Origin: Pontibacter sp. G13
GTDB lineage: Bacteria; Bacteroidota; Bacteroidia; J057
Direction of reading: 5' to 3'
NCBI RefSeq assembly: GCF_031851795.1
Contig: NZ_CP134696.1
Span: forward strand, 6,758,001 to 6,822,000
Length of the DNA stretch: 64,000 nucleotides
Shown here piece by piece: positions 1 through 64,000 of this stretch; the stretch's first letter is position 1; each line of letters opens with the position of its first letter. The position numbers and the translations under genes are program-made. The notes beneath the pieces were generated by a model. That model was not told where the DNA came from and ran no database searches. It saw only the letters and a list, made by a program, of their open reading frames with translations.

Positions 1-2
1 TT

Positions 3-371
3 CGGACCTACTGGTTTATGCCCGGAACCAATTCCCTTTATTTGCACAATTCCTCCGACGACTCTTGGAATAGCTACGAATTCTCCAATACCCGCGACAA
101 TCTCGATATCCGCGATGTCTCCTGGAGCGGGCCTTTGACTGCGTATGCGGCGGTTGCTGGGGAGGACCAAACGGTAGATCCCTCAGGAACCCGGGCTTTC
201 ATGTATCGGACGCAGGATGGAGGCCAAACTTGGGGCAAAGTGGGAGAACGACCTGTGTATGCCGATCATATCGATTTTCCGACAGATTCTGTTGGGATGG
301 CGATTTCCCAAGATGTGATTCAGTTCACCGTAGACGCTTCGAATAGCTGGTTTCTGCGAGTGGCTCCCTAA
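3..371 (+). CDS. C-terminal part of a BNR/YCF48-like repeat protein (partial)
   Basis: The reading frame is open from the left edge and stops with TAA at 369-371, so only the last ~122 residues are present. The visible segment has an Asp-box-like stretch (TQDGGQTWGKVG) typical of BNR/sialidase-like or photosystem II stability factor-like beta-propellers, ending in WFLRVAP. It overlaps the convergent downstream gene by a few bases. Specific function cannot be assigned; the N-terminus and any signal peptide lie outside the window. Confidence 0.7.
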   Translation, partial: RTYWFMPGTNSLYLHNSSDDSWNSYEFSNTRDNLDIRDVSWSGPLTAYAAVAGEDQTVDPSGTRAFMYRTQDGGQTWGKVGERPVYADHIDFPTDSVGMAISQDVIQFTVDASNSWFLRVAP

Positions 372-1300
372 TGCGTCGGGCTATACTCGTGTGCCAAGAT
401 CCAGTCAGCATATCCGTGTTTTCTGGGGAATGATTCCGGGTGAAAAATCTCTGTCAAAATCTCTAGGGAATCGACCACACGCGGCCCAGGTCGATTGAAG
501 TATTGATTTCCATCTACGATAAATACCCGCTGTTTTCGGACAGCGGGTATTTTGTTCCAATCAGGGTGTTGGGTGAGGAGATGCATTTCCGCACCAGATT
601 GCGAGATGGAATATCCACACGCCATGATGACGATGAGGTCTGGTTGAGCATCGGCGATTTCGGATAATTCCATATAGTGAGAATGACTATCCCGCTCTCC
701 AAACAGATTGATTCCGCCAGCCATTTCGACCAATTCAGGAACCCAGTTTCCTGCATTCATGATGGGATCGATCCATTCGATGCAGGCGACTTTGGGAGGA
801 TTGGGAAGGATGGAGGCTTTCGCATTTACTGCTTCCATCCGAACCTTCCATTGCTCCACCACTTGATGGGCACGGTCGGGTACGCCGAGTATTTCTCCCA
901 ATCGCTCCAGATCCGAAAAAATATCTGACAGTCCCATGGGGGCCAGATCCACGATCTTGGGATTGGAGGAAACCAATTGGCAGGTGGCGCGCTCCACTTC
1001 CTCCAAGCTCACGGCACAAACCTCACACTGGGTCTGCGTGATGATGAAATCTGGCTGCAACTGTTCTAGGACCTCAGTATCCACCTCATAGATCGACAAG
1101 CCTTTGGACAATCGATCCTTGACGGCATCATCAATTTCGCGGCTGGAAACATCAGCCGGGATATGGGCATGGCAACAGATGGGAAGGGTTTGGACAGTGA
1201 GGGGAAAATCACATTCGTGTGAGCGGCCGACCAGACATTCCCCCAAACCGAGGGCGTAGACCATTTCTGTGGCGCTGGGGATCAGGGAGACGATTCGCAC
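368..1300 (-). CDS. BtuF-like cobalamin-binding / periplasmic-binding-fold protein
   Basis: Helical-backbone metal/corrinoid receptor fold: it opens with VRIVSLIPSATEMVYALG, then QTQCEVCAVS, and the late part is rich in Trp/Tyr/Asp as in the cobalamin-binding BtuF-like family. No signal peptide is visible, as in the common cytosolic-looking members annotated as cobalamin-binding proteins. I chose the GTG at 1300 because homologues begin at this (M)RIVSLxPSATE segment; an upstream in-frame GTG at 1357 would add 19 residues, and neither start has a well-spaced ribosome binding site. It fits with cobT/cobS 6-8 kb downstream as part of corrinoid salvage, but is not in the same operon. Confidence 0.75.
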   Translation of the reverse strand: MRIVSLIPSATEMVYALGLGECLVGRSHECDFPLTVQTLPICCHAHIPADVSSREIDDAVKDRLSKGLSIYEVDTEVLEQLQPDFIITQTQCEVCAVSLEEVERATCQLVSSNPKIVDLAPMGLSDIFSDLERLGEILGVPDRAHQVVEQWKVRMEAVNAKASILPNPPKVACIEWIDPIMNAGNWVPELVEMAGGINLFGERDSHSHYMELSEIADAQPDLIVIMACGYSISQSGAEMHLLTQHPDWNKIPAVRKQRVFIVDGNQYFNRPGPRVVDSLEILTEIFHPESFPRKHGYADWILAHEYSPTH

Positions 1301-1458
1301 CTCCAAAGATATCGAGTGGGACTCACATTCCTGCGTGGGATTTGCCGAAACAGGCACAAGATGAATCTCAAGGGGCGAATTCCCGTAGGCACACGAATAT
1401 TTTCATGTTCATATCCTTTTGCGATATTGTAGGGAACGATTCATAATTATTCCCGCCA

Positions 1459-1788
1459 ATGACCCAAACAGAGCTGGTTTCCCTGATAGATCTCGCCAAT
1501 CAACTTCATGACCTTGGCCGTAAGATTTCCCGTGTGGAAGAGTCTCACTCGATGCACCGGAATCTACGGAGAATGCTGGCATCACTGCAAGATCTTGGAC
1601 TGGAAATTCACGATCCGCTCGGGGAGTCTTTCGACGAGACCCGAACCGATGTGGAGGCATCCATTTCAGGTGTGTCTGACAAGGATCTCAAGGTGATTGA
1701 AGTGATCAAGCCCATCCTGCGATTTCGGATGGATGGCGTTCCTCAGATCGTCCAGCGAGGAGTTGTGATCGCAGGAAAACCCACCTAG
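1459..1788 (+). CDS. Small GrpE-like protein preceding a divergent Hsp70
   Basis: 109 residues. The N-terminal half is predicted helical (LIDLANQLHDLGRKISRVEES), followed by GLEIHDPLGESFDE and then VIEVIKPILRFRMDGVPQIVQRGVVIAGKP. This order matches the end of the GrpE long helix and its C-terminal beta-domain, where the usual text is a G(M/L)xxxDPxGxxFDP segment followed by V.xV.xxGY.xxxRVLRPAxVxV. It is much shorter than normal GrpE (about 180-200 aa), lacking most of the long dimerisation helix. The next gene, 165 bp downstream on the same strand, is an Hsp70 ATPase, so a dedicated mini nucleotide-exchange factor is a reasonable inference. The family assignment rests on pattern resemblance only. 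Confidence 0.5.
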   Translation: MTQTELVSLIDLANQLHDLGRKISRVEESHSMHRNLRRMLASLQDLGLEIHDPLGESFDETRTDVEASISGVSDKDLKVIEVIKPILRFRMDGVPQIVQRGVVIAGKPT

Positions 1789-1953
1789 AAACGGAAGTTT
1801 GTCAACTCTTCCCGTAAATCTGGCTTCTTTTGACCCAATTTATTGCGATCTTCCTGCTGGGCCCTGCCTGATGGAAACTGAGGATTACCCCCCTTCTTTG
1901 GGCAGCCTCCAACGGAAAGCATCGTCTTCCTGACAAGCAAAGACAACCCCTCT

Positions 1954-4437
1954 ATGATCAATTTCGGCATCGACCTGGGTACCACCAATTCTGCCATCGC
2001 CAAGTTTGAGGCTGGCAAAGTCTCCATTTTCCGTAACCCAGTCACACATCGGGACACCTTGCCCAGTGTGGTGGCCTTTCGCAAAGGAAGGATTATCGTC
2101 GGGGAAAAAGCCCGAGAATACGTCCTCAAAGCACCTGAAGAGGTCGCTGCCGGATTCAAGCGGAAGATGGGTACAACAGAATCCTTCCATCTGGCCGATC
2201 AGCGCGTGACCCCAACCGCCCTTTCCGCCTACGTCCTCAAGGAGCTCAAGACTTTCGTGCATACCGGAGAGGTCCCGCAAGCGGCGGTCATCACGATTCC
2301 TGCCTCATTTGACACCATCCAATCCAATGCCACCAAGCAGGCGGGATATGAAGCTGGATTCGAAGAGGTCGTACTGCTTCAAGAACCGATCGCAGCATCT
2401 CTGGCCTATGCCAATCAGCAGCAAGATGCCCAACTCGTGGAAGGCCAATGGCTGGTCTACGACTTGGGGGGAGGCACTTTTGATGTGGCACTGGTTAGGA
2501 TTTCGGATGGAGAAATGCAGGTGCTGGATCATGAAGGGAACAACTTCTTGGGGGGAAATGATTTTGATCAACTGATGGTGGAGGAGTTGATCGTCCCTCA
2601 ATTGGAAAAATTGGGCACATTCGAAGATCTGCTGGATAATCTCAAACGAGCCAGCGGTACATACAATGATCTCTACTTGAAGTTGTTGCACCTCGCGGAA
2701 TCTACCAAGATTCAATTGTCGGCTTCAGAAGTTGCCGAGGTGGAATTCGACACCAAGGATGACGAAGGAAAAGTGATCGAAGCGGTGATTCCGGTTTCTC
2801 GTGTGGATTTCGAAAGATTGCTTCAACCTCATATCGAAAAGACGGCCGAGATGATTCAGGCGATGATCGATCGGAATAGCCTCACGCCTCAAGACATCAA
2901 ATTCGTCCTCATGGTCGGTGGTTCCACGTACATTCCCTATGTCCGGGAAACGGTTGGCAATAGCCTGTCTATCGAGGTCAATACGGAAGTTGATCCCACC
3001 ACAGCAGTCGCCGTTGGAGCTGCCTTCTACGCCGGAACCAAGCCGATTTCCAAAGGCCAATTGGATGAAGATGGTCAAGCGCCCATCGATGCAGATATTC
3101 AGATCAAGGTAGCATACCAAAAAGCCACCCAGACTCGGGAGGAGTACTTTACCGCACTTTTCGAAGGAAATATAGAGGGCCGATTCTATCGGATCATTCG
3201 GGCCGATGGAGGATTTGATAGTGGTTTGAAGCCGCTTGAATCCCAAATCCACGAATATCTCCCATTGGCACCTGACCAGTACAATCAGTTTGACCTCAAG
3301 ATTTTTGATGCCCAAAATAACCCCATTGCCTTCGACGCTCCGGCCATCGGAATTACCCAAGGACGATACAGTGTGATGGGACAGCCGATCCCCCATGATA
3401 TTTGCCTGGAAATCGATGATGTTGAAAATCAGCAAACGGTCCTGGAGGTTGTCTTTGAGAAAAATGCCATCCTGCCTGTTCGGAGGACTATCGTCAAGCA
3501 AATCACCAAGACCATCGCCAGAGGGTCCAAGGATAGCCTGACGATCACCATTGTGGAAGGTCCGGGAAGTGCGTTGCCTGCTGCGAATCAGTCGATAGGA
3601 TTCATTAGCATAAAGGGAGATGAACTGACCCGCGATTTGATTCGGGGATCAGATGTGGAAATCACCTTGGAAATGTCTGAATCTCGCGATCTGACCATCA
3701 ATGCCTACCTGATGATGACCGATCAGGAATTCGAGAATGTGTTCCATCCCAGCGAGCGCCATGTGAATGTGAAACGATTGGCCGAGGAAGGGGAAGCGCT
3801 GGCGGAGCGTGTCCGGAGGGAAATAGACGAGGCAGAGCGCATGGACAACTATGAGGGTGCTCAGCAACTGGTGGATCTGGAATTCGATATTCTCGACTTG
3901 GTAGACAAAGCCAAGCACCTCTCCGAAGATGATGTGACCGATTTGAAGTACCAGTTGGAAGACAACAAGCGAAAACTGGCTCAGCAGATCGATAACCTCA
4001 CGCGTGAGAAATACATCATCCGGATCAAGCAGTCCTACTTCGAAACCAAGCGAAAACTTGAACAGACGATCGTCACCTACAAGGCAAGCGACAAGCTCCA
4101 GCAGGATTATCGTCAATTGCTAGAATCGGAGAAATCCATTTTGGCGACCAATTCTACCCTTCGGATTCAGGAGTACATGGACCAGATGACGAGGCTCAAT
4201 CTTCGGATCAGATGGCAGAATCGCGAATACCTCTTGGAGCTGTTCACAGGGCTGCGATATGGGCTCTACGGGGATTACATCTATCCCGCCAAAGCTCAGG
4301 GATTCATACAAGATGGCCTGAAAGCCATCGAGGAGGAGAATGACGACAAATTGCGTATTGCCATCAATCACCTCCTCGACTTGTTGCCACCCGATCACAA
4401 ACCCTACCTAAATTTCGGTGGGACGGGTATCGGCTAA
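1954..4437 (+). CDS. Divergent Hsp70-family ATPase
   Basis: 827 residues, longer than DnaK (~640). The N-terminal ATPase domain is intact: phosphate-1 loop GIDLGTTNSA at ~4-13, connect region, phosphate-2 loop VYDLGGGTFDVAL at ~168-180, and adenosine motif LMVGGSTYIPYVRE near 320. After ~375 the sequence departs from DnaK: a beta-rich region is followed by a long charged helical stretch (~600-760) with many Glu/Lys/Arg, and no EEVD- or DnaK-like tail. This resembles the uncharacterised 'Hsp70 family protein' group rather than housekeeping DnaK. A GrpE-like small gene lies directly upstream, suggesting a dedicated chaperone pair. Substrate unknown. Confidence 0.85.
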   Translation: MINFGIDLGTTNSAIAKFEAGKVSIFRNPVTHRDTLPSVVAFRKGRIIVGEKAREYVLKAPEEVAAGFKRKMGTTESFHLADQRVTPTALSAYVLKELKTFVHTGEVPQAAVITIPASFDTIQSNATKQAGYEAGFEEVVLLQEPIAASLAYANQQQDAQLVEGQWLVYDLGGGTFDVALVRISDGEMQVLDHEGNNFLGGNDFDQLMVEELIVPQLEKLGTFEDLLDNLKRASGTYNDLYLKLLHLAESTKIQLSASEVAEVEFDTKDDEGKVIEAVIPVSRVDFERLLQPHIEKTAEMIQAMIDRNSLTPQDIKFVLMVGGSTYIPYVRETVGNSLSIEVNTEVDPTTAVAVGAAFYAGTKPISKGQLDEDGQAPIDADIQIKVAYQKATQTREEYFTALFEGNIEGRFYRIIRADGGFDSGLKPLESQIHEYLPLAPDQYNQFDLKIFDAQNNPIAFDAPAIGITQGRYSVMGQPIPHDICLEIDDVENQQTVLEVVFEKNAILPVRRTIVKQITKTIARGSKDSLTITIVEGPGSALPAANQSIGFISIKGDELTRDLIRGSDVEITLEMSESRDLTINAYLMMTDQEFENVFHPSERHVNVKRLAEEGEALAERVRREIDEAERMDNYEGAQQLVDLEFDILDLVDKAKHLSEDDVTDLKYQLEDNKRKLAQQIDNLTREKYIIRIKQSYFETKRKLEQTIVTYKASDKLQQDYRQLLESEKSILATNSTLRIQEYMDQMTRLNLRIRWQNREYLLELFTGLRYGLYGDYIYPAKAQGFIQDGLKAIEEENDDKLRIAINHLLDLLPPDHKPYLNFGGTGIG

Positions 4438-4482
4438 TCGGGAAATAGCTTAAAGCTTTGAAGCGAAACCCGCAATCAGCTT

Positions 4483-5127
4483 TTATTCCTTCACAGTTCC
4501 CATAAAGACATTCACGCCTGGGCGGATCGGATTTCCGGAAGTTCTTCGGAAAGAGACGATCTGCCCAGTGTGGTATATGGCATCCGCGATCGGTCCATTG
4601 ATCAGGTTCCAAACGGGGAAAGTCGTCGTGTTTCCGCCCCGTTCAAACTCAATATCGAAGGAGGTAGCGCTTTCTTCGGCTGCATGGAAAGCATCACTCG
4701 CTTCCTTCAAGTTCAGGAGTGTCTGGGCGCGAATTTCCTCAAAGGTCATTTCGGGTTGATTCGCTGGGCGGATATTGGGCTGGTGTGTTGCAGCATTTCT
4801 GATCACCTCAGAAAGGCCCAGCATGTGCTCTAGGGTCTCTCTGGAAGATCGAGCTGCATCCGTGGGACGGTAATCCAGATCTGCTTCGGTCAAGCCTTCG
4901 GAAGCCCAGTAGAATCGAAAACCGAGTGCATCCACCATTCGGCCCAAAAGATGCCCCTCTGAACTCTCAGATGGGAGTGTGTTGATCTGTTTGAAAGGAA
5001 GCTCGGTGGTAGTCGCAGGCATGGGGGTTTCGCCGGATTGCTGGGCATGTGCATTCAGGGCGAATCCCACGAAGAGCAACATTCCCAAGATGATTGGTCT
5101 GGTCATTTTTAGAATCGTATTTTTCAC
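4483..5127 (-). CDS. Exported DinB-family protein
   Basis: 214 residues with a cleavable signal peptide (MTRPIILGMLLFVGFALNAHAQ; the start may be ATG 5127 or the internal ATG about 20 bases on). The mature part is a four-helix-bundle DinB-like domain: LGRMVDALGFRFYWASEGL near the start and a C-terminal helix with ADAIYHTGQIVSFRRTSG, where the His is the usual metal-ligand position. DinB-family enzymes include thiol-dependent S-transferases, but the substrate here is unknown. Convergent with the Hsp70 gene and followed upstream by an epimerase on the same strand. Confidence 0.75.
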   Translation of the reverse strand: MKNTILKMTRPIILGMLLFVGFALNAHAQQSGETPMPATTTELPFKQINTLPSESSEGHLLGRMVDALGFRFYWASEGLTEADLDYRPTDAARSSRETLEHMLGLSEVIRNAATHQPNIRPANQPEMTFEEIRAQTLLNLKEASDAFHAAEESATSFDIEFERGGNTTTFPVWNLINGPIADAIYHTGQIVSFRRTSGNPIRPGVNVFMGTVKE

Positions 5128-5154
5128 AAGATAGGCAATTTTCCTGCCGAAGAA

Positions 5155-6021
5155 TCAAACACTGACGGTATATCCCGCTTCAAATACTTCTCCCGGTTTC
5201 ATGGTTTTCATCCCTTCTTTTTGGAATAGATCCCCCGTTGCAGCAGGGCTGTCATTGTAGGTGTACCAAGGCTCCAGGCAGATGTAGGGAGCGGCTGGTT
5301 TTGCCCAAATACCCAGATGGGGAGCGCCTCCTGTGGTCATGGTCAAGGACCAATCATCTGATTTTCTGCGAATGCCGATGGATTTGGAGGAAATATTCAG
5401 GAAAATGAGGGCATCCTCGTCAAACAAGTGCTCGGTAACTGGCAGAATTTGGGTGTCCTTGAGGTATTCATCCTGCTTTTTCTGAGTCAATCCATCCACC
5501 AAGCCATAGAGATCCAGTGTTTCGGGGTGATCAAAGAAAATTTCGTAGTCCGAATGGCTGAAATCTTCGATGTTGATGTTGAAGGCTGGATGATATCCCA
5601 AACCAGCTGGCATGTCCACCGCTCCTGCATTGAGGATATGATAATTGACTTGGATTCCCGTCTCGGTCAGTTGGAAAATCAACCTCAATTCGAAGTCAAA
5701 CGGAAAAGACGCTTGGGTGACTTCATTGGCTTTGAAGACCAATTCGCAGGCATCATCGGTATGCTGGGCCAATTCAAACTCTACGTGGCGAACCACTCCA
5801 TGCTTGGCCATTTCGTAGGTTTTGCCGTCATAGCTGTACGTGCCATTGCGCAATCCTCCCACAATCGGAAATAGGACCGGAGCCACATCTTTCCAGAATG
5901 CAGGGTCGCGTTGCCACATGAATTCCTCACCTGTAGACAGTCTGACAAGCGAAGCGAGCTGTGCGCCGGTAGGATCAATGGCTGCAGAGAAGGTGTCGTT
6001 CTTGATGGAAATGTGCGACAT
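5155..6021 (-). CDS. Aldose 1-epimerase family protein (YeaD/LacX-like)
   Basis: 288 residues, the length of cytosolic GalM-like mutarotases. N-terminal ISIKNDTFSAAIDPTGAQLASL and EFMWQRDPAFWKDVAPVLFPIVGGLRNG are the family's conserved opening, KHGVVRHVEFEL carries the substrate-site His-Gly region, and LGYHPAFNI the second catalytic His. No signal peptide. Role: interconversion of alpha and beta anomers of a free sugar, sugar unknown. A TTG-N16-TACCTTTG element lies upstream on the same strand. Confidence 0.88.
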   Translation of the reverse strand: MSHISIKNDTFSAAIDPTGAQLASLVRLSTGEEFMWQRDPAFWKDVAPVLFPIVGGLRNGTYSYDGKTYEMAKHGVVRHVEFELAQHTDDACELVFKANEVTQASFPFDFELRLIFQLTETGIQVNYHILNAGAVDMPAGLGYHPAFNINIEDFSHSDYEIFFDHPETLDLYGLVDGLTQKKQDEYLKDTQILPVTEHLFDEDALIFLNISSKSIGIRRKSDDWSLTMTTGGAPHLGIWAKPAAPYICLEPWYTYNDSPAATGDLFQKEGMKTMKPGEVFEAGYTVSV

Positions 6022-6076
6022 GATGGATGAGTTATCGGATAGTTGTCAAAGCCGAGCGGCTCTGAAAAGATCTGGA

Positions 6077-6103
6077 CAAAGGTAAGAGATTGTCTAATCT
6101 CAA
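6077..6103 (-). promoter_or_regulatory. Candidate Bacteroidota-type promoter for the epimerase gene
   Basis: Read on the minus strand there is TTG (6103-6101), 16 bases, then TACCTTTG (6084-6077), matching the TAnnTTTG -7 element of the primary sigma factor of Bacteroidota. It lies 56 bases upstream of the epimerase ATG. Spacing is slightly shorter than the usual ~19. Confidence 0.42.
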
Positions 6104-6230
6104 TATTTCCGGAAGTTCACCATACCGAAAAAATCCTGTGCTTTTGGCTATTTTCGATGCTGAACAAGGTTTTTAGCCAGCCCTCATGGATGGCAAAAAC
6201 TGGATGATTCTTCTGTCTAACTCTCCCCGA

Positions 6231-7175
6231 ATGAATGACCTTCGATACCTGTTGGTGGTTTGGTGCCTAGCCACGCTGCTGATTCAAGCACCGATATTTG
6301 CCCAAACGGTACAACTCCAACCCACCCTGAGAATATTGGCACTGGGAGATAGTTACACGATTGGCGAGAGTGTGTCCCCCAATCAGCGTTGGCCGATCCA
6401 ATTGGGAGATTCCCTCAAAAACCGTGGATTTGTGGTAGATACTACTGCCATCATCGCGACGACTGGCTGGACCACCGGGAATTTGCTTGCTGCGATTTCC
6501 GCTCAACAATTGGCAACCATGGACTTCAATTTGGTGGGATTGCTGATTGGAGTCAATAATCAGTATCAGAATCGCCCGCTGGCTGAATATCAGGTGCAAT
6601 TTGCCCAACTTCTGGACTCAGCAATTGCCTATGCAGGCGGCCAAGTGGATCAGGTGTTCGTGGTGAGTATTCCCGATTGGGCCTACACGCCATTTGGGCA
6701 GGCGAGTATTCCGGGGCCCATCAGTCAGGCCATTGACCAATTCAATGCCACGAATAAATCCATCACGGAGGCTCGGGGAGTTGCCTATATCGACATCACG
6801 CCCATTTCCAGAAATGGGATCAGTGAACCTGTTTTGGTGGCGGGAGATGGTTTGCATCCCAGCGGAGAACAGTACCGACGGTGGGTGCAGGCGATGCTGC
6901 CAGTGCTTACAGGAGATTTGACCTCTATCGACCCGGAACTTAAAATGCCTTGGAGTGTGAACGTGGATCAGGAGACAGGAAGATTCAGGTTGTTTGGACC
7001 TGAAAAAGGGGAACTTCCGGTCAGGTGGGAAATGCTGGATATGACTGGCCGTTTGCTAGAAACGGGGGTGATACAGTCAGATCACAGCTGGAAGGCGGAA
7101 CGACTCCCCGCCCATCAAATGGTGTTGCTCAAGATTTTCCTGCGAAACGGCCAATGTTTTTGGTTGCGGGTCTAA
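6231..7175 (+). CDS. Secreted SGNH/GDSL hydrolase
   Basis: Start chosen at ATG 6231 (an upstream ATG at 6186 is in frame) because it places a signal peptide at the N-terminus (LRYLLVVWCLATLLIQAPIFAQ). Block I is ILALGDSYTIGE (nucleophile Ser), block III contains VGLLIGVNNQYQ, and block V is DGLHPSGEQYRRW with the catalytic Asp-His. The last ~75 residues (after LTGDLTSIDPELK) form a small beta module that looks like a type IX secretion-type C-terminal sorting region (MLDMTGRLLETGVI). Probably an esterase acting outside the cell; substrate unknown. Confidence 0.85.
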   Translation: MNDLRYLLVVWCLATLLIQAPIFAQTVQLQPTLRILALGDSYTIGESVSPNQRWPIQLGDSLKNRGFVVDTTAIIATTGWTTGNLLAAISAQQLATMDFNLVGLLIGVNNQYQNRPLAEYQVQFAQLLDSAIAYAGGQVDQVFVVSIPDWAYTPFGQASIPGPISQAIDQFNATNKSITEARGVAYIDITPISRNGISEPVLVAGDGLHPSGEQYRRWVQAMLPVLTGDLTSIDPELKMPWSVNVDQETGRFRLFGPEKGELPVRWEMLDMTGRLLETGVIQSDHSWKAERLPAHQMVLLKIFLRNGQCFWLRV

Positions 7176-7219
7176 GGGAAAATCTCAATACGGGAGAAAT
7201 GGCATCTTAAAGAATGACC

Positions 7220-7471
7220 CTAGAAAAATGGGTCCATGAAATCGGCCATTTTGGAAGGCTTGACATAGATGGGTGGGCCTGTGATCAGTCCAACCACTGA
7301 ATTGAGGCATTCATTGCAGAGGCATCCTTCAAAGGCATCTTGAAGTTGCTTGAGCATGAGATCCTCAACTTTCACCGTGCTGCAATGGCAGTTGGCAATG
7401 TCGTGAGCCTTGCATTCAAAAGGCTTGTCGCAGCGGGCACAGCTTTTGGTGCCAGAGGTTAATGGGGTCAT
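7220..7471 (-). CDS. Cysteine-rich CWC-family small protein
   Basis: 83 residues with Cys pairs CARCDKPFEC, CHC and CLCNECL. The arrangement matches the small cysteine-rich CWC family, which probably binds a metal ion. It sits 35 bases downstream of cobS on the same strand and probably shares its transcript, although no functional link to cobalamin is known to me. Confidence 0.7.
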   Translation of the reverse strand: MTPLTSGTKSCARCDKPFECKAHDIANCHCSTVKVEDLMLKQLQDAFEGCLCNECLNSVVGLITGPPIYVKPSKMADFMDPFF

Positions 7472-7506
7472 ATATCGAATGTTGAATGAGTGGTTACCGA
7501 GTTAGG

Positions 7507-8295
7507 TCAAGCCATCGTAGCTAGATGTAGAGGAACGAGCATGGCCATGTATGCCACCACCTCAGTCGCCTGCTGAACTGCTCCCAGTCCATCGCCTGTG
7601 TAGCCATTTGTCCATTTCATGTATTTCTTCCCCAGAAATCCCTGCATCAGGAGCATGGGAATGGGAACGAGGTACCAATATGGACTGATGAGCCAACCAC
7701 CGATCAAGATAGGGCCCCAGCCAAAGATCGAGGCAAACAGCAGACTGGAAGTTTCCATGCCTTTGGCTACCGGTTTGGCTTTGCTATCTTCATTGGCACG
7801 TGCATAGGGCATCCGGAAGATCATCCAAGTGGCCATCCAACGACTGAGCGAATGTGCGATCCAGACCGCCAAAACCACCGTGAGCATACCCGCTTGACCA
7901 AGTGCCATTAAGCTCGTGATTTTCAAGCTCATGAGCAAGACAAATCCCACAACGCCGTATGCACCGACTCGGGAATCCTTCATGATTTCCAAGATCTTCT
8001 CCGAAGTCCATCCTCCTCCGTATCCATCGCATACATCGGCAAATCCATCCTCATGGAAAGCGCCTGTAAGATAAATGGAAGCTACAATCGACAAGATCAC
8101 CGCTACAGGGATTGGGAGGATTAGCATCGCTCCCGCCAAGATCAAGGCAGAAAATCCGCCCACAATCCATCCCATCATGGGGAAATACCGTGTGGCTTTG
8201 TTGAGGTATTCGGCTGAATGATCCACCCACGAAGGACAGGGAATGCGGGTGTAGAACATCAAAGCCGTGAAAAATACGCGTATCTCTTCCTTCAT
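7507..8295 (-). CDS. cobS: Adenosylcobinamide-GDP ribazoletransferase (cobalamin synthase)
   Basis: 262 residues, usual CobS length. Conserved N-terminal FFTALMFYTRIP, then YFPMMGWIVGG, and the signature GAFHEDGFADVCDGYGGGW with the acidic Mg-binding residues; several transmembrane helices follow, and the C-terminus has NGYTGDGLGAVQQ. It joins alpha-ribazole to adenosylcobinamide-GDP in the membrane, completing cobalamin. Its start overlaps the cobT stop (ATGA), so the two are translationally coupled. Confidence 0.95.
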   Translation of the reverse strand: MKEEIRVFFTALMFYTRIPCPSWVDHSAEYLNKATRYFPMMGWIVGGFSALILAGAMLILPIPVAVILSIVASIYLTGAFHEDGFADVCDGYGGGWTSEKILEIMKDSRVGAYGVVGFVLLMSLKITSLMALGQAGMLTVVLAVWIAHSLSRWMATWMIFRMPYARANEDSKAKPVAKGMETSSLLFASIFGWGPILIGGWLISPYWYLVPIPMLLMQGFLGKKYMKWTNGYTGDGLGAVQQATEVVAYMAMLVPLHLATMA

Positions 8296-9362
8296 GATCG
8301 GTTGCTCACGCCGGCTTCTTCGAAGCTGGCCATTTCATTCAACATGTGACAGGCTGATTGTACCAATGGGTAGGCGAGGGCTACTCCGGTGCCTTCTCCA
8401 AGCCTGAGGTCCAATGCCAAAAGTGGAGCCGCATTCAGGTGGTTCAACATCGCTCGGTGGCCTGATTCGTCCGAACAATGACTGAACATCGCGTAATCCT
8501 TGAGGGCTGGCTGAATCGACTGGGCCACCAGATAAGCAGCCGTGGAGATAAACCCATCTACCATGACCACTGCTCCTCGGGACGCGGTCTGGAGCATGCC
8601 TCCCACCATGGCGGCAATTTCGAGGCCTCCTACTTCCTGAAGTGCCAAAAATGCATCGGGTTGTTGGGGTACTCTATCCACCACCTGCTGGAGAATGTTT
8701 TGCTTGCGAATGAGCCCAGCATCATCAAGGCCCGTACCTCTTCCAATACATTGAGAAAGCGGAATGCCCGTCAGCAGATGCATCAGAAGACTCGCAGAAG
8801 CGGTATTGCCGATACCCATTTCTCCGAAACCGATCCAATTACTTCCCGCATCCAGCTTGACTCTGCAACTGCGAGCGCCTAGGTGAATGGCTTGTAGGGT
8901 GGCCTCGCGACTCATTGCAGGACCTTCCAGGGAAGAATGTGTGCCTTCCGAAATGGGACGGTTCACCAGCTGTGGATGATCCTGCAATTCTCCCGCAACG
9001 CCTGCATTCACGATGGTCAGACCAATCTCATGCTGTCGACAGAAAACATTGATGGCGGCTCCACCATTCAGAAAATTCAGGACCATCTGAAGGGTGACGG
9101 CTTGCGGAAATGCACTGACCCCCGCTTTGGCCAGACCGTGATCCCCCGCAAAGATCATCATTTCGGGTTGGTGGATCGTGGGGGTCAAAGTTTGTTGAAG
9201 CTGTCCGATTTGGAAGGCAAGTTCTTCCAGTCTCCCGAGTGAACCGATGGGTTTGGTCTTGGTGTCAATGGCCTTGCGAAGGGCATCATCCAAGGTATGG
9301 GCGGGAGATTTTATGGGGAATTCAGAAGCTAGGGAGCGAATATCTGCACGCATAAAGGTCAT
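8292..9362 (-). CDS. cobT: Nicotinate-nucleotide--dimethylbenzimidazole phosphoribosyltransferase
   Basis: 356 residues. Characteristic KPIGSLGRLEELAFQIGQLQ near residue 40, MMIFAGDHGLAKAGVSAFP, GEMGIGNTASASLLMHLLTG and the C-terminal LDLRLGEGTGVALAYPLVQSA with the catalytic Glu. It makes alpha-ribazole phosphate for the lower ligand of cobalamin. First gene of a cobT-cobS-CWC unit on the minus strand. I looked upstream for a cobalamin riboswitch and saw none. Confidence 0.95.
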   Translation of the reverse strand: MTFMRADIRSLASEFPIKSPAHTLDDALRKAIDTKTKPIGSLGRLEELAFQIGQLQQTLTPTIHQPEMMIFAGDHGLAKAGVSAFPQAVTLQMVLNFLNGGAAINVFCRQHEIGLTIVNAGVAGELQDHPQLVNRPISEGTHSSLEGPAMSREATLQAIHLGARSCRVKLDAGSNWIGFGEMGIGNTASASLLMHLLTGIPLSQCIGRGTGLDDAGLIRKQNILQQVVDRVPQQPDAFLALQEVGGLEIAAMVGGMLQTASRGAVVMVDGFISTAAYLVAQSIQPALKDYAMFSHCSDESGHRAMLNHLNAAPLLALDLRLGEGTGVALAYPLVQSACHMLNEMASFEEAGVSNRS

Positions 9363-9507
9363 TTGGGTCGGGAATCAAGGTGGAAAAGCGGAAGTTCGAT
9401 TCCCAGCTGGAAACCAACTATTCGATTCCGTTGCAGAAATCACATCCACTTTCTTTGACCCAGTGCTTTCTGATTTGGTAGGCAAAGGCAAATCATCACT
9501 GAATTCC

Positions 9508-9553
9508 TTGATTCATCAAGCGGCCAAATAACCGAAAAATTTTGATGAATCAA
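9508..9553. repeat. Inverted repeat upstream of cobT
   Basis: Twelve-base perfect arms, TTGATTCATCAA at 9508-9519 and TTGATGAATCAA at 9542-9553, with a 22-base spacer. It lies between the cobT start and the end of the next minus-strand gene. There is no U-run, so it is more likely an operator or transcript hairpin than a classical terminator. Confidence 0.5.
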
Positions 9554-9624
9554 ACAGCCCCGAAAAGCTGGATGTCCAGTCAGGGTGATAATTATTTAGT
9601 TGAAAATTGGGAAATGAGAAATAT

Positions 9625-10071
9625 CTATTCGACCGGGACCGCCTCAAATAGCTGGTAGCACAATCCGTAGGGATCGTCATTGAGATTCAACGTCCCGCGA
9701 AATACGATGATTTCGTCCAACATGAATTCACGGTCGAAATTTGCCAGTTGGATTTCGATGACGCTTTCTCGGGCACCACCGCCACAAAAGAAGCAGCTGC
9801 TATAGGGGAATGCAGATAGTGCGAACGCCCTTCCTTGGGCATCCATAGGGATGAGATAACCCTTGATTTCGACTTGTTGGCCATTCAGCTCATTGATCTC
9901 TTGAGCAAAGATGGTCTTGTTGTAAACATGGCCGGCTTCATCATCAAAGACCGTCGCATAGGTGACCTTGGACAAGAGGTTCCAATCGATGATTCGCTGA
10001 GCGTAGGAAGGAGCCAAGGATATCACGAGCAGGCCGCAAATTAGGCCCAGATTGAGCAGGATGGATTTCAT
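9625..10071 (-). CDS. Exported DUF3299-like protein
   Basis: Start at ATG 10071, which gives a signal peptide (LLNLGLICGLLVISLAPSYAQ); the longer reading frame upstream has no family features. The mature ~128 residues begin IIDWNLLSKV and contain GQQVEIKGYLIPM and SSCFFCGGGA, the pattern I associate with the periplasmic DUF3299 family, with the CFFCGGG motif a possible metal or disulfide site. Function unknown. Divergent from lgt. Confidence 0.6.
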   Translation of the reverse strand: MKSILLNLGLICGLLVISLAPSYAQRIIDWNLLSKVTYATVFDDEAGHVYNKTIFAQEINELNGQQVEIKGYLIPMDAQGRAFALSAFPYSSCFFCGGGARESVIEIQLANFDREFMLDEIIVFRGTLNLNDDPYGLCYQLFEAVPVE

Positions 10072-10335
10072 ATCGGGGAATCGGTTGTTGCGTAAAGGTA
10101 CGGATTTTTGGAGGAAGGCTATTCGATTCACGAAGCTTCGGGTGAAAATGGCTCCCATCCCGATAGTTTTGATTTTGCAAAAGCCGCGTTTGCGTAGTTT
10201 CTTTGAATGGTGGTCCAAATCGAGGAGTACATGGAACCATTTCCGCTCTCCTCGACCCTTTACCCATTCCAATATGCGACGGGTTTTCCGCGATGGAAAT
10301 CCTCCTTATCCGTTATCGAACGATATCCTGAAACT

Positions 10336-11154
10336 ATGACCTTAGCTGCCATTGATTGGACGGTCAATCCTGAAATCTTTTCCCTCGGTCCCATTCATTT
10401 CCGCTGGTACGGATTGCTCTTTGCGACCGGATTTTTCCTGGGGTTCCTCATGACCCAGAAGGTATTTCAACGTGAAAACGAACCCGAAAAACTCCTCGAT
10501 TCCTTGTTGTTCCTCATGATTGGCGGAACCATCATCGGAGCTCGATTTGGACATGTGTTCTTTTACAACTGGGATTATTACAGCCAAAACCTTGGGGAGA
10601 TCATCCAGATCCAAAAAGGTGGACTTGCCAGTCATGGTGCGGCCGTTGGCCTGTTTTTGGCCTTTGTCATCTACCGCAAATTTTTCAGCAAGCGCTCTGT
10701 CCTATGGACCACAGACAGACTGGCGATGAGTGTCGCTTTGGGAGGTTTCTTCATCCGCATGGGCAACCTGATGAATCATGAGATTGTGGGCCTGAAAGCT
10801 GATCTGGCTTGGGCATTCAAGTTTCATTTCTACGAAGAGGTTCCCGTACCGCGTCATCCTGTCCAACTGTATGAGGCATTCTCCTATCTGGCGATTTTCG
10901 GCCTCCTATTTTTCCTCTACTGGAAAACCGATGCCCGCAAATACAAAGGCATGCTCACCGGCCTGTTTGGGATTTTGGTCTTTGGCGTCCGGATTGTCAT
11001 GGAGAATTTCAAGACCAGTCAAGGCGGATTTGAGACCAATTTCGAGAGCAACTTCGGCGTGTTCTTGTCCACCGGTCAGTGGCTCAGTATCCCTCTCGTG
11101 CTTTTTGGAATCGGACTGGTGGCCTATTCGCTCAAGCACAAATCTGAAGACTAA
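10336..11154 (+). CDS. lgt: Prolipoprotein diacylglyceryl transferase
   Basis: Start chosen at ATG 10336, which gives the usual N-terminus ending a short soluble lead before FHFRWYGLLFATGFFLGF-type helix 1; the frame extends upstream without homology. Conserved YGLLFATGF, GLASHGAAVGLFLAF (catalytic His region) and FFIRMGNLMNHEIVG, corresponding to the Lgt signature GRxGNFxNxExxG; C-terminal HPVQLYEAFSYL. Transfers diacylglycerol to the lipobox Cys of prolipoproteins in the inner membrane. Many lipoproteins in this window would be its substrates. Confidence 0.93.
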   Translation: MTLAAIDWTVNPEIFSLGPIHFRWYGLLFATGFFLGFLMTQKVFQRENEPEKLLDSLLFLMIGGTIIGARFGHVFFYNWDYYSQNLGEIIQIQKGGLASHGAAVGLFLAFVIYRKFFSKRSVLWTTDRLAMSVALGGFFIRMGNLMNHEIVGLKADLAWAFKFHFYEEVPVPRHPVQLYEAFSYLAIFGLLFFLYWKTDARKYKGMLTGLFGILVFGVRIVMENFKTSQGGFETNFESNFGVFLSTGQWLSIPLVLFGIGLVAYSLKHKSED

Positions 11155-11183
11155 CCGCAGGCCTATGCCTGACACCATATACA

Positions 11184-11221
11184 AGGGCTCGAACCACGTA
11201 GGGACGAGCCCTCTTTTTTTC
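11184..11221 (+). terminator. Rho-independent terminator after lgt
   Basis: AGGGCTCG (11184-11191) pairs with CGAGCCCT (11205-11212) across a 13-base loop and is followed by a run of T. It ends the lgt transcript just before the lactonase gene. Confidence 0.8.
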
Positions 11222-11237
11222 CAAAACTACGCTTCAC

Positions 11238-12431
11238 ATGCATACGCGATTTCTCCGCTCGACACCCATTCTGGGACTTGTGCTAGCCGCTTGCCTATCA
11301 AGTTGCGATTCCCAGTCCTCCCAATCATCTGATACCGACCCCATCATGACCCAGCAGTCCCTCTTTGTTGGAACCTACACCCGCAAGGAAGGCCACGTAG
11401 ATGGTCAAGCCTCAGGCGTCTACCACATGACCCGATCGCCACAGGAGGGCGGCAAAATCGGCCATCTGGAAACCGCTTTCGAGGTGGTCAATCCCTCTTT
11501 TGTCAAGGTGTCCGAGGACGGGAAGAATCTCTATGCAGTCAGTGAACTCGCAGGAGAGGCAACTCCGACAGGCTCCTTGCGTGCCTTCGCGATTGGGGCT
11601 GATCACACACTCACCCCGCTGAATGAATTGTCCACCCTCGCAGGCGCTCCTTGCCACATTGAATTGGACCACACCCAGCAATTCGTCGCAGTAGCCAATT
11701 ACCTGGATGGAATCGTGAATCTCTACAGGAGAATGGAAGATGGCTCTATCGCTCCCGCCGACACGATTCGGGTTGAGGGCTCTGGGCCCACACCCCGGCA
11801 AAAATCCTCGCATGCTCACTCGGTCAGATTTACCCCCGACAACCAATTTGCGCTGGTGATGGATTTGGGGAGCGACAAGATCTGGATATTCAAGCTGGAT
11901 CAGGAGCAAGGACAGTTGTTGACGCACACCCAGCCCGTAGTGGAATTACAGGGTGGGGCAGGACCTCGCCATTTGGATTTTCACCCTACGTTGCCGATCG
12001 CTTACGTTATCAATGAGTTGGACAACACCATCAACGTGATCCGGATGGATCTCGAGGCGGGAACTTTCAAGGATGCGGGCGCGATCTCCACGCTTCCAGC
12101 AGATTTCGATGGGCAGAGCGGGTGTGCTGATATCCATGTTCACCCATCCGGCAAATTTCTCTACGGGTCCAATCGCGGCCACAACAGCTTGGCCATGTTC
12201 TCCATTGACGAGGAAACTGGGGCATTGACTCTGATGGGGCACATCTCGACGGAGGGCGATCATCCTCGCAACTTCGCCATTTCCCCCGAAGGCGATCAGA
12301 TCTACGTAGCCAATCAAAATGCCAGCAACATCGTCCTGTACGATATCGATCCAGCATCTGGTATGTTGAGCTATACCGGAGACCAATGGCCCGTGCCGAC
12401 TCCGGTGTGCATCGAATTTATGCCGATGTGA
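11238..12431 (+). CDS. Lactonase-family beta-propeller lipoprotein
   Basis: 397 residues. Lipoprotein signal peptide with lipobox LSSC at ~21-24. The mature protein is a seven-bladed propeller of the 6-phosphogluconolactonase (YbhE)/muconate cycloisomerase type: SLFVGTYTRKEG opening, AVANYLDGIVNLYR, HAHSVRFTPDNQFALVMDLG with conserved His/Arg, GAGPRHLDFHP, and HPRNFAISPEGDQIYVANQN. As a surface-anchored lipoprotein it is unlikely to serve the cytosolic pentose phosphate pathway, where a NagB-type pgl is encoded elsewhere in this window. Substrate unknown. Confidence 0.85.
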   Translation: MHTRFLRSTPILGLVLAACLSSCDSQSSQSSDTDPIMTQQSLFVGTYTRKEGHVDGQASGVYHMTRSPQEGGKIGHLETAFEVVNPSFVKVSEDGKNLYAVSELAGEATPTGSLRAFAIGADHTLTPLNELSTLAGAPCHIELDHTQQFVAVANYLDGIVNLYRRMEDGSIAPADTIRVEGSGPTPRQKSSHAHSVRFTPDNQFALVMDLGSDKIWIFKLDQEQGQLLTHTQPVVELQGGAGPRHLDFHPTLPIAYVINELDNTINVIRMDLEAGTFKDAGAISTLPADFDGQSGCADIHVHPSGKFLYGSNRGHNSLAMFSIDEETGALTLMGHISTEGDHPRNFAISPEGDQIYVANQNASNIVLYDIDPASGMLSYTGDQWPVPTPVCIEFMPM

Positions 12432-12451
12432 TCTTTTTTCGAAGATTTCTC

Positions 12452-12493
12452 CAACAACCCCGTCTGTCCTTGGCAGATGGGGTTGTTGCTTTT
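12452..12493 (+). terminator. Rho-independent terminator after the lactonase gene
   Basis: CAACAACCCC at 12452-12461 pairs with GGGGTTGTTG at 12479-12488 (the stem also extends inward through GTCTG/CAGAT), followed by CTTTT. Confidence 0.75.
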
Positions 12494-12883
12494 GGGCGAT
12501 CCCGGGCGCGATTGGGATTCGATTGCTATCTACCCATCAAGTCGCCCGGTCGGTCCCTTACGTGCTCGCCAAGGCTCGGTCTGTGATCTGCGGGCGAGAG
12601 ATCGCCGCCCGCAGATCTCAGACTCCTCCTGACGTCGGCCACTTCAGGCACCTATCGCCGCGGCAGGCCATCGCTTTTCACACTCAAGTGTTGCTGAATT
12701 CCGCATAACTGATAGCGTTTCCCCAAAATCTGCGATTCCAGATATCCATCTTTTGGCAACGGATATGGAGAGAATCCACATGCTTGGTGGTCTACAGGCA
12801 CAATCCCCCATCCCATCACCTCCTTTTCCAGTAAAGTGATTCAAGACAACAAACAAACGATCACCCACTTACATTTCAATGCT
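12494..12883. other. Non-coding stretch with a GC-rich palindromic element
   Basis: About 390 bases with no supportable gene. It is more GC-rich than the flanks and contains the 43-base inverted repeat described separately. The rest (12623-12883) shows no clear signal other than the region immediately before the next lipoprotein gene. Confidence 0.5.
12580..12622. repeat. GC-rich inverted repeat (possible REP-like element)
   Basis: Arms TCTGTGATCTGCGGGCG (12580-12596) and CGCCCGCAGATCTCAGA (12606-12622) pair at all but one position around a 9-base loop. No U-run follows, and it is ~90 bases beyond the terminator of the upstream gene. The style resembles dispersed intergenic palindromes, but only one copy is seen here. 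Confidence 0.6.
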
Positions 12884-13375
12884 ATGAAAAAGCTTCCTTT
12901 CTTCCTCGCGCTCTTTCTCGGTTTCACCCTTTCCGCTTGCCAAGAAGAGGTGATGCCGCCTACGCTCTCCTCCTTTGAAGCCAATGGTCATGCCATCCTA
13001 GATGTGCCGGTAGCCGTTTCGATCGGAGATACGCTCCGTCTGGATATCGTGGCCGAGCATGCCAAGGGAATTACCAAGGTGGAGTTGCAAGACGTATTCT
13101 CCAATGGTGAGAAACATCAGTTGTACGTGGATTTCTACGCTACCGAGCTGACGGCTGCCTCTGACCCCGTAGTCGTGATTTCAGACTTCTTCGCACCAGG
13201 AACTCCCGCCCAGCATGCAGCCATCTCGGCGCTCGGGCACGAACCTCACAAGTATCAAGGATACTACGGCCTGATCGATCTGCACACCAGTACCATCCGC
13301 ACCTTTGAATTGACGGTATTGGCAATCGACGGAGAGCAATTGACCCAGACATTTGAAGTGCTTGTACTCCCATAG
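12884..13375 (+). CDS. Hypothetical lipoprotein
   Basis: 163 residues from ATG 12884, chosen because it puts a lipobox signal (KKLPFFLALFLGFTLSACQ) at the N-terminus; the longer frame from 12836 has no rationale. The remainder looks like an all-beta domain (EVMPPTLSSFEANG, VSIGDTLRLDIVAEHAKGITKVEL, RTFELTVLAIDGEQLTQTFEVLVLP), similar to the short Ig-like DUF4625-type lipoproteins of Bacteroidota. Function unknown. Confidence 0.7.
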   Translation: MKKLPFFLALFLGFTLSACQEEVMPPTLSSFEANGHAILDVPVAVSIGDTLRLDIVAEHAKGITKVELQDVFSNGEKHQLYVDFYATELTAASDPVVVISDFFAPGTPAQHAAISALGHEPHKYQGYYGLIDLHTSTIRTFELTVLAIDGEQLTQTFEVLVLP

Positions 13376-13410
13376 TCTTTGCCGAATAGATATACATACC
13401 TACTTAGACG

Positions 13411-13443
13411 GCAGCCGCTCCATACCGGGGCGGCTGCTTTTGT
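13411..13443 (+). terminator. Rho-independent terminator after the lipoprotein gene
   Basis: GCAGCCGC (13411-13418) pairs with GCGGCTGC (13430-13437) and is followed by TTTTG. The remaining ~250 bases up to the peroxiredoxin gene hold no gene that I can support. Confidence 0.8.
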
Positions 13444-13698
13444 TTGGGGTATATACAACTCTCTAAGGGAATTCCAGTTGGAAAGGGCAGATCTCCATGC
13501 GTGCCTGTCGGGATGATCAGGTTTTATCCGAAAAGTTTTGTCTGAGGACATCCATCCACGAAGTCTCCACGTATTGGGATGAAATTTCGAGCACGACCAT
13601 TTGGAAACTACGCAAATGAGCCTCTTACCGAGCGCGAGTTTGGTACTTCAACTACTTCATTTTGACCGGCAGCTACGCCGGAATCAACACATCCAAAC

Positions 13699-14355
13699 AT
13701 GGCAACTTTGAGATTGGGAGATGTTGCTCCCGACTTCACCGCGCAGACGACTCAGGGCGAAATCTCCTTCCACAATTGGCTAGGAGATAGCTGGGGGGTC
13801 CTCTTTTCTCACCCTGCGGATTTTACCCCGGTATGTACCACGGAATTGGGGACCGTCGCCAAATTTCAGGACGAGTTCAAAAAGCGCAATGTCAAGACCA
13901 TTGCACTGAGTGTCGATCCATTGGCTGACCACAAACGGTGGGTTTCAGACATCGACGAGACGCAGCATACGACGGTGGACTATCCGATCATCGCAGACGA
14001 GGACCGCAAGGTCGCCGAGCTGTACGATATGATCCATCCCAATGCAAGCGCCAAGGCCACGGTCCGGTCTGTGTTTATCATCGCTCCGGATAAGACCGTG
14101 AAACTGACCCTGACCTATCCCGCTTCCACGGGACGAAATTTCTATGAGATTTTGCGGGTCATCGATTCCCTGCAACTGACGGCCTACGAGAAAGTAGCGA
14201 CCCCAGCCAACTGGAACGAGGGAGAAGATTGTGTGATTCTGCCTTCTGTGTCCAATGAGGAGGCCAAGGAGCTGTTCCCGAAAGGATTTCAGGAAGTAAA
14301 GCCGTACCTGCGGATGACTCCGCAACCCAACCTCCAGACCGGAGGTCAGAATTAG
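13699..14355 (+). CDS. 1-Cys type peroxiredoxin (Prx6 subfamily)
   Basis: 218 residues, typical of Prx6-type enzymes. The active site is LFSHPADFTPVCTTELG with the peroxidatic Cys; the C-terminal extension (LQLTAYEKVATPANWNEGEDCVILPSVSNEEA) is diagnostic of the Prx6/AhpC-1Cys subfamily. It reduces peroxides in the cytosol. Monocistronic, with a terminator directly downstream. Confidence 0.93.
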   Translation: MATLRLGDVAPDFTAQTTQGEISFHNWLGDSWGVLFSHPADFTPVCTTELGTVAKFQDEFKKRNVKTIALSVDPLADHKRWVSDIDETQHTTVDYPIIADEDRKVAELYDMIHPNASAKATVRSVFIIAPDKTVKLTLTYPASTGRNFYEILRVIDSLQLTAYEKVATPANWNEGEDCVILPSVSNEEAKELFPKGFQEVKPYLRMTPQPNLQTGGQN

Positions 14356-14398
14356 GCTTTTTTCGAGTCCTGAACCCTTTTCGCTGAACGTTTTCCTG

Positions 14399-14425
14399 AA
14401 ACCCGGTGCATCGCGCCGGGTTTTT
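14399..14425 (+). terminator. Rho-independent terminator after the peroxiredoxin gene
   Basis: AAACCCGG (14399-14406) pairs with CCGGGTTT (14416-14423), and the T-run continues to 14425. Confidence 0.8.
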
Positions 14426-14605
14426 GCATGAACGGGAGCTATGCCCGAATCGTGCGAATTTTTGGCTGGTTGAGGTCCAAGGGGTTGTGAATGGGTGTTG
14501 CAACATAGATATTTGCAGATCGTGCTTCCCGCTAGTTCCCAAGGATCTGTTCGTTTGATTCGATTGAACTGCCGGAATGCCTTCACCACCAAACTATCTT
14601 CTCAC

Positions 14606-16822
14606 GTGTCTCACTACCTGACTCGCCTATGCCTATTGATTGCCTTGTGCGGTATTCAAACGGTTCTCGGCCAAGTAGATCTCACCCCCCGCAAGGTGGT
14701 CGTACGACAATTGGATCAACCGATTGTACTCGACGGCAAACTGGATGAAGCGATTTGGCGGACTGCCCCCGCCTCCGATCCATACATGCAGACCTTTCCC
14801 ACCGATTCTGTTGAAGGCAAATACCAATCACAGTTTTATCTGGCTTATGATTCCGACAACCTCTACGTCGGTTTCCTTTGCGAGTCCAAAGGAGATCAGT
14901 ACGTAGTCAATTCTCTCAAGCGCGATTATTCAGGTGGAGGGATCGATCTATGGACAATTTGGATCGATACCTATTCGACAGCGACCAATGCGGTCTTTTT
15001 CGGTCTTAATCCAGAAGGAGTTGAGCGAGAGGGATATATCACAGGAGCTGGAGATTTCTTCAATTTCTCCACCTCTTGGGACAATGTATGGAAGGGCGAA
15101 GCCTATGTCGGAGATGGATATTGGTCGGGGGAAATGATCATCCCCTTCAAGACCCTTCGATTTCGGGAGGGGGACACCACGTGGCGGATCAATACGTATC
15201 GATTCGATACCCAAGCCAATGAGCGCACCATCTGGCAACCTGTTCCTCAAAATCAAATTATTGCCTCCCTTGGCTTTGGCGGGCAGATGATTTGGGAAGA
15301 ACCCCTCGAAAAGCCGGGTCCCAACATCGCATTGATTCCCTACACCGCCATGCGGATGACTCAGGACTTCGAGGAAGACTCAGGCGTTACGGCGTGGTCC
15401 CCCACGGTCGGTGGGGATGCCAAGATCGGGTTGGGGCCTTCCATGAATTTGGATTTGACCATCAATCCCGATTTTTCGCAGGTGGATGTCGATGTCCAAG
15501 TGACCAATCTCGACCGCTTTGAAATCTTCTTTCCCGAACGTCGCCAGTTTTTCTTGGAGAATGCAGATGTATTTTCCGACTACGGATTCTCTCGAAACCG
15601 GCCTTTCTTTTCGCGGAGGATCGGGGTCGCGACAGATACCTCGGGGAGTCTCATCTCCAATCCCATCTGGTTTGGGGCACGTGTAACCGGAAATCCCAGT
15701 CCCAAATGGCGACTCGGGGCGATGAGTATCCAGACAGCTTCGGATGAGCCTGAGGAGATTGCTTCCACCAATTATTCAGTGCTTTCACTTCAACGGAGTC
15801 TGTGGGGACTATCGCGAATCAGTGCATTCGCAGTCAGCAAGCAGGCATTTCAAGGAAGCGGAAATGGGATGATCGATCTAGGCAACAATCCCAATAATCT
15901 CGTGGGAGGGGTAGACCTGAACCTGATTTCTCCCAGCAATGTCTGGAGTTTGAAGACTTTTGCTCACCAGCAGTTGGATGACTCGATCTCTGCCCAGACC
16001 TTTTCTCACGGATTGCGGGTCGCCTACAATGTCCGGAATTGGCAGGCCAGTTGGACGCACGAATGGATCGGGGAGGAATACGACGCAGAGGTGGGATTTG
16101 TACCAAGAGTTGGGGTATTCAATATCAATCCTGAACTACAGTACAAGATGTATCCCAAGTCGGGAGCTATCCAGCAGCATGGTCCCGGGGCCAGGGTGCA
16201 GGCGACGTTCTTGCCCGAGTTTGGCAAGTCCGATCATCAATACCGACTCTTCTACGAATTCCGACTCATGAATACCGCTCGTGTTTCAGCGGCCGTGTCC
16301 CAGCAATTTACCTATCTCACGGACGAGTTCGAACCGACCAATGTCGATGGCGCAGTCCCGCTTCCTGCAGATTCCGGGTATACCTACACGAGTTTCAATG
16401 CCTCCTTCCAATCGGATCGACGCAAGCTATTTGCCTATAACATCGAGGCCAATGTCGGAGAATTTTTCAATGGATCGCGCTACGGCTTGCAGGGGTCCCT
16501 TTCCTATCGGTTTCAGCCGTTTGGATCGATTGCACTTTCGGGGGCGGTCAATCACCTAGAGCTGCCGGCACCCCATCAGCAGGCGACTTTGTGGCTTTTG
16601 GGGCCTCGATTGGATTTGACGGTGAGTAGAAAAATCTTCTTTACGGCATTTGTCCAATACAACAGCCAAGCGGATAATCTCAATATCAATACCCGCCTTC
16701 AATGGCGTTTTCGTCCGGTATCAGACTTGTTTCTGGTATATTCCGACAATTATCTACCACAACCATTTAAAACGAAAAATCGGGCTATTATCGCTAAGTT
16801 GACCTATTGGCTCAATGTTTAG
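14606..16822 (+). CDS. Exported DUF5916 protein with CBM9-like N-terminal domain
   Basis: About 738 residues from the GTG at 14606, chosen because it gives a signal peptide (SHYLTRLCLLIALCGIQTVLGQ); the frame extends up to a GTG at 14495. Residues ~20-200 form a CBM9/DOMON-like domain (LDGKLDEAIWRTAP, AYDSDNLYVGFLCES), followed by the DUF5916 beta-rich domain with FFPERRQFFLENADVF and a C-terminal region resembling an outer-membrane barrel (alternating hydrophobic strands ending in YWLNV). Likely outer-membrane associated; role unknown. No obvious operon partners. Confidence 0.85.
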   Translation: MSHYLTRLCLLIALCGIQTVLGQVDLTPRKVVVRQLDQPIVLDGKLDEAIWRTAPASDPYMQTFPTDSVEGKYQSQFYLAYDSDNLYVGFLCESKGDQYVVNSLKRDYSGGGIDLWTIWIDTYSTATNAVFFGLNPEGVEREGYITGAGDFFNFSTSWDNVWKGEAYVGDGYWSGEMIIPFKTLRFREGDTTWRINTYRFDTQANERTIWQPVPQNQIIASLGFGGQMIWEEPLEKPGPNIALIPYTAMRMTQDFEEDSGVTAWSPTVGGDAKIGLGPSMNLDLTINPDFSQVDVDVQVTNLDRFEIFFPERRQFFLENADVFSDYGFSRNRPFFSRRIGVATDTSGSLISNPIWFGARVTGNPSPKWRLGAMSIQTASDEPEEIASTNYSVLSLQRSLWGLSRISAFAVSKQAFQGSGNGMIDLGNNPNNLVGGVDLNLISPSNVWSLKTFAHQQLDDSISAQTFSHGLRVAYNVRNWQASWTHEWIGEEYDAEVGFVPRVGVFNINPELQYKMYPKSGAIQQHGPGARVQATFLPEFGKSDHQYRLFYEFRLMNTARVSAAVSQQFTYLTDEFEPTNVDGAVPLPADSGYTYTSFNASFQSDRRKLFAYNIEANVGEFFNGSRYGLQGSLSYRFQPFGSIALSGAVNHLELPAPHQQATLWLLGPRLDLTVSRKIFFTAFVQYNSQADNLNINTRLQWRFRPVSDLFLVYSDNYLPQPFKTKNRAIIAKLTYWLNV

Positions 16823-17067
16823 CGCATTTCATTCAATGGAAAACTGGGGATTCTTACGAAACGTCCGTATTTTCAAGATTCCCTTAGGTGCAGAGGACGA
16901 AATTATTATGAGAGTTTAGTGCGGAAATTTTGTTTGGCTGAAAGGAGTGATGTGCCAGTTGCAAACCCTACAAGCATATTGCCATCCTGCAACCCGACCA
17001 AGAATCGAGCTAAAAATCGAACTTAATCTAGTCTTCCGACCTTACTTCTATCTACATCAGCGAGCGT

Positions 17068-20000
17068 ATGAAACGATTCACCTTGCTTGTGCTTTGCGGG
17101 ATGCTCTTCTCGGGTTCCCTCGCCTTGGCGCAAAAGAAAAAGCGAGATCAGGAGCCGGCTACCAGTTCCTCCGAGGAAAACCGAATGGTGTCTTCCACTT
17201 TCTCTGGTCTCAAATTCCGGAATGTCGGGCCAGCCTTTACTTCAGGCCGTGTTTCCGATATTGCCGTCAACCCCGATAATCACTCAGAATACTACGTGGC
17301 TGTGGCCTCTGGCGGGGTTTGGAAAACCGTCAATCACGGAACCACTTTTCAGCCAATCTTCGATGGACAGGCCTCTTACTCGGTTGGATGTGTCTCCCTC
17401 GATCCCAACAACCCTGCTGTCGTATGGGTCGGGACCGGAGAGAATAACGGCCAACGGTCTGTAGCCTATGGAGATGGGATCTACAAATCCACCGATGGGG
17501 GTAAGTCCTGGAAAAGCATGGGACTGAAAAACTCCGAGCATATCGCGCGCATCTATATCGATCCTCGCAACTCCCAGACGGTTTTTGCCGCTGTGCAGGG
17601 ACCGCTTTGGAGCAACGGTGGAGAACGTGGACTTTACAAATCTACGGATGGCGGCGAATCCTGGGAAAATGTCCTCGAAGTGGATGAATATACCGGAGTA
17701 TCTGATCTGGTAGTGGATCCCCGCAATCCAGATGTCATGTACGCTTCCACCTGGCAGCGTCAGCGCAAAGTATGGACCTTCATTTCTGGAGGACCGGGTT
17801 CTGCCATTTACAAGTCTACCGATGGTGGTGAAACTTGGAAGAAATCACAATCTGGATTGCCAGGAGGTGATCTTGGAAGGATTGGACTGGCCATTTCCCC
17901 CGTGAATCCCGATGTCCTTTATGCCATTGTGGAGGCTGATTCCAAGCGCGGTGGTTTCTTCAGATCTACAGACCGTGGAGCAAATTGGGAGAAACGGAAC
18001 AAATACCAGACTTCTGGTAATTACTATCAGGAGATTTTCTGTGATCCGGTGGAAGTAGGTCGAGTGTATGTCATGGATACCTATGGTCATTTTACCGTGG
18101 ATGGCGGTAAGACATTCAACCGTATCGGAGAACGTACCAAGCACGTGGACAACCATGCTATTTGGATTAATCCCAATGACAATCGGCACATGATCTGGGG
18201 ATGTGATGGTGGCGTGTATGAAACGTATGACCAAACCAAGACGTGGCATTTCAAGGATAATCTCCCCATCATTCAGTTCTACAAAGTCGCTGTAGATAAT
18301 GATGCGCCTTTCTACAATATCTATGGTGGGACACAGGACAACAACTCCATGGGAGGACCAAGTCGGACCATTTCTGCGAACGGGATTCCCAATGCGGATT
18401 GGTACATCACCAATGGAGGAGACGGCTTCGAATCTCAGGTGGACCCCGAAAACCCTAATATCGTCTACGCGCAGGCACAATATGGCTGGCTCGTGAGATA
18501 TGACCGTGCCAGTGGTGAGAATATGTTCATCCAGCCCCAACCGGGCAAAGGTGAACCGGGCCTTCGCTGGAATTGGGATGCACCGCTGTTGATTTCTCCG
18601 CACGACCCCGCAAGACTTTACTTCGGAGCCAACCGCCTTTTCCGGACCGATGATCGCGGAAATGAATGGACCGCAGTTTCTGGTGATTTGTCTCGCCAGG
18701 TAGACCGCAACAAATTGCCCGTGATGGGCAAGGTTTGGAGTGTAGATGCCGTCGCCAAAAACCGCTCTACCTCCAATTATGGCAACATTGTCGCATTGGA
18801 CGAATCACCCATCAAGGAAGGGTTGCTCTATGTCGGAACAGATGACGGATTGATCCAGATCTCTCAAGATGGAGGGGGTTCATGGACCAAAATCAACCAT
18901 GTATCTGGCGTCCCAGAGATGACCTACGTGAATATGCTGGTGGCTTCACAACACGATGTGAACGTGGTTTACGCCGCTTTCAACAACCACAAGCAGGGAG
19001 ACTTCAAGCCATATCTGTTCAAAAGCTCCGATCAAGGAAAAAGCTGGACCAAACTCTCTGGCGGTCTACCTGCCCGAGGATCTGTCTATGCGATCGCCGA
19101 GGATCACGTAGATCCGAATCTACTGTTTGCGGGTACAGAGTTTGGACTGTTCTTTACCACCAATGGTGGTCAGGATTGGGTGCAACTGAAAGGCGGATTG
19201 CCGACGATTGCCATCCGCGATATTGCCATTCAGAAGCGTGAAAACGATCTGGTGCTTGCGAGCTTCGGACGGGGCTTTTATGTGTTGGATGATTATTCGC
19301 CACTTCGCCAAGTGAGTGAGCAGACTTTGACCAAACAAGCTCACCTCTTCCCGATCAAGGATGCACTGATGTATGTGGAGTCCCGCCCATTGGGACTTCG
19401 TGGCAAAGGCTTCCAAGGAGACAATTACTATGCAGCGGAAAATCCTCCTGTCGGAGCGGTGTTCACCCTTTATCTCAACGATGCGCCAAAATCTCTGAAA
19501 GACCAGCGTTCAGCTCGAGAACGTGAATTGGAAGAATCTGGGGAATCCGTGAGCTATCCTACTTTGGATGAAATGCGTGCTGAAGATCGCGAGGAATCCA
19601 GCTATTTGCTGTTCACCATCACCGATACAGAAGGCAAGGTTGTAAACCGTGTCAAAGCACCAATGAAGAAAGGTCTGCAGCGTGTGGTATGGAACGGACA
19701 TTATCCAGCTACTACCCCCGTAAAACTGAATGATAGAGGGCCGATGAGTCCATTCTCGGAGCGAAGCACGGGACCTCGTGCCAATCCTGGAGATTATCAA
19801 GTGTCTGTTGCTCAGGTGATCAATGGCCGAATTCAGGAATTGGTTGGTGCTCAGCCATTCAAATTGATCAAACTGGAAAACACCACCTTGCCTGCTGAAA
19901 ATACAGAGGAGAGTCTGGCATTCTTGGCAGATGTCGCTGAATTGCAGCGTCAGGTAACCAGCGTCAACGCCGTGCAACGTGATCTTACCAATCGCATCAA

Positions 20001-20373
20001 GCACATCAAGAAGGCGCTTCTGCTTACCCCTGAGGCCCCTACCTCCCTGTTGGATTCTGCCAAAAACTACGAGTTGGACTTGATGGACATCAACATGAAG
20101 CTGAATGGGGATGCAACGCTCAGTCGTCGATACTTCGAGACCCCTCCATCCATCAATGGTCGCATTGGCCAAATCGTGTACGGAATGGGGCGCTCCACTT
20201 CGTCCCCTACCCAGACCATGCAGGATGGCTATGCCATTGCCAAAGAAGAATTGGCGCCTGTTCGGGAAGAGGTTCAACAGTTGACCCAGAAGATCCAGAC
20301 ACTGGAAACCAAACTGGAAGGATATGGAGCTCCCTACACGCCAGGGCGTTCCTTGATCGAAACTGAAAGATAG
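17068..20373 (+). CDS. Secreted VPS10/sortilin-like BNR-repeat protein
   Basis: 1101 residues with a signal peptide (RFTLLVLCGMLFSGSLALAQ). Many Asp-box repeats are visible, e.g. IYKSTDGGKSWKSMG, LYKSTDGGESWENVL, IYKSTDGGETWKKSQ and LFKSSDQGKSWTKLSGG, each on a propeller blade, through residue ~740. The remaining ~360 residues contain a beta domain and a coiled-coil-like helix pair (ADVAELQRQVTSVNAVQRDL). This is the large family annotated as 'glycosyl hydrolase' in Bacteroidota because of xyloglucanase-like propellers; catalytic activity is not demonstrable from sequence. Confidence 0.88.
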   Translation: MKRFTLLVLCGMLFSGSLALAQKKKRDQEPATSSSEENRMVSSTFSGLKFRNVGPAFTSGRVSDIAVNPDNHSEYYVAVASGGVWKTVNHGTTFQPIFDGQASYSVGCVSLDPNNPAVVWVGTGENNGQRSVAYGDGIYKSTDGGKSWKSMGLKNSEHIARIYIDPRNSQTVFAAVQGPLWSNGGERGLYKSTDGGESWENVLEVDEYTGVSDLVVDPRNPDVMYASTWQRQRKVWTFISGGPGSAIYKSTDGGETWKKSQSGLPGGDLGRIGLAISPVNPDVLYAIVEADSKRGGFFRSTDRGANWEKRNKYQTSGNYYQEIFCDPVEVGRVYVMDTYGHFTVDGGKTFNRIGERTKHVDNHAIWINPNDNRHMIWGCDGGVYETYDQTKTWHFKDNLPIIQFYKVAVDNDAPFYNIYGGTQDNNSMGGPSRTISANGIPNADWYITNGGDGFESQVDPENPNIVYAQAQYGWLVRYDRASGENMFIQPQPGKGEPGLRWNWDAPLLISPHDPARLYFGANRLFRTDDRGNEWTAVSGDLSRQVDRNKLPVMGKVWSVDAVAKNRSTSNYGNIVALDESPIKEGLLYVGTDDGLIQISQDGGGSWTKINHVSGVPEMTYVNMLVASQHDVNVVYAAFNNHKQGDFKPYLFKSSDQGKSWTKLSGGLPARGSVYAIAEDHVDPNLLFAGTEFGLFFTTNGGQDWVQLKGGLPTIAIRDIAIQKRENDLVLASFGRGFYVLDDYSPLRQVSEQTLTKQAHLFPIKDALMYVESRPLGLRGKGFQGDNYYAAENPPVGAVFTLYLNDAPKSLKDQRSARERELEESGESVSYPTLDEMRAEDREESSYLLFTITDTEGKVVNRVKAPMKKGLQRVVWNGHYPATTPVKLNDRGPMSPFSERSTGPRANPGDYQVSVAQVINGRIQELVGAQPFKLIKLENTTLPAENTEESLAFLADVAELQRQVTSVNAVQRDLTNRIKHIKKALLLTPEAPTSLLDSAKNYELDLMDINMKLNGDATLSRRYFETPPSINGRIGQIVYGMGRSTSSPTQTMQDGYAIAKEELAPVREEVQQLTQKIQTLETKLEGYGAPYTPGRSLIETER

Positions 20374-20451
20374 GCCTCGATATGACTTATTTGTGTCTGA
20401 TTGAGTAATTGGTTAACTTCAGATATCCTAAATCCTAAGAACAACACCAGG

Positions 20452-20477
20452 GCCCTGCCATTCGTGGCGGGGCTTTT
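20452..20477 (+). terminator. Probable terminator after the VPS10-like gene
   Basis: GCCCTGCC (20452-20459) pairs with GGCGGGGC (20466-20473) with one wobble, followed by TTTT. Confidence 0.6.
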
Positions 20478-20532
20478 GGATTTTGGTCGAAACCAAGCCT
20501 GTGGTCGCGGGTTTACCTAAAAACCATTTCCT

Positions 20533-21597
20533 ATGAATGTGCTGTTCAAATATGTGGGGGTTGCGCTGGCCTTTTGGGTCGGATGCGGGTCTGCGAATGA
20601 AAAGAAAACCGAAGCAACTCCCCAACCTGAAAGTGTAACCATTGAATCCGTAGCTAGCCATGACCACCAGTGGACTGGGATCGCTGTAGGAGCAGATGGG
20701 TCGCTGATTTTAAACCTTCCCACTTGGTCCGATGATGTCCCGATCTCGGTGGGTGTTTGGACCCATGAATCTCTCCAGCCCTTTCCTACGGAAGATTGGA
20801 ATGGTGTAGCTGGCGATTCTGAATCTGGATTTATCTGTGTGCAGAGTGTTTACACAGATGATCAAGGCAACCTCTGGATTCTCGATCCCGCCAATCCCAA
20901 ATTTGAGGGAGTCGTGGAAGGAGGCCCCAAGCTGTACGAATTCAAGCTTGGAGCGGAAAAGCCCGTTCGGACTTACTCTTTTCCCGAAGAAGTCATCGAT
21001 CCCAATTCCTATCTCAATGATGTTCGGATTGATACCGATCGTCGGATGGCTTATCTCACGGATTCAGGGTTTGGTGCATTGCTGACCGTGGATTTGGAAA
21101 GTGGGGAAGTACATCGGTTTTTGGCTGACCACCCTTCTGTGAAATCAGAGGTGGATTCCTTGGTCATGTCGGATGGAAGCGTCTGGCGAAATACGGTTCA
21201 TTCGGATGGAATCGCGCTGTCTCCTGATCGCAAATGGCTGTACTACACGGCGCTAACGGGACACACGCTTTACCGCGTGCCAACGGATTCGTTGAGTGAG
21301 GGAGTTGATCCCTCTACATCTGTGGAAAAGGTCGCCGACATTGGGGCGACTGACGGCATGTGGTTTGGACAAGATGGTGTGCTTTACCTTGGCGGATTGG
21401 AGTCTGATGCCATTTTCACCTACACCGAGGCAGCAGGGTACCAATTGCTGGTCCGGAATCCTGCCATACGGTGGGCGGATTCATTTGCGGAGGATGCCGA
21501 GGGAAATGTGTATTTCACGACCTCGCAGATTCATTTGCCAGAATCGAGGAGAGGCGCTTACGAAGTCTTTCGAATTCACCAGAAAAAAACCCGATAG
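20533..21597 (+). CDS. Major royal jelly/yellow-family-like lipoprotein
   Basis: 354 residues. Lipoprotein signal ending VALAFWVGCGS. The mature part shows the MRJP/yellow (L-dopachrome tautomerase-related) propeller: WTGIAVGADGSLILNLPTW, QSVYTDDQGNLWILDPANP, YLNDVRIDTDRRMAYLTDSG, HSDGIALSPDRKWLYYTALTG and WADSFAEDAEGNVYFTTSQIH. Role in bacteria unknown. No operon partner; an NmrA-type reductase follows 85 bases downstream. Confidence 0.85.
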   Translation: MNVLFKYVGVALAFWVGCGSANEKKTEATPQPESVTIESVASHDHQWTGIAVGADGSLILNLPTWSDDVPISVGVWTHESLQPFPTEDWNGVAGDSESGFICVQSVYTDDQGNLWILDPANPKFEGVVEGGPKLYEFKLGAEKPVRTYSFPEEVIDPNSYLNDVRIDTDRRMAYLTDSGFGALLTVDLESGEVHRFLADHPSVKSEVDSLVMSDGSVWRNTVHSDGIALSPDRKWLYYTALTGHTLYRVPTDSLSEGVDPSTSVEKVADIGATDGMWFGQDGVLYLGGLESDAIFTYTEAAGYQLLVRNPAIRWADSFAEDAEGNVYFTTSQIHLPESRRGAYEVFRIHQKKTR

Positions 21598-21682
21598 GAT
21601 GTCAGAGGCCATTCGGGATTGTCGTGATACCGCCATGCAGCTGCCCTAATTTACTGGATATTCCTACTACATCGGATTGATC

Positions 21683-22546
21683 ATGTACAAAATCGCCATA
21701 ACAGGAGCCTCAGGCCAATTGGGTTCCGCCATAGTCCGCAAAACGGCCGATTGTCTAGGGGCCGATCAGGTATTGGCAGTTGCTCGCCATCCTGATAGAG
21801 CTGCACACCTAGGAGTGAAGGTGAGACCGGGAGATTATGATGATCGGGGAGAAATGGAGCGTGCATTCTATGGAGTGGATGAGGTCGTGCTGGTTTCTCC
21901 ACCATCTGCACCTGCCCAACGATTGAAACAATTGATCAAGGCCATCGATGCCGCCAAATCTGCGGGTGTCAAGCGGTTGATCTTTTCTAGCGTTATCGGC
22001 AAGACGGGCCAGCATGGGTTCAGTCCCATCATAGAGGTCCAACGAGAAGCAGAGCGATATTTGAAGCGTTCAGGCCTTCCTTGGACCATTGCTCGAAATG
22101 GAATCTACCTCGAACCCGATATCGAAACATTGGACACCTATATCGATGCTGGAAAAATCTCCAATTGCGCAGGCAAGGGGAAATGTGCCTATACATCCCG
22201 AGAGGAATTGGCGGAGGCGTATTGCGCGTTGGTGTGCCAATCCAATGGTATGGCCAAAACCTTCAATCTCGCTGGACCCAATACCACGCAAGCGGAGCTG
22301 GCAACATGTTTTTCAGAAGTCATCGGGAAGCCCATTGCTTTCGAGGATGTGTCTGTGTCTAGCTTTCAGCGGGATCGGGTGGCTTCCGTCGGGCCTGAAT
22401 TGGGGAGCGTGATCGGAGGCATCTATGCCAGTATCCGTGCGGGATTTATGGAAGTCGAATCTGACTTTGAAGAGATCGTAGGACGCCCTCATCATACCAT
22501 CGAGGAAATCGTCCAATCCCAGATGCAGCGACCCGCCACGGGTTGA
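21683..22546 (+). CDS. NmrA/QOR2-like NAD(P)H-binding reductase
   Basis: Start at ATG 21683, giving YKIAITGASGQLGSAIVRK, an atypical-SDR Rossmann motif (GASGxxG). Length 287 residues with VLVSPPSA, FSSVIGKTGQHGFSP and PWTIARNGIYLE as in NAD(P)H:quinone oxidoreductase 2/NmrA-like proteins. There is no classical YxxxK pair. Substrate not predictable. Confidence 0.85.
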   Translation: MYKIAITGASGQLGSAIVRKTADCLGADQVLAVARHPDRAAHLGVKVRPGDYDDRGEMERAFYGVDEVVLVSPPSAPAQRLKQLIKAIDAAKSAGVKRLIFSSVIGKTGQHGFSPIIEVQREAERYLKRSGLPWTIARNGIYLEPDIETLDTYIDAGKISNCAGKGKCAYTSREELAEAYCALVCQSNGMAKTFNLAGPNTTQAELATCFSEVIGKPIAFEDVSVSSFQRDRVASVGPELGSVIGGIYASIRAGFMEVESDFEEIVGRPHHTIEEIVQSQMQRPATG

Positions 22547-22577
22547 TCCAAACTCTACTTACGCAGCTGACAAGCAA

Positions 22578-22614
22578 AAAGTGGGCGATCTCATTGGATG
22601 AGATCGCCCACTTT
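22578..22614. terminator. Bidirectional terminator between convergent genes
   Basis: GTGGGCGATCTCAT (22581-22594) pairs perfectly with ATGAGATCGCCCAC (22598-22611) with a three-base loop; it is flanked by A-run and T-run and serves both convergent genes. Confidence 0.82.
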
Positions 22615-22635
22615 CGCCTATTTAAGAAGGTATAT

Positions 22636-23046
22636 CTAGGGGATCAGGACCATACTGCCTTGACCGCTAAGGGTTAATTCGTCGTCTGTCAATTCGAAGG
22701 AAACCATGTCTGAAAGCATCCCCGCCCAGACAAGCGCATCTTCAGAATCACAGCACATTTCGGTACATGCCGCGCTTTCCATTTCGATACTGGACCCAGA
22801 CTCTTGGAAGTTTCCTCCGCACATGTTGACGTCTAGCGAGACTTCGTAGGAGCCATCCGCATGGAAGGAGATCGTGTATTGGCCTGTCGGAAGAACTGCC
22901 TGTGGAGAACCTGCGGGGGTGAATTCGTAGAGCACCCAAGTGGTCCCGGCAAGGCTGTCTTGAGGCGTTTGGGTCTCTTGACAAGCGGATGCGCCCATTG
23001 TGAGCATCACACATCCCAAGGCTACATGCAAGAAGGGTTTCATCAT
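22636..23046 (-). CDS. META-domain-like lipoprotein
   Basis: 136 residues with lipoprotein signal (HVALGCVMLTMGASACQ). The mature part matches the META/HslJ pattern: LAGTTWVLYEF, TISFHADGSYEVSLDVNMCGG, the turn before AACTEMCC, and SFELTDDELTLSGQGSMVLI. The family is often linked to envelope stress or heat resistance, but its role here is unknown. Cysteines are unusually frequent (TEMCC, NMCGG). Confidence 0.7.
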   Translation of the reverse strand: MMKPFLHVALGCVMLTMGASACQETQTPQDSLAGTTWVLYEFTPAGSPQAVLPTGQYTISFHADGSYEVSLDVNMCGGNFQESGSSIEMESAACTEMCCDSEDALVWAGMLSDMVSFELTDDELTLSGQGSMVLIP

Positions 23047-23185
23047 TATACTCGGTTAGGTTGAATCTATTCGCTAGACGTTGGGGATTAAACGGACGCT
23101 GGGGAATGATTATTCAGGAGTCCGGATTGAACCCGAGTATGTCCTAGATGAAGGTGGGAAAAAGCAGGGTGAATGACGAAAGGGA

Positions 23186-24070
23186 TCAGCTGAGAGACTG
23201 CCAGAGGTAGTAAGTGGCATAGGATTCCCAGCCTTTCCAAGGATCGGCAGCAGCTCGAACTTCGGAGGGGGTTGGTTTGCGGTCTAGGTCGAGGGCCTTC
23301 CGGATCGCCTGATGAAGTCCCGCATCTCCAACTGGTAGCGCATTGGGCAGCCCCAAGCAGCGCATCATGGCGTAATTGGCAGTCCAGTCCCCAATTCCCC
23401 GGACTTTGACCAATCGCTCTCTGATAGCCAACGGGTCATTCAGTTGCTCCAATTCCTGTTGGGATAAGTCACCAGAAAGAAATTGTTGGGCGATCTCTTG
23501 GATGTATTCAACTTTTCTGCGGGAGAATTGCATGATCTTCAATTCTGCCGGGTCCAAGTCCGACAATGCTTCTGGTTTGGGAAATGTGTACCAAGTTTGT
23601 CCTGCCAGCAAATGGTGGCCACCGAATGTCCGAACCAAGCGAGATTTGAGTTGGTATGCAAATGCAAGATTGATTTGCTGACCGATGATGCACCAAATCA
23701 GCGTCTCGAACAGATCCGGGATTCGTATCAATCTAAGCCCACGATGTTGTCGTACGATCGGCCCAAGGATCGGGTCTGATTCTGCCATTTGATAGAATTC
23801 AGTCAGATTCCGATCAAGGTCCAAGCTGGTTTTCACCCATTGCTCCACTTCCCGCCAAGATTGATCCTTCAAATCGTCTTCGGTAGCAATTTCAATCGTA
23901 TCCTCGTCGGCTCCAATATAAAATAGGTGTGGATGCTCATCCAGCACGAGCACCTTTTGCCAAATTCCTTCCGAAACCCGGTGAAGTGGTTCCAGCGCAT
24001 TTCGATCTAGCTGCTTGAGGCAGGCTTGCCAACTAAAATCTGCAGGAAGCTGAATCTTCCGAGTATGCAT
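23186..24070 (-). CDS. AlkA-type DNA-3-methyladenine glycosylase (HhH-GPD superfamily)
   Basis: 294 residues from ATG 24070 (an in-frame ATG at 24109 adds 13 residues). The HhH-GPD core is complete: LIWCIIGQQINLAFAYQLKSRL, hairpin VKVRGIGDWTANYAMMRCLG and the catalytic Asp in ALPVGDAGLHQAIRKAL. It excises alkylated bases in base-excision repair. Same strand as the MmcQ and TfoX-like genes, but ~140 bp apart from them. Confidence 0.88.
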   Translation of the reverse strand: MHTRKIQLPADFSWQACLKQLDRNALEPLHRVSEGIWQKVLVLDEHPHLFYIGADEDTIEIATEDDLKDQSWREVEQWVKTSLDLDRNLTEFYQMAESDPILGPIVRQHRGLRLIRIPDLFETLIWCIIGQQINLAFAYQLKSRLVRTFGGHHLLAGQTWYTFPKPEALSDLDPAELKIMQFSRRKVEYIQEIAQQFLSGDLSQQELEQLNDPLAIRERLVKVRGIGDWTANYAMMRCLGLPNALPVGDAGLHQAIRKALDLDRKPTPSEVRAAADPWKGWESYATYYLWQSLS

Positions 24071-24208
24071 GAGTGTGGATTGAGCGGAACAATAAAATGG
24101 AAAGCCCAAGGTAGTGAAATATTTTCGAGTGGGCTGATGGTCGGTATGTTAATTTGGGGGAATCGTAAAAGGCGTCAGGGAGCCATCATAAAGAAAGCTC
24201 CCTGATTT

Positions 24209-24538
24209 TTACAAAGTACTAGATAGATATTCCAAGGCAATCTCACCAAGTCGGGGCCAAAGTTCGGATTCGTCGGAATGAGACCAATACCAAGCTTTCA
24301 TGGGACCTTTGTTCTTGAAAGGGGAGAGATACCTCGTTTCGGCCATCCCAACAGCTTTCGTGTCGAAGTCCTTACCGAGTTTGAAGCACATTTCGCCATC
24401 GATATAAAAGGCAAATACTTTACCCCGAAACTGAAGCCCCTCGGCGCTCATCATTTTCCCAAGTTCCACGTCTGGATGCTGATCCATCATCTGTTGACAT
24501 ACCGCTTGGAAGGCGGATTGAGATTGAGCCGCATTCAT
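24209..24538 (-). CDS. TfoX N-terminal-domain-like protein
   Basis: 109 residues: VELGKMMSAEGLQFRGKVFAFYIDGEMCFKLGKD resembles the TfoX-N fold (a 'MFG..G..y.dG.mFa.i..d.lylK' pattern), then RYLSPFKNKGPMKAWYWSHSD. It overlaps the upstream MmcQ-like gene by ATGA and is co-translated. Function unknown. Confidence 0.65.
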   Translation of the reverse strand: MNAAQSQSAFQAVCQQMMDQHPDVELGKMMSAEGLQFRGKVFAFYIDGEMCFKLGKDFDTKAVGMAETRYLSPFKNKGPMKAWYWSHSDESELWPRLGEIALEYLSSTL

Positions 24539-24927
24539 GAGGAGGTAGTTTGGGAGAGTTCGTTTTGCAATCGCTTGGGCAGGGATTGAAAGACCAATTG
24601 GTAGGAGTCCTTGATCATGGATTCGATGAAATCATCCGTGAGCGAGCCATCCATAAACACCGAATTCCAATGCTTTTTATTCATGTGCCAGCCCGGAATG
24701 ATGGCGTCGTGCGATTCCCGGAGGGAAATGGCGTGGTCTGGATCGCACTTCAGATTTAGAAAATGAAAAGGAGGGGCTTCGCTACCTTCATAGGTAAAGG
24801 GAAGGACGAAGGTCATGGCAAACCCTTTGTCGCCGACCTTGAACCAGACGGCGTGGTCCCCATGGGGATAGGTTTCTTCTGCGCCAGGTAGGGACCGGCA
24901 ATAAGACATAAACTGGGAAAGATCCAT
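24535..24927 (-). CDS. MmcQ/YjbR-family protein
   Basis: 130 residues. Typical family features: LSQFMSYCRSLPGAEETYPHGDHAVWFKVGDKGFAM, LNLKCDPDHAISLRES, WNSVFMDGSLTDDFIESMIKDSYQLV. YjbR-fold proteins are commonly annotated DNA-binding, but this is not established. First gene of a two-gene unit with the TfoX-like gene. Confidence 0.85.
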   Translation of the reverse strand: MDLSQFMSYCRSLPGAEETYPHGDHAVWFKVGDKGFAMTFVLPFTYEGSEAPPFHFLNLKCDPDHAISLRESHDAIIPGWHMNKKHWNSVFMDGSLTDDFIESMIKDSYQLVFQSLPKRLQNELSQTTSS

Positions 24928-24990
24928 TTGTCCAGATGATAAATGGGACGATAAAATGGAGGTTCTTTTCTCTTACTCAAAAGGTACAAA

Positions 24991-25028
24991 AAAAGCAGCA
25001 AACCCTGTGTGTAGGGCTTGCTGCTTTT
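24991..25028. terminator. Bidirectional terminator downstream of the EcsC-family gene
   Basis: AAAAGCAGCAAACCCT (24991-25006) pairs at 15 of 16 positions with AGGGCTTGCTGCTTTT (25013-25028). The A-run on the left gives a U-run for the minus-strand EcsC gene. Confidence 0.8.
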
Positions 25029-25049
25029 GGGTTTTGCCTCCGAGGAGGA

Positions 25050-25943
25050 TTAGTCTATTTCAATCTTGATGGTTCTGTTTCTGCCTTTCTTGTCGAGCAG
25101 GAATCGCTCGCGATACAGCATGAATGCGGCTTCACCAACATCTTTGAGGTAGACGTAATTGAATCCACCGCTAAAGACTGCACCGAGTCCCGGAATCAGT
25201 GCTGCAGCTTTTTTGGTGATGGTTCTTTCGACGATTTCCTTGATGATGATTCTGGAAACGAAGCTGGTGGCGTTTTTGCCAAGTTGCTTGGTAGCGAAAT
25301 CTCCTCCGATATCTCCGTAAACACTGGATTCGCGACCCGCTTCAAAATCTTTCAATTCAGCCAATGAGCGCTGTTTTTGTACCTTGTCTGCGGAGGTCGC
25401 CACCTTGAAGATCCGCATCATGTATTCCATCTCATATGCTTTGTCCCGAGGGTCCTGCGCATCATTTGTCAGGTCATATCCGTAACAGAGGGCGATCTGA
25501 TAAATTGAGCGGAGAGACAAGGTGAATAGGGTAGGGAGGTCAGCAATCAGACCGGGCCACCCAACCAGACCTGTCCCCAATCCACTGAGTGTTCCCATTC
25601 GGGTATTTTGATCAATGAATTTTTCGGCAACGTGATCCAAGTCGTGAATGGATGCTTTCTTGAGGGCTGCGATGGTAGTGGCATGAATGTCGAACTCACG
25701 GGTGGCGATGAGTACATCGTTGCCATCGACGGTCCATTGAGAAACGTCGTGAAGTTTTTCGACAATGGTTTCGGTAACGCCTGAGACACTATTCTTGACT
25801 TCTACAGGGGTCAATTTTTCTGTTACCCAAGAGATAGGCTTACTGACGAAATCAGTGGCACGGTTGAGGAAACTGGGGTTTTCCGCTTTCCACCCTGCGA
25901 TTTCATCCAAGATATGCGTTTCCGAAGAATTCAATTTTGCCAT
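25050..25943 (-). CDS. EcsC-family protein
   Basis: 297 residues. Matches EcsC-domain proteins by YQIALCYGYDLTNDAQDPRDKAYEMEYMMRIFKVATSADK, a hydrophobic Gly-rich segment GLGTGLVGWPGLIADLPTLF, and TKKAAALIPGLGAVFSGGFNYVYLKDVGEAAFMLYRERFL near the C-terminus. The biochemical role of the EcsC domain is unclear. Single-gene unit with its own terminator. Confidence 0.85.
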   Translation of the reverse strand: MAKLNSSETHILDEIAGWKAENPSFLNRATDFVSKPISWVTEKLTPVEVKNSVSGVTETIVEKLHDVSQWTVDGNDVLIATREFDIHATTIAALKKASIHDLDHVAEKFIDQNTRMGTLSGLGTGLVGWPGLIADLPTLFTLSLRSIYQIALCYGYDLTNDAQDPRDKAYEMEYMMRIFKVATSADKVQKQRSLAELKDFEAGRESSVYGDIGGDFATKQLGKNATSFVSRIIIKEIVERTITKKAAALIPGLGAVFSGGFNYVYLKDVGEAAFMLYRERFLLDKKGRNRTIKIEID

Positions 25944-26024
25944 ACTGCGGTATTAGGTTTGGTCGAAAATCTGCTTATTTTACCAGATCCTCTCCGATAA
26001 GTTCAAGATAAAGAAAAAATTTGT

Positions 26025-27164
26025 ATGAAAATTGGAACCAAGGCTGTCCACGCTGGCGTCGAGCCTGATCCTTCCACAGGGGCGATCATGACCCCGATTT
26101 TCCAGACAAGTACCTACGTTCAGGCCGCGCCTGGCGATCATAAAGGATATGAGTACTCGCGTACCCATAACCCCACTCGTACCGCCCTTGAGAAGGCACT
26201 TGCCGAATTGGAGAATGGAACCCATGCTTGCTGCTTCTCTTCTGGACTTGCAGCGCTTGATGCGATCATCAAGTTGCTTCGTCCCGGAGATGAGGTGATT
26301 TCCACCAATGATCTCTATGGAGGAAGTTACCGCGCTTTCACGCAAGTTTTTGCGCATTATGGCATCCAATTCCACTTCGTGGATATGACCAACCTCGAGG
26401 AGGTGAAAGGTGCCGTCAATGACAAGACGAAAATGATATGGGTTGAGACGCCCACCAATCCTTTGATGAGAATTATCGATATCGAGGGATGTGCAGCGAT
26501 TGCCCGAGAAGCGGGTGCATGGTTGGTGGTCGACAATACCTTTGCCTCTCCCTACCTGCAAAACCCTCTGGATTTGGGCGCAGATTTTGTGCTGCATTCC
26601 ATCACCAAATATATCGGTGGTCACTCCGATGTTGTGATGGGATGTGTGGTGGTCAAAGATGCTGAATTGGATAGCCAGATCCGGTTTATTCAAAACGCAT
26701 GTGGGGCCACACCGGGACCGCAGGATTCTTTTCTTGTACTCAGGGGATTGAAGACCCTGCATTTGCGGATGCGCCAACACTGTGTAAATGGTGAGGCGGT
26801 AGCCAAGTTCCTGGCGGATCACCCCAAAGTAGGGGAGGTACATTGGCCCGGGTTTGAAAGCCATCCCGGCCATGCGGTTGCCAAGAAGCAAATGCGGGGA
26901 TTTGGAGGGATGATTTCCTTTACCTTGAAAGGAGATAAGCTCGAAGACGCATTGAGTGTGTTGAGCAACACGCACTTGTTTGCACTTGCAGAATCCTTGG
27001 GCGGGGTTGAATCGCTGATCGGCCATCCAGCTTCCATGACGCATGCTTCTATTCCCAAAGAACAGCGTATGAAAGCCGGTCTGAAGGACTCATTGATTCG
27101 TCTCTCTGTAGGAGTCGAGGACGCGGAAGATTTGATCGAAGATCTCAAACAGGCCATTGGCTAA
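26025..27164 (+). CDS. Cystathionine gamma-synthase/lyase family PLP enzyme
   Basis: 379 residues. Trans-sulfuration family hallmarks: GAIMTPIFQTSTYVQ, EYSRTHNPTRTALEKALAELE, FSSGLAALDAIIKLL, VVDNTFASPYLQNPL, and the PLP-lysine segment LHSITKYIGGHSDVVMG; C-terminal SLGGVESLIGHPASMTHASI and LIRLSVGVEDAEDLIEDL. Could be cystathionine gamma-synthase or gamma-lyase; the sequence alone does not separate them. Confidence 0.92.
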   Translation: MKIGTKAVHAGVEPDPSTGAIMTPIFQTSTYVQAAPGDHKGYEYSRTHNPTRTALEKALAELENGTHACCFSSGLAALDAIIKLLRPGDEVISTNDLYGGSYRAFTQVFAHYGIQFHFVDMTNLEEVKGAVNDKTKMIWVETPTNPLMRIIDIEGCAAIAREAGAWLVVDNTFASPYLQNPLDLGADFVLHSITKYIGGHSDVVMGCVVVKDAELDSQIRFIQNACGATPGPQDSFLVLRGLKTLHLRMRQHCVNGEAVAKFLADHPKVGEVHWPGFESHPGHAVAKKQMRGFGGMISFTLKGDKLEDALSVLSNTHLFALAESLGGVESLIGHPASMTHASIPKEQRMKAGLKDSLIRLSVGVEDAEDLIEDLKQAIG

Positions 27165-27183
27165 TTTGATAGACAATGCAATC

Positions 27184-27216
27184 AAAACCCGCATTCCATT
27201 TGGCATGCGGGTTTTT
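27184..27216 (+). terminator. Rho-independent terminator after the PLP enzyme gene
   Basis: AAAACCCGCAT (27184-27194) pairs with ATGCGGGTTTT (27205-27215), ending in a T-run. Confidence 0.82.
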
Positions 27217-27567
27217 CCGTTTACGCAGAGAGACTCGGATTTCATTCCAGTCATTTGACCATACGCAATGCGATTTCTTCCATTCAGTCCCATTAGACCA
27301 TTTCTCGCATTGTATTTGCATACCTTGGATCAAGCTGCTTACCCTAAGCGTGGGCAGTTGTCAGGAGTCTTGTCCGAATTGTGTGCATGAGTTTTGGGGT
27401 ATGCACCGGACAGTTCCCGCCCTTCATCTTTCCTTGCCTGCGTGATCGCTCGCGCTGAGAGGACCTCCGTGACCTTCAGTCGAAATGATGTACCTGCCCG
27501 AAAGGGGAGGCTGGGAGACTCATGTTTAAACTCAACACCAACACCTAGGCTAAATCGATCCAAGACC

Positions 27568-29787
27568 ATGTTGTGTATCATTTTCACCAAGAAAAAATTG
27601 CTCGTAGGGGCGAAGGGAGATATCCCGCGCTTGCTGGAAGTCAATGGTCAAACGCACATCAACCTGGACATGCGTCCAATGGAAGAAGTGCTCAAAGACC
27701 AGATCGGCGTGATTGGGCAATCTTACTTGGAATTTGCCAAGAAAAACCAGATTGACATTTCTGAAGGCATTACTACCTCGATCGCTTTTCCCGTTGATCA
27801 TGTGAACGAGAATGAGCGAAATGCCGTCCGTGAAGTCCTCAAATCCACCTCGCAGCCAAATTTCAAATTTGTCCACGAGGAGAGTCTGGCCGTTTCCTTC
27901 ATCAATGGATTGAAGGACGATTCCCTCGCCTCTGAAAACGTGGCTGTTGTAGAAGCCATGGATGATTATGTGAATCTCTGCTATGTGGTTCACGATCCCA
28001 AAGCCGAAACTCCCAATGTGAAGGAGACGGGTGCCGAAGGACTTTTCGAAAACGAATCCTTTGAATTCTTTCCATTCCGCGATTTTGGGCAGTCTTCCGG
28101 AAACGAGAAGGTACTGAATGAGCTGTTGGTGGAATTCTCCTCCGTGGGATTGACCATCGACATGAAAGGTCAGATGGAGTTGGCGCATCAATTGCTCAAT
28201 CCCAATGAAGACCATATTTACACCGTTTCCCGTCGGACTGATACCGTCGGACTGGAAGCAGAGGTCCAATTGACACTCGATCGCTACGAGGACTTGTTGA
28301 CCTCCAACCGCCAGAAGGTCGGAAGCCAGCTCTCCTCTGAATTGGGATCCAAATCTATCCAGAAGGTAGTCTTGTTGGGAGGATTTCTGCGCAATCAGAA
28401 ATTGCAGTCCTTCTTCAAGGATGAGTTGAAACTGAATGGCAAATTGGTCCTCGCCGATGGCAAAACCGAATATGACGAATACGCCATCATCGTAGAGGGG
28501 CTATCGAAGCGTACTGCCAAGGTGTTGGAGGCGAATAAACTCTATGCCGAGGAGCAAGAGCGCAAACGTTTGGAGGCAGAAAAACGGGCCAAAGTCAACG
28601 CAGAACTTCAAATCAAGGACGATCGGGATGCCTTGTTGGAAGAATTGCAGCGCGTATGTATCGATCCGAACAAACGGGAAGATTACGAGCGGATGTTCAT
28701 TCCACGTGGAGCCAAATTGGGCATTCCGGATGTGGTCCTGAAATGGAACATCAGTGAGGTGCTGTCTCGCATTGAGCTGGCTCGTGAGATTGGCGATACC
28801 GAGTCGGGAGAAGAAGGAGCCGAGGAGAAAGCAGATGAAAAGCCTTCCGCCAACGGATCGCTCGCCAAGGCAGCTAAGGTAGAATCCAAGGCTGAGTCCA
28901 AAGAAACGCCGAAAGCCAAGGAAGAAAGCAAGCCCGCTCCTAAAGTCGTGGCCAAGCCTAAGCCTGTGGTAGAGAAAAAACCGGAGCCCGTGAAGGCTGC
29001 TCCAGCTACTGCCGTTGTAAACAAAGAGACTAAAGGGACTCAGGTCACACTTCGTAAAACTGCAGAAGCTCCTAAAATCGAGGCGAAGGCGGAACCCAAA
29101 CCTGCCCCAGTTGAAGAGACCAAGCCTGCGGTAGTGGAAACAGCGCCTGCTGTAATTGAGAAGGAGGAAGCGCCAGCTCCCAAGACGCAGGATGGACCTC
29201 GCCGCAAGATGAGCCTCAATGATCTCTTCGTCATCAAAGGAGCATTGCCTGATGGAGATTTTCCGACCAAGAAGGTTTCTTTCCATGCTGAGCAGGAAAT
29301 GAAGGTCGTGAAGCTTCTTCCAACCAAGGACATGGAAGATCCGACTCAGCGCGATCGATTCCAGCGACTCTACGAGAAGGAATTGCAGTACTTCGGAGAA
29401 ATGAGCGAGATCGAGGAATCCAAAGAAGGATTGTTCTACTACCGCCCATTTATCGAGCGTACCACGCTGGGTGAATTCATCAAGAAGAATGGACTCAACA
29501 AGAAGCTCCACTTGGACGATTTGACCAGCGCAGACTTGAAATTCATCCTTCAGGTATTCAAGGAGATTCGCGAGTTGAAAATTTCCCATGCGGGATTGAC
29601 CGCCAACAACATCTTGGTATTGGCCAAGCGCAAGTGGAATCTTTCCAAGAATGTAGAGATTCGTGTAGTCGGATTCACCCCAGAGGATGCTACTCAAGAG
29701 GAGATGATCAAGCAATTGCACCACATCTTTGCGCAACTGTTGGGAACCGATTTCTACAAAGAGTTCAGAGAGAAGTTCCAGCTGTAA
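27568..29787 (+). CDS. Hsp70-like protein fused to a kinase-like C-terminal domain
   Basis: 739 residues from ATG 27568 (the frame extends upstream to 27394 without features). Residues 1-330 follow the actin/Hsp70 layout: TTSIAFPVDHVNENERNAVREVL with FKFVHEESLAVSFING (compare VPAxFxxxQRxAT...EPxAAALAY) and IQKVVLLGGFLRNQKLQSFF (compare VxLVGGSxRIPxVQ), but the phosphate loops are not recognisable, suggesting a degenerate nucleotide site. A charged helix (EEQERKRLEAEKRAK) and a ~130-residue Lys/Glu/Pro/Ala linker follow. The last ~160 residues look like the end of a protein-kinase fold, with ISHAGLTANNILVL in place of HGDLKPENIL, lacking the catalytic Asp, and no DFG. A probable pseudoenzyme scaffold. 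TonB-family gene follows. Confidence 0.6.
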   Translation: MLCIIFTKKKLLVGAKGDIPRLLEVNGQTHINLDMRPMEEVLKDQIGVIGQSYLEFAKKNQIDISEGITTSIAFPVDHVNENERNAVREVLKSTSQPNFKFVHEESLAVSFINGLKDDSLASENVAVVEAMDDYVNLCYVVHDPKAETPNVKETGAEGLFENESFEFFPFRDFGQSSGNEKVLNELLVEFSSVGLTIDMKGQMELAHQLLNPNEDHIYTVSRRTDTVGLEAEVQLTLDRYEDLLTSNRQKVGSQLSSELGSKSIQKVVLLGGFLRNQKLQSFFKDELKLNGKLVLADGKTEYDEYAIIVEGLSKRTAKVLEANKLYAEEQERKRLEAEKRAKVNAELQIKDDRDALLEELQRVCIDPNKREDYERMFIPRGAKLGIPDVVLKWNISEVLSRIELAREIGDTESGEEGAEEKADEKPSANGSLAKAAKVESKAESKETPKAKEESKPAPKVVAKPKPVVEKKPEPVKAAPATAVVNKETKGTQVTLRKTAEAPKIEAKAEPKPAPVEETKPAVVETAPAVIEKEEAPAPKTQDGPRRKMSLNDLFVIKGALPDGDFPTKKVSFHAEQEMKVVKLLPTKDMEDPTQRDRFQRLYEKELQYFGEMSEIEESKEGLFYYRPFIERTTLGEFIKKNGLNKKLHLDDLTSADLKFILQVFKEIRELKISHAGLTANNILVLAKRKWNLSKNVEIRVVGFTPEDATQEEMIKQLHHIFAQLLGTDFYKEFREKFQL

Positions 29788-29972
29788 ATCACTACTTGGA
29801 TCAATTTTTTCAATCAGCCTAAGGAAGCAGGGAACGGGGTTTGCAAGGAGATATCCGGCATGTACCTCGTTCCTCTTTTGACCCGGCCATTTCACGGTTT
29901 CGTACGGCTCAAGAGGATCTTTAGGTGCCGTCGCCAATCCCTAACATCCACAGAACCCATTCCCAGAAACGT

Positions 29973-30737
29973 ATGGACGCATCCGGAAACAATCTGGTAG
30001 ATTTTATTCGAGAAAAAGAGCGACAGGAAAAGAAACGCCTCCAAAAGCGCCTCAAGTCTTGGGGGATCGTCCTGGGCGTGATCGCCTTGTTCATTGCATC
30101 AGGAGTGGTGTACGCTATCCTGACGGAGGACGCCATCCGTAGATTCTCCTATTCGAAGTTGACTGTGAGCGAGGTACAGCAACTCTTTCGGGAAGACCCC
30201 CGACCCATGATTTTCTTCAATGAGACCAGCGGGATCGAAGATACGATCAAGTCTACAGATGAGTATCGAAGACGTCTCGAGGAAATTTGGGACCCCAAAG
30301 GAGAAGCTGCTGCCGGTGAGTATGACGAGTTCACCAGTTCTTCCAATTCTACGGACCAGGAGGTCATTGAAGGCGTGAAGGAATTGGCCGCACAGACCCA
30401 AGGCGAGGAGTTGGACATTTCTGAGCCGCTCTATAAAGCGGACATCATGCCGAGCTTTCCAGGAGGCGAATCCTCCATGCGGGAATTCCTCAGACATCAG
30501 ATCCGCTATCCTGACCAAGCCCAGCGGGACAAGGTAGAAGGTCAGGTCGTGGTGGAATTTGTCGTGGAATCCAGTGGTGCCATCACCAATGTCAAAGTGG
30601 TTCGAGGAATCGGCTCCGGATGTGATGATGAAGCAGTGAGGGTCGTACGGATGATGCCGTCTTGGATTCCCGGAGAAATGGCTGGACAAAAAGTGCCCGT
30701 TTTTACGACGATGGCCGTCAACTTTAGATTTCTGTGA
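29973..30737 (+). CDS. TonB-family protein
   Basis: 254 residues from ATG 29973. A basic N-terminus precedes a single transmembrane helix (SWGIVLGVIALFIASGVVYAIL). The C-terminal ~95 residues are a TonB_C domain: MPSFPGGESSMREFLRHQIRYP, VEGQVVVEFVVESSGAITNVKVVRGIG, CDDEAVRVVRMMPSWIPGEM, VFTTMAVNFRF. The linker is not Pro-rich but acidic. It may transduce energy to outer-membrane transporters, or be one of the many TonB_C proteins of unknown partner. Confidence 0.85.
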   Translation: MDASGNNLVDFIREKERQEKKRLQKRLKSWGIVLGVIALFIASGVVYAILTEDAIRRFSYSKLTVSEVQQLFREDPRPMIFFNETSGIEDTIKSTDEYRRRLEEIWDPKGEAAAGEYDEFTSSSNSTDQEVIEGVKELAAQTQGEELDISEPLYKADIMPSFPGGESSMREFLRHQIRYPDQAQRDKVEGQVVVEFVVESSGAITNVKVVRGIGSGCDDEAVRVVRMMPSWIPGEMAGQKVPVFTTMAVNFRFL

Positions 30738-30858
30738 GTGAACCTTCGATGGTCGTGAGTCGGGTATCGATGGATTCACCCAAGTCCATCTGGGTTTTTG
30801 CCCGAATCTAGAAGACCTATCTCAGGTTCATTTGCAAGATTTTCCCCAATTACGTAAG

Positions 30859-30888
30859 TGCCGCTGAATTTCAGCGGCATTTTTTTTA
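30859..30888 (+). terminator. Rho-independent terminator after the TonB gene
   Basis: TGCCGCTGAA (30859-30868) pairs with TTCAGCGGCA (30870-30879) followed by nine T residues. Confidence 0.85.
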
Positions 30889-31033
30889 TAGGCGATTGGT
30901 AACATTGGAGGATGGAGTAAATTGCAGCCGGAATATGTGCCCCCGATGGTTGATTCCGTCGGAAAGCCGACCTTTGTTAGGGGTTTGCTTCTGAAATTAC
31001 CTCGTAGGATTCCTTAAAACTTCAAAACTAGTT

Positions 31034-31939
31034 ATGAAACTCGGATTAATTGGATTGGGAAAAATGGGTGGCAATATGACTCGCCGCCTATTGCAATATG
31101 ATATGGAGGTTGTGGTTTGGGACCCGACTCAATCGGCTATTGATGCGGTTGTGGAAGCTGGCGCAGAATCCGCAGCCTCTCCGGAGGACATCCTCGCCAA
31201 ACTTCCTGAACGCAAGGTGATCTGGCTGATGGTGCCTGCTGGGAAAGCCGTGGAGATGAACCTAGAAGCTTTGCTTCCTCACATGAATGCCGGAGATGTG
31301 ATCATCGATGGCGGTAACTCATTCTGGCGTGAATCTGTCGAACGTGCCAATCGCATTGCCGAACACGGGGTGCACTACATCGACTGCGGCGTGAGTGGAG
31401 GAGTATGGGGCCTTTCCGAAGGATACGCACTCATGTATGGGGGGAATGCAGAAGCTGCTGCCTACTGCGAACCGATCTTCAAGGCTTTGGCACCTGAAGG
31501 CGGATACAAATATTGTGGCGAAAGTGGAGCAGGGCACTTGGTCAAAATGGTCCACAATGGCATCGAATATGGAATGATGCAGGCCTACGCAGAGGGATTC
31601 GAGATCATGGAGAAATCTCCTTTCAATCTGGATCTCGCGGGAATTGCCGAAATGTGGATGCACGGATCTGTGGTTCGTTCATGGCTGTTGGAGTTGACTG
31701 GCAATGCTTTGCGGGAAGATCCCAAGCTTGATCAGCTTAAGCCATTCGTGAGCGATAGCGGGGAAGGTCGCTGGACTGTCAACACAGCCATCGATTTTGA
31801 CGTACCAGTTCACGTCATTTCTGCAGCCCTGTTTGCTCGATTCCAGTCTCGCGACGATGACTCTTACGCGATGAAGATGTTGTCTGCCATGCGGAACCAA
31901 TTTGGCGGTCACGCCATGAAGAAAGTATCGGACGAATAG
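31034..31939 (+). CDS. gnd: 6-phosphogluconate dehydrogenase, decarboxylating (short GntZ/YqeC type)
   Basis: 301 residues, the short form of the family rather than the ~470-residue GndA type. NAD(P) motif LGLIGLGKMGGNM, substrate motif IDGGNSFWRES, and the catalytic segment GHLVKMVHNGIEYGMMQAYAEGFE with the Lys and Asn. Converts 6-phosphogluconate to ribulose 5-phosphate and CO2. First gene of the gnd-zwf-pgl oxidative pentose phosphate operon; 66 bases separate it from zwf. Confidence 0.95.
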   Translation: MKLGLIGLGKMGGNMTRRLLQYDMEVVVWDPTQSAIDAVVEAGAESAASPEDILAKLPERKVIWLMVPAGKAVEMNLEALLPHMNAGDVIIDGGNSFWRESVERANRIAEHGVHYIDCGVSGGVWGLSEGYALMYGGNAEAAAYCEPIFKALAPEGGYKYCGESGAGHLVKMVHNGIEYGMMQAYAEGFEIMEKSPFNLDLAGIAEMWMHGSVVRSWLLELTGNALREDPKLDQLKPFVSDSGEGRWTVNTAIDFDVPVHVISAALFARFQSRDDDSYAMKMLSAMRNQFGGHAMKKVSDE

Positions 31940-32005
31940 ACTGCTCCCATTCAGCCAATCATCCTCAAGCCATTGTGTGGGGATGATTGGCCTACCAACT
32001 TGCTG

Positions 32006-33535
32006 ATGAAAGCTCAAGATAATCTCATTCTCACTATTTTTGGGGCTTCGGGTGATTTGACCCGGAGAAAACTCATCCCCGCTATTTACGACCTTTACCA
32101 ACAAGGGCTGATGCCAGAGCGGTTTGCCATTGTCGGGACAAGTCGTACCGCCTATTCCGATGATGACTTTCGGGACAGAGTGCTCGAAGGAGTCAAGGAG
32201 TTTTCGTTGAGGGATACTAGCGACTCCAAATTGCTCAAGCAATTCCGCGAGCAGCTCTATTACCAGCCTTTGGATACGAAATCTCCTCAGGCCTATGCCA
32301 ATCTCCAACAGCGATTGACCCAAATCGATGAGGATCAACAGATTGGCGGCAATGGAATTTTTTACCTGTCCACCCCTCCAAGCTTGTATGAAACGATTGC
32401 AAGGGGCCTGTCCATGCAGGATTTGCATCAATCCGAGGTAGGCTGGCGGCGCTTGATCGTCGAGAAGCCTTTCGGATATGATTTGGATTCGGCCAAGGAC
32501 CTCAACGCCAAATTGCTGCAATTCTTCTCGGAGGATCAGATCTACCGGATCGACCATTACCTCGGCAAAGAAACAGTTCAAAACCTGTTGGTGACCCGTT
32601 TTTCCAATGGAATCTTCGAGCCTTTGTGGAACCGCAACTACATTCACCATGTGGAGGTGACGGCCGCCGAGAGTATTGGAATTGGAGACCGAGGAGGGTA
32701 TTATGATACGTCCGGGGCACTGCGCGACATGGTTCAGAATCACCTTTTGCAGGTATTGGCCATGACAGCTATGGAGCCACCCATCGAAATTAAAGCTGAG
32801 GCAATCCGCAACGAGACGTTCAAGGTTTTCCAAGCCCTTCGTCCCATGACCCAAGAGGCCATCAATCACGACGTCATCCGTGGGCAATACATCGAATCCA
32901 CTGTCCGTGGCCAGCAAATGGATGGATATCGTCAAGCCAAGGGCGTGGCTGAAGATTCCCGTACTGAGACCTTTGTTGCCCTCAAATGCTTTATTGACAA
33001 TTGGAGATGGGGCGGTGTCCCGTTTTATATCCGTACTGGAAAGCGTCTACCAACTCGGGTTACTGAGGTGGTCATTCACTTCAAGGAAACCCCACTGAGA
33101 CTCTTCTCCAGCAAGCTTGCCCCTTCACAGCAAAACAACCAGCTCGTCATCCGCATTCAGCCGAATGAAGGCCTTCTGCTGAAATTTGGGATGAAGGTAC
33201 CAGGAATGGGATTTCAGGTGGAAACGGTCAATATGGATTTCCATTACTCCGAATTGTCCGATGCCTACCTGCCGAGTGCTTATGAAAGGTTGTTGCTCGA
33301 TGCCATCAAAGGAGATGCGACCTTGTTTGCTCGAGGAGATGTGGTGGAAGCCGGATGGGCATTTGTCGATCCAATATTGAAGGCATGGAAAAATGATCCG
33401 GAGATTCCACTATACGGCTATCCCGCTGGTACTTGGGGGCCTGAGGAGTCCGATGGTCTGATCGAAGGTGAGGATTTGACTTGGCGTTACCCTTGCCGAA
33501 ATCTTTCCGATGATGGAAGCTACTGCGAATTGTGA
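32006..33535 (+). CDS. zwf: Glucose-6-phosphate 1-dehydrogenase
   Basis: 509 residues from ATG 32006. Coenzyme motif LTIFGASGDLTRRKLIPA, active-site signature RIDHYLGKE with the catalytic His, and IEKPFG-type segment IVEKPFGYDL. Oxidises glucose 6-phosphate to 6-phosphogluconolactone with NADP+. Its stop overlaps a GTG of the next frame, and pgl begins 38 bases later. Confidence 0.97.
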   Translation: MKAQDNLILTIFGASGDLTRRKLIPAIYDLYQQGLMPERFAIVGTSRTAYSDDDFRDRVLEGVKEFSLRDTSDSKLLKQFREQLYYQPLDTKSPQAYANLQQRLTQIDEDQQIGGNGIFYLSTPPSLYETIARGLSMQDLHQSEVGWRRLIVEKPFGYDLDSAKDLNAKLLQFFSEDQIYRIDHYLGKETVQNLLVTRFSNGIFEPLWNRNYIHHVEVTAAESIGIGDRGGYYDTSGALRDMVQNHLLQVLAMTAMEPPIEIKAEAIRNETFKVFQALRPMTQEAINHDVIRGQYIESTVRGQQMDGYRQAKGVAEDSRTETFVALKCFIDNWRWGGVPFYIRTGKRLPTRVTEVVIHFKETPLRLFSSKLAPSQQNNQLVIRIQPNEGLLLKFGMKVPGMGFQVETVNMDFHYSELSDAYLPSAYERLLLDAIKGDATLFARGDVVEAGWAFVDPILKAWKNDPEIPLYGYPAGTWGPEESDGLIEGEDLTWRYPCRNLSDDGSYCEL

Positions 33536-33573
33536 AAAAATACTGGATCGGAAATTATCTCCAACCTCTTTGT

Positions 33574-34293
33574 ATGAAGACGAACGTTTATACTTCTCCT
33601 GATAAATTGGCGACGGCACGCCTATTTGCCGACCATTTGGTGGAATTGGTTAAATCCGCCGAAGTATTTCACTGCTCTGTAAGTGGTGGAAGTACGCCTA
33701 AATTGTTGTTTGATTTGCTCGCCAAAGAATACGGGCAGCTGATTCCCTGGGAACGGGTTCATTTCTGGTGGGGGGATGAGCGCTGCGTGCCTCCTACTGA
33801 TTCGGACAGCAACTACGGGATGACCAAATCCCTGCTGTTTGATCATATCGACATTCCCGCGGAGAATATTCATCGGGTACTCGGCGAGAACGATCCTGAG
33901 CAAGAAGCCATTCGATATTCCGAAGAAATGACTACCATCATGCCGATGGTTGATGGGTTGCCCCAATATGATCTGATCATGCTGGGAATGGGAGATGATG
34001 GGCATACGGCTTCGATCTTTCCGCATCAAATGGAATTGTTGAAGGCGGAGCCGATCTGTGCGGTTGCTACTCATCCAACAAGTGGCCAAAAGCGGATTAC
34101 CCTCACAGGTCCTTCTCTTCAGATGGCCAAGAAGGTTGCCTTTTTGGTGACTGGGGAGAATAAGCAAGACAAAGTGGCATCCATTCTCAATGAACCCACC
34201 GAGACTTCTCCATATCCTGCTGCGCATATTCAGCCACTTGAAGGGGATTTGGTCTGGTACCTGGATGAAGCTGCTGCTGCGAAAATCTCCTAG
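33574..34293 (+). CDS. pgl: 6-phosphogluconolactonase (NagB fold)
   Basis: 239 residues from ATG 33574 (an in-frame GTG at 33532 overlaps the zwf stop). SVSGGSTPKLLFDLL, VHFWWGDERCVPPTDSDSNYGM and LIMLGMGDDGHTASIFPH are the DevB/Pgl signatures. It hydrolyses the lactone made by Zwf, completing the three-step path with gnd. Confidence 0.95.
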   Translation: MKTNVYTSPDKLATARLFADHLVELVKSAEVFHCSVSGGSTPKLLFDLLAKEYGQLIPWERVHFWWGDERCVPPTDSDSNYGMTKSLLFDHIDIPAENIHRVLGENDPEQEAIRYSEEMTTIMPMVDGLPQYDLIMLGMGDDGHTASIFPHQMELLKAEPICAVATHPTSGQKRITLTGPSLQMAKKVAFLVTGENKQDKVASILNEPTETSPYPAAHIQPLEGDLVWYLDEAAAAKIS

Positions 34294-34366
34294 TTGAGAA
34301 AGCAGTTTCGATATTGAAATTTCGGGATTGTCGTCGATCTGGCATGGAGGTTAGTTCGGGTTTTTG

Positions 34367-34374
34367 TACTTTTG
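34367..34374 (+). promoter_or_regulatory. Candidate -7 element (TACTTTTG) before the GH106-like gene
   Basis: Fits TAnnTTTG, 20 bases before the ATG at 34394. No clear TTG is seen at the expected -33 distance, so support is weak. Confidence 0.3.
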
Positions 34375-34393
34375 GCACTTAAGCTGGGATGCT

Positions 34394-37300
34394 ATGTCCA
34401 AAAAAACACTGCTTATCGTCTGGTCGGCGGTTTCTGTTTTGCTATTGTGTATTCCGGTATCTGCGTGGCTTTCTATAAGCCAATGGTGGAGCCGATCTTC
34501 TGATAGTAGACTGCCGCTCGTTGTGGAAGACTCCATGCGAGTCGGAATTCCTGCCAAGGCTGTTCCTGATTCGTTGGGGGAAGGAGATGATATCTGGATG
34601 AACAAAGGCCTTCAGTTGGAAGGCTTCCGCACGCCGGATGTGGTCTATCGACCCTGGATCAAATGGTACTGGCCCGGTGCCAATGTGGAATCTTCCGATC
34701 TGCTCATGCAAATGCAATTGATCCATGATCGTGGATTTGGTGGAGCGGAAATCTACATGACCACAGAAGGTTATATCGCCTCTGATGACTTTGAAGAGGC
34801 AGGCCAATCAGTCGGCGGCAATCCCGGTTTCGAACAAAAACTCCTTCAGGTCTTTCAAGAGGCCTACAAACGAAATATCCATCTCGATTTGCATGTTGGA
34901 GTGGGAAGCCCTTCGGGAGGCCCCCACGTTCCCCTACACCAGGGTGTCAAAACCTTGGTGGTCGGAGAGGCTCACGTATTCGGTGGTAAAACGGTAGAAA
35001 TTCCACTTCCTGAACCGCATATTCCCATCTCCTACCCCCTTTGGGGATGGGCAGAGCCCAATATCCATCCACGTCCTGTCAATGTGCTGAACTTCTTTCC
35101 TAATCAGCATCAACCCCTAGTCGTGCTGGCTGCCAAGGCAACATCACATGAGCGCTCCAACATTCCTTGGGAATTGACCGATGTGATCGAGCTTGATCCG
35201 GATTCCATTTTTCATATTTCCTCTCAAGTTTCTCCAGAGGGGATAGTCAAATGGGAGGCTCCCAGTGGAGAATGGGAAATCTTGGCATTTTATGAGATGC
35301 CTGCTGGGTTGAGCCCTTGGTTCGGAGAATATGACCCACCAGGGTATGTAGTGGATCTTCTGGACTCGGTGGCGGTGCTGTCACATCATGATCACTGGTT
35401 GAAAGAGTGGCCCGTCTTGGATGAGTTCCGGGTGACCTCCCTGAGAGGGATCGCTCATGATCAGACCAAAATTGGAGCGGATTTGCTTTGGGCAAACGGC
35501 TTCTCCGATGCTTTCAAAAAACGTAGAGGGTACGAATTGACACCCTATTTTCCCGCCCTGATGATGCCGGGAGGCTCCAATTATTTCCTGAATGGCTCTG
35601 GGGTGAATCGAACAGCATTATTCTCTGTGACTGAAGCAGATGAACGAATCCGGTACGACTTCCAGAAAACGATTTCGGATTTGTATCTCGCTCATTTTGT
35701 CCAACCCACCGAACATTGGGCACTTGATAGAAACTTGATGGTCAAATCCCAACCATTTGGGATGGATATTGACCTCATCGAAGCTGCAGGCCAATCACGG
35801 ATTCCAGAAGCATCTCAGGCCTTCGCGGGCGGTAGCGATCTCGGCGTCAAATTGGTTAGCTCAGGTGCGCATCTTGGTGGGCGCGAATTGGTGAGTGCTG
35901 AAGCACTTTCCTTTTTGGGCCAAACAGGGAAGTATGCTCCGCTCAGCTGGAAAGTGGCGGTCGACAAGCTCTTTACAGCCGGAATCAATCACATTGTCCT
36001 CGATGGATTGAGTTACGGATATTCAGATAAGCGCTTTGGGGCTAGAGGATGGCAACCTAGATCCTCCGATCCATCGGTTTTCCCAATGGGAGGAACAGAT
36101 CTTTCACCCAATAACCCATTCTGGGAGGAAATAGATGAGTTCACCAAGTATCTAAGTCGTTGCCAATGGGGATTGAGAGCTGGTGAAAGCCAGGTCGATG
36201 TTTGTGTCTACTATCCTTTTTTGGGTTTCCCGACAGACTACGGCAAGGTTTCCGGTTCCGAAGAATTCTTTCTGAATGGCCAACACGAGGAATTGTCTGG
36301 CAATCTGCATCCTGTTCCAGATCCCATGGCTGGCTTGCCTGATTCATGGATTAGGCAGACTGTAGATCCTCGGATCGAATGGTTGAAACAAGCTCGTGAG
36401 GCGATTGAGGTGCTAGAAAATCAAGGTTTGACGTGGGAATGGGTACACGATCCTGCTATTGCCCAAGCCAAGATCCGCGGAGGGAAAATTCAAACTCCGC
36501 ATACTGCTTACGAAGCGATTTTGGTGATCCAACCCCCTCAAATGGAACTGGACGCCGCTATGAATCTCAAGGAATTGGCGAAAAAGGGCGGCTCGGTCAT
36601 CATGATGGGAGATGTCATTGCCAAACAGCCCGGTTATTTCAAACACGCTGAAAATGATGAAATTATTCATCAATTGCTGCAGGAGCTGCGAATTCCTGAG
36701 AGTCCGAATACGCCAGATGATTTGCGCGATCTCCTGAACGGCAGGCCTATCAAACAGGCGGTTCGATATGCCCAGACCTATCCTTTTTTGCGTCATCAGG
36801 TTCGCGATCTTGGCCAATATGGTCAACTGACTTTCTTCCGAAACCAAATGGGAAGGCCGCGATTTTTTGAGATCGAACTTCAGGGAGAATATGAATCGCT
36901 CTATTGGCTCAATCCTTGGGACGGAAAGATTTACCCGGCGATACAAGACGAAGGATCCAAAGTGAGAGGCAAACTGGAAGCCTTTGGAAGCATGTTTTTG
37001 CTTGCTTATGGTGGAGAGTCCATTCCAGATTCTCTCATTTCTGCGGGTTCTCCATTTGATTCCCCCATGGCTAATTCTCGGCGAGCAGTATCCTTTGAGA
37101 TCGAACAATGGGATCTTACGATAGGTGATGATCGCTTGGCCAATGGGCAATACAGCAAAATGGATACGACACTTTTCGAGTGGACTTCCGACCCTCAATT
37201 GGCCTACATTAGTTCTCCGGCTGTATATACTGCACACTGGGAACTGGCCGATACCCTTGGAAGGCGAGAATATGTGCTGGATCTAGGACCGCTCAACGGG

Positions 37301-37552
37301 ACTGCTGAGGTGTGGGTAAATACCCAACGAGTAGGAAAGGAGATTCTTCCACCCTATCAATTTGATCTCACCAAATACTTGGTACCCGGTAGTAATGTGG
37401 TAGAAATTTGGCTGACTCAACCCGCCTTTAATCAGATGATCGGATTGGGGAAATTGGAAGAACCGGGATTTGAGCAATTCGACCAACCCAATCAACCCTT
37501 AATTCCGATGGGCCTCAAAGGGCCTGTAGTGATCTGGGAATTGACGCCATAA
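34394..37552 (+). CDS. GH106-like protein (alpha-L-rhamnosidase family)
   Basis: 1052 residues from ATG 34394, with an N-terminal hydrophobic signal/anchor (LLIVWSAVSVLLLCIPVSAWL). RPWIKWYWPGANVESSDLLMQM and GFGGAEIYM start the catalytic barrel; RRGYELTPYFPALM, RIRYDFQKTISDLYLAHFVQP, VSAEALSFLGQ and AGINHIVLDGLSYGY follow as in GH106. The C-terminal ~120 residues are a beta-sandwich (EYVLDLGPLNGTAEVWVNTQRVG) like the carbohydrate-binding modules at the end of this family. Probably releases rhamnose-like residues outside the cytoplasm; substrate unproven. Confidence 0.72.
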   Translation: MSKKTLLIVWSAVSVLLLCIPVSAWLSISQWWSRSSDSRLPLVVEDSMRVGIPAKAVPDSLGEGDDIWMNKGLQLEGFRTPDVVYRPWIKWYWPGANVESSDLLMQMQLIHDRGFGGAEIYMTTEGYIASDDFEEAGQSVGGNPGFEQKLLQVFQEAYKRNIHLDLHVGVGSPSGGPHVPLHQGVKTLVVGEAHVFGGKTVEIPLPEPHIPISYPLWGWAEPNIHPRPVNVLNFFPNQHQPLVVLAAKATSHERSNIPWELTDVIELDPDSIFHISSQVSPEGIVKWEAPSGEWEILAFYEMPAGLSPWFGEYDPPGYVVDLLDSVAVLSHHDHWLKEWPVLDEFRVTSLRGIAHDQTKIGADLLWANGFSDAFKKRRGYELTPYFPALMMPGGSNYFLNGSGVNRTALFSVTEADERIRYDFQKTISDLYLAHFVQPTEHWALDRNLMVKSQPFGMDIDLIEAAGQSRIPEASQAFAGGSDLGVKLVSSGAHLGGRELVSAEALSFLGQTGKYAPLSWKVAVDKLFTAGINHIVLDGLSYGYSDKRFGARGWQPRSSDPSVFPMGGTDLSPNNPFWEEIDEFTKYLSRCQWGLRAGESQVDVCVYYPFLGFPTDYGKVSGSEEFFLNGQHEELSGNLHPVPDPMAGLPDSWIRQTVDPRIEWLKQAREAIEVLENQGLTWEWVHDPAIAQAKIRGGKIQTPHTAYEAILVIQPPQMELDAAMNLKELAKKGGSVIMMGDVIAKQPGYFKHAENDEIIHQLLQELRIPESPNTPDDLRDLLNGRPIKQAVRYAQTYPFLRHQVRDLGQYGQLTFFRNQMGRPRFFEIELQGEYESLYWLNPWDGKIYPAIQDEGSKVRGKLEAFGSMFLLAYGGESIPDSLISAGSPFDSPMANSRRAVSFEIEQWDLTIGDDRLANGQYSKMDTTLFEWTSDPQLAYISSPAVYTAHWELADTLGRREYVLDLGPLNGTAEVWVNTQRVGKEILPPYQFDLTKYLVPGSNVVEIWLTQPAFNQMIGLGKLEEPGFEQFDQPNQPLIPMGLKGPVVIWELTP

Positions 37553-37728
37553 CCTCATGGAATGGAGCTGTTTAATGATTGCTCTTTGGCTGCAAATACC
37601 CATTTTTAGCGTCTGGTAATGGGACAATTATCCATGTTTAGCCAACGATGATCCTTGGTGAAATGGTGGCTCAAAAGCCTAAACCTGATCGTTTTCCTTT
37701 CCACTCAAAAACCTTCAACAACCCCAAT

Positions 37729-38523
37729 ATGCCTACCTTTCCCATGTATCAGGTCGATGCGTTTGCAGATCGATTATTTGAAGGGAACCCAGCCGGTGTT
37801 TGTGTTTTGGAAGACTGGCTTCCAGATGCAATTATGCAGGCAATCGCCGGAGAGAACAATCTTGCAGAAACTGCTTTTTTGGTACCAGAAGGAGATCGCT
37901 GGTTGATCCGATGGTTTACGCCAACGGTTGAGGTAGATTTATGTGGCCACGCTACGTTGGCGTCAGGACATGCATTGATGGAGTCAGGACTGGGAAAGGA
38001 TCGGGTCAATTTTCTCTCTCCGAGAAGCGGACCCTTATCTGTGGAAAAGCGAGGTGAACGAATCTATCTGAATTTTCCCTGCGATGAAGTTCATGAAACG
38101 ACTCCGCCAGAGGAACTCACAGAAGCGATTGGGGTGAGTTCTATGGCTGTCTTTCAAGGCAAAACTGATTTGCTCGTGCTGGTGGATTCCGAGGAAACCT
38201 TGGCCAATATCAAACCAAACATGGAGGTCATCTCCCGATTGGCTGCCCGTGGGGTAATCGTTTCTGCTCCGGGAAGATCTCACGATTTCGTTTCCCGATT
38301 TTTTGCTCCTCAGGCCGGGGTTCCCGAAGATCCAGTGACGGGTTCTGCCCATACGACCCTGACGCCTGTCTGGTCAGAAAGACTTGGGAAGAAAGATCTC
38401 CAGGCGCGCCAGATCTCCCCACGTGGAGGCAATCTACATTGTAAATGGTTGGATAATGGCCGCGTGGAGATCGGAGGAAAGGCCATTACCTTCTTTCAGA
38501 CGACCATTTCGCTACCTGATTGA
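37729..38523 (+). CDS. PhzF-family isomerase
   Basis: 264 residues from ATG 37729; the frame reaches back to 37648 but homologues start at MxxxxYQVDAF. MYQVDAFADRLFEGNPAGVC, NNLAETAF (catalytic Glu), RWFTPTVEVDLCGHATLASGH and GVPEDPVTGSAHTTLTPVW are the PhzF core. Usually an isomerase or related enzyme of unknown substrate; not evidence of phenazine synthesis. Confidence 0.93.
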   Translation: MPTFPMYQVDAFADRLFEGNPAGVCVLEDWLPDAIMQAIAGENNLAETAFLVPEGDRWLIRWFTPTVEVDLCGHATLASGHALMESGLGKDRVNFLSPRSGPLSVEKRGERIYLNFPCDEVHETTPPEELTEAIGVSSMAVFQGKTDLLVLVDSEETLANIKPNMEVISRLAARGVIVSAPGRSHDFVSRFFAPQAGVPEDPVTGSAHTTLTPVWSERLGKKDLQARQISPRGGNLHCKWLDNGRVEIGGKAITFFQTTISLPD

Positions 38524-38554
38524 TCCTAGAACTGGTCAGGAATTTCCCTGCACG

Positions 38555-38587
38555 TTCATCCTATGCCAAATAAGATCCGTACCTTTG
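38555..38587 (+). promoter_or_regulatory. Candidate promoter of the lipoprotein-SCO-cytochrome c operon
   Basis: TTC (38555-38557), 22 bases, then TACCTTTG (38580-38587), a good match to the Bacteroidota TAnnTTTG element, 16 bases before the ATG at 38604. Confidence 0.5.
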
Positions 38588-38603
38588 CGAAAAACCGATA
38601 TCT

Positions 38604-39029
38604 ATGAATCGCTTCAAGACATATTTGGGAGTTTTCCTGTTGGGAGCTTCCGTGTTGGTCGGCTGCGAATCCGGCCCTTCTGTTGCAGATAAAAGAGCCG
38701 AAGTGATGGCCATCCATGATGAGGTTATGCCCAAAATGGATGATATCCACAAATTGACCAAGGAATTGGACTCGATGCGCGAATCGCTTTCAGCGAGTGC
38801 CGAGGGCGTAGATTCCGTGGCTTTGGGAGAAATTGCCGATCTGAAAACCCAGCTGAAATCCGCGGACGATGCCATGATGGATTGGATGCACAAGTTTGAT
38901 GCTTCCAAATTGACGGGAGATAAGGCTACTGCTTTGGAATACCTAGATAGCGAGATGGTATCTGTCCAAGCTGTCAAGGTTGAAATGCTGAAAGCAATCG
39001 AGGACGCAAAAGCGTATTTGGCAAAATGA
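38604..39029 (+). CDS. Hypothetical helical lipoprotein
   Basis: 141 residues. Lipobox signal (LGVFLLGASVLVGCE). The mature part is predicted all helical, with a heptad-like pattern (RAEVMAIHDEVMPKMDDIHKLTKELDSM and AEIADLKTQLKSADDAMMDWM). First gene of an operon with SCO and cytochrome c; its stop overlaps the SCO start by 4 bases (ATGA). Similar small lipoproteins sit before SCO genes in other Bacteroidota, but the role is unknown. Confidence 0.8.
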   Translation: MNRFKTYLGVFLLGASVLVGCESGPSVADKRAEVMAIHDEVMPKMDDIHKLTKELDSMRESLSASAEGVDSVALGEIADLKTQLKSADDAMMDWMHKFDASKLTGDKATALEYLDSEMVSVQAVKVEMLKAIEDAKAYLAK

Positions 39030-39658
39030 GAATTCAAGGTTTAGGAAAGCTCGGACTTGCCACGCTGCTCATGGCATTCATGGCGAGCTGCGCAGCTCAG
39101 AAAAACGAGAAGCTGCCTATTCTCGGGATGAGGGACGTGCAGGGAACGGATACGTTGTACCACACTATTCCAGATTTCTCTTTTGTAGATCAGGATAGCC
39201 AAGTGGTGAACCAGGAAACTGTAGCTGAGAAGATCTATGTGGTAGACTTCTTTTTCACTAGTTGCCCCTCCATCTGTCCTAAGATGAGCCAACAGATGCT
39301 CAGGCTTCACGATGAATTCAAGGATGAGGATCGAGTGGTTTTGATTTCGCACTCGATCGATCCAGCATACGATGATGTCAAAGTACTGAATGAGTATGCC
39401 ACCGCTTTGGGGGTAGATTCCAAGAAATGGCATCTGGTAACCGGAGAAAAGGATTCTATCTACCACATGGCCACGCAGTATATGATCAGTGCCGCCGAAG
39501 ACGAAAATGCTCCGGGAGGCTTTATTCATAGTGGTGCGTTCATGTTGGTCGATACCAACAGACACATCCGCGCATACTTCGATGGGACCAAGCCTGAACA
39601 GGTAGACGAACTCATGGATGCAATCAGATCCTTGTTGAATGAGCAATTCCAAAACTAA
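39026..39658 (+). CDS. SCO1/SenC-family copper protein
   Basis: 210 residues with a lipoprotein-type signal (LATLLMAFMASCAAQ). Thioredoxin-like fold with VVDFFFTSCPSICPKMSQQM, the CxxxC copper site, and the His ligand in GGFIHSGAFMLVD. Likely helps assemble the CuA centre of cytochrome oxidase. Middle gene of a three-gene operon. Confidence 0.92.
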   Translation: MRIQGLGKLGLATLLMAFMASCAAQKNEKLPILGMRDVQGTDTLYHTIPDFSFVDQDSQVVNQETVAEKIYVVDFFFTSCPSICPKMSQQMLRLHDEFKDEDRVVLISHSIDPAYDDVKVLNEYATALGVDSKKWHLVTGEKDSIYHMATQYMISAAEDENAPGGFIHSGAFMLVDTNRHIRAYFDGTKPEQVDELMDAIRSLLNEQFQN

Positions 39659-40055
39659 TTTCGGGACCATCCTTAAATTTGGTTGGCCAGTGTTATTGAT
39701 CGCGGCGCTTGGCCTGATCAAATGGTCCATGGATCAATCCGAGGGTGGGGCAGGAGCCAAGGTTTATGCTGCAAGATGTGCCAATTGTCACATGGAATCT
39801 GGGCAAGGGTTGGGAAAGATGATCCCTTCCATGGTCCAATCCCCAGCGGTATTGAATGGCCAAGGCAATCTTGCCTGCTTGATCCGAAATGGAATCGCTA
39901 AAGATACCGCCAAAGTTGGGCCCGGTATGCCCGGATTCGAGTTGTCTCCGTCAGAGTTGGTCGCTGTGATCAACTACATGAAAAATGCCTGGGGCAATCA
40001 AGGAGGTGAGGTCACCTTTGCCGAAGTAGATAAAGCTCTGGAAGGATGTCCTTGA
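39639..40055 (+). CDS. Membrane-anchored cytochrome c
   Basis: 138 residues; an N-terminal transmembrane anchor (FGWPVLLIAALGLIKW), then the haem site CANCH at ~47-51 and axial Met in GPGMPGFEL. Class I cytochrome c fold. It overlaps the end of SCO by 20 bases. Probable electron carrier of the respiratory chain. Confidence 0.9.
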   Translation: MSNSKTNFGTILKFGWPVLLIAALGLIKWSMDQSEGGAGAKVYAARCANCHMESGQGLGKMIPSMVQSPAVLNGQGNLACLIRNGIAKDTAKVGPGMPGFELSPSELVAVINYMKNAWGNQGGEVTFAEVDKALEGCP

Positions 40056-40108
40056 CGTGATTTCCTGAGTGCCCTTGAAGCTGTTTAAAGCTTCTTTGCA
40101 AAAATCCC

Positions 40109-40143
40109 AAAGGCCTTCATCTTCATGAGGGTCTTTCTTTTTG
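40109..40143 (+). terminator. Possible terminator after the cytochrome c gene
   Basis: AAAGGCCTTCAT (40109-40120) pairs with ATGAGGGTCTTT (40125-40136) with two non-Watson-Crick positions; followed by CTTTTTG. Confidence 0.45.
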
Positions 40144-40592
40144 CTTAACCCTCCTCGGCTTATCGAAGCGCTATCCAATGCACGTCCCCGTAGGTTCAGA
40201 GACTCTAGTGTATTCTCCCAAGCTTCCCCTTGAGTATTTAATCGCTGAAACCTAGCTCCGATCCCGCTTGAAAAGTGCTGCCTTTCCTTAAATAGGACAA
40301 TCCTCTTGCGCTAGTACAGGCATTTCTTTGCTTCAAAGTCCTTCTTTCCTGTGCGCTCCCAGAAGGTTGGTTGATCGCCGAAAGGAAGATTCTCTGTAGG
40401 AACCTGTGAACCTAAAACGACTGACCAATGAAGCTTCAAGCGCTTCTGGACCTGTACCTCTGACTGAAGGTGGGCTTGAAGTTATTGCTAATGCTTATCC
40501 CCCTCAATCCTCTGTCTACTTTAGGATAGAAAAACGGGACCAAAGGCAAATGAACATGCCATCATCTGCCTCGGCCCCTCTTGGTACATGGG
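40144..40592. other. Non-coding stretch left of the island
   Basis: About 450 bases with no gene, RNA or repeat I can support. A 64-codon frame at 40406-40600 has no recognisable features and runs into the ssb end. This is the left junction of the accessory island. Confidence 0.4.
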
Positions 40593-40922
40593 TTACTTAG
40601 CGGGGTCAAGCAACAATAACTCTTTGGCGATAATCTGAGTGAGGGTCCTTGGCTGGCTATGTTCATCTTCCCAGCGGTGGTATCTCAGTTCGCCAGTCAC
40701 TCCGACTTTGCTTCCTTTTCTGAGCTTTTGATCGGCTTTGTCCGCGAGCGGGCCCCATGCGACGATCTGGTGCCACTGGGTCGAAGATTGCCATTCCCCT
40801 GACTTATCGCGAAAGTTCTGTGAGGTTGCTACAGAGAATTTCGCCTGTTTTGAGCCGCTATCAAAGGTTTTGAGTTTCGGGTCCTGACCCAAGTGTCCAA
40901 TCAGTTGAACTTGATTTTTCAT
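40593..40922 (-). CDS. ssb: Short single-stranded DNA-binding protein
   Basis: 109 residues from ATG 40922 (an upstream frame to 40982 has no support). OB-fold: VQLIGHLGQDPKLKTFDSGSKQAKFSVATSQNFRDKSGEWQSSTQWHQIVAWGPLADKADQKLRKGSKVGVTGELRYHRWE. It ends ELLLLDPAK, so the acidic C-terminal tip (DDDIPF-like) that recruits partners in housekeeping SSB is missing, as in many short bacterial paralogues. It is divergent from a recombinase operon and shares a palindromic regulatory region with it. Confidence 0.92.
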   Translation of the reverse strand: MKNQVQLIGHLGQDPKLKTFDSGSKQAKFSVATSQNFRDKSGEWQSSTQWHQIVAWGPLADKADQKLRKGSKVGVTGELRYHRWEDEHSQPRTLTQIIAKELLLLDPAK

Positions 40923-41014
40923 AGATACTGTGTTTGTTGAATGATGACCTGCCATCGCAAGCAGGTCGGACGTCTTGAGCAAACCTCGAAATTTGTGTTG
41001 GGATGGCGGCTGAA

Positions 41015-41046
41015 TTAAACGTTTACTTACGTAAATAAACGTTTAA
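41015..41046. promoter_or_regulatory. 32-bp near-perfect palindrome between ssb and the recombinase operon
   Basis: Left half TTAAACGTTTACTTAC, right half GTAAATAAACGTTTAA: symmetric at all but one base pair. It contains two AAACGTTT boxes flanking a central TTACGTAA. It ends 15 bases before the ATG of the zinc-ribbon gene and lies 92 bases upstream of the ssb start, so a dimeric regulator bound here could control both directions. Confidence 0.7.
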
Positions 41047-41060
41047 CGAAACTGCGATTT

Positions 41061-41429
41061 ATGGCTATTCCAAAAAAACGAAACTGTGAAGAGTGTCAAA
41101 AACCTCTTAAAGGAAGAGCTGATCAGCGATTTTGCTCGGCTGATTGCCGTTCCACTTATTATAATCGTGTGAATCGGCGTCTGCTACGCTTGAGATCAAA
41201 GATTCACCGAGACCTCAAAAGAAATCGGGATATTCTCCATGAACTGGCCCCTTCAGGAAAGCGGAAAGTCAAACGAGAAATGCTCCAACGGGCAGGATTC
41301 GATTGGCATTTCCACACCCACCGGATTCCCACCAGAGGAGATCGGGCTTATCAGTTTTGCTATGATTACGGCGTATTGGAACTAGGGGAGGGGATGTGTC
41401 TGATTGTACAAAACAAGATTTCGGCATGA
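41061..41429 (+). CDS. Small zinc-ribbon protein, first gene of the recombinase operon
   Basis: 122 residues. CEECQKPL...RFCSADCRSTYYNR forms a CxxC...CxxxC zinc site at ~9-31, followed by a basic helix (RRLLRLRSKIHRDLKRNRDIL) and a small alpha/beta tail. This type of protein is common in Bacteroidota and is uncharacterised. Its stop overlaps the recombinase ATG (ATGA), indicating co-translation. Possible DNA-binding regulator or accessory factor. Confidence 0.75.
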   Translation: MAIPKKRNCEECQKPLKGRADQRFCSADCRSTYYNRVNRRLLRLRSKIHRDLKRNRDILHELAPSGKRKVKREMLQRAGFDWHFHTHRIPTRGDRAYQFCYDYGVLELGEGMCLIVQNKISA

Positions 41430-42534
41430 GGACGATAGAACTGGCTACCATGGAGCACTGGGAAAAGCCATGTCTGAGCATTTTGCCTAAGTCTGGAGAA
41501 ATGCCTGAAACGCTCAGGAGATGGGGAAAGTTGAGGTACACAGCAGCAAAAAGATGTTGGTACATATTTCGATATTCTGGAGATCTGAGGGAATTGTTGG
41601 ATTTGATTCCAGAAGACATACACGTTCAATTCCGAGGCTTAGCTGCGATAGATGTCAAAGAGATCGAGCGAAGGGCTGTTAGTCCTGTGCATGAGGAGTT
41701 GCTACACTTTATCAAGCATTTAGAGCTACGTCGGTATGCACCTAGTACAGTACAGACTTATCGAGCCTTTTTATTAGGGTTTTTCCAGCATTTTCCGAAT
41801 CAGAACCCAGTTTCCTTGGGGGAAATAGAGGTCAAGCAATATATGACCCATTTGGTGGAAACTCGAAAATTGTCCTATTCTTCTCAAAATCAGGCTGTCA
41901 ATGCGATCAAATACTATTTTGAGCAAATCAAGGGCGATCGACAGCAGAAATATGATCTTCTTCGACCTCGGAAAGCGAAAACTCTTCCGACCGTTTTGAG
42001 CGAGGAAGAAGTCTCGGCGATCCTTTCCGCAATCCCAAATGTCAAGCATAAAACGTTGGTGACTTTGCTTTATGCAGCAGGTCTCAGATCTGGGGAATTG
42101 GTGAGTTTGAAGGTTTGTGATCTCGATTTGGAGCGCAAGCAAATCGTCATCAAAGGGGGAAAGGGAAAAAAGACCGGGTCACCCTTTTAGGCAATCGCAC
42201 GATTCCGCTGGTCAAGCGATATCTGGAGGAATATTTACCTCAAGATTGGTTGTTCCCTGGACTAAATGGCAAGCCTTACAGCAAAACTAGTTTACGGGCG
42301 ATTTTAGGTCGAGCAGTAAAAAAGTCTGGTATTAAGAAGCGCGTAGTTCCGCATACGCTTCGACACAGTTTTGCTACCCATTTGCTAGAACATGGTACCG
42401 ATCTTCGTTACATTCAAGCGTTATTGGGTCATTCATCTTCCAAAACCACTGAAATTTATACCCACGTAACAACACGAGGGTGGGATAAATTGACCAGTCC
42501 AATTGATTTTTTGGATTTGGGGGACAAAACATAG
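41426..42534 (+). CDS. Tyrosine recombinase, two frames joined by a -1 shift at A-AAA-AAG
   Basis: Full product ~369 residues if a -1 shift occurs at 42166-42172; without it, translation stops at TAG 42188-42190 after ~254 residues. An N-terminal extension of ~100 residues precedes a SAM-like core-binding domain ([29 protein letters not shown]) and the catalytic domain: Arg I in [14 protein letters not shown], beta-hairpin Lys in [10 protein letters not shown] (spanning the shift), [27 protein letters not shown] with the Tyr nucleophile. All catalytic residues are present only in the joined product; the zero-frame product lacks HxxR, His and Tyr. Between boxes I and II the text runs directly from [17 protein letters not shown] to [19 protein letters not shown], with no room for the ~35-residue insertion of IntI integrases. 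Alternatively a recent frameshift pseudogene. Confidence 0.85.
42155..42172 (+). other. Candidate -1 programmed frameshift site in the recombinase gene
   Basis: Zero-frame codons GGA AAA AAG ACC contain the heptamer A-AAA-AAG (42166-42172). Slippage by -1 makes the next codon GAC and gives [11 protein letters not shown], exactly the conserved recombinase motif. A Shine-Dalgarno-like GGGGGA lies at 42155-42160, a feature known to stimulate -1 shifting in dnaX and IS elements. I do not see a strong downstream hairpin. Confidence 0.6.
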
Positions 42535-42587
42535 TTTGTATATTGGGAATTATAAGGCGTAATATTGCGCATACACTCTAGTTGCGG
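42535..42587 (+). other. Candidate primary attachment site (attI-like)
   Basis: The 46 bases between the recombinase stop and the first GTT core (42581) occupy the position expected for attI. The segment is AT-rich with TATTGGGAATTATAAGGCG near its start and ends in CTCTAGTTGCGG. No clear direct-repeat arm structure is seen. Confidence 0.35.
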
Positions 42588-42779
42588 ACCTACTGCCGGG
42601 CTGCCTCGCAAGCTCAGCGCGAGATCTTCCTTTCATCCATATTGTTCGTTGGCCGATTGGCCGTCTATGGTCCGCAACAACGTGCAAGGGCCATGATGGT
42701 GGTCTTCCTCCAAGTTGGTTTGTAGATGCGGAATTTTTCCCTTCCGTGAAATATTGTTAATTTGGCCCCCGCACAGACC
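42581..42779 (+). repeat. ORF-less cassette a (199 bp, tandem copy 1)
   Basis: Starts GTTGCGGACC and carries GGTCCGCAAC (42669-42678) as its own R'' box. There is no open reading frame of note. More than 90% identical by eye to the next unit, differing mainly around 42713-42730. Confidence 0.75.
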
Positions 42780-42786
42780 GTTGCGG
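42669..42786 (+). other. attC-like site of cassette a
   Basis: R'' GGTCCGCAAC; inner arm GTGCAAGGGCCA (42682-42693) pairs with TGGCCCCCGCAC (42763-42774) except for a central AA/CC bulge; 3' core GTTGCGG at 42780. Confidence 0.75.
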
Positions 42787-42979
42787 ACCTACTTCCGGGC
42801 TGCCTCGCAAGCTCAGCGCGAGATCTTCCTGTTCATCCATATTGTTCGTTGGCCGATTGGCCGTCTATGGTCCGCAACAACGTGCAAGGGCCATGATGGT
42901 GGGCTTCCTCTTGATTGGTTAGGGGATTTGGAATTTTTCCCTTCCGTGAAATATTGTTAATTTGGCCCCCGCACAGACC
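42780..42979 (+). repeat. ORF-less cassette b (200 bp, tandem copy 2)
   Basis: Same organisation as copy 1, beginning GTTGCGGACC with R'' GGTCCGCAAC at 42869-42878. Ends CAGACC just before the GTTAGCATTA core of the first gene-bearing cassette. Confidence 0.75.
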
Positions 42980-42986
42980 GTTAGCA
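42869..42986 (+). other. attC-like site of cassette b
   Basis: Same arms as site a at 42882-42893 and 42963-42974; 3' core is GTTAGCA at 42980. Confidence 0.75.
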
Positions 42987-42998
42987 TTAATTAAAATC

Positions 42999-43412
42999 AT
43001 GACTGAACTAATCAAGACAGGGAAAAAGAGAACTATATTAATATCTATCAGTATTCTACTTGTTTCTCTTCACACTATTTATTTTTATCATGCAGTAAGG
43101 CCTGATATAGAAATTAAAAAGTTGATTCAACAAGGAATTAGATTTCTATTGACGATAGGACTATTGGTTCTTGTTTATAAAGGAAAAAATTGGGCGAAAA
43201 TTGTTTCAATTGTCCTGTTTTCTTTTGCATTATTAGGCGCATTGGTTGGGCTGTTTACAGTTGGGAATGTGTCAGTAATAAATAAGTTACCATTGATAGT
43301 AATGATAATTGTTTATTCAATGGCTATCTATCACTTTGGTGTTTCGGAAAGTTTTAAAGCCTTTTTTGAAAATAAGAATGGTACAAGTCATGATTTTCAC
43401 GTTGAAGAATAA
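42999..43412 (+). CDS. Cassette 1: small membrane protein
   Basis: 137 residues from ATG 42999, 19 bases inside the cassette start (the frame runs back into the ORF-less unit, so this ATG fits the cassette). About four transmembrane helices: ILISISILLVSLHTIYFY, FLLTIGLLVLVY, IVSIVLFSFALLGALVGLF, LPLIVMIIVYSMAIYHF. No family recognised. AT-rich codon use compared with chromosomal genes outside the island. Confidence 0.75.
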   Translation: MTELIKTGKKRTILISISILLVSLHTIYFYHAVRPDIEIKKLIQQGIRFLLTIGLLVLVYKGKNWAKIVSIVLFSFALLGALVGLFTVGNVSVINKLPLIVMIIVYSMAIYHFGVSESFKAFFENKNGTSHDFHVEE

Positions 43413-43415
43413 AAA

Positions 43416-43470
43416 TAATGCTAACAAAACCTAAACTGCATTAAAACGCAGCTTAGCCAAAACGTTATGT
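43416..43470 (+). other. attC-like site of cassette 1
   Basis: R'' TAATGCTAAC (43416-43425) is the reverse complement of the cassette start GTTAGCATTA. CTAAACTGC (43431-43439) pairs with GCAGCTTAG (43448-43456) with one extra-helical base. Short, 55 bases; 3' core GTTATGT at 43464. Confidence 0.85.
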
Positions 43471-43488
43471 GCAAGCTGAAAAAACAGT

Positions 43489-43758
43489 ATGGAATTAAAA
43501 GAATTTATTACGAAGACCCTAACGGAAATCAAAGACGGAATAAAAGAGGCGAGTGAAAAAGGAGTTGAAGTTTCTGATACAACCTCTAAAAATGTTGAAT
43601 TTGATATTTCTGTAACGACATATTCAGCTGACGAATCAAAAATTGGCGCAGGGATTTTTGTTACTGGAATAGGACTCGGAGCAAACACTAAAGAAATGAA
43701 TAATAATTCCGCAGTAAGCAGGATTAAATTTACTCTTCCACTTTTTATAGGCAAATAA
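43489..43758 (+). CDS. Cassette 2, gene 1: trypco2-like small protein
   Basis: 89 residues. MELKEFITKTLTEIKDGIKEA helix followed by VEFDISVTTYS and a Gly-rich turn IGAGIFVTGIGLGANTKE, ending VSRIKFTLPLFIG. This layout resembles the trypsin-co-occurring domain (trypco2) family of small proteins; similarity is by eye. Its stop overlaps the start of the next gene (TAATG), so the two are coupled. Confidence 0.6.
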   Translation: MELKEFITKTLTEIKDGIKEASEKGVEVSDTTSKNVEFDISVTTYSADESKIGAGIFVTGIGLGANTKEMNNNSAVSRIKFTLPLFIGK

Positions 43759-44102
43759 TGACTAAAAAATTGGATTTCATAGCTGAATTGAAATATAGAA
43801 CGACTGAACAAGGTGGACGGAAAACACCAGTGAACTCTGGTTATCGACCACAATTGAAATTTGATTTTACAGAAATGCAGACTTCTGGACATCAATTTTT
43901 CATTGGAACAAATTCTGTAAAGCCTGGAGAATCTGTGTTAGCTCAAATCGGAATGGATTCTACTCATTTTTATGAAAATAAATTAGAAGTCGGAATGGAA
44001 TTTGAATTTCGAGAAGGAGCAACAATTATCGGAATTGGAAAAATAATTGAAATACTAAATAAATCGCTGGAAAAGAAAAAGCCAGCACATAACAATGTAT
44101 AA
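43758..44102 (+). CDS. Cassette 2, gene 2: free-standing EF-Tu domain III-like protein
   Basis: 114 residues. ELKYRTTEQGGRKTPVNSGYRPQLKFD, VKPGESVLAQIGM and LEVGMEFEFREGATIIGIGKIIEI align with the last beta-barrel of EF-Tu (GGRHTPF..NYRPQFYF, VMPGDNV, LRFAIREGGRTVGAGVV). There is no GTPase domain. The stop codon lies inside the attC arm. May mimic or bind a translation-factor partner; role unknown. Confidence 0.68.
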   Translation: MTKKLDFIAELKYRTTEQGGRKTPVNSGYRPQLKFDFTEMQTSGHQFFIGTNSVKPGESVLAQIGMDSTHFYENKLEVGMEFEFREGATIIGIGKIIEILNKSLEKKKPAHNNV

Positions 44103-44219
44103 CCGCAATTACGGCGGATTCGACTACGTCCGAATCCACTCGGAATTGCTAATGTCTGTGCTAAACCGAAAATTAACGCATATTAACCCGTAACTGACGG
44201 TTATACGAGACCGTTCTCA
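44086..44219 (+). other. attC-like site of cassette 2
   Basis: R'' GCACATAAC is the reverse complement of cassette start GTTATGTGC (43464). GTATAACCG (44098-44106) pairs perfectly with CGGTTATAC (44198-44206), extended by TTACGG/CCGTAA. 3' core GTTCTCA at 44213, preceded by GAGACC, the ending also seen in flavobacterial attC sites. Confidence 0.88.
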
Positions 44220-44228
44220 TCAATTAAA

Positions 44229-44969
44229 ATGAAAAGAAGAATCCAGACATATGGAAAAAATGGAGTTCTGGAAATAGTCGGCAATCCTCAGGAAACCATT
44301 TTGTATTTAAAAAGTAGGCCGATTCAGTATTCTTGGTACGCAGAAGTCGGATCAACATGGAGGTTCCATATAGCTCAAGGTTTAAAAAAGCAAGTTGTTC
44401 GGCTATATAGCAGGATTGAAGAAACCCTACAGAGAGGAATTGGCAATGAGGGAGATTTTTTGGCAATTACTGAATACTTTAATCAATTTTTGTGCTATGG
44501 AACCTACGAATTTGGGTACTATGAATTGTGCGAGGATTTAACATGGGTTGATGTTCCCGAAAGTGAAGAGTATGAGAGTTATGATTATTACGGAGGGTCC
44601 GTAGGGATTTCTCCAACTCAGAATTTCATAGATGACAAGATTGTAGAAAATTACAAGGAACAAATATTAAGAGGTTCAAGACCAGTTTTGGTTCTGCTTC
44701 ACGTTGAAAACTCCTGGATGTTCTACATTTTGGACGGACATCATAAATTTCTTGCTTATCGTAGGGCGAAAGTTAAGCCCCATGCTATCATAATTACGAA
44801 GGTTGGCAATGAATACAGATCTATCTCGAACACTCTTGAATTAGCTGGAAAAATGGGCTGCACAAAACAAGGGTACCTTAATTGGATGAGTAAAGAGAAG
44901 AAGAATCTGGAGTACTACAAAAACCAAACCTTAGACCTGGAAGTGGAATTTAAAAGAATTGAAAACTGA
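44229..44969 (+). CDS. Cassette 3: ParB/Srx-like domain protein
   Basis: 246 residues. The clearest feature is MFYILDGHHKFLAYRRAKVKPHAIII at ~165-190, like the D-G-H-H-R motif of ParB/sulfiredoxin-fold proteins. N-terminal half is rich in aromatic and acidic residues (CEDLTWVDVPESEEYESYDYYGG). Function unknown; could be nuclease-like or NTP-using. The TGA overlaps the R'' box. Confidence 0.65.
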   Translation: MKRRIQTYGKNGVLEIVGNPQETILYLKSRPIQYSWYAEVGSTWRFHIAQGLKKQVVRLYSRIEETLQRGIGNEGDFLAITEYFNQFLCYGTYEFGYYELCEDLTWVDVPESEEYESYDYYGGSVGISPTQNFIDDKIVENYKEQILRGSRPVLVLLHVENSWMFYILDGHHKFLAYRRAKVKPHAIIITKVGNEYRSISNTLELAGKMGCTKQGYLNWMSKEKKNLEYYKNQTLDLEVEFKRIEN

Positions 44970-45036
44970 TGAGAACAACGGGTATAGGCCATAGCCGCCT
45001 GACGGCTTGCTCCGGCCCATACCCTAACCGTTGGCA
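44968..45036 (+). other. attC-like site of cassette 3
   Basis: R'' GATGAGAAC is the reverse complement of GTTCTCATC (44213). GGGTATAGGCC (44980-44990) pairs with GGCCCATACCC (45014-45024) with one mismatch. 69 bases, the classic short attC size; 3' core GTTGGCA at 45030. Confidence 0.9.
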
Positions 45037-45053
45037 TGCATTAGAAAAAAGAA

Positions 45054-45440
45054 ATGAGACGATACATCTTCTTGCCTTTACTCCTGATACTGGGATTCTC
45101 TCTTTCGACTTTCAGTCAGGAATTATCGCGCAATGGAATTAATGAAGCACAGGCTAAATCCATATTGCAAGCGTCACTCGCAGATTCTTCTCTTCACAAC
45201 ACGCTCGGGACTACAACGCTTTTGAGCGAAGAAACGGAAGCTGTCGATTTTGCTGAAAAAGTATTATTCAAAATTTACGGAAGGAAATCGATTCGATCAC
45301 AAAAACCATATCAGTCTTACCTGATTGATGAATATTGGGTTATTTCTGGAACACTACCTAAGAACATGAAAGGTGGGACGTTTTTAATCATAATAGATTC
45401 TAGGGATAACCGAGTGATTAGAATTACTCACGGGAAATAA
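45054..45440 (+). CDS. Cassette 4: exported NTF2-type immunity-like protein
   Basis: 128 residues with a signal peptide (RYIFLPLLLILGFSLSTFSQ). The mature part matches the NTF2-fold immunity pattern: AVDFAEKVLFKIYGRKSIRSQKPYQSYLIDEYWVISGTLP, GGTFLIIIDSRDNRVIRITHGK. Such proteins usually neutralise polymorphic toxins; no cognate toxin is seen here. An orphan immunity gene in a cassette suggests defence against neighbours. Confidence 0.65.
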   Translation: MRRYIFLPLLLILGFSLSTFSQELSRNGINEAQAKSILQASLADSSLHNTLGTTTLLSEETEAVDFAEKVLFKIYGRKSIRSQKPYQSYLIDEYWVISGTLPKNMKGGTFLIIIDSRDNRVIRITHGK

Positions 45441-45445
45441 AAAAC

Positions 45446-45637
45446 GCATGCCAACAATGTGTATAGTGCATATCTCGGGATTGGGGTCTGTAGGCGGTTT
45501 GCTTTAAAGGAGCTTGCCTCTACTTTGAGCGAACTACTAGGTTGGTTAAATTAGTAGTCGTCAAGAGTAAAGGCTCTGAGATAGGCGATATCAAAACACT
45601 TTAAATCCGAAACGCACCGTACACGCGTACGTTATCT
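45446..45637 (+). other. attC-like site of cassette 4
   Basis: R'' GCATGCCAAC is the reverse complement of GTTGGCATGC (45030). GTGTATAGTGC (45459-45469) pairs with GCACCGTACAC (45614-45624) with two non-matches. Long (192 bases); 3' core GTTATCT at 45631. Confidence 0.85.
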
Positions 45638-45651
45638 CCAATAGGATTAGA

Positions 45652-46269
45652 ATGAATTTCGAGAAATTAAATAGGCAGCTTTTACTTACACAGAATTATT
45701 GCTCGGCCCAGTTAAAAAACACTGAAAAGAATTATGCATCAATTCTCAGAAGTATAAATCCAACCTTGAATGGTGAACCTCTTTTTAAATTTGACTTTGT
45801 GGAAATATCAGCTAGCGAAAACTTCTTCGGTCAATATGTCTATTGGACTAAAGACCCTTACGAAATAGAAAATGAGGGATTGATAGAAGAACTATTTGAT
45901 ACTCAATTAAAAATTAAGGAAGAGACATTTAACCAATTAAATGAATCTGGTTTTGAAGGTGAAATCTTTGCATTTCATTTCGATGAAACATTAGTAGATG
46001 GAGCTGCCTGCGTATCCTCATTCGGATTATTAGATGATTATAACTGTCCACCAATTGATACATGGTTCTATATACAAAACCGAACATTATTAGCTTGGAT
46101 ACCAAAAGAATTAGTCGACTATGCCGAGGATGGAATATCCGTCAATCCCGAATCATGTATTGAATGGTATAAGGATGTAGAATTTGAAACCTATTCAACA
46201 ATTTTAAAACAAAACAATTTAACAAAAGTGGTTAATACTAATGGGCTTCCTGACTGGCTTAAAAGATAA
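45652..46269 (+). CDS. Cassette 5: unrecognised protein
   Basis: 205 residues, acidic and aromatic (FFGQYVYWTKDPYEIENEGLIEELF; IPKELVDYAEDGISVNPESCIEWYKDV). No signal peptide, no transmembrane segment, no motif I can assign. The gene fills the cassette between its start at 45631 and the attC at 46273. Could be an immunity or structural protein; no call is made. Confidence 0.7.
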   Translation: MNFEKLNRQLLLTQNYCSAQLKNTEKNYASILRSINPTLNGEPLFKFDFVEISASENFFGQYVYWTKDPYEIENEGLIEELFDTQLKIKEETFNQLNESGFEGEIFAFHFDETLVDGAACVSSFGLLDDYNCPPIDTWFYIQNRTLLAWIPKELVDYAEDGISVNPESCIEWYKDVEFETYSTILKQNNLTKVVNTNGLPDWLKR

Positions 46270-46272
46270 AAA

Positions 46273-46470
46273 GGAGATAACACGCTGTATATTTCATGGC
46301 TGATTAGTGGTCTTCAAGGCTTTGGTTCTTCTTAGAAACCCCGTCAATCTGCAAGCTTGACTAGCTTCGTAGGATAATTTTAGCAAGTCAATCTTGCAGA
46401 TTGACTCCGTGGTAAATCGAAATTTCACTACCTTGAATTCAGCCACGAAAACATACAGTAAACGTTAGCG
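46273..46470 (+). other. attC-like site of cassette 5
   Basis: R'' GGAGATAAC is the reverse complement of GTTATCTCC (45631). CTGTATATTTCATGGCTGA (46285-46303) pairs with the arm at 46439-46458 (TCAGCC...ACATACAG). A second internal inverted repeat at 46343-46365/46383-46405 matches at 21 of 23 positions. 3' core GTTAGCG at 46464. Confidence 0.88.
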
Positions 46471-46501
46471 GTAAGACCTAATAATGTCAGAATTAGATTA
46501 G

Positions 46502-47242
46502 ATGAACCTTCAAAAACGAATAATAATATTTGGAATTTATATTCTTTCTGGACTCACGACTGAGGGCTTCATTCTCTGGTTGTTCCCATATACTGGACTT
46601 GGCGGGCTAATTTGTTGGCCGACTGCTATAGTATTTTCATTGGTATTTGGTTTTATTCTTTACAAGTTGACTAAGAGACCATTAAAGATTTGGCAAATTG
46701 GTATAACATTTTTGACAATTTTAGTTTCGCAGGCTTACTTCCAGTTATTAACTACTCCTCAGGACTTTGGGGGTGATGTTATCTCTAAAATATCTATGGC
46801 TAAAAATGCCTTTTCCAATTACGAGGAATTAGAATTTCATGATTTTCCAAACTTAACGACAAGTGAACGAGTTGCTTATATTTATAAATTTAAACAAAAA
46901 CTTCCTGATACTTTTATTTCTCTGACTATTGACAGCCTAAAAAACGACCATGAGAGTTCAAACCCAAGGTCTTATTTAATCCATAATACAAACGGGTTAA
47001 GGGTCTATGATGAAAATAAAATTCTACTCAATGAAAATGATTCGGCTACTATAATCATAGAATATTACAACTCCGACACGTTGATTTATAATATGCACAG
47101 AAACTTCATAAATATTGGATCTGGCGGCTATAATAATAGAGTTATATCTCTTTACATTCATGAAGATGATTTTGAGTTAAAATCAGGAATAGAGGTATTT
47201 CTATATAAAATAATCGAGTGGACAAAAAAAGAATACCGCTAA
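46502..47242 (+). CDS. Cassette 6: membrane protein
   Basis: 246 residues from ATG 46502. The N-terminal ~90 residues hold three transmembrane helices (IIIFGIYILSGLTTEGFILWLF, WPTAIVFSLVFGFILYKL, IGITFLTILVSQAYF); the rest is a soluble ~150-residue domain (DFGGDVISKISMAKNAF ... VISLYIHEDDFELKSG). No family recognised. The TAA falls inside the R'' box of the attC. Confidence 0.72.
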   Translation: MNLQKRIIIFGIYILSGLTTEGFILWLFPYTGLGGLICWPTAIVFSLVFGFILYKLTKRPLKIWQIGITFLTILVSQAYFQLLTTPQDFGGDVISKISMAKNAFSNYEELEFHDFPNLTTSERVAYIYKFKQKLPDTFISLTIDSLKNDHESSNPRSYLIHNTNGLRVYDENKILLNENDSATIIIEYYNSDTLIYNMHRNFINIGSGGYNNRVISLYIHEDDFELKSGIEVFLYKIIEWTKKEYR

Positions 47243-47428
47243 CAATCTGTAAACAACAATAGCTAGCTAGTAGGTTATCAAAGTTCATCACTGCTGTCGA
47301 GGTCGCCAATCCTTGCGGATTGCCTCGTGGCAAAAATAATACTAGTCAACCGACAAGTTTTGGCTAAGTGCTAACTTGAAAGTATATTCGTTCTAAAACC
47401 CGCAACTGTTTTTACAGTAGCGTTGTAA
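47234..47428 (+). other. attC-like site of cassette 6
   Basis: R'' TACCGCTAAC is the reverse complement of GTTAGCGGTA (46464). CTGTAAACAACA (47247-47258) pairs with TGTTTTTACAG (47407-47417). 3' core GTTGTAA at 47422. Confidence 0.85.
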
Positions 47429-47517
47429 GTAATTCTCCCACCTTAGATAAGTTTTCTAAATTTTAAATTAGAGAATATTTAATTTGGTATTCATGTAATA
47501 AAAAGTTCAAAATCAAA

Positions 47518-47919
47518 ATGCTTGAATTCAATACAGCAACAAAAGAGAAACTTATTAACTCCAAAATTAAAAATGAAGAGAAACTCTACCTCATATCAAG
47601 GTATATTGAAGAAAAATACTGCTTTCAAATTCAACCTAACCATTGGGATGACAAATTTGACAACCTTTTGGAAGTAGAACGAATTTATTACAGAACTTGG
47701 CTTTGGTTATGTTATGCTGAATGGGAGAATCTTGTAGTTCCTGTACCAGAATTTGAAGTAATTTATGGATCAGTACAAATGTCTAACTTAACCAAATATA
47801 TTAAGTCGAATGAGGATAATCAGGAAATCGATAAAATATATACTTTAGACGGAAAAGCAGGGATTGTACTCCTCGAATGGGGATTAGAAAATTTACAAAC
47901 TACTTACAACATTAGCTAA
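47518..47919 (+). CDS. Cassette 7: unrecognised protein
   Basis: 133 residues: LEFNTATKEKLINSKIKNEEKLYLISRYIEEKYCFQIQPNHWDDKFDNLLEVERIYYRTWLWLCYAEWENL, rich in Trp and Tyr. No signal or transmembrane segment, no assigned family. Its last codons and TAA (47917-47919) lie inside the attC L'' arm. Confidence 0.7.
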   Translation: MLEFNTATKEKLINSKIKNEEKLYLISRYIEEKYCFQIQPNHWDDKFDNLLEVERIYYRTWLWLCYAEWENLVVPVPEFEVIYGSVQMSNLTKYIKSNEDNQEIDKIYTLDGKAGIVLLEWGLENLQTTYNIS

Positions 47920-47974
47920 TCTCCATCCATCGGTCGACACGCCCGCTGGTCGTAGTTTAGCCATTACGTTGTAT
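47901..47974 (+). other. attC-like site of cassette 7
   Basis: R'' TACTTACAAC is the reverse complement of GTTGTAAGTA (47422). GCTAATCT (47915-47922) pairs with AGTTTAGC (47954-47961), one mismatch; centre CGGTCGACACGCCCGCTGG. 74 bases; 3' core GTTGTAT at 47968. Confidence 0.82.
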
Positions 47975-47990
47975 GCCATTTTAATAATAC

Positions 47991-48374
47991 ATGAATCAGA
48001 GCCCTTTGAAAGTTTCATTTGCTATTCCAGAACATGGTTGGCTGATGGTGAATATCGAAACTGCCGACTCAACTTTAGAATTCGAATCTTCTGACATCCC
48101 TAACAATCCATTAATTGACTTATTAAGTGCAATAAATATTCTACTACAAAGTAAGAAAGGTGAACAAAAGACAAATTGGAGTTTAGAACCTGACAATTAT
48201 TATTTAACACTCTCAAGAGATGAAGATAAGTTTAGTTTAAGAATCGAAGACGATAGAGATGAAAAATTAACCTTCTTTGGAAATAAGTTATCGGTCATCA
48301 TTCCATTTGCAGTCGAAATTCTTAAATTTTATTCAGCAGGGTATTCCGAACCACATTGGCCGACTCTGGACTAG
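47991..48374 (+). CDS. Cassette 8, gene 1: unrecognised protein
   Basis: 127 residues, no signal peptide or transmembrane segment. LKVSFAIPEHGWLMVNIETADSTLEFESSDIPNNPLIDLLSAINILLQ has the layout of small immunity-type beta proteins, but no family can be named. Followed by another small gene after 35 bases in the same cassette. Confidence 0.65.
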   Translation: MNQSPLKVSFAIPEHGWLMVNIETADSTLEFESSDIPNNPLIDLLSAINILLQSKKGEQKTNWSLEPDNYYLTLSRDEDKFSLRIEDDRDEKLTFFGNKLSVIIPFAVEILKFYSAGYSEPHWPTLD

Positions 48375-48409
48375 AACAAAATTTCTAAATTAAAAGAGCT
48401 ATTAGAATT

Positions 48410-48805
48410 ATGAGCTGGGACTTATTTGTACAAGATTGGGGTAATGCCAGAACACTCGAAGAAATACCTGATGATTTTCAACCACAATCTATTGGTACCC
48501 GATCTAATATTATTGATCAAATAATGAAAATAGAACCAACAGTGAAATTTTATGATAAGTCAATAGGAAATCTAGAAAATGATCAGTTTTCAATTGAGTT
48601 CAATATGGGGAATGAAGAACAATTGAATTCATTTTCTATGCACGTTAGAGGAAGTGAACTGTCAATTCCATGTATTGGAAATATATTAAAGCAACTAAAC
48701 CTAAGAGCTACCGACGGGACTAGTCCTGACTTTTTTGATACAGCAAGCGCCATTGACAGTCTCCAAAACTGGATTCAGTTTAGAAACAACATACTGGCAA
48801 AGTAA
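48410..48805 (+). CDS. Cassette 8, gene 2: unrecognised protein of a widespread small family
   Basis: 131 residues: MSWDLFVQDWGNARTLEEIPDDFQPQSIGTRSNIIDQIMKIEPTVKF, then FSIEFNMGNEEQLNSFSMHVRGSELSIPCIGNILKQLNLRA. I recognise the MSWD(I/L)FVQD opening as recurring in hypothetical proteins from many phyla, probably immunity-like, but no function is known to me. Ends 2 bases before the attC. Confidence 0.65.
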   Translation: MSWDLFVQDWGNARTLEEIPDDFQPQSIGTRSNIIDQIMKIEPTVKFYDKSIGNLENDQFSIEFNMGNEEQLNSFSMHVRGSELSIPCIGNILKQLNLRATDGTSPDFFDTASAIDSLQNWIQFRNNILAK

Positions 48806-48807
48806 AA

Positions 48808-49001
48808 GCATATAACATGCTATACGACAGCATCCTTTAGTGGTGCTAGAGTAGACTTATGTCTTTCTTGGAAGCCCCGCCAAAACTCCGTTTTGGCCAA
48901 TTGGTAACAAAATAAGTAATAGACCAAAACGGAGTTTTGGCTATTTAGAAGACGAAACATTAGATTTACATAAACGGACGCCGCCTATAGAGGCGTTGTA
49001 C
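48808..49001 (+). other. attC-like site of cassette 8
   Basis: R'' GCATATAAC matches the reverse complement of GTTGTATGC (47968) with one mismatch. GCTATACG...GCATCC pairs with GGACGCCGCCTATAG (48976-48990). The loop holds a 20-base inverted repeat at 48879-48898/48922-48941 with one mismatch. 3' core GTTGTAC at 48995. Confidence 0.8.
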
Positions 49002-49019
49002 TTCATTTAATGAATCTAC

Positions 49020-49679
49020 GTGAATAAATCGTTATATATAAAACCTGTTCTTGAACTATCACCTTCTGAGTATTCAAAAACAGAACATGAATATCCAAAT
49101 GGTAGTTCTATTGAGTATCCAAACGAATGGAATCAATATTGGCTCAAGAATCTTTCAGAATCAGGAATAGATGACATTGTTCCATGTATTAAAGGCCAAT
49201 TTTTTGCAGAATTGTCAAGAATATCAGATAGTACTCTTGAAATAATATTAAATACGCAATTGGAAGAAACTGACCTTAATTCAGAAGATGAAATATGTGC
49301 TTTAGAGGGTGGGTTAACAGTATTTTTCGATGACATACCATTAATTTACCCTCAATGTTGTTCATCATTAAGCGATTATAAAAATTGGCTTGAAACTCTG
49401 GAAGATAAGCCAACCACTTGGAAACAAATATGGATTGGACACCCAATGATTTATGTTAAAATAAGCAATAACAAATTAGAATTTTCTGAACTAACAGAAG
49501 CTAATTCTCCTAAAGATAAAGCTGAATTTGAAGTTGATTTAAAAGAATTTAGTAATCAGATAATAAATACCATAGATCAAATTAAGTCTTTTCAAATAAG
49601 AGTCGAAAAAATCCTTAAAAATGGTAATTACAAACGACCACAAAGACTTGCTGACATCTTGGTAAATAACACACAATAA
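49020..49679 (+). CDS. Cassette 9: unrecognised protein
   Basis: 219 residues from a GTG start at 49020 (an ATG at 49010 is out of frame). LYIKPVLELSPSEYSKTEHEYPNGSSIEYPNEWNQYWLKNLSESGIDDIVP, then CSSLSDYKNWLETLEDKPTTWKQIWIGHPMIYVKISNNKLEFSEL. Acidic, soluble; resembles small immunity-type proteins but unassigned. Confidence 0.65.
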   Translation: MNKSLYIKPVLELSPSEYSKTEHEYPNGSSIEYPNEWNQYWLKNLSESGIDDIVPCIKGQFFAELSRISDSTLEIILNTQLEETDLNSEDEICALEGGLTVFFDDIPLIYPQCCSSLSDYKNWLETLEDKPTTWKQIWIGHPMIYVKISNNKLEFSELTEANSPKDKAEFEVDLKEFSNQIINTIDQIKSFQIRVEKILKNGNYKRPQRLADILVNNTQ

Positions 49680-49688
49680 AAAATACGA

Positions 49689-49881
49689 AAGTACAACATT
49701 CGATAGTGTCTGCAGGGCGATACCGAAGTAAAAGAAGCGGTAGAGCATTTGGAAGCCTCGTCGATTCTACGATGCGCCTCATTGTAAATCAAAAATGTAT
49801 GAGTCGAATCCTAGATTCGACTATATTCATACAGAAACAAACTATATTACATACGCCCCACAGCATATCGGGTCGTTGTGC
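49689..49881 (+). other. attC-like site of cassette 9
   Basis: R'' AAGTACAAC is the reverse complement of GTTGTACTT (48995). CGATAGTGTCTGCAGGGCG (49701-49719) pairs with CGCCCCACAGCATATCG (49854-49870). An internal perfect hairpin AGTCGAATC/GATTCGACT lies at 49802-49822. 3' core GTTGTGC at 49875. Confidence 0.82.
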
Positions 49882-50035
49882 TACATTAAAAAAACAACAC
49901 TATTCGACCACATGACTGACGATGACAAGAAGAGTACAATGGACAAAATCATTGACAGTTGAGTGAATTGAAAACTAATAATGATCAGTGTCATTCTGAT
50001 TTTCAAACGCATCTAATAAAGATTAAACAGACTAG

Positions 50036-50434
50036 ATGATTGCCATAATCATAGGAGCAGCATTACTTGGACTCACGATTCACTTCCTTGGACCAAAAAA
50101 CTTTTGGAAAAATGACTTGTGGGAAATAGCGATTAGTAGAACGAGCATTTCATTACTAATCTCGATAAGCATTCTAGGACTGAGTTTCCTGAATTTTCTC
50201 TACATAAGTGACCCGTTATCTGATTCAGGAGTACGGACATTCATTGATATAATCCTCGGGATTCCCATGGCGATCCCTTTCATATTTGGATTTTCTGAAG
50301 GAGATGAATATGCTATTGCTGCCGTGTTGGTCGAAATAGTATTTATGACATTTATCTTTCGACTGTTCATTTCGAAGAACTGGACAGAAAAAATAAGAGA
50401 CAAAATGAAAAGCGTTGCACAACAAAGACTATAA
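50036..50434 (+). CDS. Cassette 10: small membrane protein
   Basis: 132 residues; AIIIGAALLGLTIHFLG, TSISLLISISILGLSFLNFLY, IPFIFGFS and VLVEIVFMTFIFRLF indicate three to four transmembrane helices. No family. About 160 AT-rich bases precede it inside the cassette, containing only a 16-codon frame (49912-49962). Its TAA lies in the weak attC. Confidence 0.65.
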   Translation: MIAIIIGAALLGLTIHFLGPKNFWKNDLWEIAISRTSISLLISISILGLSFLNFLYISDPLSDSGVRTFIDIILGIPMAIPFIFGFSEGDEYAIAAVLVEIVFMTFIFRLFISKNWTEKIRDKMKSVAQQRL

Positions 50435-50496
50435 AATATGCTACTTTTTACGGAATCATTCAGTTTCTATCTTTCAATCCCAAACATCTGTTAGCA
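50417..50496 (+). other. Degenerate attC-like end of cassette 10
   Basis: GCACAAC (50417-50423) is the reverse complement of GTTGTGC (49875), and a GTTAGCA core follows at 50490, but the arms between them pair poorly (AAAGACTAT with CTATCTTT at best). Probably decayed, or the array boundary. Confidence 0.4.
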
Positions 50497-50552
50497 GCAA
50501 ATAAAAGTACCCAAATTCAGGCAATCTGGAGGTTACACTTTTGGGTCGGAGA
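50494..50552 (+). repeat. Dispersed 59-bp repeat, copy 1
   Basis: Begins GCAGCAAATAAAAGTACCCA and ends TCGGAGA; identical to copy 2 at 52 of 59 positions. In one frame both copies read KYPNSG(N/R)LE(V/A)TL, so they may be remnants of the same coding sequence; copy 1 has an internal TAA. Confidence 0.65.
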
Positions 50553-50581
50553 TTAGGGGCCATGGCCCCTAATCTCCGACC
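50544..50581. repeat. 38-bp perfect palindrome
   Basis: GGTCGGAGATTAGGGGCC (50544-50561), AT, then its exact complement (50564-50581). It overlaps the end of repeat copy 1, exactly where that copy stops matching copy 2. No U-run follows. Confidence 0.85.
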
Positions 50582-50756
50582 GCATGAGTGGAACCACAAG
50601 CTTGTTTGCCGCATTTGGAAAGCACAAGTGTTAGAACCTCCGCAAAAAGAAAAGCGAAAGCTGCCCAAACAAAAACACCGCAATCTGATCCCGCCGGAGA
50701 AAGTTAACCAAGGCTGGATAGTGGATTAGGAGAGTCAGGTAAGCTTGGAATACTCC

Positions 50757-51527
50757 CTATCGCTTTCTAAGTACAAATACACTTTGTTTGGTTCTATCAA
50801 TAAGTTGATGATGGAATTCTGTAACCTCGAAATTTGCCTTCTTTACTAGCGTGAAGAAGAACTCTTTTTCGAATCGTACTCGGTGAAGAGCTCCAACGGA
50901 TTTATCTAGATAATCTTTAGGGTTCTCTTCCATATCTGGAACATTTTCTTCAACAAATGCAGTTAGGTAGACTCGACCATTGCTGGTTAGTACCTTATGA
51001 AATTCCGATAAGTAAAAACTGATATCAGAATCGAGCATATGCGAAAAAACAGAGTTTAGGAAAATCAGATCTATTTCATTCTCTGCCAGTGGAAGAGGTT
51101 TTAACCCTTTCTCAGAGGGATTGTAGCGAGCATTTTCAGCTGGTAGATGTATGAAGGATATTTTGTCGTGATAACAAAGATGCTTTTCGCACCATTCGAT
51201 TGCTTTTTTTGATGTGTCTAACCCAATGTAGGATTGAAAATCGGTTTTGCTATAAATCAGGGAATTTAATAGTCTTCCTTGTCCACATCCAAAGTCAAGT
51301 ATCTTGGTATTGTTATTAATGAGCTCAAACCTCAAGAGGTGGTTAATTTGCTCTATTCCTGATTCAATATAAGATCGGTTGTTCGATAAATTTTCATTAC
51401 TTCTTGAATATGGCAGTTTGATTCCTTCAAAATTCACAAAGTCATTTTGAACACCATTCCCTTTTAGTTTTCGTAAGATTTTATCGATCATCTTCTCAGC
51501 TGTTTTTGGGTTGAATTTAGGAAACAA
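50757..51527 (-). CDS. Class I SAM-dependent methyltransferase
   Basis: 256 residues. Motif I ILDFGCGQGRLLNSLI, motif II YIGLDTSKKAIEWCEKHL, and LIFLNSVFSHMLDSDISFYLSEFHKVLTSNGRVYLTAF correspond to a Methyltransf_25/11 fold. N-terminal ~75 residues are an extra region. Only gene in the island on the minus strand; AT-rich like the cassettes. Substrate unknown (sugar or small molecule equally possible). Confidence 0.85.
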   Translation of the reverse strand: MFPKFNPKTAEKMIDKILRKLKGNGVQNDFVNFEGIKLPYSRSNENLSNNRSYIESGIEQINHLLRFELINNNTKILDFGCGQGRLLNSLIYSKTDFQSYIGLDTSKKAIEWCEKHLCYHDKISFIHLPAENARYNPSEKGLKPLPLAENEIDLIFLNSVFSHMLDSDISFYLSEFHKVLTSNGRVYLTAFVEENVPDMEENPKDYLDKSVGALHRVRFEKEFFFTLVKKANFEVTEFHHQLIDRTKQSVFVLRKR

Positions 51528-52377
51528 GAGTGGATGAGAACGAAGGTGCCTAAACCCCGCACTAGTAACTACTCATCAGCAAAATAGTAAACTCAGGGCT
51601 CCTTCCCTAACACAATACCTATATTGCCCTCATTCACATTATTCAAAAAATGAATAATATGAAATAGTTGTAGTCCTAATATAATGCTATTTTTGGGAGT
51701 GTTAAATTTTGTGTATCAGGACCTTGGAGAGTTCTTCAAATTTCGTATGATCCTTCTTAGAATTATATTGGAGTGTCTGTCGAGACATCCCGCTTTTTAT
51801 CCAGATAACGTTCATTCAGGCAGCAGCGGCGCGTTTGCGAATTCATTATAACGTAAAAACTGAAATGATAGAAAGATTAGTCAGTTCAATTTTTTATAAA
51901 TGTACTGCTGTTGGAAATTTAAGTCAATGAATAATCCGGAAAAAGTTTCCCATGAAATGAGTAACTGATTTGAGATTCTAAGGAAGAAGTTTTTGAACAT
52001 CAGTACGAATGGCTATTGCAGTCCAGATTCTCTATGGCGATTGATTCCTATTTCTTCGGGTGCTAATTGTAATGTCGTTCTGAGTATTGGGGAATTTGAC
52101 AATCCGGTTTTGCCATTTGAGAAAGCTTTGAGGGAGTATTGTGCTGGTTGCGGCAGCAATCCTATGATTAAAAAACCAAAATGGCATATTTTGAAGAGAA
52201 ACAGGAGAGAGGGGGCGGCAGCAAATACAAGTACCCAAATTCAGGCCGTCTGGAGGCAACACTTTTCGGTCTGAGACCTGAGTATTACAACAAAACCTTG
52301 AGCTTTGAATGGGTGAAATGGTCGACAGACAGGGAGTACTTTTGGAAGTATGTTTTAGTTGTGGTAAATTTTTTTAA
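51528..52377. other. Decayed right end of the island
   Basis: About 850 bases without a supportable gene. It contains a small hairpin (ATTATTCA/TGAATAAT, 51638-51658), a possible orphan core ATAACGTTCATTC at ~51805, and the second copy of the dispersed repeat. Short frames at 51993-52274 and 52181-52381 show no family and are probably remnants. Confidence 0.5.
52218..52276 (+). repeat. Dispersed 59-bp repeat, copy 2
   Basis: Starts GCAGCAAATACAAGTACCCA and ends TCTGAGA. Open in the frame GGSKYKYPNSGRLEATLFGLRPEYYNK, so it could be the better preserved relic of a gene of which copy 1 is a broken fragment. Confidence 0.65.
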
Positions 52378-52629
52378 ATGAAATACTTGCTTTTCATATT
52401 GACTGGATTATTAGGACTGATTACTCTTTTCTTCACTTGGATCTATATTCAAAGAGCAAATCTTGATTACAATCCTGAGGGAAGGTTTTTCTCTGCGGAA
52501 GATGGGGTTGTTTTCCATGAACAAGCTAAGATCGTATATGGAATGCTTGCGCTTTTGGGATTGATTTTGACAGTCGTATGCATGATTCCTTTATTGAAAA
52601 GAAAAACACAGCTGCCCAAGAATGCCTAA
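52378..52629 (+). CDS. Small two-helix membrane protein
   Basis: 83 residues: KYLLFILTGLLGLITLFFTWIYI and IVYGMLALLGLILTVVCMIPLL are two transmembrane helices separated by a polar loop (NPEGRFFSAEDGVVFHEQAK). Basic C-terminus. No family recognised. Confidence 0.65.
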   Translation: MKYLLFILTGLLGLITLFFTWIYIQRANLDYNPEGRFFSAEDGVVFHEQAKIVYGMLALLGLILTVVCMIPLLKRKTQLPKNA

Positions 52630-52772
52630 TCCGCATGAAAACGCAGGTTAGTCGCGGAGTCTTCAATTGGTATAGGCTTCTGAATTTTACTCCTTGCTGA
52701 AATTGTGGTAGTTTGAGTCAGGATATACCTCATTCCTCGCATCGAACCCAGCGACTCAAACGATCCCAGTCC

Positions 52773-54020
52773 ATGAGAACTTTCAAATACATCCTTCTCA
52801 TCCTTTTGGCCATTTTGGGCTGGACGGCATTCGTGAATGTTGGTACATATTCGGGATTTCTATTAAGCCCCATCACTTCCGGAAAATCCGCCTCATCATT
52901 TATCGAAGCGTCTCAATCGAAGCTAGACGATGAATTCGTCGGAAATCTAGCCTTAGTACTATTGGAGGATGGAGAGGTATCCCAAGATTTCTATTATGCG
53001 ATAGACGAAACGATCGATAAAAACACCCTTTTTCAGATGGCTTCCATCAGTAAATGGGTGACCTCTTGGGGGGTGTTGGCATTGGCTCAAGCAGGAAAAA
53101 TAGATATTGATGCGCCTGTTGAGAATTATCTGACCCGATGGCATTTGCCCGAAAGTGAGTTCGATCATCGGGAGGTAACCATTCGGAACCTCTTGTGCCA
53201 TACTTCTGGGTTGACGGATGGACTTGGGTATGGAGGCTTTTCCGCTGAGGACTCGGTCCAGACGATCGAAGAATCATTGACTCAAGCGGCAGACGGATAT
53301 TGGTCCTCAGGCAAGGCCAAGGTGGGCTATCAACCCAATAGCCAATATAGATACTCAGGTGGCGGTTACACACTGCTACAATTGGTGGTGGAGGAGGTGA
53401 GTGGCCAATCCTTCAATGACTATATGACAAAGGCCGTCTTTGAGCCGCTCAACATGAATCGATCCTCCTTTTATGGGTCGGACACCTCATCCCTGTACTT
53501 GGCCAAGTTTTATGATAGCGACTCGTCTATTGCGCCCCACTATAGATATACAGCTTTGGCGGCCGCTTCCTGGTACACCTGCACGGAGGATTTGACTTTG
53601 TTTCTACAGGCACATTTCGTGGAGAATCCAGTACTCGATCAGGAAACCATCCTGATGATGAGTGAGGTTCACACACCTCCCGGTCAGGGAATGCATGGAT
53701 TGGGGCCTATGATTTTTGGGAAAAATGGAGATGGAGACTACCTGATCGGTCATGACGGCTTGAGCAGAGCCGCGATCAATAACGCAGCCAGAATCAACCT
53801 CAAGACACGAGATGGGATCATCGTTTTGGAAACTGGAAGTCCAAGCTTTGCCTCTGAGTTGGCCAATGAATGGGGCTTTTGGAAAACGAACATCCCCAAT
53901 TCTACGGTGATGAGCTCAAATTTCAACAAGCTTTTTGGCTATCTAGTCTTGGGGTATGTGATCATTTTGACGGTGTCTATGTATATCATTCGCAGAAAAC
54001 GCAAATTGGAACGGGTTTAG
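52773..54020 (+). CDS. Serine hydrolase (beta-lactamase/PBP-like fold)
   Basis: 415 residues from ATG 52773; the frame opens at a TTG (52713) without support. N-terminal anchor (YILLILLAILGWTAFVNV) and a C-terminal helix (LFGYLVLGYVIILTVSMYII). Active-site SxxK in MASISKWVTSWG, Tyr motif YRYSGGGYTLLQLVVEEVSG and HDGLSR near the end. Class C-like family; substrate unknown. Confidence 0.88.
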   Translation: MRTFKYILLILLAILGWTAFVNVGTYSGFLLSPITSGKSASSFIEASQSKLDDEFVGNLALVLLEDGEVSQDFYYAIDETIDKNTLFQMASISKWVTSWGVLALAQAGKIDIDAPVENYLTRWHLPESEFDHREVTIRNLLCHTSGLTDGLGYGGFSAEDSVQTIEESLTQAADGYWSSGKAKVGYQPNSQYRYSGGGYTLLQLVVEEVSGQSFNDYMTKAVFEPLNMNRSSFYGSDTSSLYLAKFYDSDSSIAPHYRYTALAAASWYTCTEDLTLFLQAHFVENPVLDQETILMMSEVHTPPGQGMHGLGPMIFGKNGDGDYLIGHDGLSRAAINNAARINLKTRDGIIVLETGSPSFASELANEWGFWKTNIPNSTVMSSNFNKLFGYLVLGYVIILTVSMYIIRRKRKLERV

Positions 54021-54094
54021 ATGCCCCATGCAGCCGCTCAACTCAAGATGGATTGGAGCCTAGAATCTCCCTGATCTAAAGCGTGAATAATAAG

Positions 54095-54460
54095 ATGAAA
54101 ACGAACCTGATTACGGAATATAAACAATTAGGGGCCATTTGTGCTAAAACGGAGTATGGAGATGAGTTGTCTGTAAGGACTCATAATCAATCTGTTAATC
54201 GGATGCATGAAATCGTTGATTCCATCGCCGCTCAACAGGATGCAGAGAAGCTTGAACAATTTGTCGAGCTTCTCGCAATTTCCGAACATAAGGTCAACTT
54301 GTGGGCTGCCATTCATACACTCGAAAGACTTTCGGTTGATTTCGAAACACAGGCTAATGCTCTGCAAATTATCCATGAAGCAGCTCAAGACTATGGGCCG
54401 GAAGCATTAGGGTACCAAAGCTGGCTGGATAACTGGTACGAGCACAACGGGACATCTTGA
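54095..54460 (+). CDS. Small DUF2019-like helical protein
   Basis: 121 residues from ATG 54095 (a GTG 12 bases upstream is in frame). All helical: LITEYKQLGAICAKTEYGDELSVRTHNQSVNRMHEIVDSIA, VELLAISEHKVNLWAAIHTLERL, LQIIHEAAQDYGPEALGYQSWL. The YxExx...N....RM/L pattern and trailing G(A/P)EALG(Y/I) resemble DUF2019, a group seen among immunity proteins. Weak call. Confidence 0.5.
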   Translation: MKTNLITEYKQLGAICAKTEYGDELSVRTHNQSVNRMHEIVDSIAAQQDAEKLEQFVELLAISEHKVNLWAAIHTLERLSVDFETQANALQIIHEAAQDYGPEALGYQSWLDNWYEHNGTS

Positions 54461-54531
54461 TATAAGGAATATTTGCAAAGGTCACGAACCTACTCGGATA
54501 GATCTATTCACCATTTTATTCGATCATAAAA

Positions 54532-55326
54532 ATGAAATATCCTTTCTTCTTCATTGCGATTATCTGGTTAACAGCTGGATGTGGGTCCTCTGGGAAACTA
54601 TCTCAGAAAGCGTTGAAGCACAGAATAGAGGAAACGGTTGCAGGGTTAGATATGACAGGTTTGCCCTCGCATCGTAGTCGGATTCGAGATGCATTTACCA
54701 GCGCCCTGCTAATCGCCTATCAAGAAGATCAATATTCGGGAAAGTCAGATTCATTGACGATTGAAGTCTTTGAAACCCAGGATAAATATGTTTTTGTCAG
54801 ATTCTCAGCGATGGTCGATCTGCAAAAGGTCGCCTTATTTCGACTGGAAGCCGATCGTATTAGCGTTATTTTTGAAAATTTCCATTCGATTGAATTATGG
54901 CGGACGTACATTTCTGATTTGAATGGAGATAGCTTTTTGGATGTCATCCACTGTATACACCCTCCCAGCGGCTGTTGCATGGGAGATTTGCAAATGGTTA
55001 GGCTGTATAATCCCGAAATCAAGTCTTTTGAGGATGAGATGGGTTTTTGGAATCCTACCTTTGACCCCCAAAATGGAATCATTCGGGGAATTGTATATGG
55101 ACACCATGGAAGAGCTCCGATCTATAAATTTCAATGGGACGGCTCTCAAATTGATACCCTCGCCTACGTCCTAAAGGTGAAGGATCAGGATGGATTCTAT
55201 CTGGTGGATGAATTCACAAGTGAGAAGGATATAGATCTTGGTCCCAGGGAAGGTACTTGGGTACCAGAGCTTCCGGAGGAATATGCAGATATCGATGGCC
55301 TTGATTGGTTTTTGGGCACAGAATAG
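54532..55326 (+). CDS. Hypothetical lipoprotein with VCBS/FG-GAP-like features
   Basis: 264 residues. Lipoprotein signal (KYPFFFIAIIWLTAGCGSS). ISDLNGDSFLDVIHCIHPP is an FG-GAP-type Ca-binding-like segment, but it is the only one. SGCCMGDLQMVRLYNPEIKSF follows. Function unknown. Confidence 0.7.
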   Translation: MKYPFFFIAIIWLTAGCGSSGKLSQKALKHRIEETVAGLDMTGLPSHRSRIRDAFTSALLIAYQEDQYSGKSDSLTIEVFETQDKYVFVRFSAMVDLQKVALFRLEADRISVIFENFHSIELWRTYISDLNGDSFLDVIHCIHPPSGCCMGDLQMVRLYNPEIKSFEDEMGFWNPTFDPQNGIIRGIVYGHHGRAPIYKFQWDGSQIDTLAYVLKVKDQDGFYLVDEFTSEKDIDLGPREGTWVPELPEEYADIDGLDWFLGTE

Positions 55327-55603
55327 GGGAGAGGTGCCTTGCGGATGATTCTATCGGGCCTCCTTCATCCATTTGTCCAAGCCTCGCGAAAGGCCTTCAT
55401 TTGGAATGCTTCTCTAAATGAGCGTCAGATCAATAGGGCTTTATCGCTATTTCCTCCGGATTTGGTATCACATCCACGCTTGCCAAAAGCTCCGAGTCCC
55501 CATTACCAAAATGTATACATGATTCGAAATTGAGTATCAGCCCACCGCGAACCATTATGCTGAACTTTGTCTTATTCATTTGATTAACCCCAAACCAAAA
55601 AAG

Positions 55604-56557
55604 ATGAGTACCAACGTTCAAGCACAAAAGCAAGGCTGGACTCCTGATCGGATCGGATCATTGCAGGGAAAGACCTTCCTCATCACGGGGACTACCAGCG
55701 GTACTGGGTTCGAAGCAACGCGGATTCTGCTCTCCAAAGGCGCAAAGGTCGTGATGCTCAATCGGAATGCGACCAAATCAGCCGAGGTTATCCAAACTTT
55801 GAAAGAAGAGCTTGGAAACGACATTGATGTATCTTCCATCGTGATGGATTTGGCTGAACAGGCCTCTGTGAGAAAAGCCGCACAAGAAGTCCTCGCGAAA
55901 GTAGACAAGATCGATGCGCTGATGTGTAATGCAGCCATTGCTCAAGTTCCCAATCGAAAACTGACCATTGACGGGTTTGAAAGCCAATTGGGCGTGAACC
56001 ACTATGGTCATTTCACCCTTCAGGCATTGCTTTATCCGCTAATTGAAAAGTCAAAAGGCCGTATCGTAGTGGTGGGAAGCGAAGGCTACAAAATGGGACT
56101 GAAGACCATCAAGTTCGACGATTTGAACTGGGAACACGACTACACTGGGAATGATGCCTATAGCCAGAGTAAATTGGCTCAAATCATGACTGTCTATGAA
56201 TTGCAGGATCGATTGAAAAAGGCTGGCAAGACTGATGTGAAGGTGTACGCATGTCATCCGGGCGCTTCACGGACCTCACTGATCAAGACCAGTGGAGGAT
56301 TGATGACCCGCTTCGTATGGCAATTGATGAAATTGTCTCCCATGGTCCAATCTGCTGAAAAAGGTTCCTATCCAGAGTTGATGTGTGCGACCGAGCCAGA
56401 TCTCGACCAAACGGCATTCTATGGCCCTACTGGAAGGAATTATTGGACGGGACCTGTCGGGGAGTGCAAACTTGAGCCGCACGCCAAAGACAAGGCCGTG
56501 TCCGCTAAATTGTGGGAAGTATCAGAGGCGGCAACAGGTACGAAGTGGAACGTGTAA
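55604..56557 (+). CDS. Short-chain dehydrogenase/reductase
   Basis: 317 residues from ATG 55604. Rossmann motif FLITGTTSGTGFEATRILL (TGxxxGxG), DALMCNAAI (NAxx), VVVGSEGYKMGL and the catalytic pair YSQSK. Resembles the retinol dehydrogenase/protochlorophyllide reductase-like group. Forms a tight unit with the following two genes. Substrate unknown. Confidence 0.88.
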   Translation: MSTNVQAQKQGWTPDRIGSLQGKTFLITGTTSGTGFEATRILLSKGAKVVMLNRNATKSAEVIQTLKEELGNDIDVSSIVMDLAEQASVRKAAQEVLAKVDKIDALMCNAAIAQVPNRKLTIDGFESQLGVNHYGHFTLQALLYPLIEKSKGRIVVVGSEGYKMGLKTIKFDDLNWEHDYTGNDAYSQSKLAQIMTVYELQDRLKKAGKTDVKVYACHPGASRTSLIKTSGGLMTRFVWQLMKLSPMVQSAEKGSYPELMCATEPDLDQTAFYGPTGRNYWTGPVGECKLEPHAKDKAVSAKLWEVSEAATGTKWNV

Positions 56558-56583
56558 ATTGGATCAACTTTAACAACAACGAT

Positions 56584-57096
56584 ATGGATATTCTCAAGGC
56601 AGCAACCGACTGGGCCAAGGCCGAGCTATTTTCGACGCCATTTTTCATGCTTTTCGGCGTGGTATTTATGGCGGCAAGCTTCGGGTTTTGGCAACTGGGT
56701 AAAACCGACATGGCGAGAGCCTACATCATTCCTACGTTGGTGGCGGGTGGCTTACTTCTGATCATCGGACTCGGATTGTTCTTCACGAATAAAGGCCGCC
56801 TTGCCCAGTTCCCCAAGGACTACCAAGCTGACCCCACTGCTTTTGTTTCCGCAGAAATTGAGCGGGCGGAAGGCACCTTGAAAGAGTATAAAAACATCGT
56901 CTTTACGGCTGTTCCGTTGATCATTGTCGCCTGTGCCTTGGTGCTGATGTTTGTCAATGCGCCCATTTGGCGTGCCAGCATGATCACGGTGATCGCCATG
57001 TTGGTCGTCATTCTATTGGTGGACGGGACGGCTCACGCCAGAATCGATGTGTACCACCAGCAACTGTTGACCGCCTTAGATGAAATGAACCGCTAG
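56584..57096 (+). CDS. Conserved four-helix membrane protein
   Basis: 170 residues from ATG 56584. FFMLFGVVFMAASFGFWQLG, IPTLVAGGLLLIIGLGLFFT, IVFTAVPLIIVACALVLMFVN and ITVIAMLVVILLVDGTAHARI are transmembrane segments. Between an SDR and an AraC regulator; the regulator starts 1 base after its stop. Function unknown. Confidence 0.75.
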   Translation: MDILKAATDWAKAELFSTPFFMLFGVVFMAASFGFWQLGKTDMARAYIIPTLVAGGLLLIIGLGLFFTNKGRLAQFPKDYQADPTAFVSAEIERAEGTLKEYKNIVFTAVPLIIVACALVLMFVNAPIWRASMITVIAMLVVILLVDGTAHARIDVYHQQLLTALDEMNR

Positions 57097-57097
57097 G

Positions 57098-58009
57098 ATG
57101 CAGCATTTTAAGACCTTATCAGCTTATCTGGAATATTTGGAACTCCCTCGCCCTGAGTACCCTTTGTTCAGCATGTATACGGCCTTGGGGGAGGGATTTC
57201 TGCCGTGTCCCAAGGCGAGTTCTCCTCCCATCACCAATGATTGCTATTCGATCAGCTTCAAGAAAATAGTCAAGGGCGATTTGACATACGGGAGGACCAA
57301 ATATGACTTTACCAATGGCGTGTTGTTTTTCATTGCTCCCAGGCAAGTCTTGCAGTGGGACGGGAACGTAGTTTTTGACCAAAAGGGCTTTTCCATCAAC
57401 TTCCATGAAGACTTCCTCAAAGGAACGGAATTGGCCCATCAGATTAAGAAATACGGATTCTTTTCCTACACCGCCAATGAGGCTCTGCACCTTTCGCCCA
57501 AGGAAGAAAAGCAACTCGAACTGCTGGTGGAGAACATGGATTTGGAGTATCAAAACAACCCCGATTCTTTTAGCAAAGATATCATCATTTCCCACCTGAG
57601 TACCTTCTTGAAATACGCTCAACGCTTTTACGAACGGCAGTTTATCAATCGAATGGAGCTCTCCAATGACTTGCTGGAGCGTTTTAATCAGGAATTGGAG
57701 GCGTATGTCGATTCGGGACAACTACAGGAAGCGGGGATTCCCAGTATTGAGGAGATCGCGGAAAGGCTTTCGGTTTCCCAGCGATATTTGAGCGACACCC
57801 TCAAAAAAGAGACCGGAAAGACCACGACAGAGCATCTGCAACTCTATTTGATCGATGTCGCAAAGGATATGCTGTTGAATCCCAACAAAACTATTTCCGA
57901 GGTTGCCTACGAATTGGGCTTTGAGTATCCCACCTATTTTTCCAGACTCTTCAAAAAGAAGGAAGGCATCAGCCCCACAGAGTATCGGGAGAAGTACAGC
58001 ATGAATTGA
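57098..58009 (+). CDS. AraC-family transcriptional regulator
   Basis: 303 residues. N-terminal cupin-like sensor (VLFFIAPRQVLQWDGNVVFDQKGFSINFHEDFL); C-terminal two-HTH domain with SIEEIAERLSVSQRYLSDTLKKETG and KTISEVAYELGFEYPTYFSRLFKKKEGISPTEYR. Probably regulates the SDR and membrane-protein genes directly upstream. Confidence 0.92.
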   Translation: MQHFKTLSAYLEYLELPRPEYPLFSMYTALGEGFLPCPKASSPPITNDCYSISFKKIVKGDLTYGRTKYDFTNGVLFFIAPRQVLQWDGNVVFDQKGFSINFHEDFLKGTELAHQIKKYGFFSYTANEALHLSPKEEKQLELLVENMDLEYQNNPDSFSKDIIISHLSTFLKYAQRFYERQFINRMELSNDLLERFNQELEAYVDSGQLQEAGIPSIEEIAERLSVSQRYLSDTLKKETGKTTTEHLQLYLIDVAKDMLLNPNKTISEVAYELGFEYPTYFSRLFKKKEGISPTEYREKYSMN

Positions 58010-58106
58010 AAGAGGCATCATTGAGCGGCCCCTCAAAATCAAATCAAGGATTTCGTACCTTTCCCTTCATTGAAATAGGGTTCGACTTTCTCGGAAAATC
58101 AAATAT

Positions 58107-58907
58107 ATGGATATCATTTCCCATACCTTGACTGGGGTTGCTGTAGGGACCGTGGCTGCGACCCTTTCCAACGGTTCATGGAAACAAAAAGGGTTGATCG
58201 TACTTGCGGGTGGTCTAGGAGGAGCTTTGCCCGATTTGGACGCGATTTCGTATTGGTCTCAGTTTGATTCCACCATTGGTTCGTTTTTACAGCTAAGTCA
58301 TTCCGGTAGAGAGATATATGGAGGGAGATTCTGGTATTCACACCACGCTGCTCTTCATTCGATCCTGGCGCCATTGCTGTTGATCCTCTTGACAACTTTC
58401 GTTCGTGCTTTGTTGAGGAGAGAGCTTCATCCGCTAGGTATAGTGTCATATCTGAAAGCTCGGAGATATATCTTTTCTGCGTTCTTTTTCGGATTTCTTT
58501 TCCATCTGCTGGAGGATATGCCTACACCTGCAAGCGTATGGGGAGGTGTCAATTTGTTTTTTCCAAGTTCGAACTACGTGGGAGGTTTGGGGAAAATATG
58601 GTGGTGGAACAATTACGACTTGGTATTGATCATTTTGAGCGTCATTGTAGCGAATGTGCTTCTCAACGCGATTCCCAAACGATTTTATGTACTCAAAGTC
58701 AGATCGGCCCTGTTGGTATTTGCTTTGGGAGTAGCGATGTTCCTGTTTCAAATCAATACCCGAACGGTGGACTTCTCATATACGGGACACACGCCTCGTT
58801 TTGCCCAATTTGAAAATCAATCCAAAGAGATCCAGCGCGAAATTTTAGGTGAGCGGCTATACCGATGGATGGCTGCCTTGGATCGGATGATCCCCTTGAA
58901 TTTTTGA
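58107..58907 (+). CDS. YdjM-like membrane-bound metal-dependent hydrolase
   Basis: 266 residues. MDIISHTLTGVAVGT opening, GGALPDLDAISY, then HHAALHSILAPLLL and HLLEDMPTPASVWGG carry the conserved His/Asp residues of the YdjM superfamily, with several transmembrane helices. Function and substrate not known; the family is linked to phospholipase-type activity only by annotation. Confidence 0.85.
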   Translation: MDIISHTLTGVAVGTVAATLSNGSWKQKGLIVLAGGLGGALPDLDAISYWSQFDSTIGSFLQLSHSGREIYGGRFWYSHHAALHSILAPLLLILLTTFVRALLRRELHPLGIVSYLKARRYIFSAFFFGFLFHLLEDMPTPASVWGGVNLFFPSSNYVGGLGKIWWWNNYDLVLIILSVIVANVLLNAIPKRFYVLKVRSALLVFALGVAMFLFQINTRTVDFSYTGHTPRFAQFENQSKEIQREILGERLYRWMAALDRMIPLNF

Positions 58908-59151
58908 TTGGGTGAGTGGCTTCGTGTTTTAGCTTCTACACAAGTCTCCTAGTTCATGATTTTCTTATTGAGCCTTGTTATCAAGCCGAAGTCCTATTGA
59001 AGCTATATACTTTTCAACAAGGGATGATTGATGGTTTACGAATATAGTTTAAATCTTTTTTGCCTGTTTTTTGTTAAATGGTGTGTTTTTATTTTGGCTG
59101 TGCCAATCCCCACAAGGATTGACGCATATATTCAATTAAGACACCGATAAA

Positions 59152-60189
59152 ATGTCAAATCAAAGGAGTATCCCTGATATCGTTGGCGGCGCCATCGATA
59201 GAACTTGTACAATCGAAGCTAGAAACCGTGGCATGCCGCTTGATTTCATTCAAGGCCTTTATGCTGCCAGTCTAGAATTGACAGACGGACGGCCAATATC
59301 AATCGTCGCCGCCGAGCGACTAGCAGAGACCGTGGGCCGAGGGGATGTCGTGATGGTTTTGACTGGAGCAGGAGTAAGCCCAATCTTGCCGAAGGGAGAA
59401 AGTGACGGACCTCCTGGGGCTGCAGCCGTAGCACGTGCCCTATATCGAGGATTGGGGGCTGTACCGACCTATGTGCTAGAAAAGCATCATGTGGAACCTG
59501 TGGTGGCATCCAGCGAATCCATTGGGTTAATGGTGAAAAATTTTGACGAAGCTAAAAACCATGGCCTTGGAGCATGTGTGGAAGTGGCTCCTCCTATGCA
59601 GGAAGGAGTTCCTGAGTGGGTAGAAAAGACGCTGGAAAAATACAATCCCAAGGCAATCTTTTGTACAGAGCGAATCGGCCCAGCCAAAAATGGCGAGCTA
59701 CACGGAGCTACTGGTATCCCACTTTCTCGTTTCAATTCCACGCCGGGCGCGGTGGTGGACACCTCTCCTTTGGTCGTGGAGGCAAAAAAGCGAGGAATTT
59801 TGACCATCGGAGTAGGGGATCTTGGTAACGAAATCGGATTTGGTGCTATATACGATACCGTCGCTAAAATTATCCCAAATGGCCCAGAGCTCGCTACTAC
59901 CACGGCAACGGATATTGTCTATCCTGTGATGATGTCCAATTGGGGGGCTTACGGAATTGAAGCTGCGCTCGCCTTCGTGCTGGAAAAGCCAGAACTGCTG
60001 CGTACTCAAGCGCAAGAAGCTCGATTGCTTCGTGCGTGCCTCGATGCAGGAGGGCTTGAAGCAGCCTACTGTACAACTGATTTTTTTGTTGATGGATTAG
60101 ATGGAGAGACCTCTATGGCAGTGGTGCATATTCTTGGTACGATCGTTCGTAAATATCTCGAGCCAATTGACACGGGCTTGGCACACTAG
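59152..60189 (+). CDS. DUF4392 / glutamate cyclase domain-like protein
   Basis: 345 residues. Rossmann-like features: VVMVLTGAGVSPILPKGESDGPPGAAAVARAL, PKAIFCTERIGPAKNGELHGATG, LTIGVGDLGNEIGFGAIYDTV, TATDIVYPVMMSNWGAYGIEAAL. I match this with the DUF4392 domain found in D-glutamate cyclase. It ends 25 bases before the next gene, likely an operon. Enzymatic activity unproven. Confidence 0.68.
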   Translation: MSNQRSIPDIVGGAIDRTCTIEARNRGMPLDFIQGLYAASLELTDGRPISIVAAERLAETVGRGDVVMVLTGAGVSPILPKGESDGPPGAAAVARALYRGLGAVPTYVLEKHHVEPVVASSESIGLMVKNFDEAKNHGLGACVEVAPPMQEGVPEWVEKTLEKYNPKAIFCTERIGPAKNGELHGATGIPLSRFNSTPGAVVDTSPLVVEAKKRGILTIGVGDLGNEIGFGAIYDTVAKIIPNGPELATTTATDIVYPVMMSNWGAYGIEAALAFVLEKPELLRTQAQEARLLRACLDAGGLEAAYCTTDFFVDGLDGETSMAVVHILGTIVRKYLEPIDTGLAH

Positions 60190-60214
60190 TGCTACCTATT
60201 TCATCTATTAAGCC

Positions 60215-60895
60215 ATGATCTCAGCTTTCCTGGAAGTTTTGCCGATTGCAATTGGGATAGTAGTAACCACTCTACCGCTGGCTGGTGTTTCGATGCTCTT
60301 GCATAACAGGCCTCAAAAAGGGGCGTATGGATCGTTTATTGCCGGTTGGTTTTTGGCGGCTTTTGGATTTGGGATCGTGGCTGTTTTGGCTTCTGACTCG
60401 TTTTCTTCCGAAGAAACATCTCAGCCATTTTGGCTCATTTTGCTCAGGTTTGCGCTGGGTATCATGTTGTTGGTGCTGGCCATGAGAAATCTCCTGAGTG
60501 GGAAGACCTCCGAAGAGGAAGATGATGAAGATCCGGGCTGGATGCGTAAATTCAACAGTATGGGCCCAGGAACCGCCTTTGGTGTAGGAGCAGCACTCGC
60601 GGTTCTAAACCCCAAAAACGCGGTACTGGTTGCATCTGCTGCAATGACTATTGATACGGAAACTTTCGGCGCATTTAACAAACTCATGGCGCTTACCGGC
60701 TTTGTTTTGGTCGCTAGTTTGGGGTTTCTGTCACCAATATTGCTAAGACTTTTTGGCGAGAATCGAGCGCAGAAAATGGAAGCTTCCTTCAAGCAATTTC
60801 TGGCCCGGCATGGGTCGATGATTGGTAACTTGGTCTTATTGATCCTTGGGTTTGTTGTAATCTCCAATGTATGGAGCGATTACACCTCTGGATAA
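60215..60895 (+). CDS. GAP-family (LysE-like) membrane protein
   Basis: 226 residues with about six transmembrane helices: VLPIAIGIVVTTLPLAGVSMLL, GSFIAGWFLAAFGFGIVAVL, LALRFALGIMLLVLAMRNLL-type, PGTAFGVGAALAVLNPKNAVLVASAA, GFVLVASLGFLSPILLRL. Matches the GAP/Sap small-molecule exporter family. Its neighbour is the DUF4392 protein, so it may export a related compound. Confidence 0.8.
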   Translation: MISAFLEVLPIAIGIVVTTLPLAGVSMLLHNRPQKGAYGSFIAGWFLAAFGFGIVAVLASDSFSSEETSQPFWLILLRFALGIMLLVLAMRNLLSGKTSEEEDDEDPGWMRKFNSMGPGTAFGVGAALAVLNPKNAVLVASAAMTIDTETFGAFNKLMALTGFVLVASLGFLSPILLRLFGENRAQKMEASFKQFLARHGSMIGNLVLLILGFVVISNVWSDYTSG

Positions 60896-61002
60896 TACCT
60901 TTAATCTAGCGGTAATTTTTGCCCAAACAAGAAACCTCTATCATCTTTACTGCACAGTAAACCCCTTTGGGTATTCCGTAATAACTATTGACAAAGCCCC
61001 AT

Positions 61003-61035
61003 AAAAAAAGACCAGCCCAACTAGAGACTGATCTT
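61003..61035 (-). terminator. Rho-independent terminator of icd
   Basis: On the minus strand AAGATCAG pairs with CTGGTCTT (one wobble) followed by a run of T (AAAAAAA at 61003-61009 on the plus strand). Confidence 0.7.
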
Positions 61036-61062
61036 CCGGAGATGTATGGATTGATTTGAACT

Positions 61063-62577
61063 TTATTCTCCCTGACCAAGTGAGAAGCCTCGTTTGCCGT
61101 CGAAGGTGTAGAGGTTCTCTGTCTTAATGACATCGAATTGCTCCATGTGTAATTTGTGGAGCAATGAGATAACTTGATCAAAGTCGATGGGGCGGTAATC
61201 TGGTACTTTTGCTTCTATATCTGCATCCACGGACACAAATCTGCATCTCCAGTGATCCGTGCAATAGGTCTCTTTCTTCCCTTTTGGATAGACTTTCACC
61301 CCGCGGTTGGTGATCATCTTGAGCTTCAAGTTAAATGCCCCCAGCTCATTCAAGGCATCTCCGAGCTCTTGGGGACTCGGTCCGTCCCAATCCAAAAAGA
61401 CATCTACTCCGACCAGCTCTTTGTGCTGGATCGTCCTCACATAATCGATGGTTTGTATGGAGCCCACTCCGGAGGTAAACCCGCTCCCTGAGAGCTTCTC
61501 GGGCTTTTGACCTAGATGCTGAATGACAGCTTCGGCAAAATCATCCGTAGACAACTTCATTTTGCTTACGCCTTCCTGGTAGATATCCGCGGTATGCAGC
61601 CCTTGCTCAAGGGTATAGAGCCATGCGTTTCTGATTTTGTCAGCGGTTTCTTTCTGGCCGATATGTGCCAACATCATGGTGGCAGCATTGAGTAGGCCAG
61701 ATGGGTTGGCGACTCCGAGTCCTGCGATATCTGGCGCGGAACCGTGAATTGCCTCAAACATGGCCACATTTCTCCCAATATTGGCTGAGCCAGCCATCCC
61801 TACGGACCCTGCGATTTCGGCTGCAATGTCCGAGATGATGTCTCCATACAAGTTGGAGGTGACGATCACATCGTAGTCCTGCGGGCGGTTGGCCAATCGC
61901 GCTGAGCCGATGTCGATGATCTGGGACTCTGCCTCAATTTCTGGGTAGATCTCCGCTACTTCTTTGAATACCTCATGAAACAAGCCATCGGTCAATTTCA
62001 TGATGTTGTCCTTGATCATGCAGGTGACCTTTTTGCGACCATAAGCCCTGGCATACTCGAATGCGTAGTGGATGATCCGCTCGCAACCCGGGCGTGTGAT
62101 GAGTTTGAGGCATTGTACCACGTCTTGGGTCTGTCGATGCTCGATTCCCGCGTAGAGATCCTCCTCATTTTCCCGGATGATGACCACATCCATGTCGGGG
62201 TGTTTGGTGGCTACGAATGGGTGCAAGGACTGTACTGGGCGAACGTTGGCGTACAGACCTAGTGATTTGCGAAGGGTTACGTTGAGGCTCTTGAAGCCTT
62301 TGCCTTGAGGGGTGGTGATCGGGGCTTTGAATATGATGCCAGCGTTGGAAATAGCATCCCAAGATTCGTCGTTGATTCCTGCGGAGTTACCAGCCAGATA
62401 CACTTGCTCCCCCAATTCAATGAACTCGGGATCAAACTGAGCGCCAGCTTGATCCAAGATTCTGAGGGTGGCTTTCATGATCTCGGGACCGATGCCGTCT
62501 CCCATGGCTACCGCGATTTTGGGTTTGACATCGGTGATGCGTTGGGGAGCCGTTAGCTGCTGATTTCTCTGTTTCAT
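61063..62577 (-). CDS. icd: NADP-dependent isocitrate dehydrogenase (long form)
   Basis: 504 residues: isocitrate/isopropylmalate fold through ~340 (KIAVAMGDGIGPEIM, TPQGKGFKSLNVTLRKSLGLYANVRP, NENEEDLYAGIEHR-type, IISDIAAEIAGSVGMAGSANIG, EAIHGSAPDIAGLGVANPSG), then a ~150-residue C-terminal domain (RTIQHKELVGVDVFLDWDG..FNLKLKMITNRGVKVYP) typical of the long IDH of Thermus and many Bacteroidota. TCA-cycle enzyme. Confidence 0.93.
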   Translation of the reverse strand: MKQRNQQLTAPQRITDVKPKIAVAMGDGIGPEIMKATLRILDQAGAQFDPEFIELGEQVYLAGNSAGINDESWDAISNAGIIFKAPITTPQGKGFKSLNVTLRKSLGLYANVRPVQSLHPFVATKHPDMDVVIIRENEEDLYAGIEHRQTQDVVQCLKLITRPGCERIIHYAFEYARAYGRKKVTCMIKDNIMKLTDGLFHEVFKEVAEIYPEIEAESQIIDIGSARLANRPQDYDVIVTSNLYGDIISDIAAEIAGSVGMAGSANIGRNVAMFEAIHGSAPDIAGLGVANPSGLLNAATMMLAHIGQKETADKIRNAWLYTLEQGLHTADIYQEGVSKMKLSTDDFAEAVIQHLGQKPEKLSGSGFTSGVGSIQTIDYVRTIQHKELVGVDVFLDWDGPSPQELGDALNELGAFNLKLKMITNRGVKVYPKGKKETYCTDHWRCRFVSVDADIEAKVPDYRPIDFDQVISLLHKLHMEQFDVIKTENLYTFDGKRGFSLGQGE

Positions 62578-62839
62578 GACTTTGTATCTTTGTTGGATTT
62601 TGATACGAATCTGAAGAATTATGTCTATAAATTTTGATTTATAGTTCTTATATAAAATATAAATAAATGCTTATTGATTGTGATGCAGGCGCTTGAGTAC
62701 CCGGAAAGTCATGGCAACGCGAGAGAGGCAGTGGAGACCATCAATGACGGATCTATGCCGGACTTTTCCCTTTCCTGTAATTGTGGTAGATTGAGACCTA
62801 TAGTTCAGCTTTTCGGTTACCATCCTTCAATTGCGTCAA

Positions 62840-63412
62840 ATGACCCATTTTGACCAGTATCTCCGCAATCTCGTAGCCCTTCCTTCCAATGAGCGAGACC
62901 TTCTTCTCCAAATTTCTAAACTCAAGACCTTTGCCAAGGAACAAATAATTGTTCAAGCCAATGAGCGGTTTGATCAAGAGGTATTTATCGAAAAAGGCGT
63001 GGTGAAAGCCTTCATTGTCGACGAGGAGGGAAATAACAAGAGTACTGGATTTTTCGAGGAGGGGAGTTTCATGAGTATGGCCAGCCTCAGAAATCACCAA
63101 GGAAAATCCCTCCATAATTATCAGGCACTCGGGACAGTACATCTCATGACTTTTGAAGCGCCAAGACTAAGGACATTCTTTTCCCGAAATAAACAGCTCT
63201 CCAAAATAGGGGCGAACATCAAAGAACAAGAGATGAAAAGAATGGCGGAAAGGGATAAATGCCTGCTACAGGTAACGGCCATCGATAAATATGCAGCATT
63301 TCAGAAATGTTATCCGACGATCGAACGGTTTATTTCCCAAAAACATATTGCCTCTTATCTGGGAATTACCCCCGTTTCCCTGAGTCGCGTTAAAGCTAAA
63401 TTGAAATCATAA
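62840..63412 (+). CDS. Crp/Fnr-family transcriptional regulator
   Basis: 190 residues from ATG 62840 (a TTG three codons upstream is in frame). Cyclic-nucleotide-binding-like jelly roll (FAKEQIIVQANERFDQEVFIEKGVVKAFIVDEEGNNKSTGFFEEGSFMSMASL) and a C-terminal HTH (ISQKHIASYLGITPVSLSRVKAKL). Likely an activator responding to a small effector. Divergent from icd; a membrane gene follows downstream. Confidence 0.88.
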   Translation: MTHFDQYLRNLVALPSNERDLLLQISKLKTFAKEQIIVQANERFDQEVFIEKGVVKAFIVDEEGNNKSTGFFEEGSFMSMASLRNHQGKSLHNYQALGTVHLMTFEAPRLRTFFSRNKQLSKIGANIKEQEMKRMAERDKCLLQVTAIDKYAAFQKCYPTIERFISQKHIASYLGITPVSLSRVKAKLKS

Positions 63413-63476
63413 CATTTGATAACAACATCCTATATCCTTTTGGACAGTTTTGAGCCAACGATTCAACATTGTTGGT

Positions 63477-64000
63477 ATGAAAAAACTAATCACCTTTCTT
63501 CATGAAAATGGCACGTATGCAGTCGCCATTTCAACGCTAGCTGTCGGGTTCTGTATTCAATATGTCCTGATCGCGCATTTCCTGCCAGCATTTCTCGATC
63601 ACGCTGGGGGATTGAAAAATCCTGACCAGCTTTTGAGCTATAGTGCGGCTTACTTGGAGGAACTGTATGGAATGCTCGGGGTTGAAGGTCGAGCCTTTTA
63701 TGCCCAAATGCTTTCTGTAGATTTTGGATATGCCACCATTTCGGGAGTGGGGTATTCGCTACTGTTGGCCGCCTTGTCCAAACAGCGCAAATGGTTCATT
63801 CTCTTGCCGTTGATGACGACCCTGTTTGATGTTGCCGAAAATACTTTGCAGTTGATCCTGATGCGTCAATATCCGATGCTATCTCCTACAGGGGTAACGG
63901 TAGCCAGTGTTTTGACTTCGGCAAAGATGATTACCGGAATGGTCGTTCTCTTGTTGATCATGTATTGGGTTGGAGCGAATGTGGTCCGATGGGCAAGGAG
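63477..64000 (+). CDS. Membrane protein, truncated by window end
   Basis: 174 complete codons from ATG 63477, open to the right edge. Segments TYAVAISTLAVGFCIQYVLIAHFL, SGVGYSLLLAALSKQRKWFILLPLMTTLFDVAENTLQLIL and MITGMVVLLLIMYWVG are transmembrane. No family recognised. 64 bases downstream of the Crp/Fnr gene, possibly its target. Confidence 0.75.
   Translation, partial: MKKLITFLHENGTYAVAISTLAVGFCIQYVLIAHFLPAFLDHAGGLKNPDQLLSYSAAYLEELYGMLGVEGRAFYAQMLSVDFGYATISGVGYSLLLAALSKQRKWFILLPLMTTLFDVAENTLQLILMRQYPMLSPTGVTVASVLTSAKMITGMVVLLLIMYWVGANVVRWAR

Follow-up and report, generated by a model that had tools for sequence, protein, structure and literature searches.

Two near-identical gene-less units of about 200 bp, probably integron cassettes, beside a patch-less XerA/IntI-like recombinase in Pontibacter sp. 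G13

Introduction

Directly downstream of a tyrosine recombinase gene of Pontibacter sp. G13 lie two tandem, near-identical units without an evident gene, and the question raised by this locus is what these units are and whether, as gene-less cassettes, they were kept for a function or are passengers. They were analyzed within a window of 64,000 nucleotides (contig NZ_CP134696.1, positions 6,758,001 to 6,822,000), together with the genome and related loci.

Bacteroidota are listed among the integron-bearing phyla in the available text of PMC8618304 and PMC9668308, and the Bacteroidetes/Chlorobi group is named for integrons in that of PMC2426708, a survey restricted to hits that contain the additional domain or patch of the integron integrase. 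In the accessible part of the IntegronFinder 2.0 report, one complete Bacteroidetes integron is given, in Salinibacter, besides those of Chlorobi and Ignavibacteriae (PMC9024848).

Results

With the unit borders set by placing the cut between the G and the TT of the core, alignment of the two units revealed identity in 188 of 200 columns, the remainder being 11 substitutions and one 1-base indel (Table 1). The left end of each unit is GTTGCGGACC, and its exact reverse complement, GGTCCGCAAC, lies 88-89 bp downstream; the left core and the R'' box of both units match exactly over 10 bp, with the G^TT core of integron cassettes. In both units AAC separates R'' from the arm GTGCAAGGGCCA; a loop of about 69 bases then leads to the second arm, TGGCCCCCGCAC, and AGACC precedes the next core. 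Both units are located directly 3' of the recombinase and attI, in the first position of the array. The preliminary description, which had read here two near-identical tandem units of 199 and 200 bases, each with a matching left core and R'' box, in the first position beside the recombinase, was thus correct in these three respects.

Table 1. Position and main characteristics of the features at the locus (coordinates in the window).
Feature	Position	Strand	Characteristics
Tyrosine recombinase, XerA/IntI-like, IntI-patch region absent, two frames	41426..42534	+	Pfam Phage_int_SAM_4 and Phage_integrase
A6G run at the recombinase frame break	42166..42172	+	Three-frame translation
attI, putative	42535..42581	+	Imperfect palindrome GCGTAATATTGCGC (42557-42570), 10 bases, then core G
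Cassette 1, ORF-less, 199 bp	42582..42780	+	10-bp matched ends 42581-42590 / 42669-42678; attC fold
attC of cassette 1	42672..42786	+	R'' 42672-42678, L'' 42682-42693, L' 42763-42774, R' 42780-42786 (supplied by cassette 2)
Stretch with 10 of the 12 differences	42703..42729 in cassette 1, partner 42903-42929 in cassette 2	+	Alignment columns 123-149, attC loop
Cassette 2, ORF-less, 200 bp	42781..42980	+	94% identity with cassette 1
attC of cassette 2	42872..42986	+	In-place R' from unrelated cassette 3; mainly the L''/L' stem pairs
Rest of the cassette array	42981..50430	+	Self-complementary ends; right end read by eye

The R''-L''-loop-L'-R' organization of an attC was found in both units, and their L'' and L' arms pair. 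When folding was computed for single-stranded DNA, attC1 formed on its bottom strand both the R''/R' and the L''/L' stem (-21.2 kcal/mol, z -2.65, equalled by 1 of 200 shuffles), and the top strand was close to it (z -2.50), leaving almost no strand preference. Cassettes 1 and 2 share their starting core, which makes the R''/R' pairing of attC1 complete in place. The in-place attC2 folded no better than shuffles (bottom strand -11.7 kcal/mol, z +0.66; top strand z +1.70), since cassette 3, which is unrelated, supplies its right core; the L''/L' stem of attC2 is kept. A third attC of the same array (44086-44219), folded for comparison, gave a z of -4.63.

As in integrons, the array stands next to an attI, assigned here by its position, and an integrase gene. 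Cores are located at 42581, 42780, 42980, 43464, 44213, 45030, 45631, 46464, 47422, and 48995; their ends match over 9-10 bases, and these ten were hand-picked from a match list that also contained unrelated chance pairs. Two further cores, at about 47967 and about 49876, were read by eye. The first gene of the array starts at 42999. The cassette gene at 43758-44102 resembles the C-terminal domain of EF-Tu (PF03143, E 2.4e-9), and that at 45054-45440 is similar to NTF2-fold immunity proteins (PF15631, E 1.1e-24). Beyond the array, two 59-bp direct repeats with 88% identity were observed (50494-50552 and 52218-52276). The body of the units has a G+C content of 58% and their attC one of 49%, whereas the remaining array has 35% and the window as a whole 47%; given this contrast with the rest of the array, the units probably derive from another source than the neighbouring cassettes.

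The frame-joined recombinase scored 227 bits with NF040815 ("site-specific tyrosine recombinase/integron integrase"), above the cut-off of 220, and 221 bits with TIGR02249, below the cut-off of 265, matching the latter at profile positions 4-178 and 240-314. The positions between 178 and 240, where the IntI-specific additional domain (patch) is expected, were unmatched. The reading frame is broken, within 42158-42175, at an A6G run with the sequence A AAA AAG, a known slippery heptamer. Among the relatives at the best 80 of 552 recombinase loci, the region of the break is in one frame in 77 and was not located in three. A programmed frameshift was therefore rejected, and a mutation of the A run or an assembly error appears the likelier cause.

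The differences between the units are clustered: 10 lie in one stretch of the attC loop, while the body carries one substitution and one indel, and 10 differences within 33 columns occurred in 0 of 100,000 random placements. Searched as a 24-base piece with up to 3 mismatches allowed, neither version of the stretch recurred in the genome, and no donor was detected within the window (best local score 11); template switch or conversion as the source of the stretch was rejected. Of the two duplicated cassette pairs compared from other arrays, that of L098 has 0 differences in 773 positions and that of L100 has 4, scattered, in 1088; a pair of similar length in L026 turned out not to be a duplicate. 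The idea of a recent duplication put forward in the preliminary description is therefore supported only in part: 10 of the 12 differences are gathered in one stretch with no donor found in the genome, unlike in the duplicates of L098 and L100. Separate capture of two versions of one cassette is as likely as a duplicate that later received a foreign attC-loop stretch, and the few changes in the body compared to the 10 in the loop could reflect constraint on the body.

Neither unit contains an ORF above 210 bp (70 aa), which is the definition of gene-less in the available text of PMC11014356. The longest listed ORFs touching the units are one of 81 aa with a TTG start (42715-42960), which crosses the unit junction, and one of 60 aa on the minus strand. 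On the plus strand, the longest ORF with a start codon in the body plus 60 bases has 47 aa (unit 1) or 26 aa (unit 2); on the minus strand, within the body only, the values are 15 and 24 aa, respectively. A frame without a start codon is open for 59 codons through unit 1 and is shifted in unit 2 by the indel; six of its codons changed between the copies, synonymously in only one case (read by eye). The 81-aa ORF and the 59-aa translation had no Pfam match at E<=10, and a small peptide in the open frame was rejected on this result and on the lone tblastn match (39.5%, E 0.4, an archaeal plasmid). No reading frame common to both units was found. The earlier statement that the units hold no meaningful reading frame is thus sustained, yet with the two listed ORFs to be kept in mind.

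No further copy of the unit was detected beyond these two places in the 7.67 Mb genome, in 22 genomes of the order (own included), or in a partial phylum sample of 395 genomes (own and 394 others; two candidate places scored per listed genome). The same result was obtained with 59 relatives, with plasmids and phages, and with viral contigs searched for three exact patterns, and the best 80 of 552 loci around related recombinases gave only short weak matches. Two weak DNA matches among the relatives, in L003 (44 bp, 80%) and L004 (30 bp, 87%), with E 0.003-0.004, were dropped as chance, because neither has cassette ends and that of L004 appears to lie within a coding stretch (read by eye). The preliminary description had proposed to look for copies in the genome and in relatives, and had named a dispersed repeat family lacking attC features as the outcome that would contradict cassettes; this outcome was not found, the unit having a single genomic location and no copies elsewhere in the genome.

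The related recombinases at these 80 loci share 36-55% identity with that of the window, and by record titles the loci are mostly from Bacteroidota, with some MAGs labelled as other phyla. Chains of at least three self-complementary cassettes, on the same strand from the recombinase stop, were found in 19 of the 80 loci compared to 0 of 70 random anchors, and chains of at least two in 25 compared to 7; the anchors were taken in the same loci, and many chain-less loci are contigs ending soon after the gene. In 17 of 29 further loci, a candidate first cassette lies 44-247 bp downstream of the stop; among the loci with enough sequence it was present in 16 of 23, compared to 18 of 460 random anchors. 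In the phylum sample, 86 of the 395 genomes, own included, contain a recombinase match at E<=1e-60, and not each of these matches need mark an integron. The stretch from KGKKDR to HTLRH measured 72-77 residues in 75 of the 80 relatives, two more being alike and three not located; with a wider pattern, no stretch above 90 residues was found in the 77 located. Two array-bearing relatives scored with NF040815 and TIGR02249, respectively, 234.6 and 216.1 bits (L084) and 211.1 and 207.8 bits (L062), the second below both cut-offs.

The rule of matched ends was followed by the rest of the window array and by 24 other loci, in two of which one cassette was found. The cassette census covered the chains of at least two in 25 of 81 sequences (the 80 loci and the window), L086 being dropped as weak and the start moved in L028, where the first apparent cassette lies inside an ssb-like gene (by eye). 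The window chain of the census ends at cassette 6, probably because the attC of that cassette is longer than the script limit, and the later window cassettes are outside the 98 measured; in the chain scan of the loci, a false core at 45545 was taken at this place of the window. Among these 98, the two bodies studied here (98-99 bp) are the shortest, and six cassettes are ORF-less, two of them being the window pair. An enrichment of ORF-less cassettes in first position (2 of 25 first compared to 4 of 73 later, window included) was not convincing. Two more ORF-less first-cassette candidates, L126 and L130, were noted among the 29 further loci, and that of L130 was rejected as a cassette, with no attC behind it. 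A region of L130 (about 2474-2664, G227) consists of about 190 bp of G+C-rich nested hairpins, without a gene, before the first gene-carrying core.

Pairing of the cassette ends was followed in 92 of the 98 cassettes, six with a mismatch in the first ten bases being excluded, so that positions 1-9 match by selection. The paired fraction was 0.64 at position 10, 0.03 at position 11, and 0.79, 0.84, and 0.61 at positions 12, 13, and 14, respectively. The window units fit this pattern as far as position 11, and their positions 12-14 are unpaired (read by eye). In the 55 bases before the first core, 16 of 24 loci contain an inverted repeat with a stem of 6-11 bp and a loop of 0-13, the end of which is 1-11 bases away from the core; in 10 of the 24 it was better than shuffles (p < 0.05). 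No such repeat was found in L104, L062, L022, L026, L029, L049, L067, and the window, where 46 bases separate the recombinase stop codon from the first core and contain an imperfect palindrome only (stem 4, p 0.975, not significant).

Discussion

Both units have the anatomy of cassettes, occupy the first position, share no reading frame, and have no other copy in the sequences searched. We consider them, with a probability of about 0.72, complete ORF-less integron cassettes comprising little beyond a recombination site, which entered at attI as two related captures or as one copied cassette changed in its attC loop, and whose role is at most that of a passive leader or spacer. Each unit would then be made up of an attC and matched ends, the remainder being a G+C-rich filler of about 80 bases without a gene, and we infer that the integrase inserted them. 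Entry would have taken place at attI, the usual entry point, either by successive capture of two related cassettes or by copying followed by the change in the attC loop. Once in place, the units would provide at most about 400 bp of passive leader or spacer, separating the first gene, at 42999, from attI and the promoter presumed there. Owing to its fully paired R''/R' stem, cassette 1 would be easier to mobilise than cassette 2, given an active recombinase; the gene is frameshifted here.

Other origins of the units are consistent with part of these data. A former gene cassette, shortened by deletion and degenerating, would account for the start-less frame open for 59 codons in unit 1, and the available text of PMC11014356 describes decayed genes for a few of the gene-less cassettes of Vibrio; however, neither Pfam at E<=10 nor tblastn in plasmids, with its single chance-level match, revealed the gene, and the frame is shifted between the copies, which makes such a remnant doubtful. 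The inverted 10-bp ends would also suit a small hairpin element or dispersed repeat that landed beside the recombinase without being a cassette, and in L130 a 139-bp G+C-rich inverted-repeat unit does lie between the recombinase and the first cassette. The absence of another copy in the genome and the ends and attC, which obey the rule of the array, render this origin extremely improbable.

A product or signal carried by the units was weighed in the same way. That each unit drives transcription of the downstream cassettes would agree with the position before a gene and with the precedents in PMC11014356 and PMC6557892, as far as available; most of the gene-less Vibrio cassettes tested in the former do so. 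Between 42400 and 43100, however, two sigma-70-type sites were predicted, both on the minus strand, compared to 1.4 in shuffles, and a Bacteroidota-type motif, scanned by its consensus, was at chance in both units, where 0.44 to 0.54 of the 300 random sequences scored as well; for the attI stretch this fraction was 0.09. The 58% G+C of the body also differs from the high A+T to which PMC11014356 points in its available part. One terminator-like site was predicted, in the attC1 loop on the plus strand (1.0 in shuffles). Promoter cassettes thus seem unlikely, these scans being weak evidence, as in-silico promoter prediction for such cassettes is described as unreliable in the same text. A non-coding RNA encoded by the body, comparable to the integron-borne sRNA-Xcc1 of Xanthomonas (PMC12444791, available part), would fit the nearly unchanged body; however, the inner bodies folded no better than shuffles on both strands (z +0.34 to +0.64), the values of the whole bodies (z -2.57 and -2.28) stemming from the cassette ends, and Rfam at E<=1 over 40000-54000 returned one match, below the gathering score and far from the units. 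No relatives to show covariation were found either, and we regard an RNA as very improbable. The preliminary suggestions of a promoter or an RNA were accordingly not supported, the former by tests that are themselves weak. The function of the two units is probably nil or passive, and the presence of a near-identical pair in first position could reflect selection for some function.

ORF-less cassettes are a kind already known, and those described here are very small and belong to a poorly catalogued integron type. The gene-less cassettes of the Vibrio superintegron share with them a complete attC, the lack of a gene, and a chromosomal array; those selected in PMC11014356, according to its available text, are 491-666 bp long, most with promoter activity, whereas the window pair has 199-200 bp, a body of 58% G+C, and a first position in tandem. 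Promoter activity was also shown for the ORF-less cassettes of oral Treponema, which is from another phylum (PMC6557892, available part). The sRNA-Xcc1/symE cassette is likewise an integron cassette with a non-coding product, but it also carries symE, is widespread, and is oriented against Pc (PMC12444791, in the text available), whereas no relatives and no RNA structure were found for the window pair. The window recombinase resembles classical IntI as a tyrosine recombinase beside a cassette array whose two parts match TIGR02249, and it differs in the unmatched positions 178-240, in the score under the cut-off, and in having the array 3' on the same strand. The pair shows how small a cassette can be and still occur twice at the entry site, and is of interest for the question of whether cassettes without a gene are retained for a function or simply carried along.

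The setting is, in our opinion, a more interesting lead than the units themselves. A patch-less XerA/IntI-like recombinase with a downstream array on the same strand appears to be common in Bacteroidota, and no paper on such a type was found in a partial literature search, in which one query returned mostly unrelated papers. We tentatively propose, as an idea that has the odds against it, that the pair is part of a Bacteroidota-wide integron type missed by surveys based on the IntI patch, characterized by this recombinase and array, often an inverted repeat before the first core, and matched ends of 9-10 bp followed by a rarely pairing position, where the two minimal cassettes would be kept at attI as a leader setting array expression.

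The relatives of the recombinase extend to plasmids. A shortened one, 53% identical to the window recombinase over residues 131-365, immediately precedes tet(X3) on the Acinetobacter plasmids L103 (NZ_CP041297.1) and L102 (NZ_CP104735.1), and adds to the interest of the setting; among the listed records, 25 have this same recombinase match (52.8-53.2%). A literature search for tet(X3) beside a patch-less recombinase found no paper, the bracketed gene name not being searchable. Between the recombinase and tet(X3) of L103 lies a stretch like the attI of patch-less integrons (inverted repeat, 7 bases, core), and downstream of tet(X3) there is a sequence with a partial match to the core; from these sequences, tet(X3) may have originated as the first cassette of a patch-less integron. 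In the Rufibacter tibetensis plasmid L104 (NZ_CP012644.1), the recombinase is followed by self-complementary cassette ends from 7170, 9388, 10798, and 12371, which looks like a plasmid-borne integron of the patch-less type.
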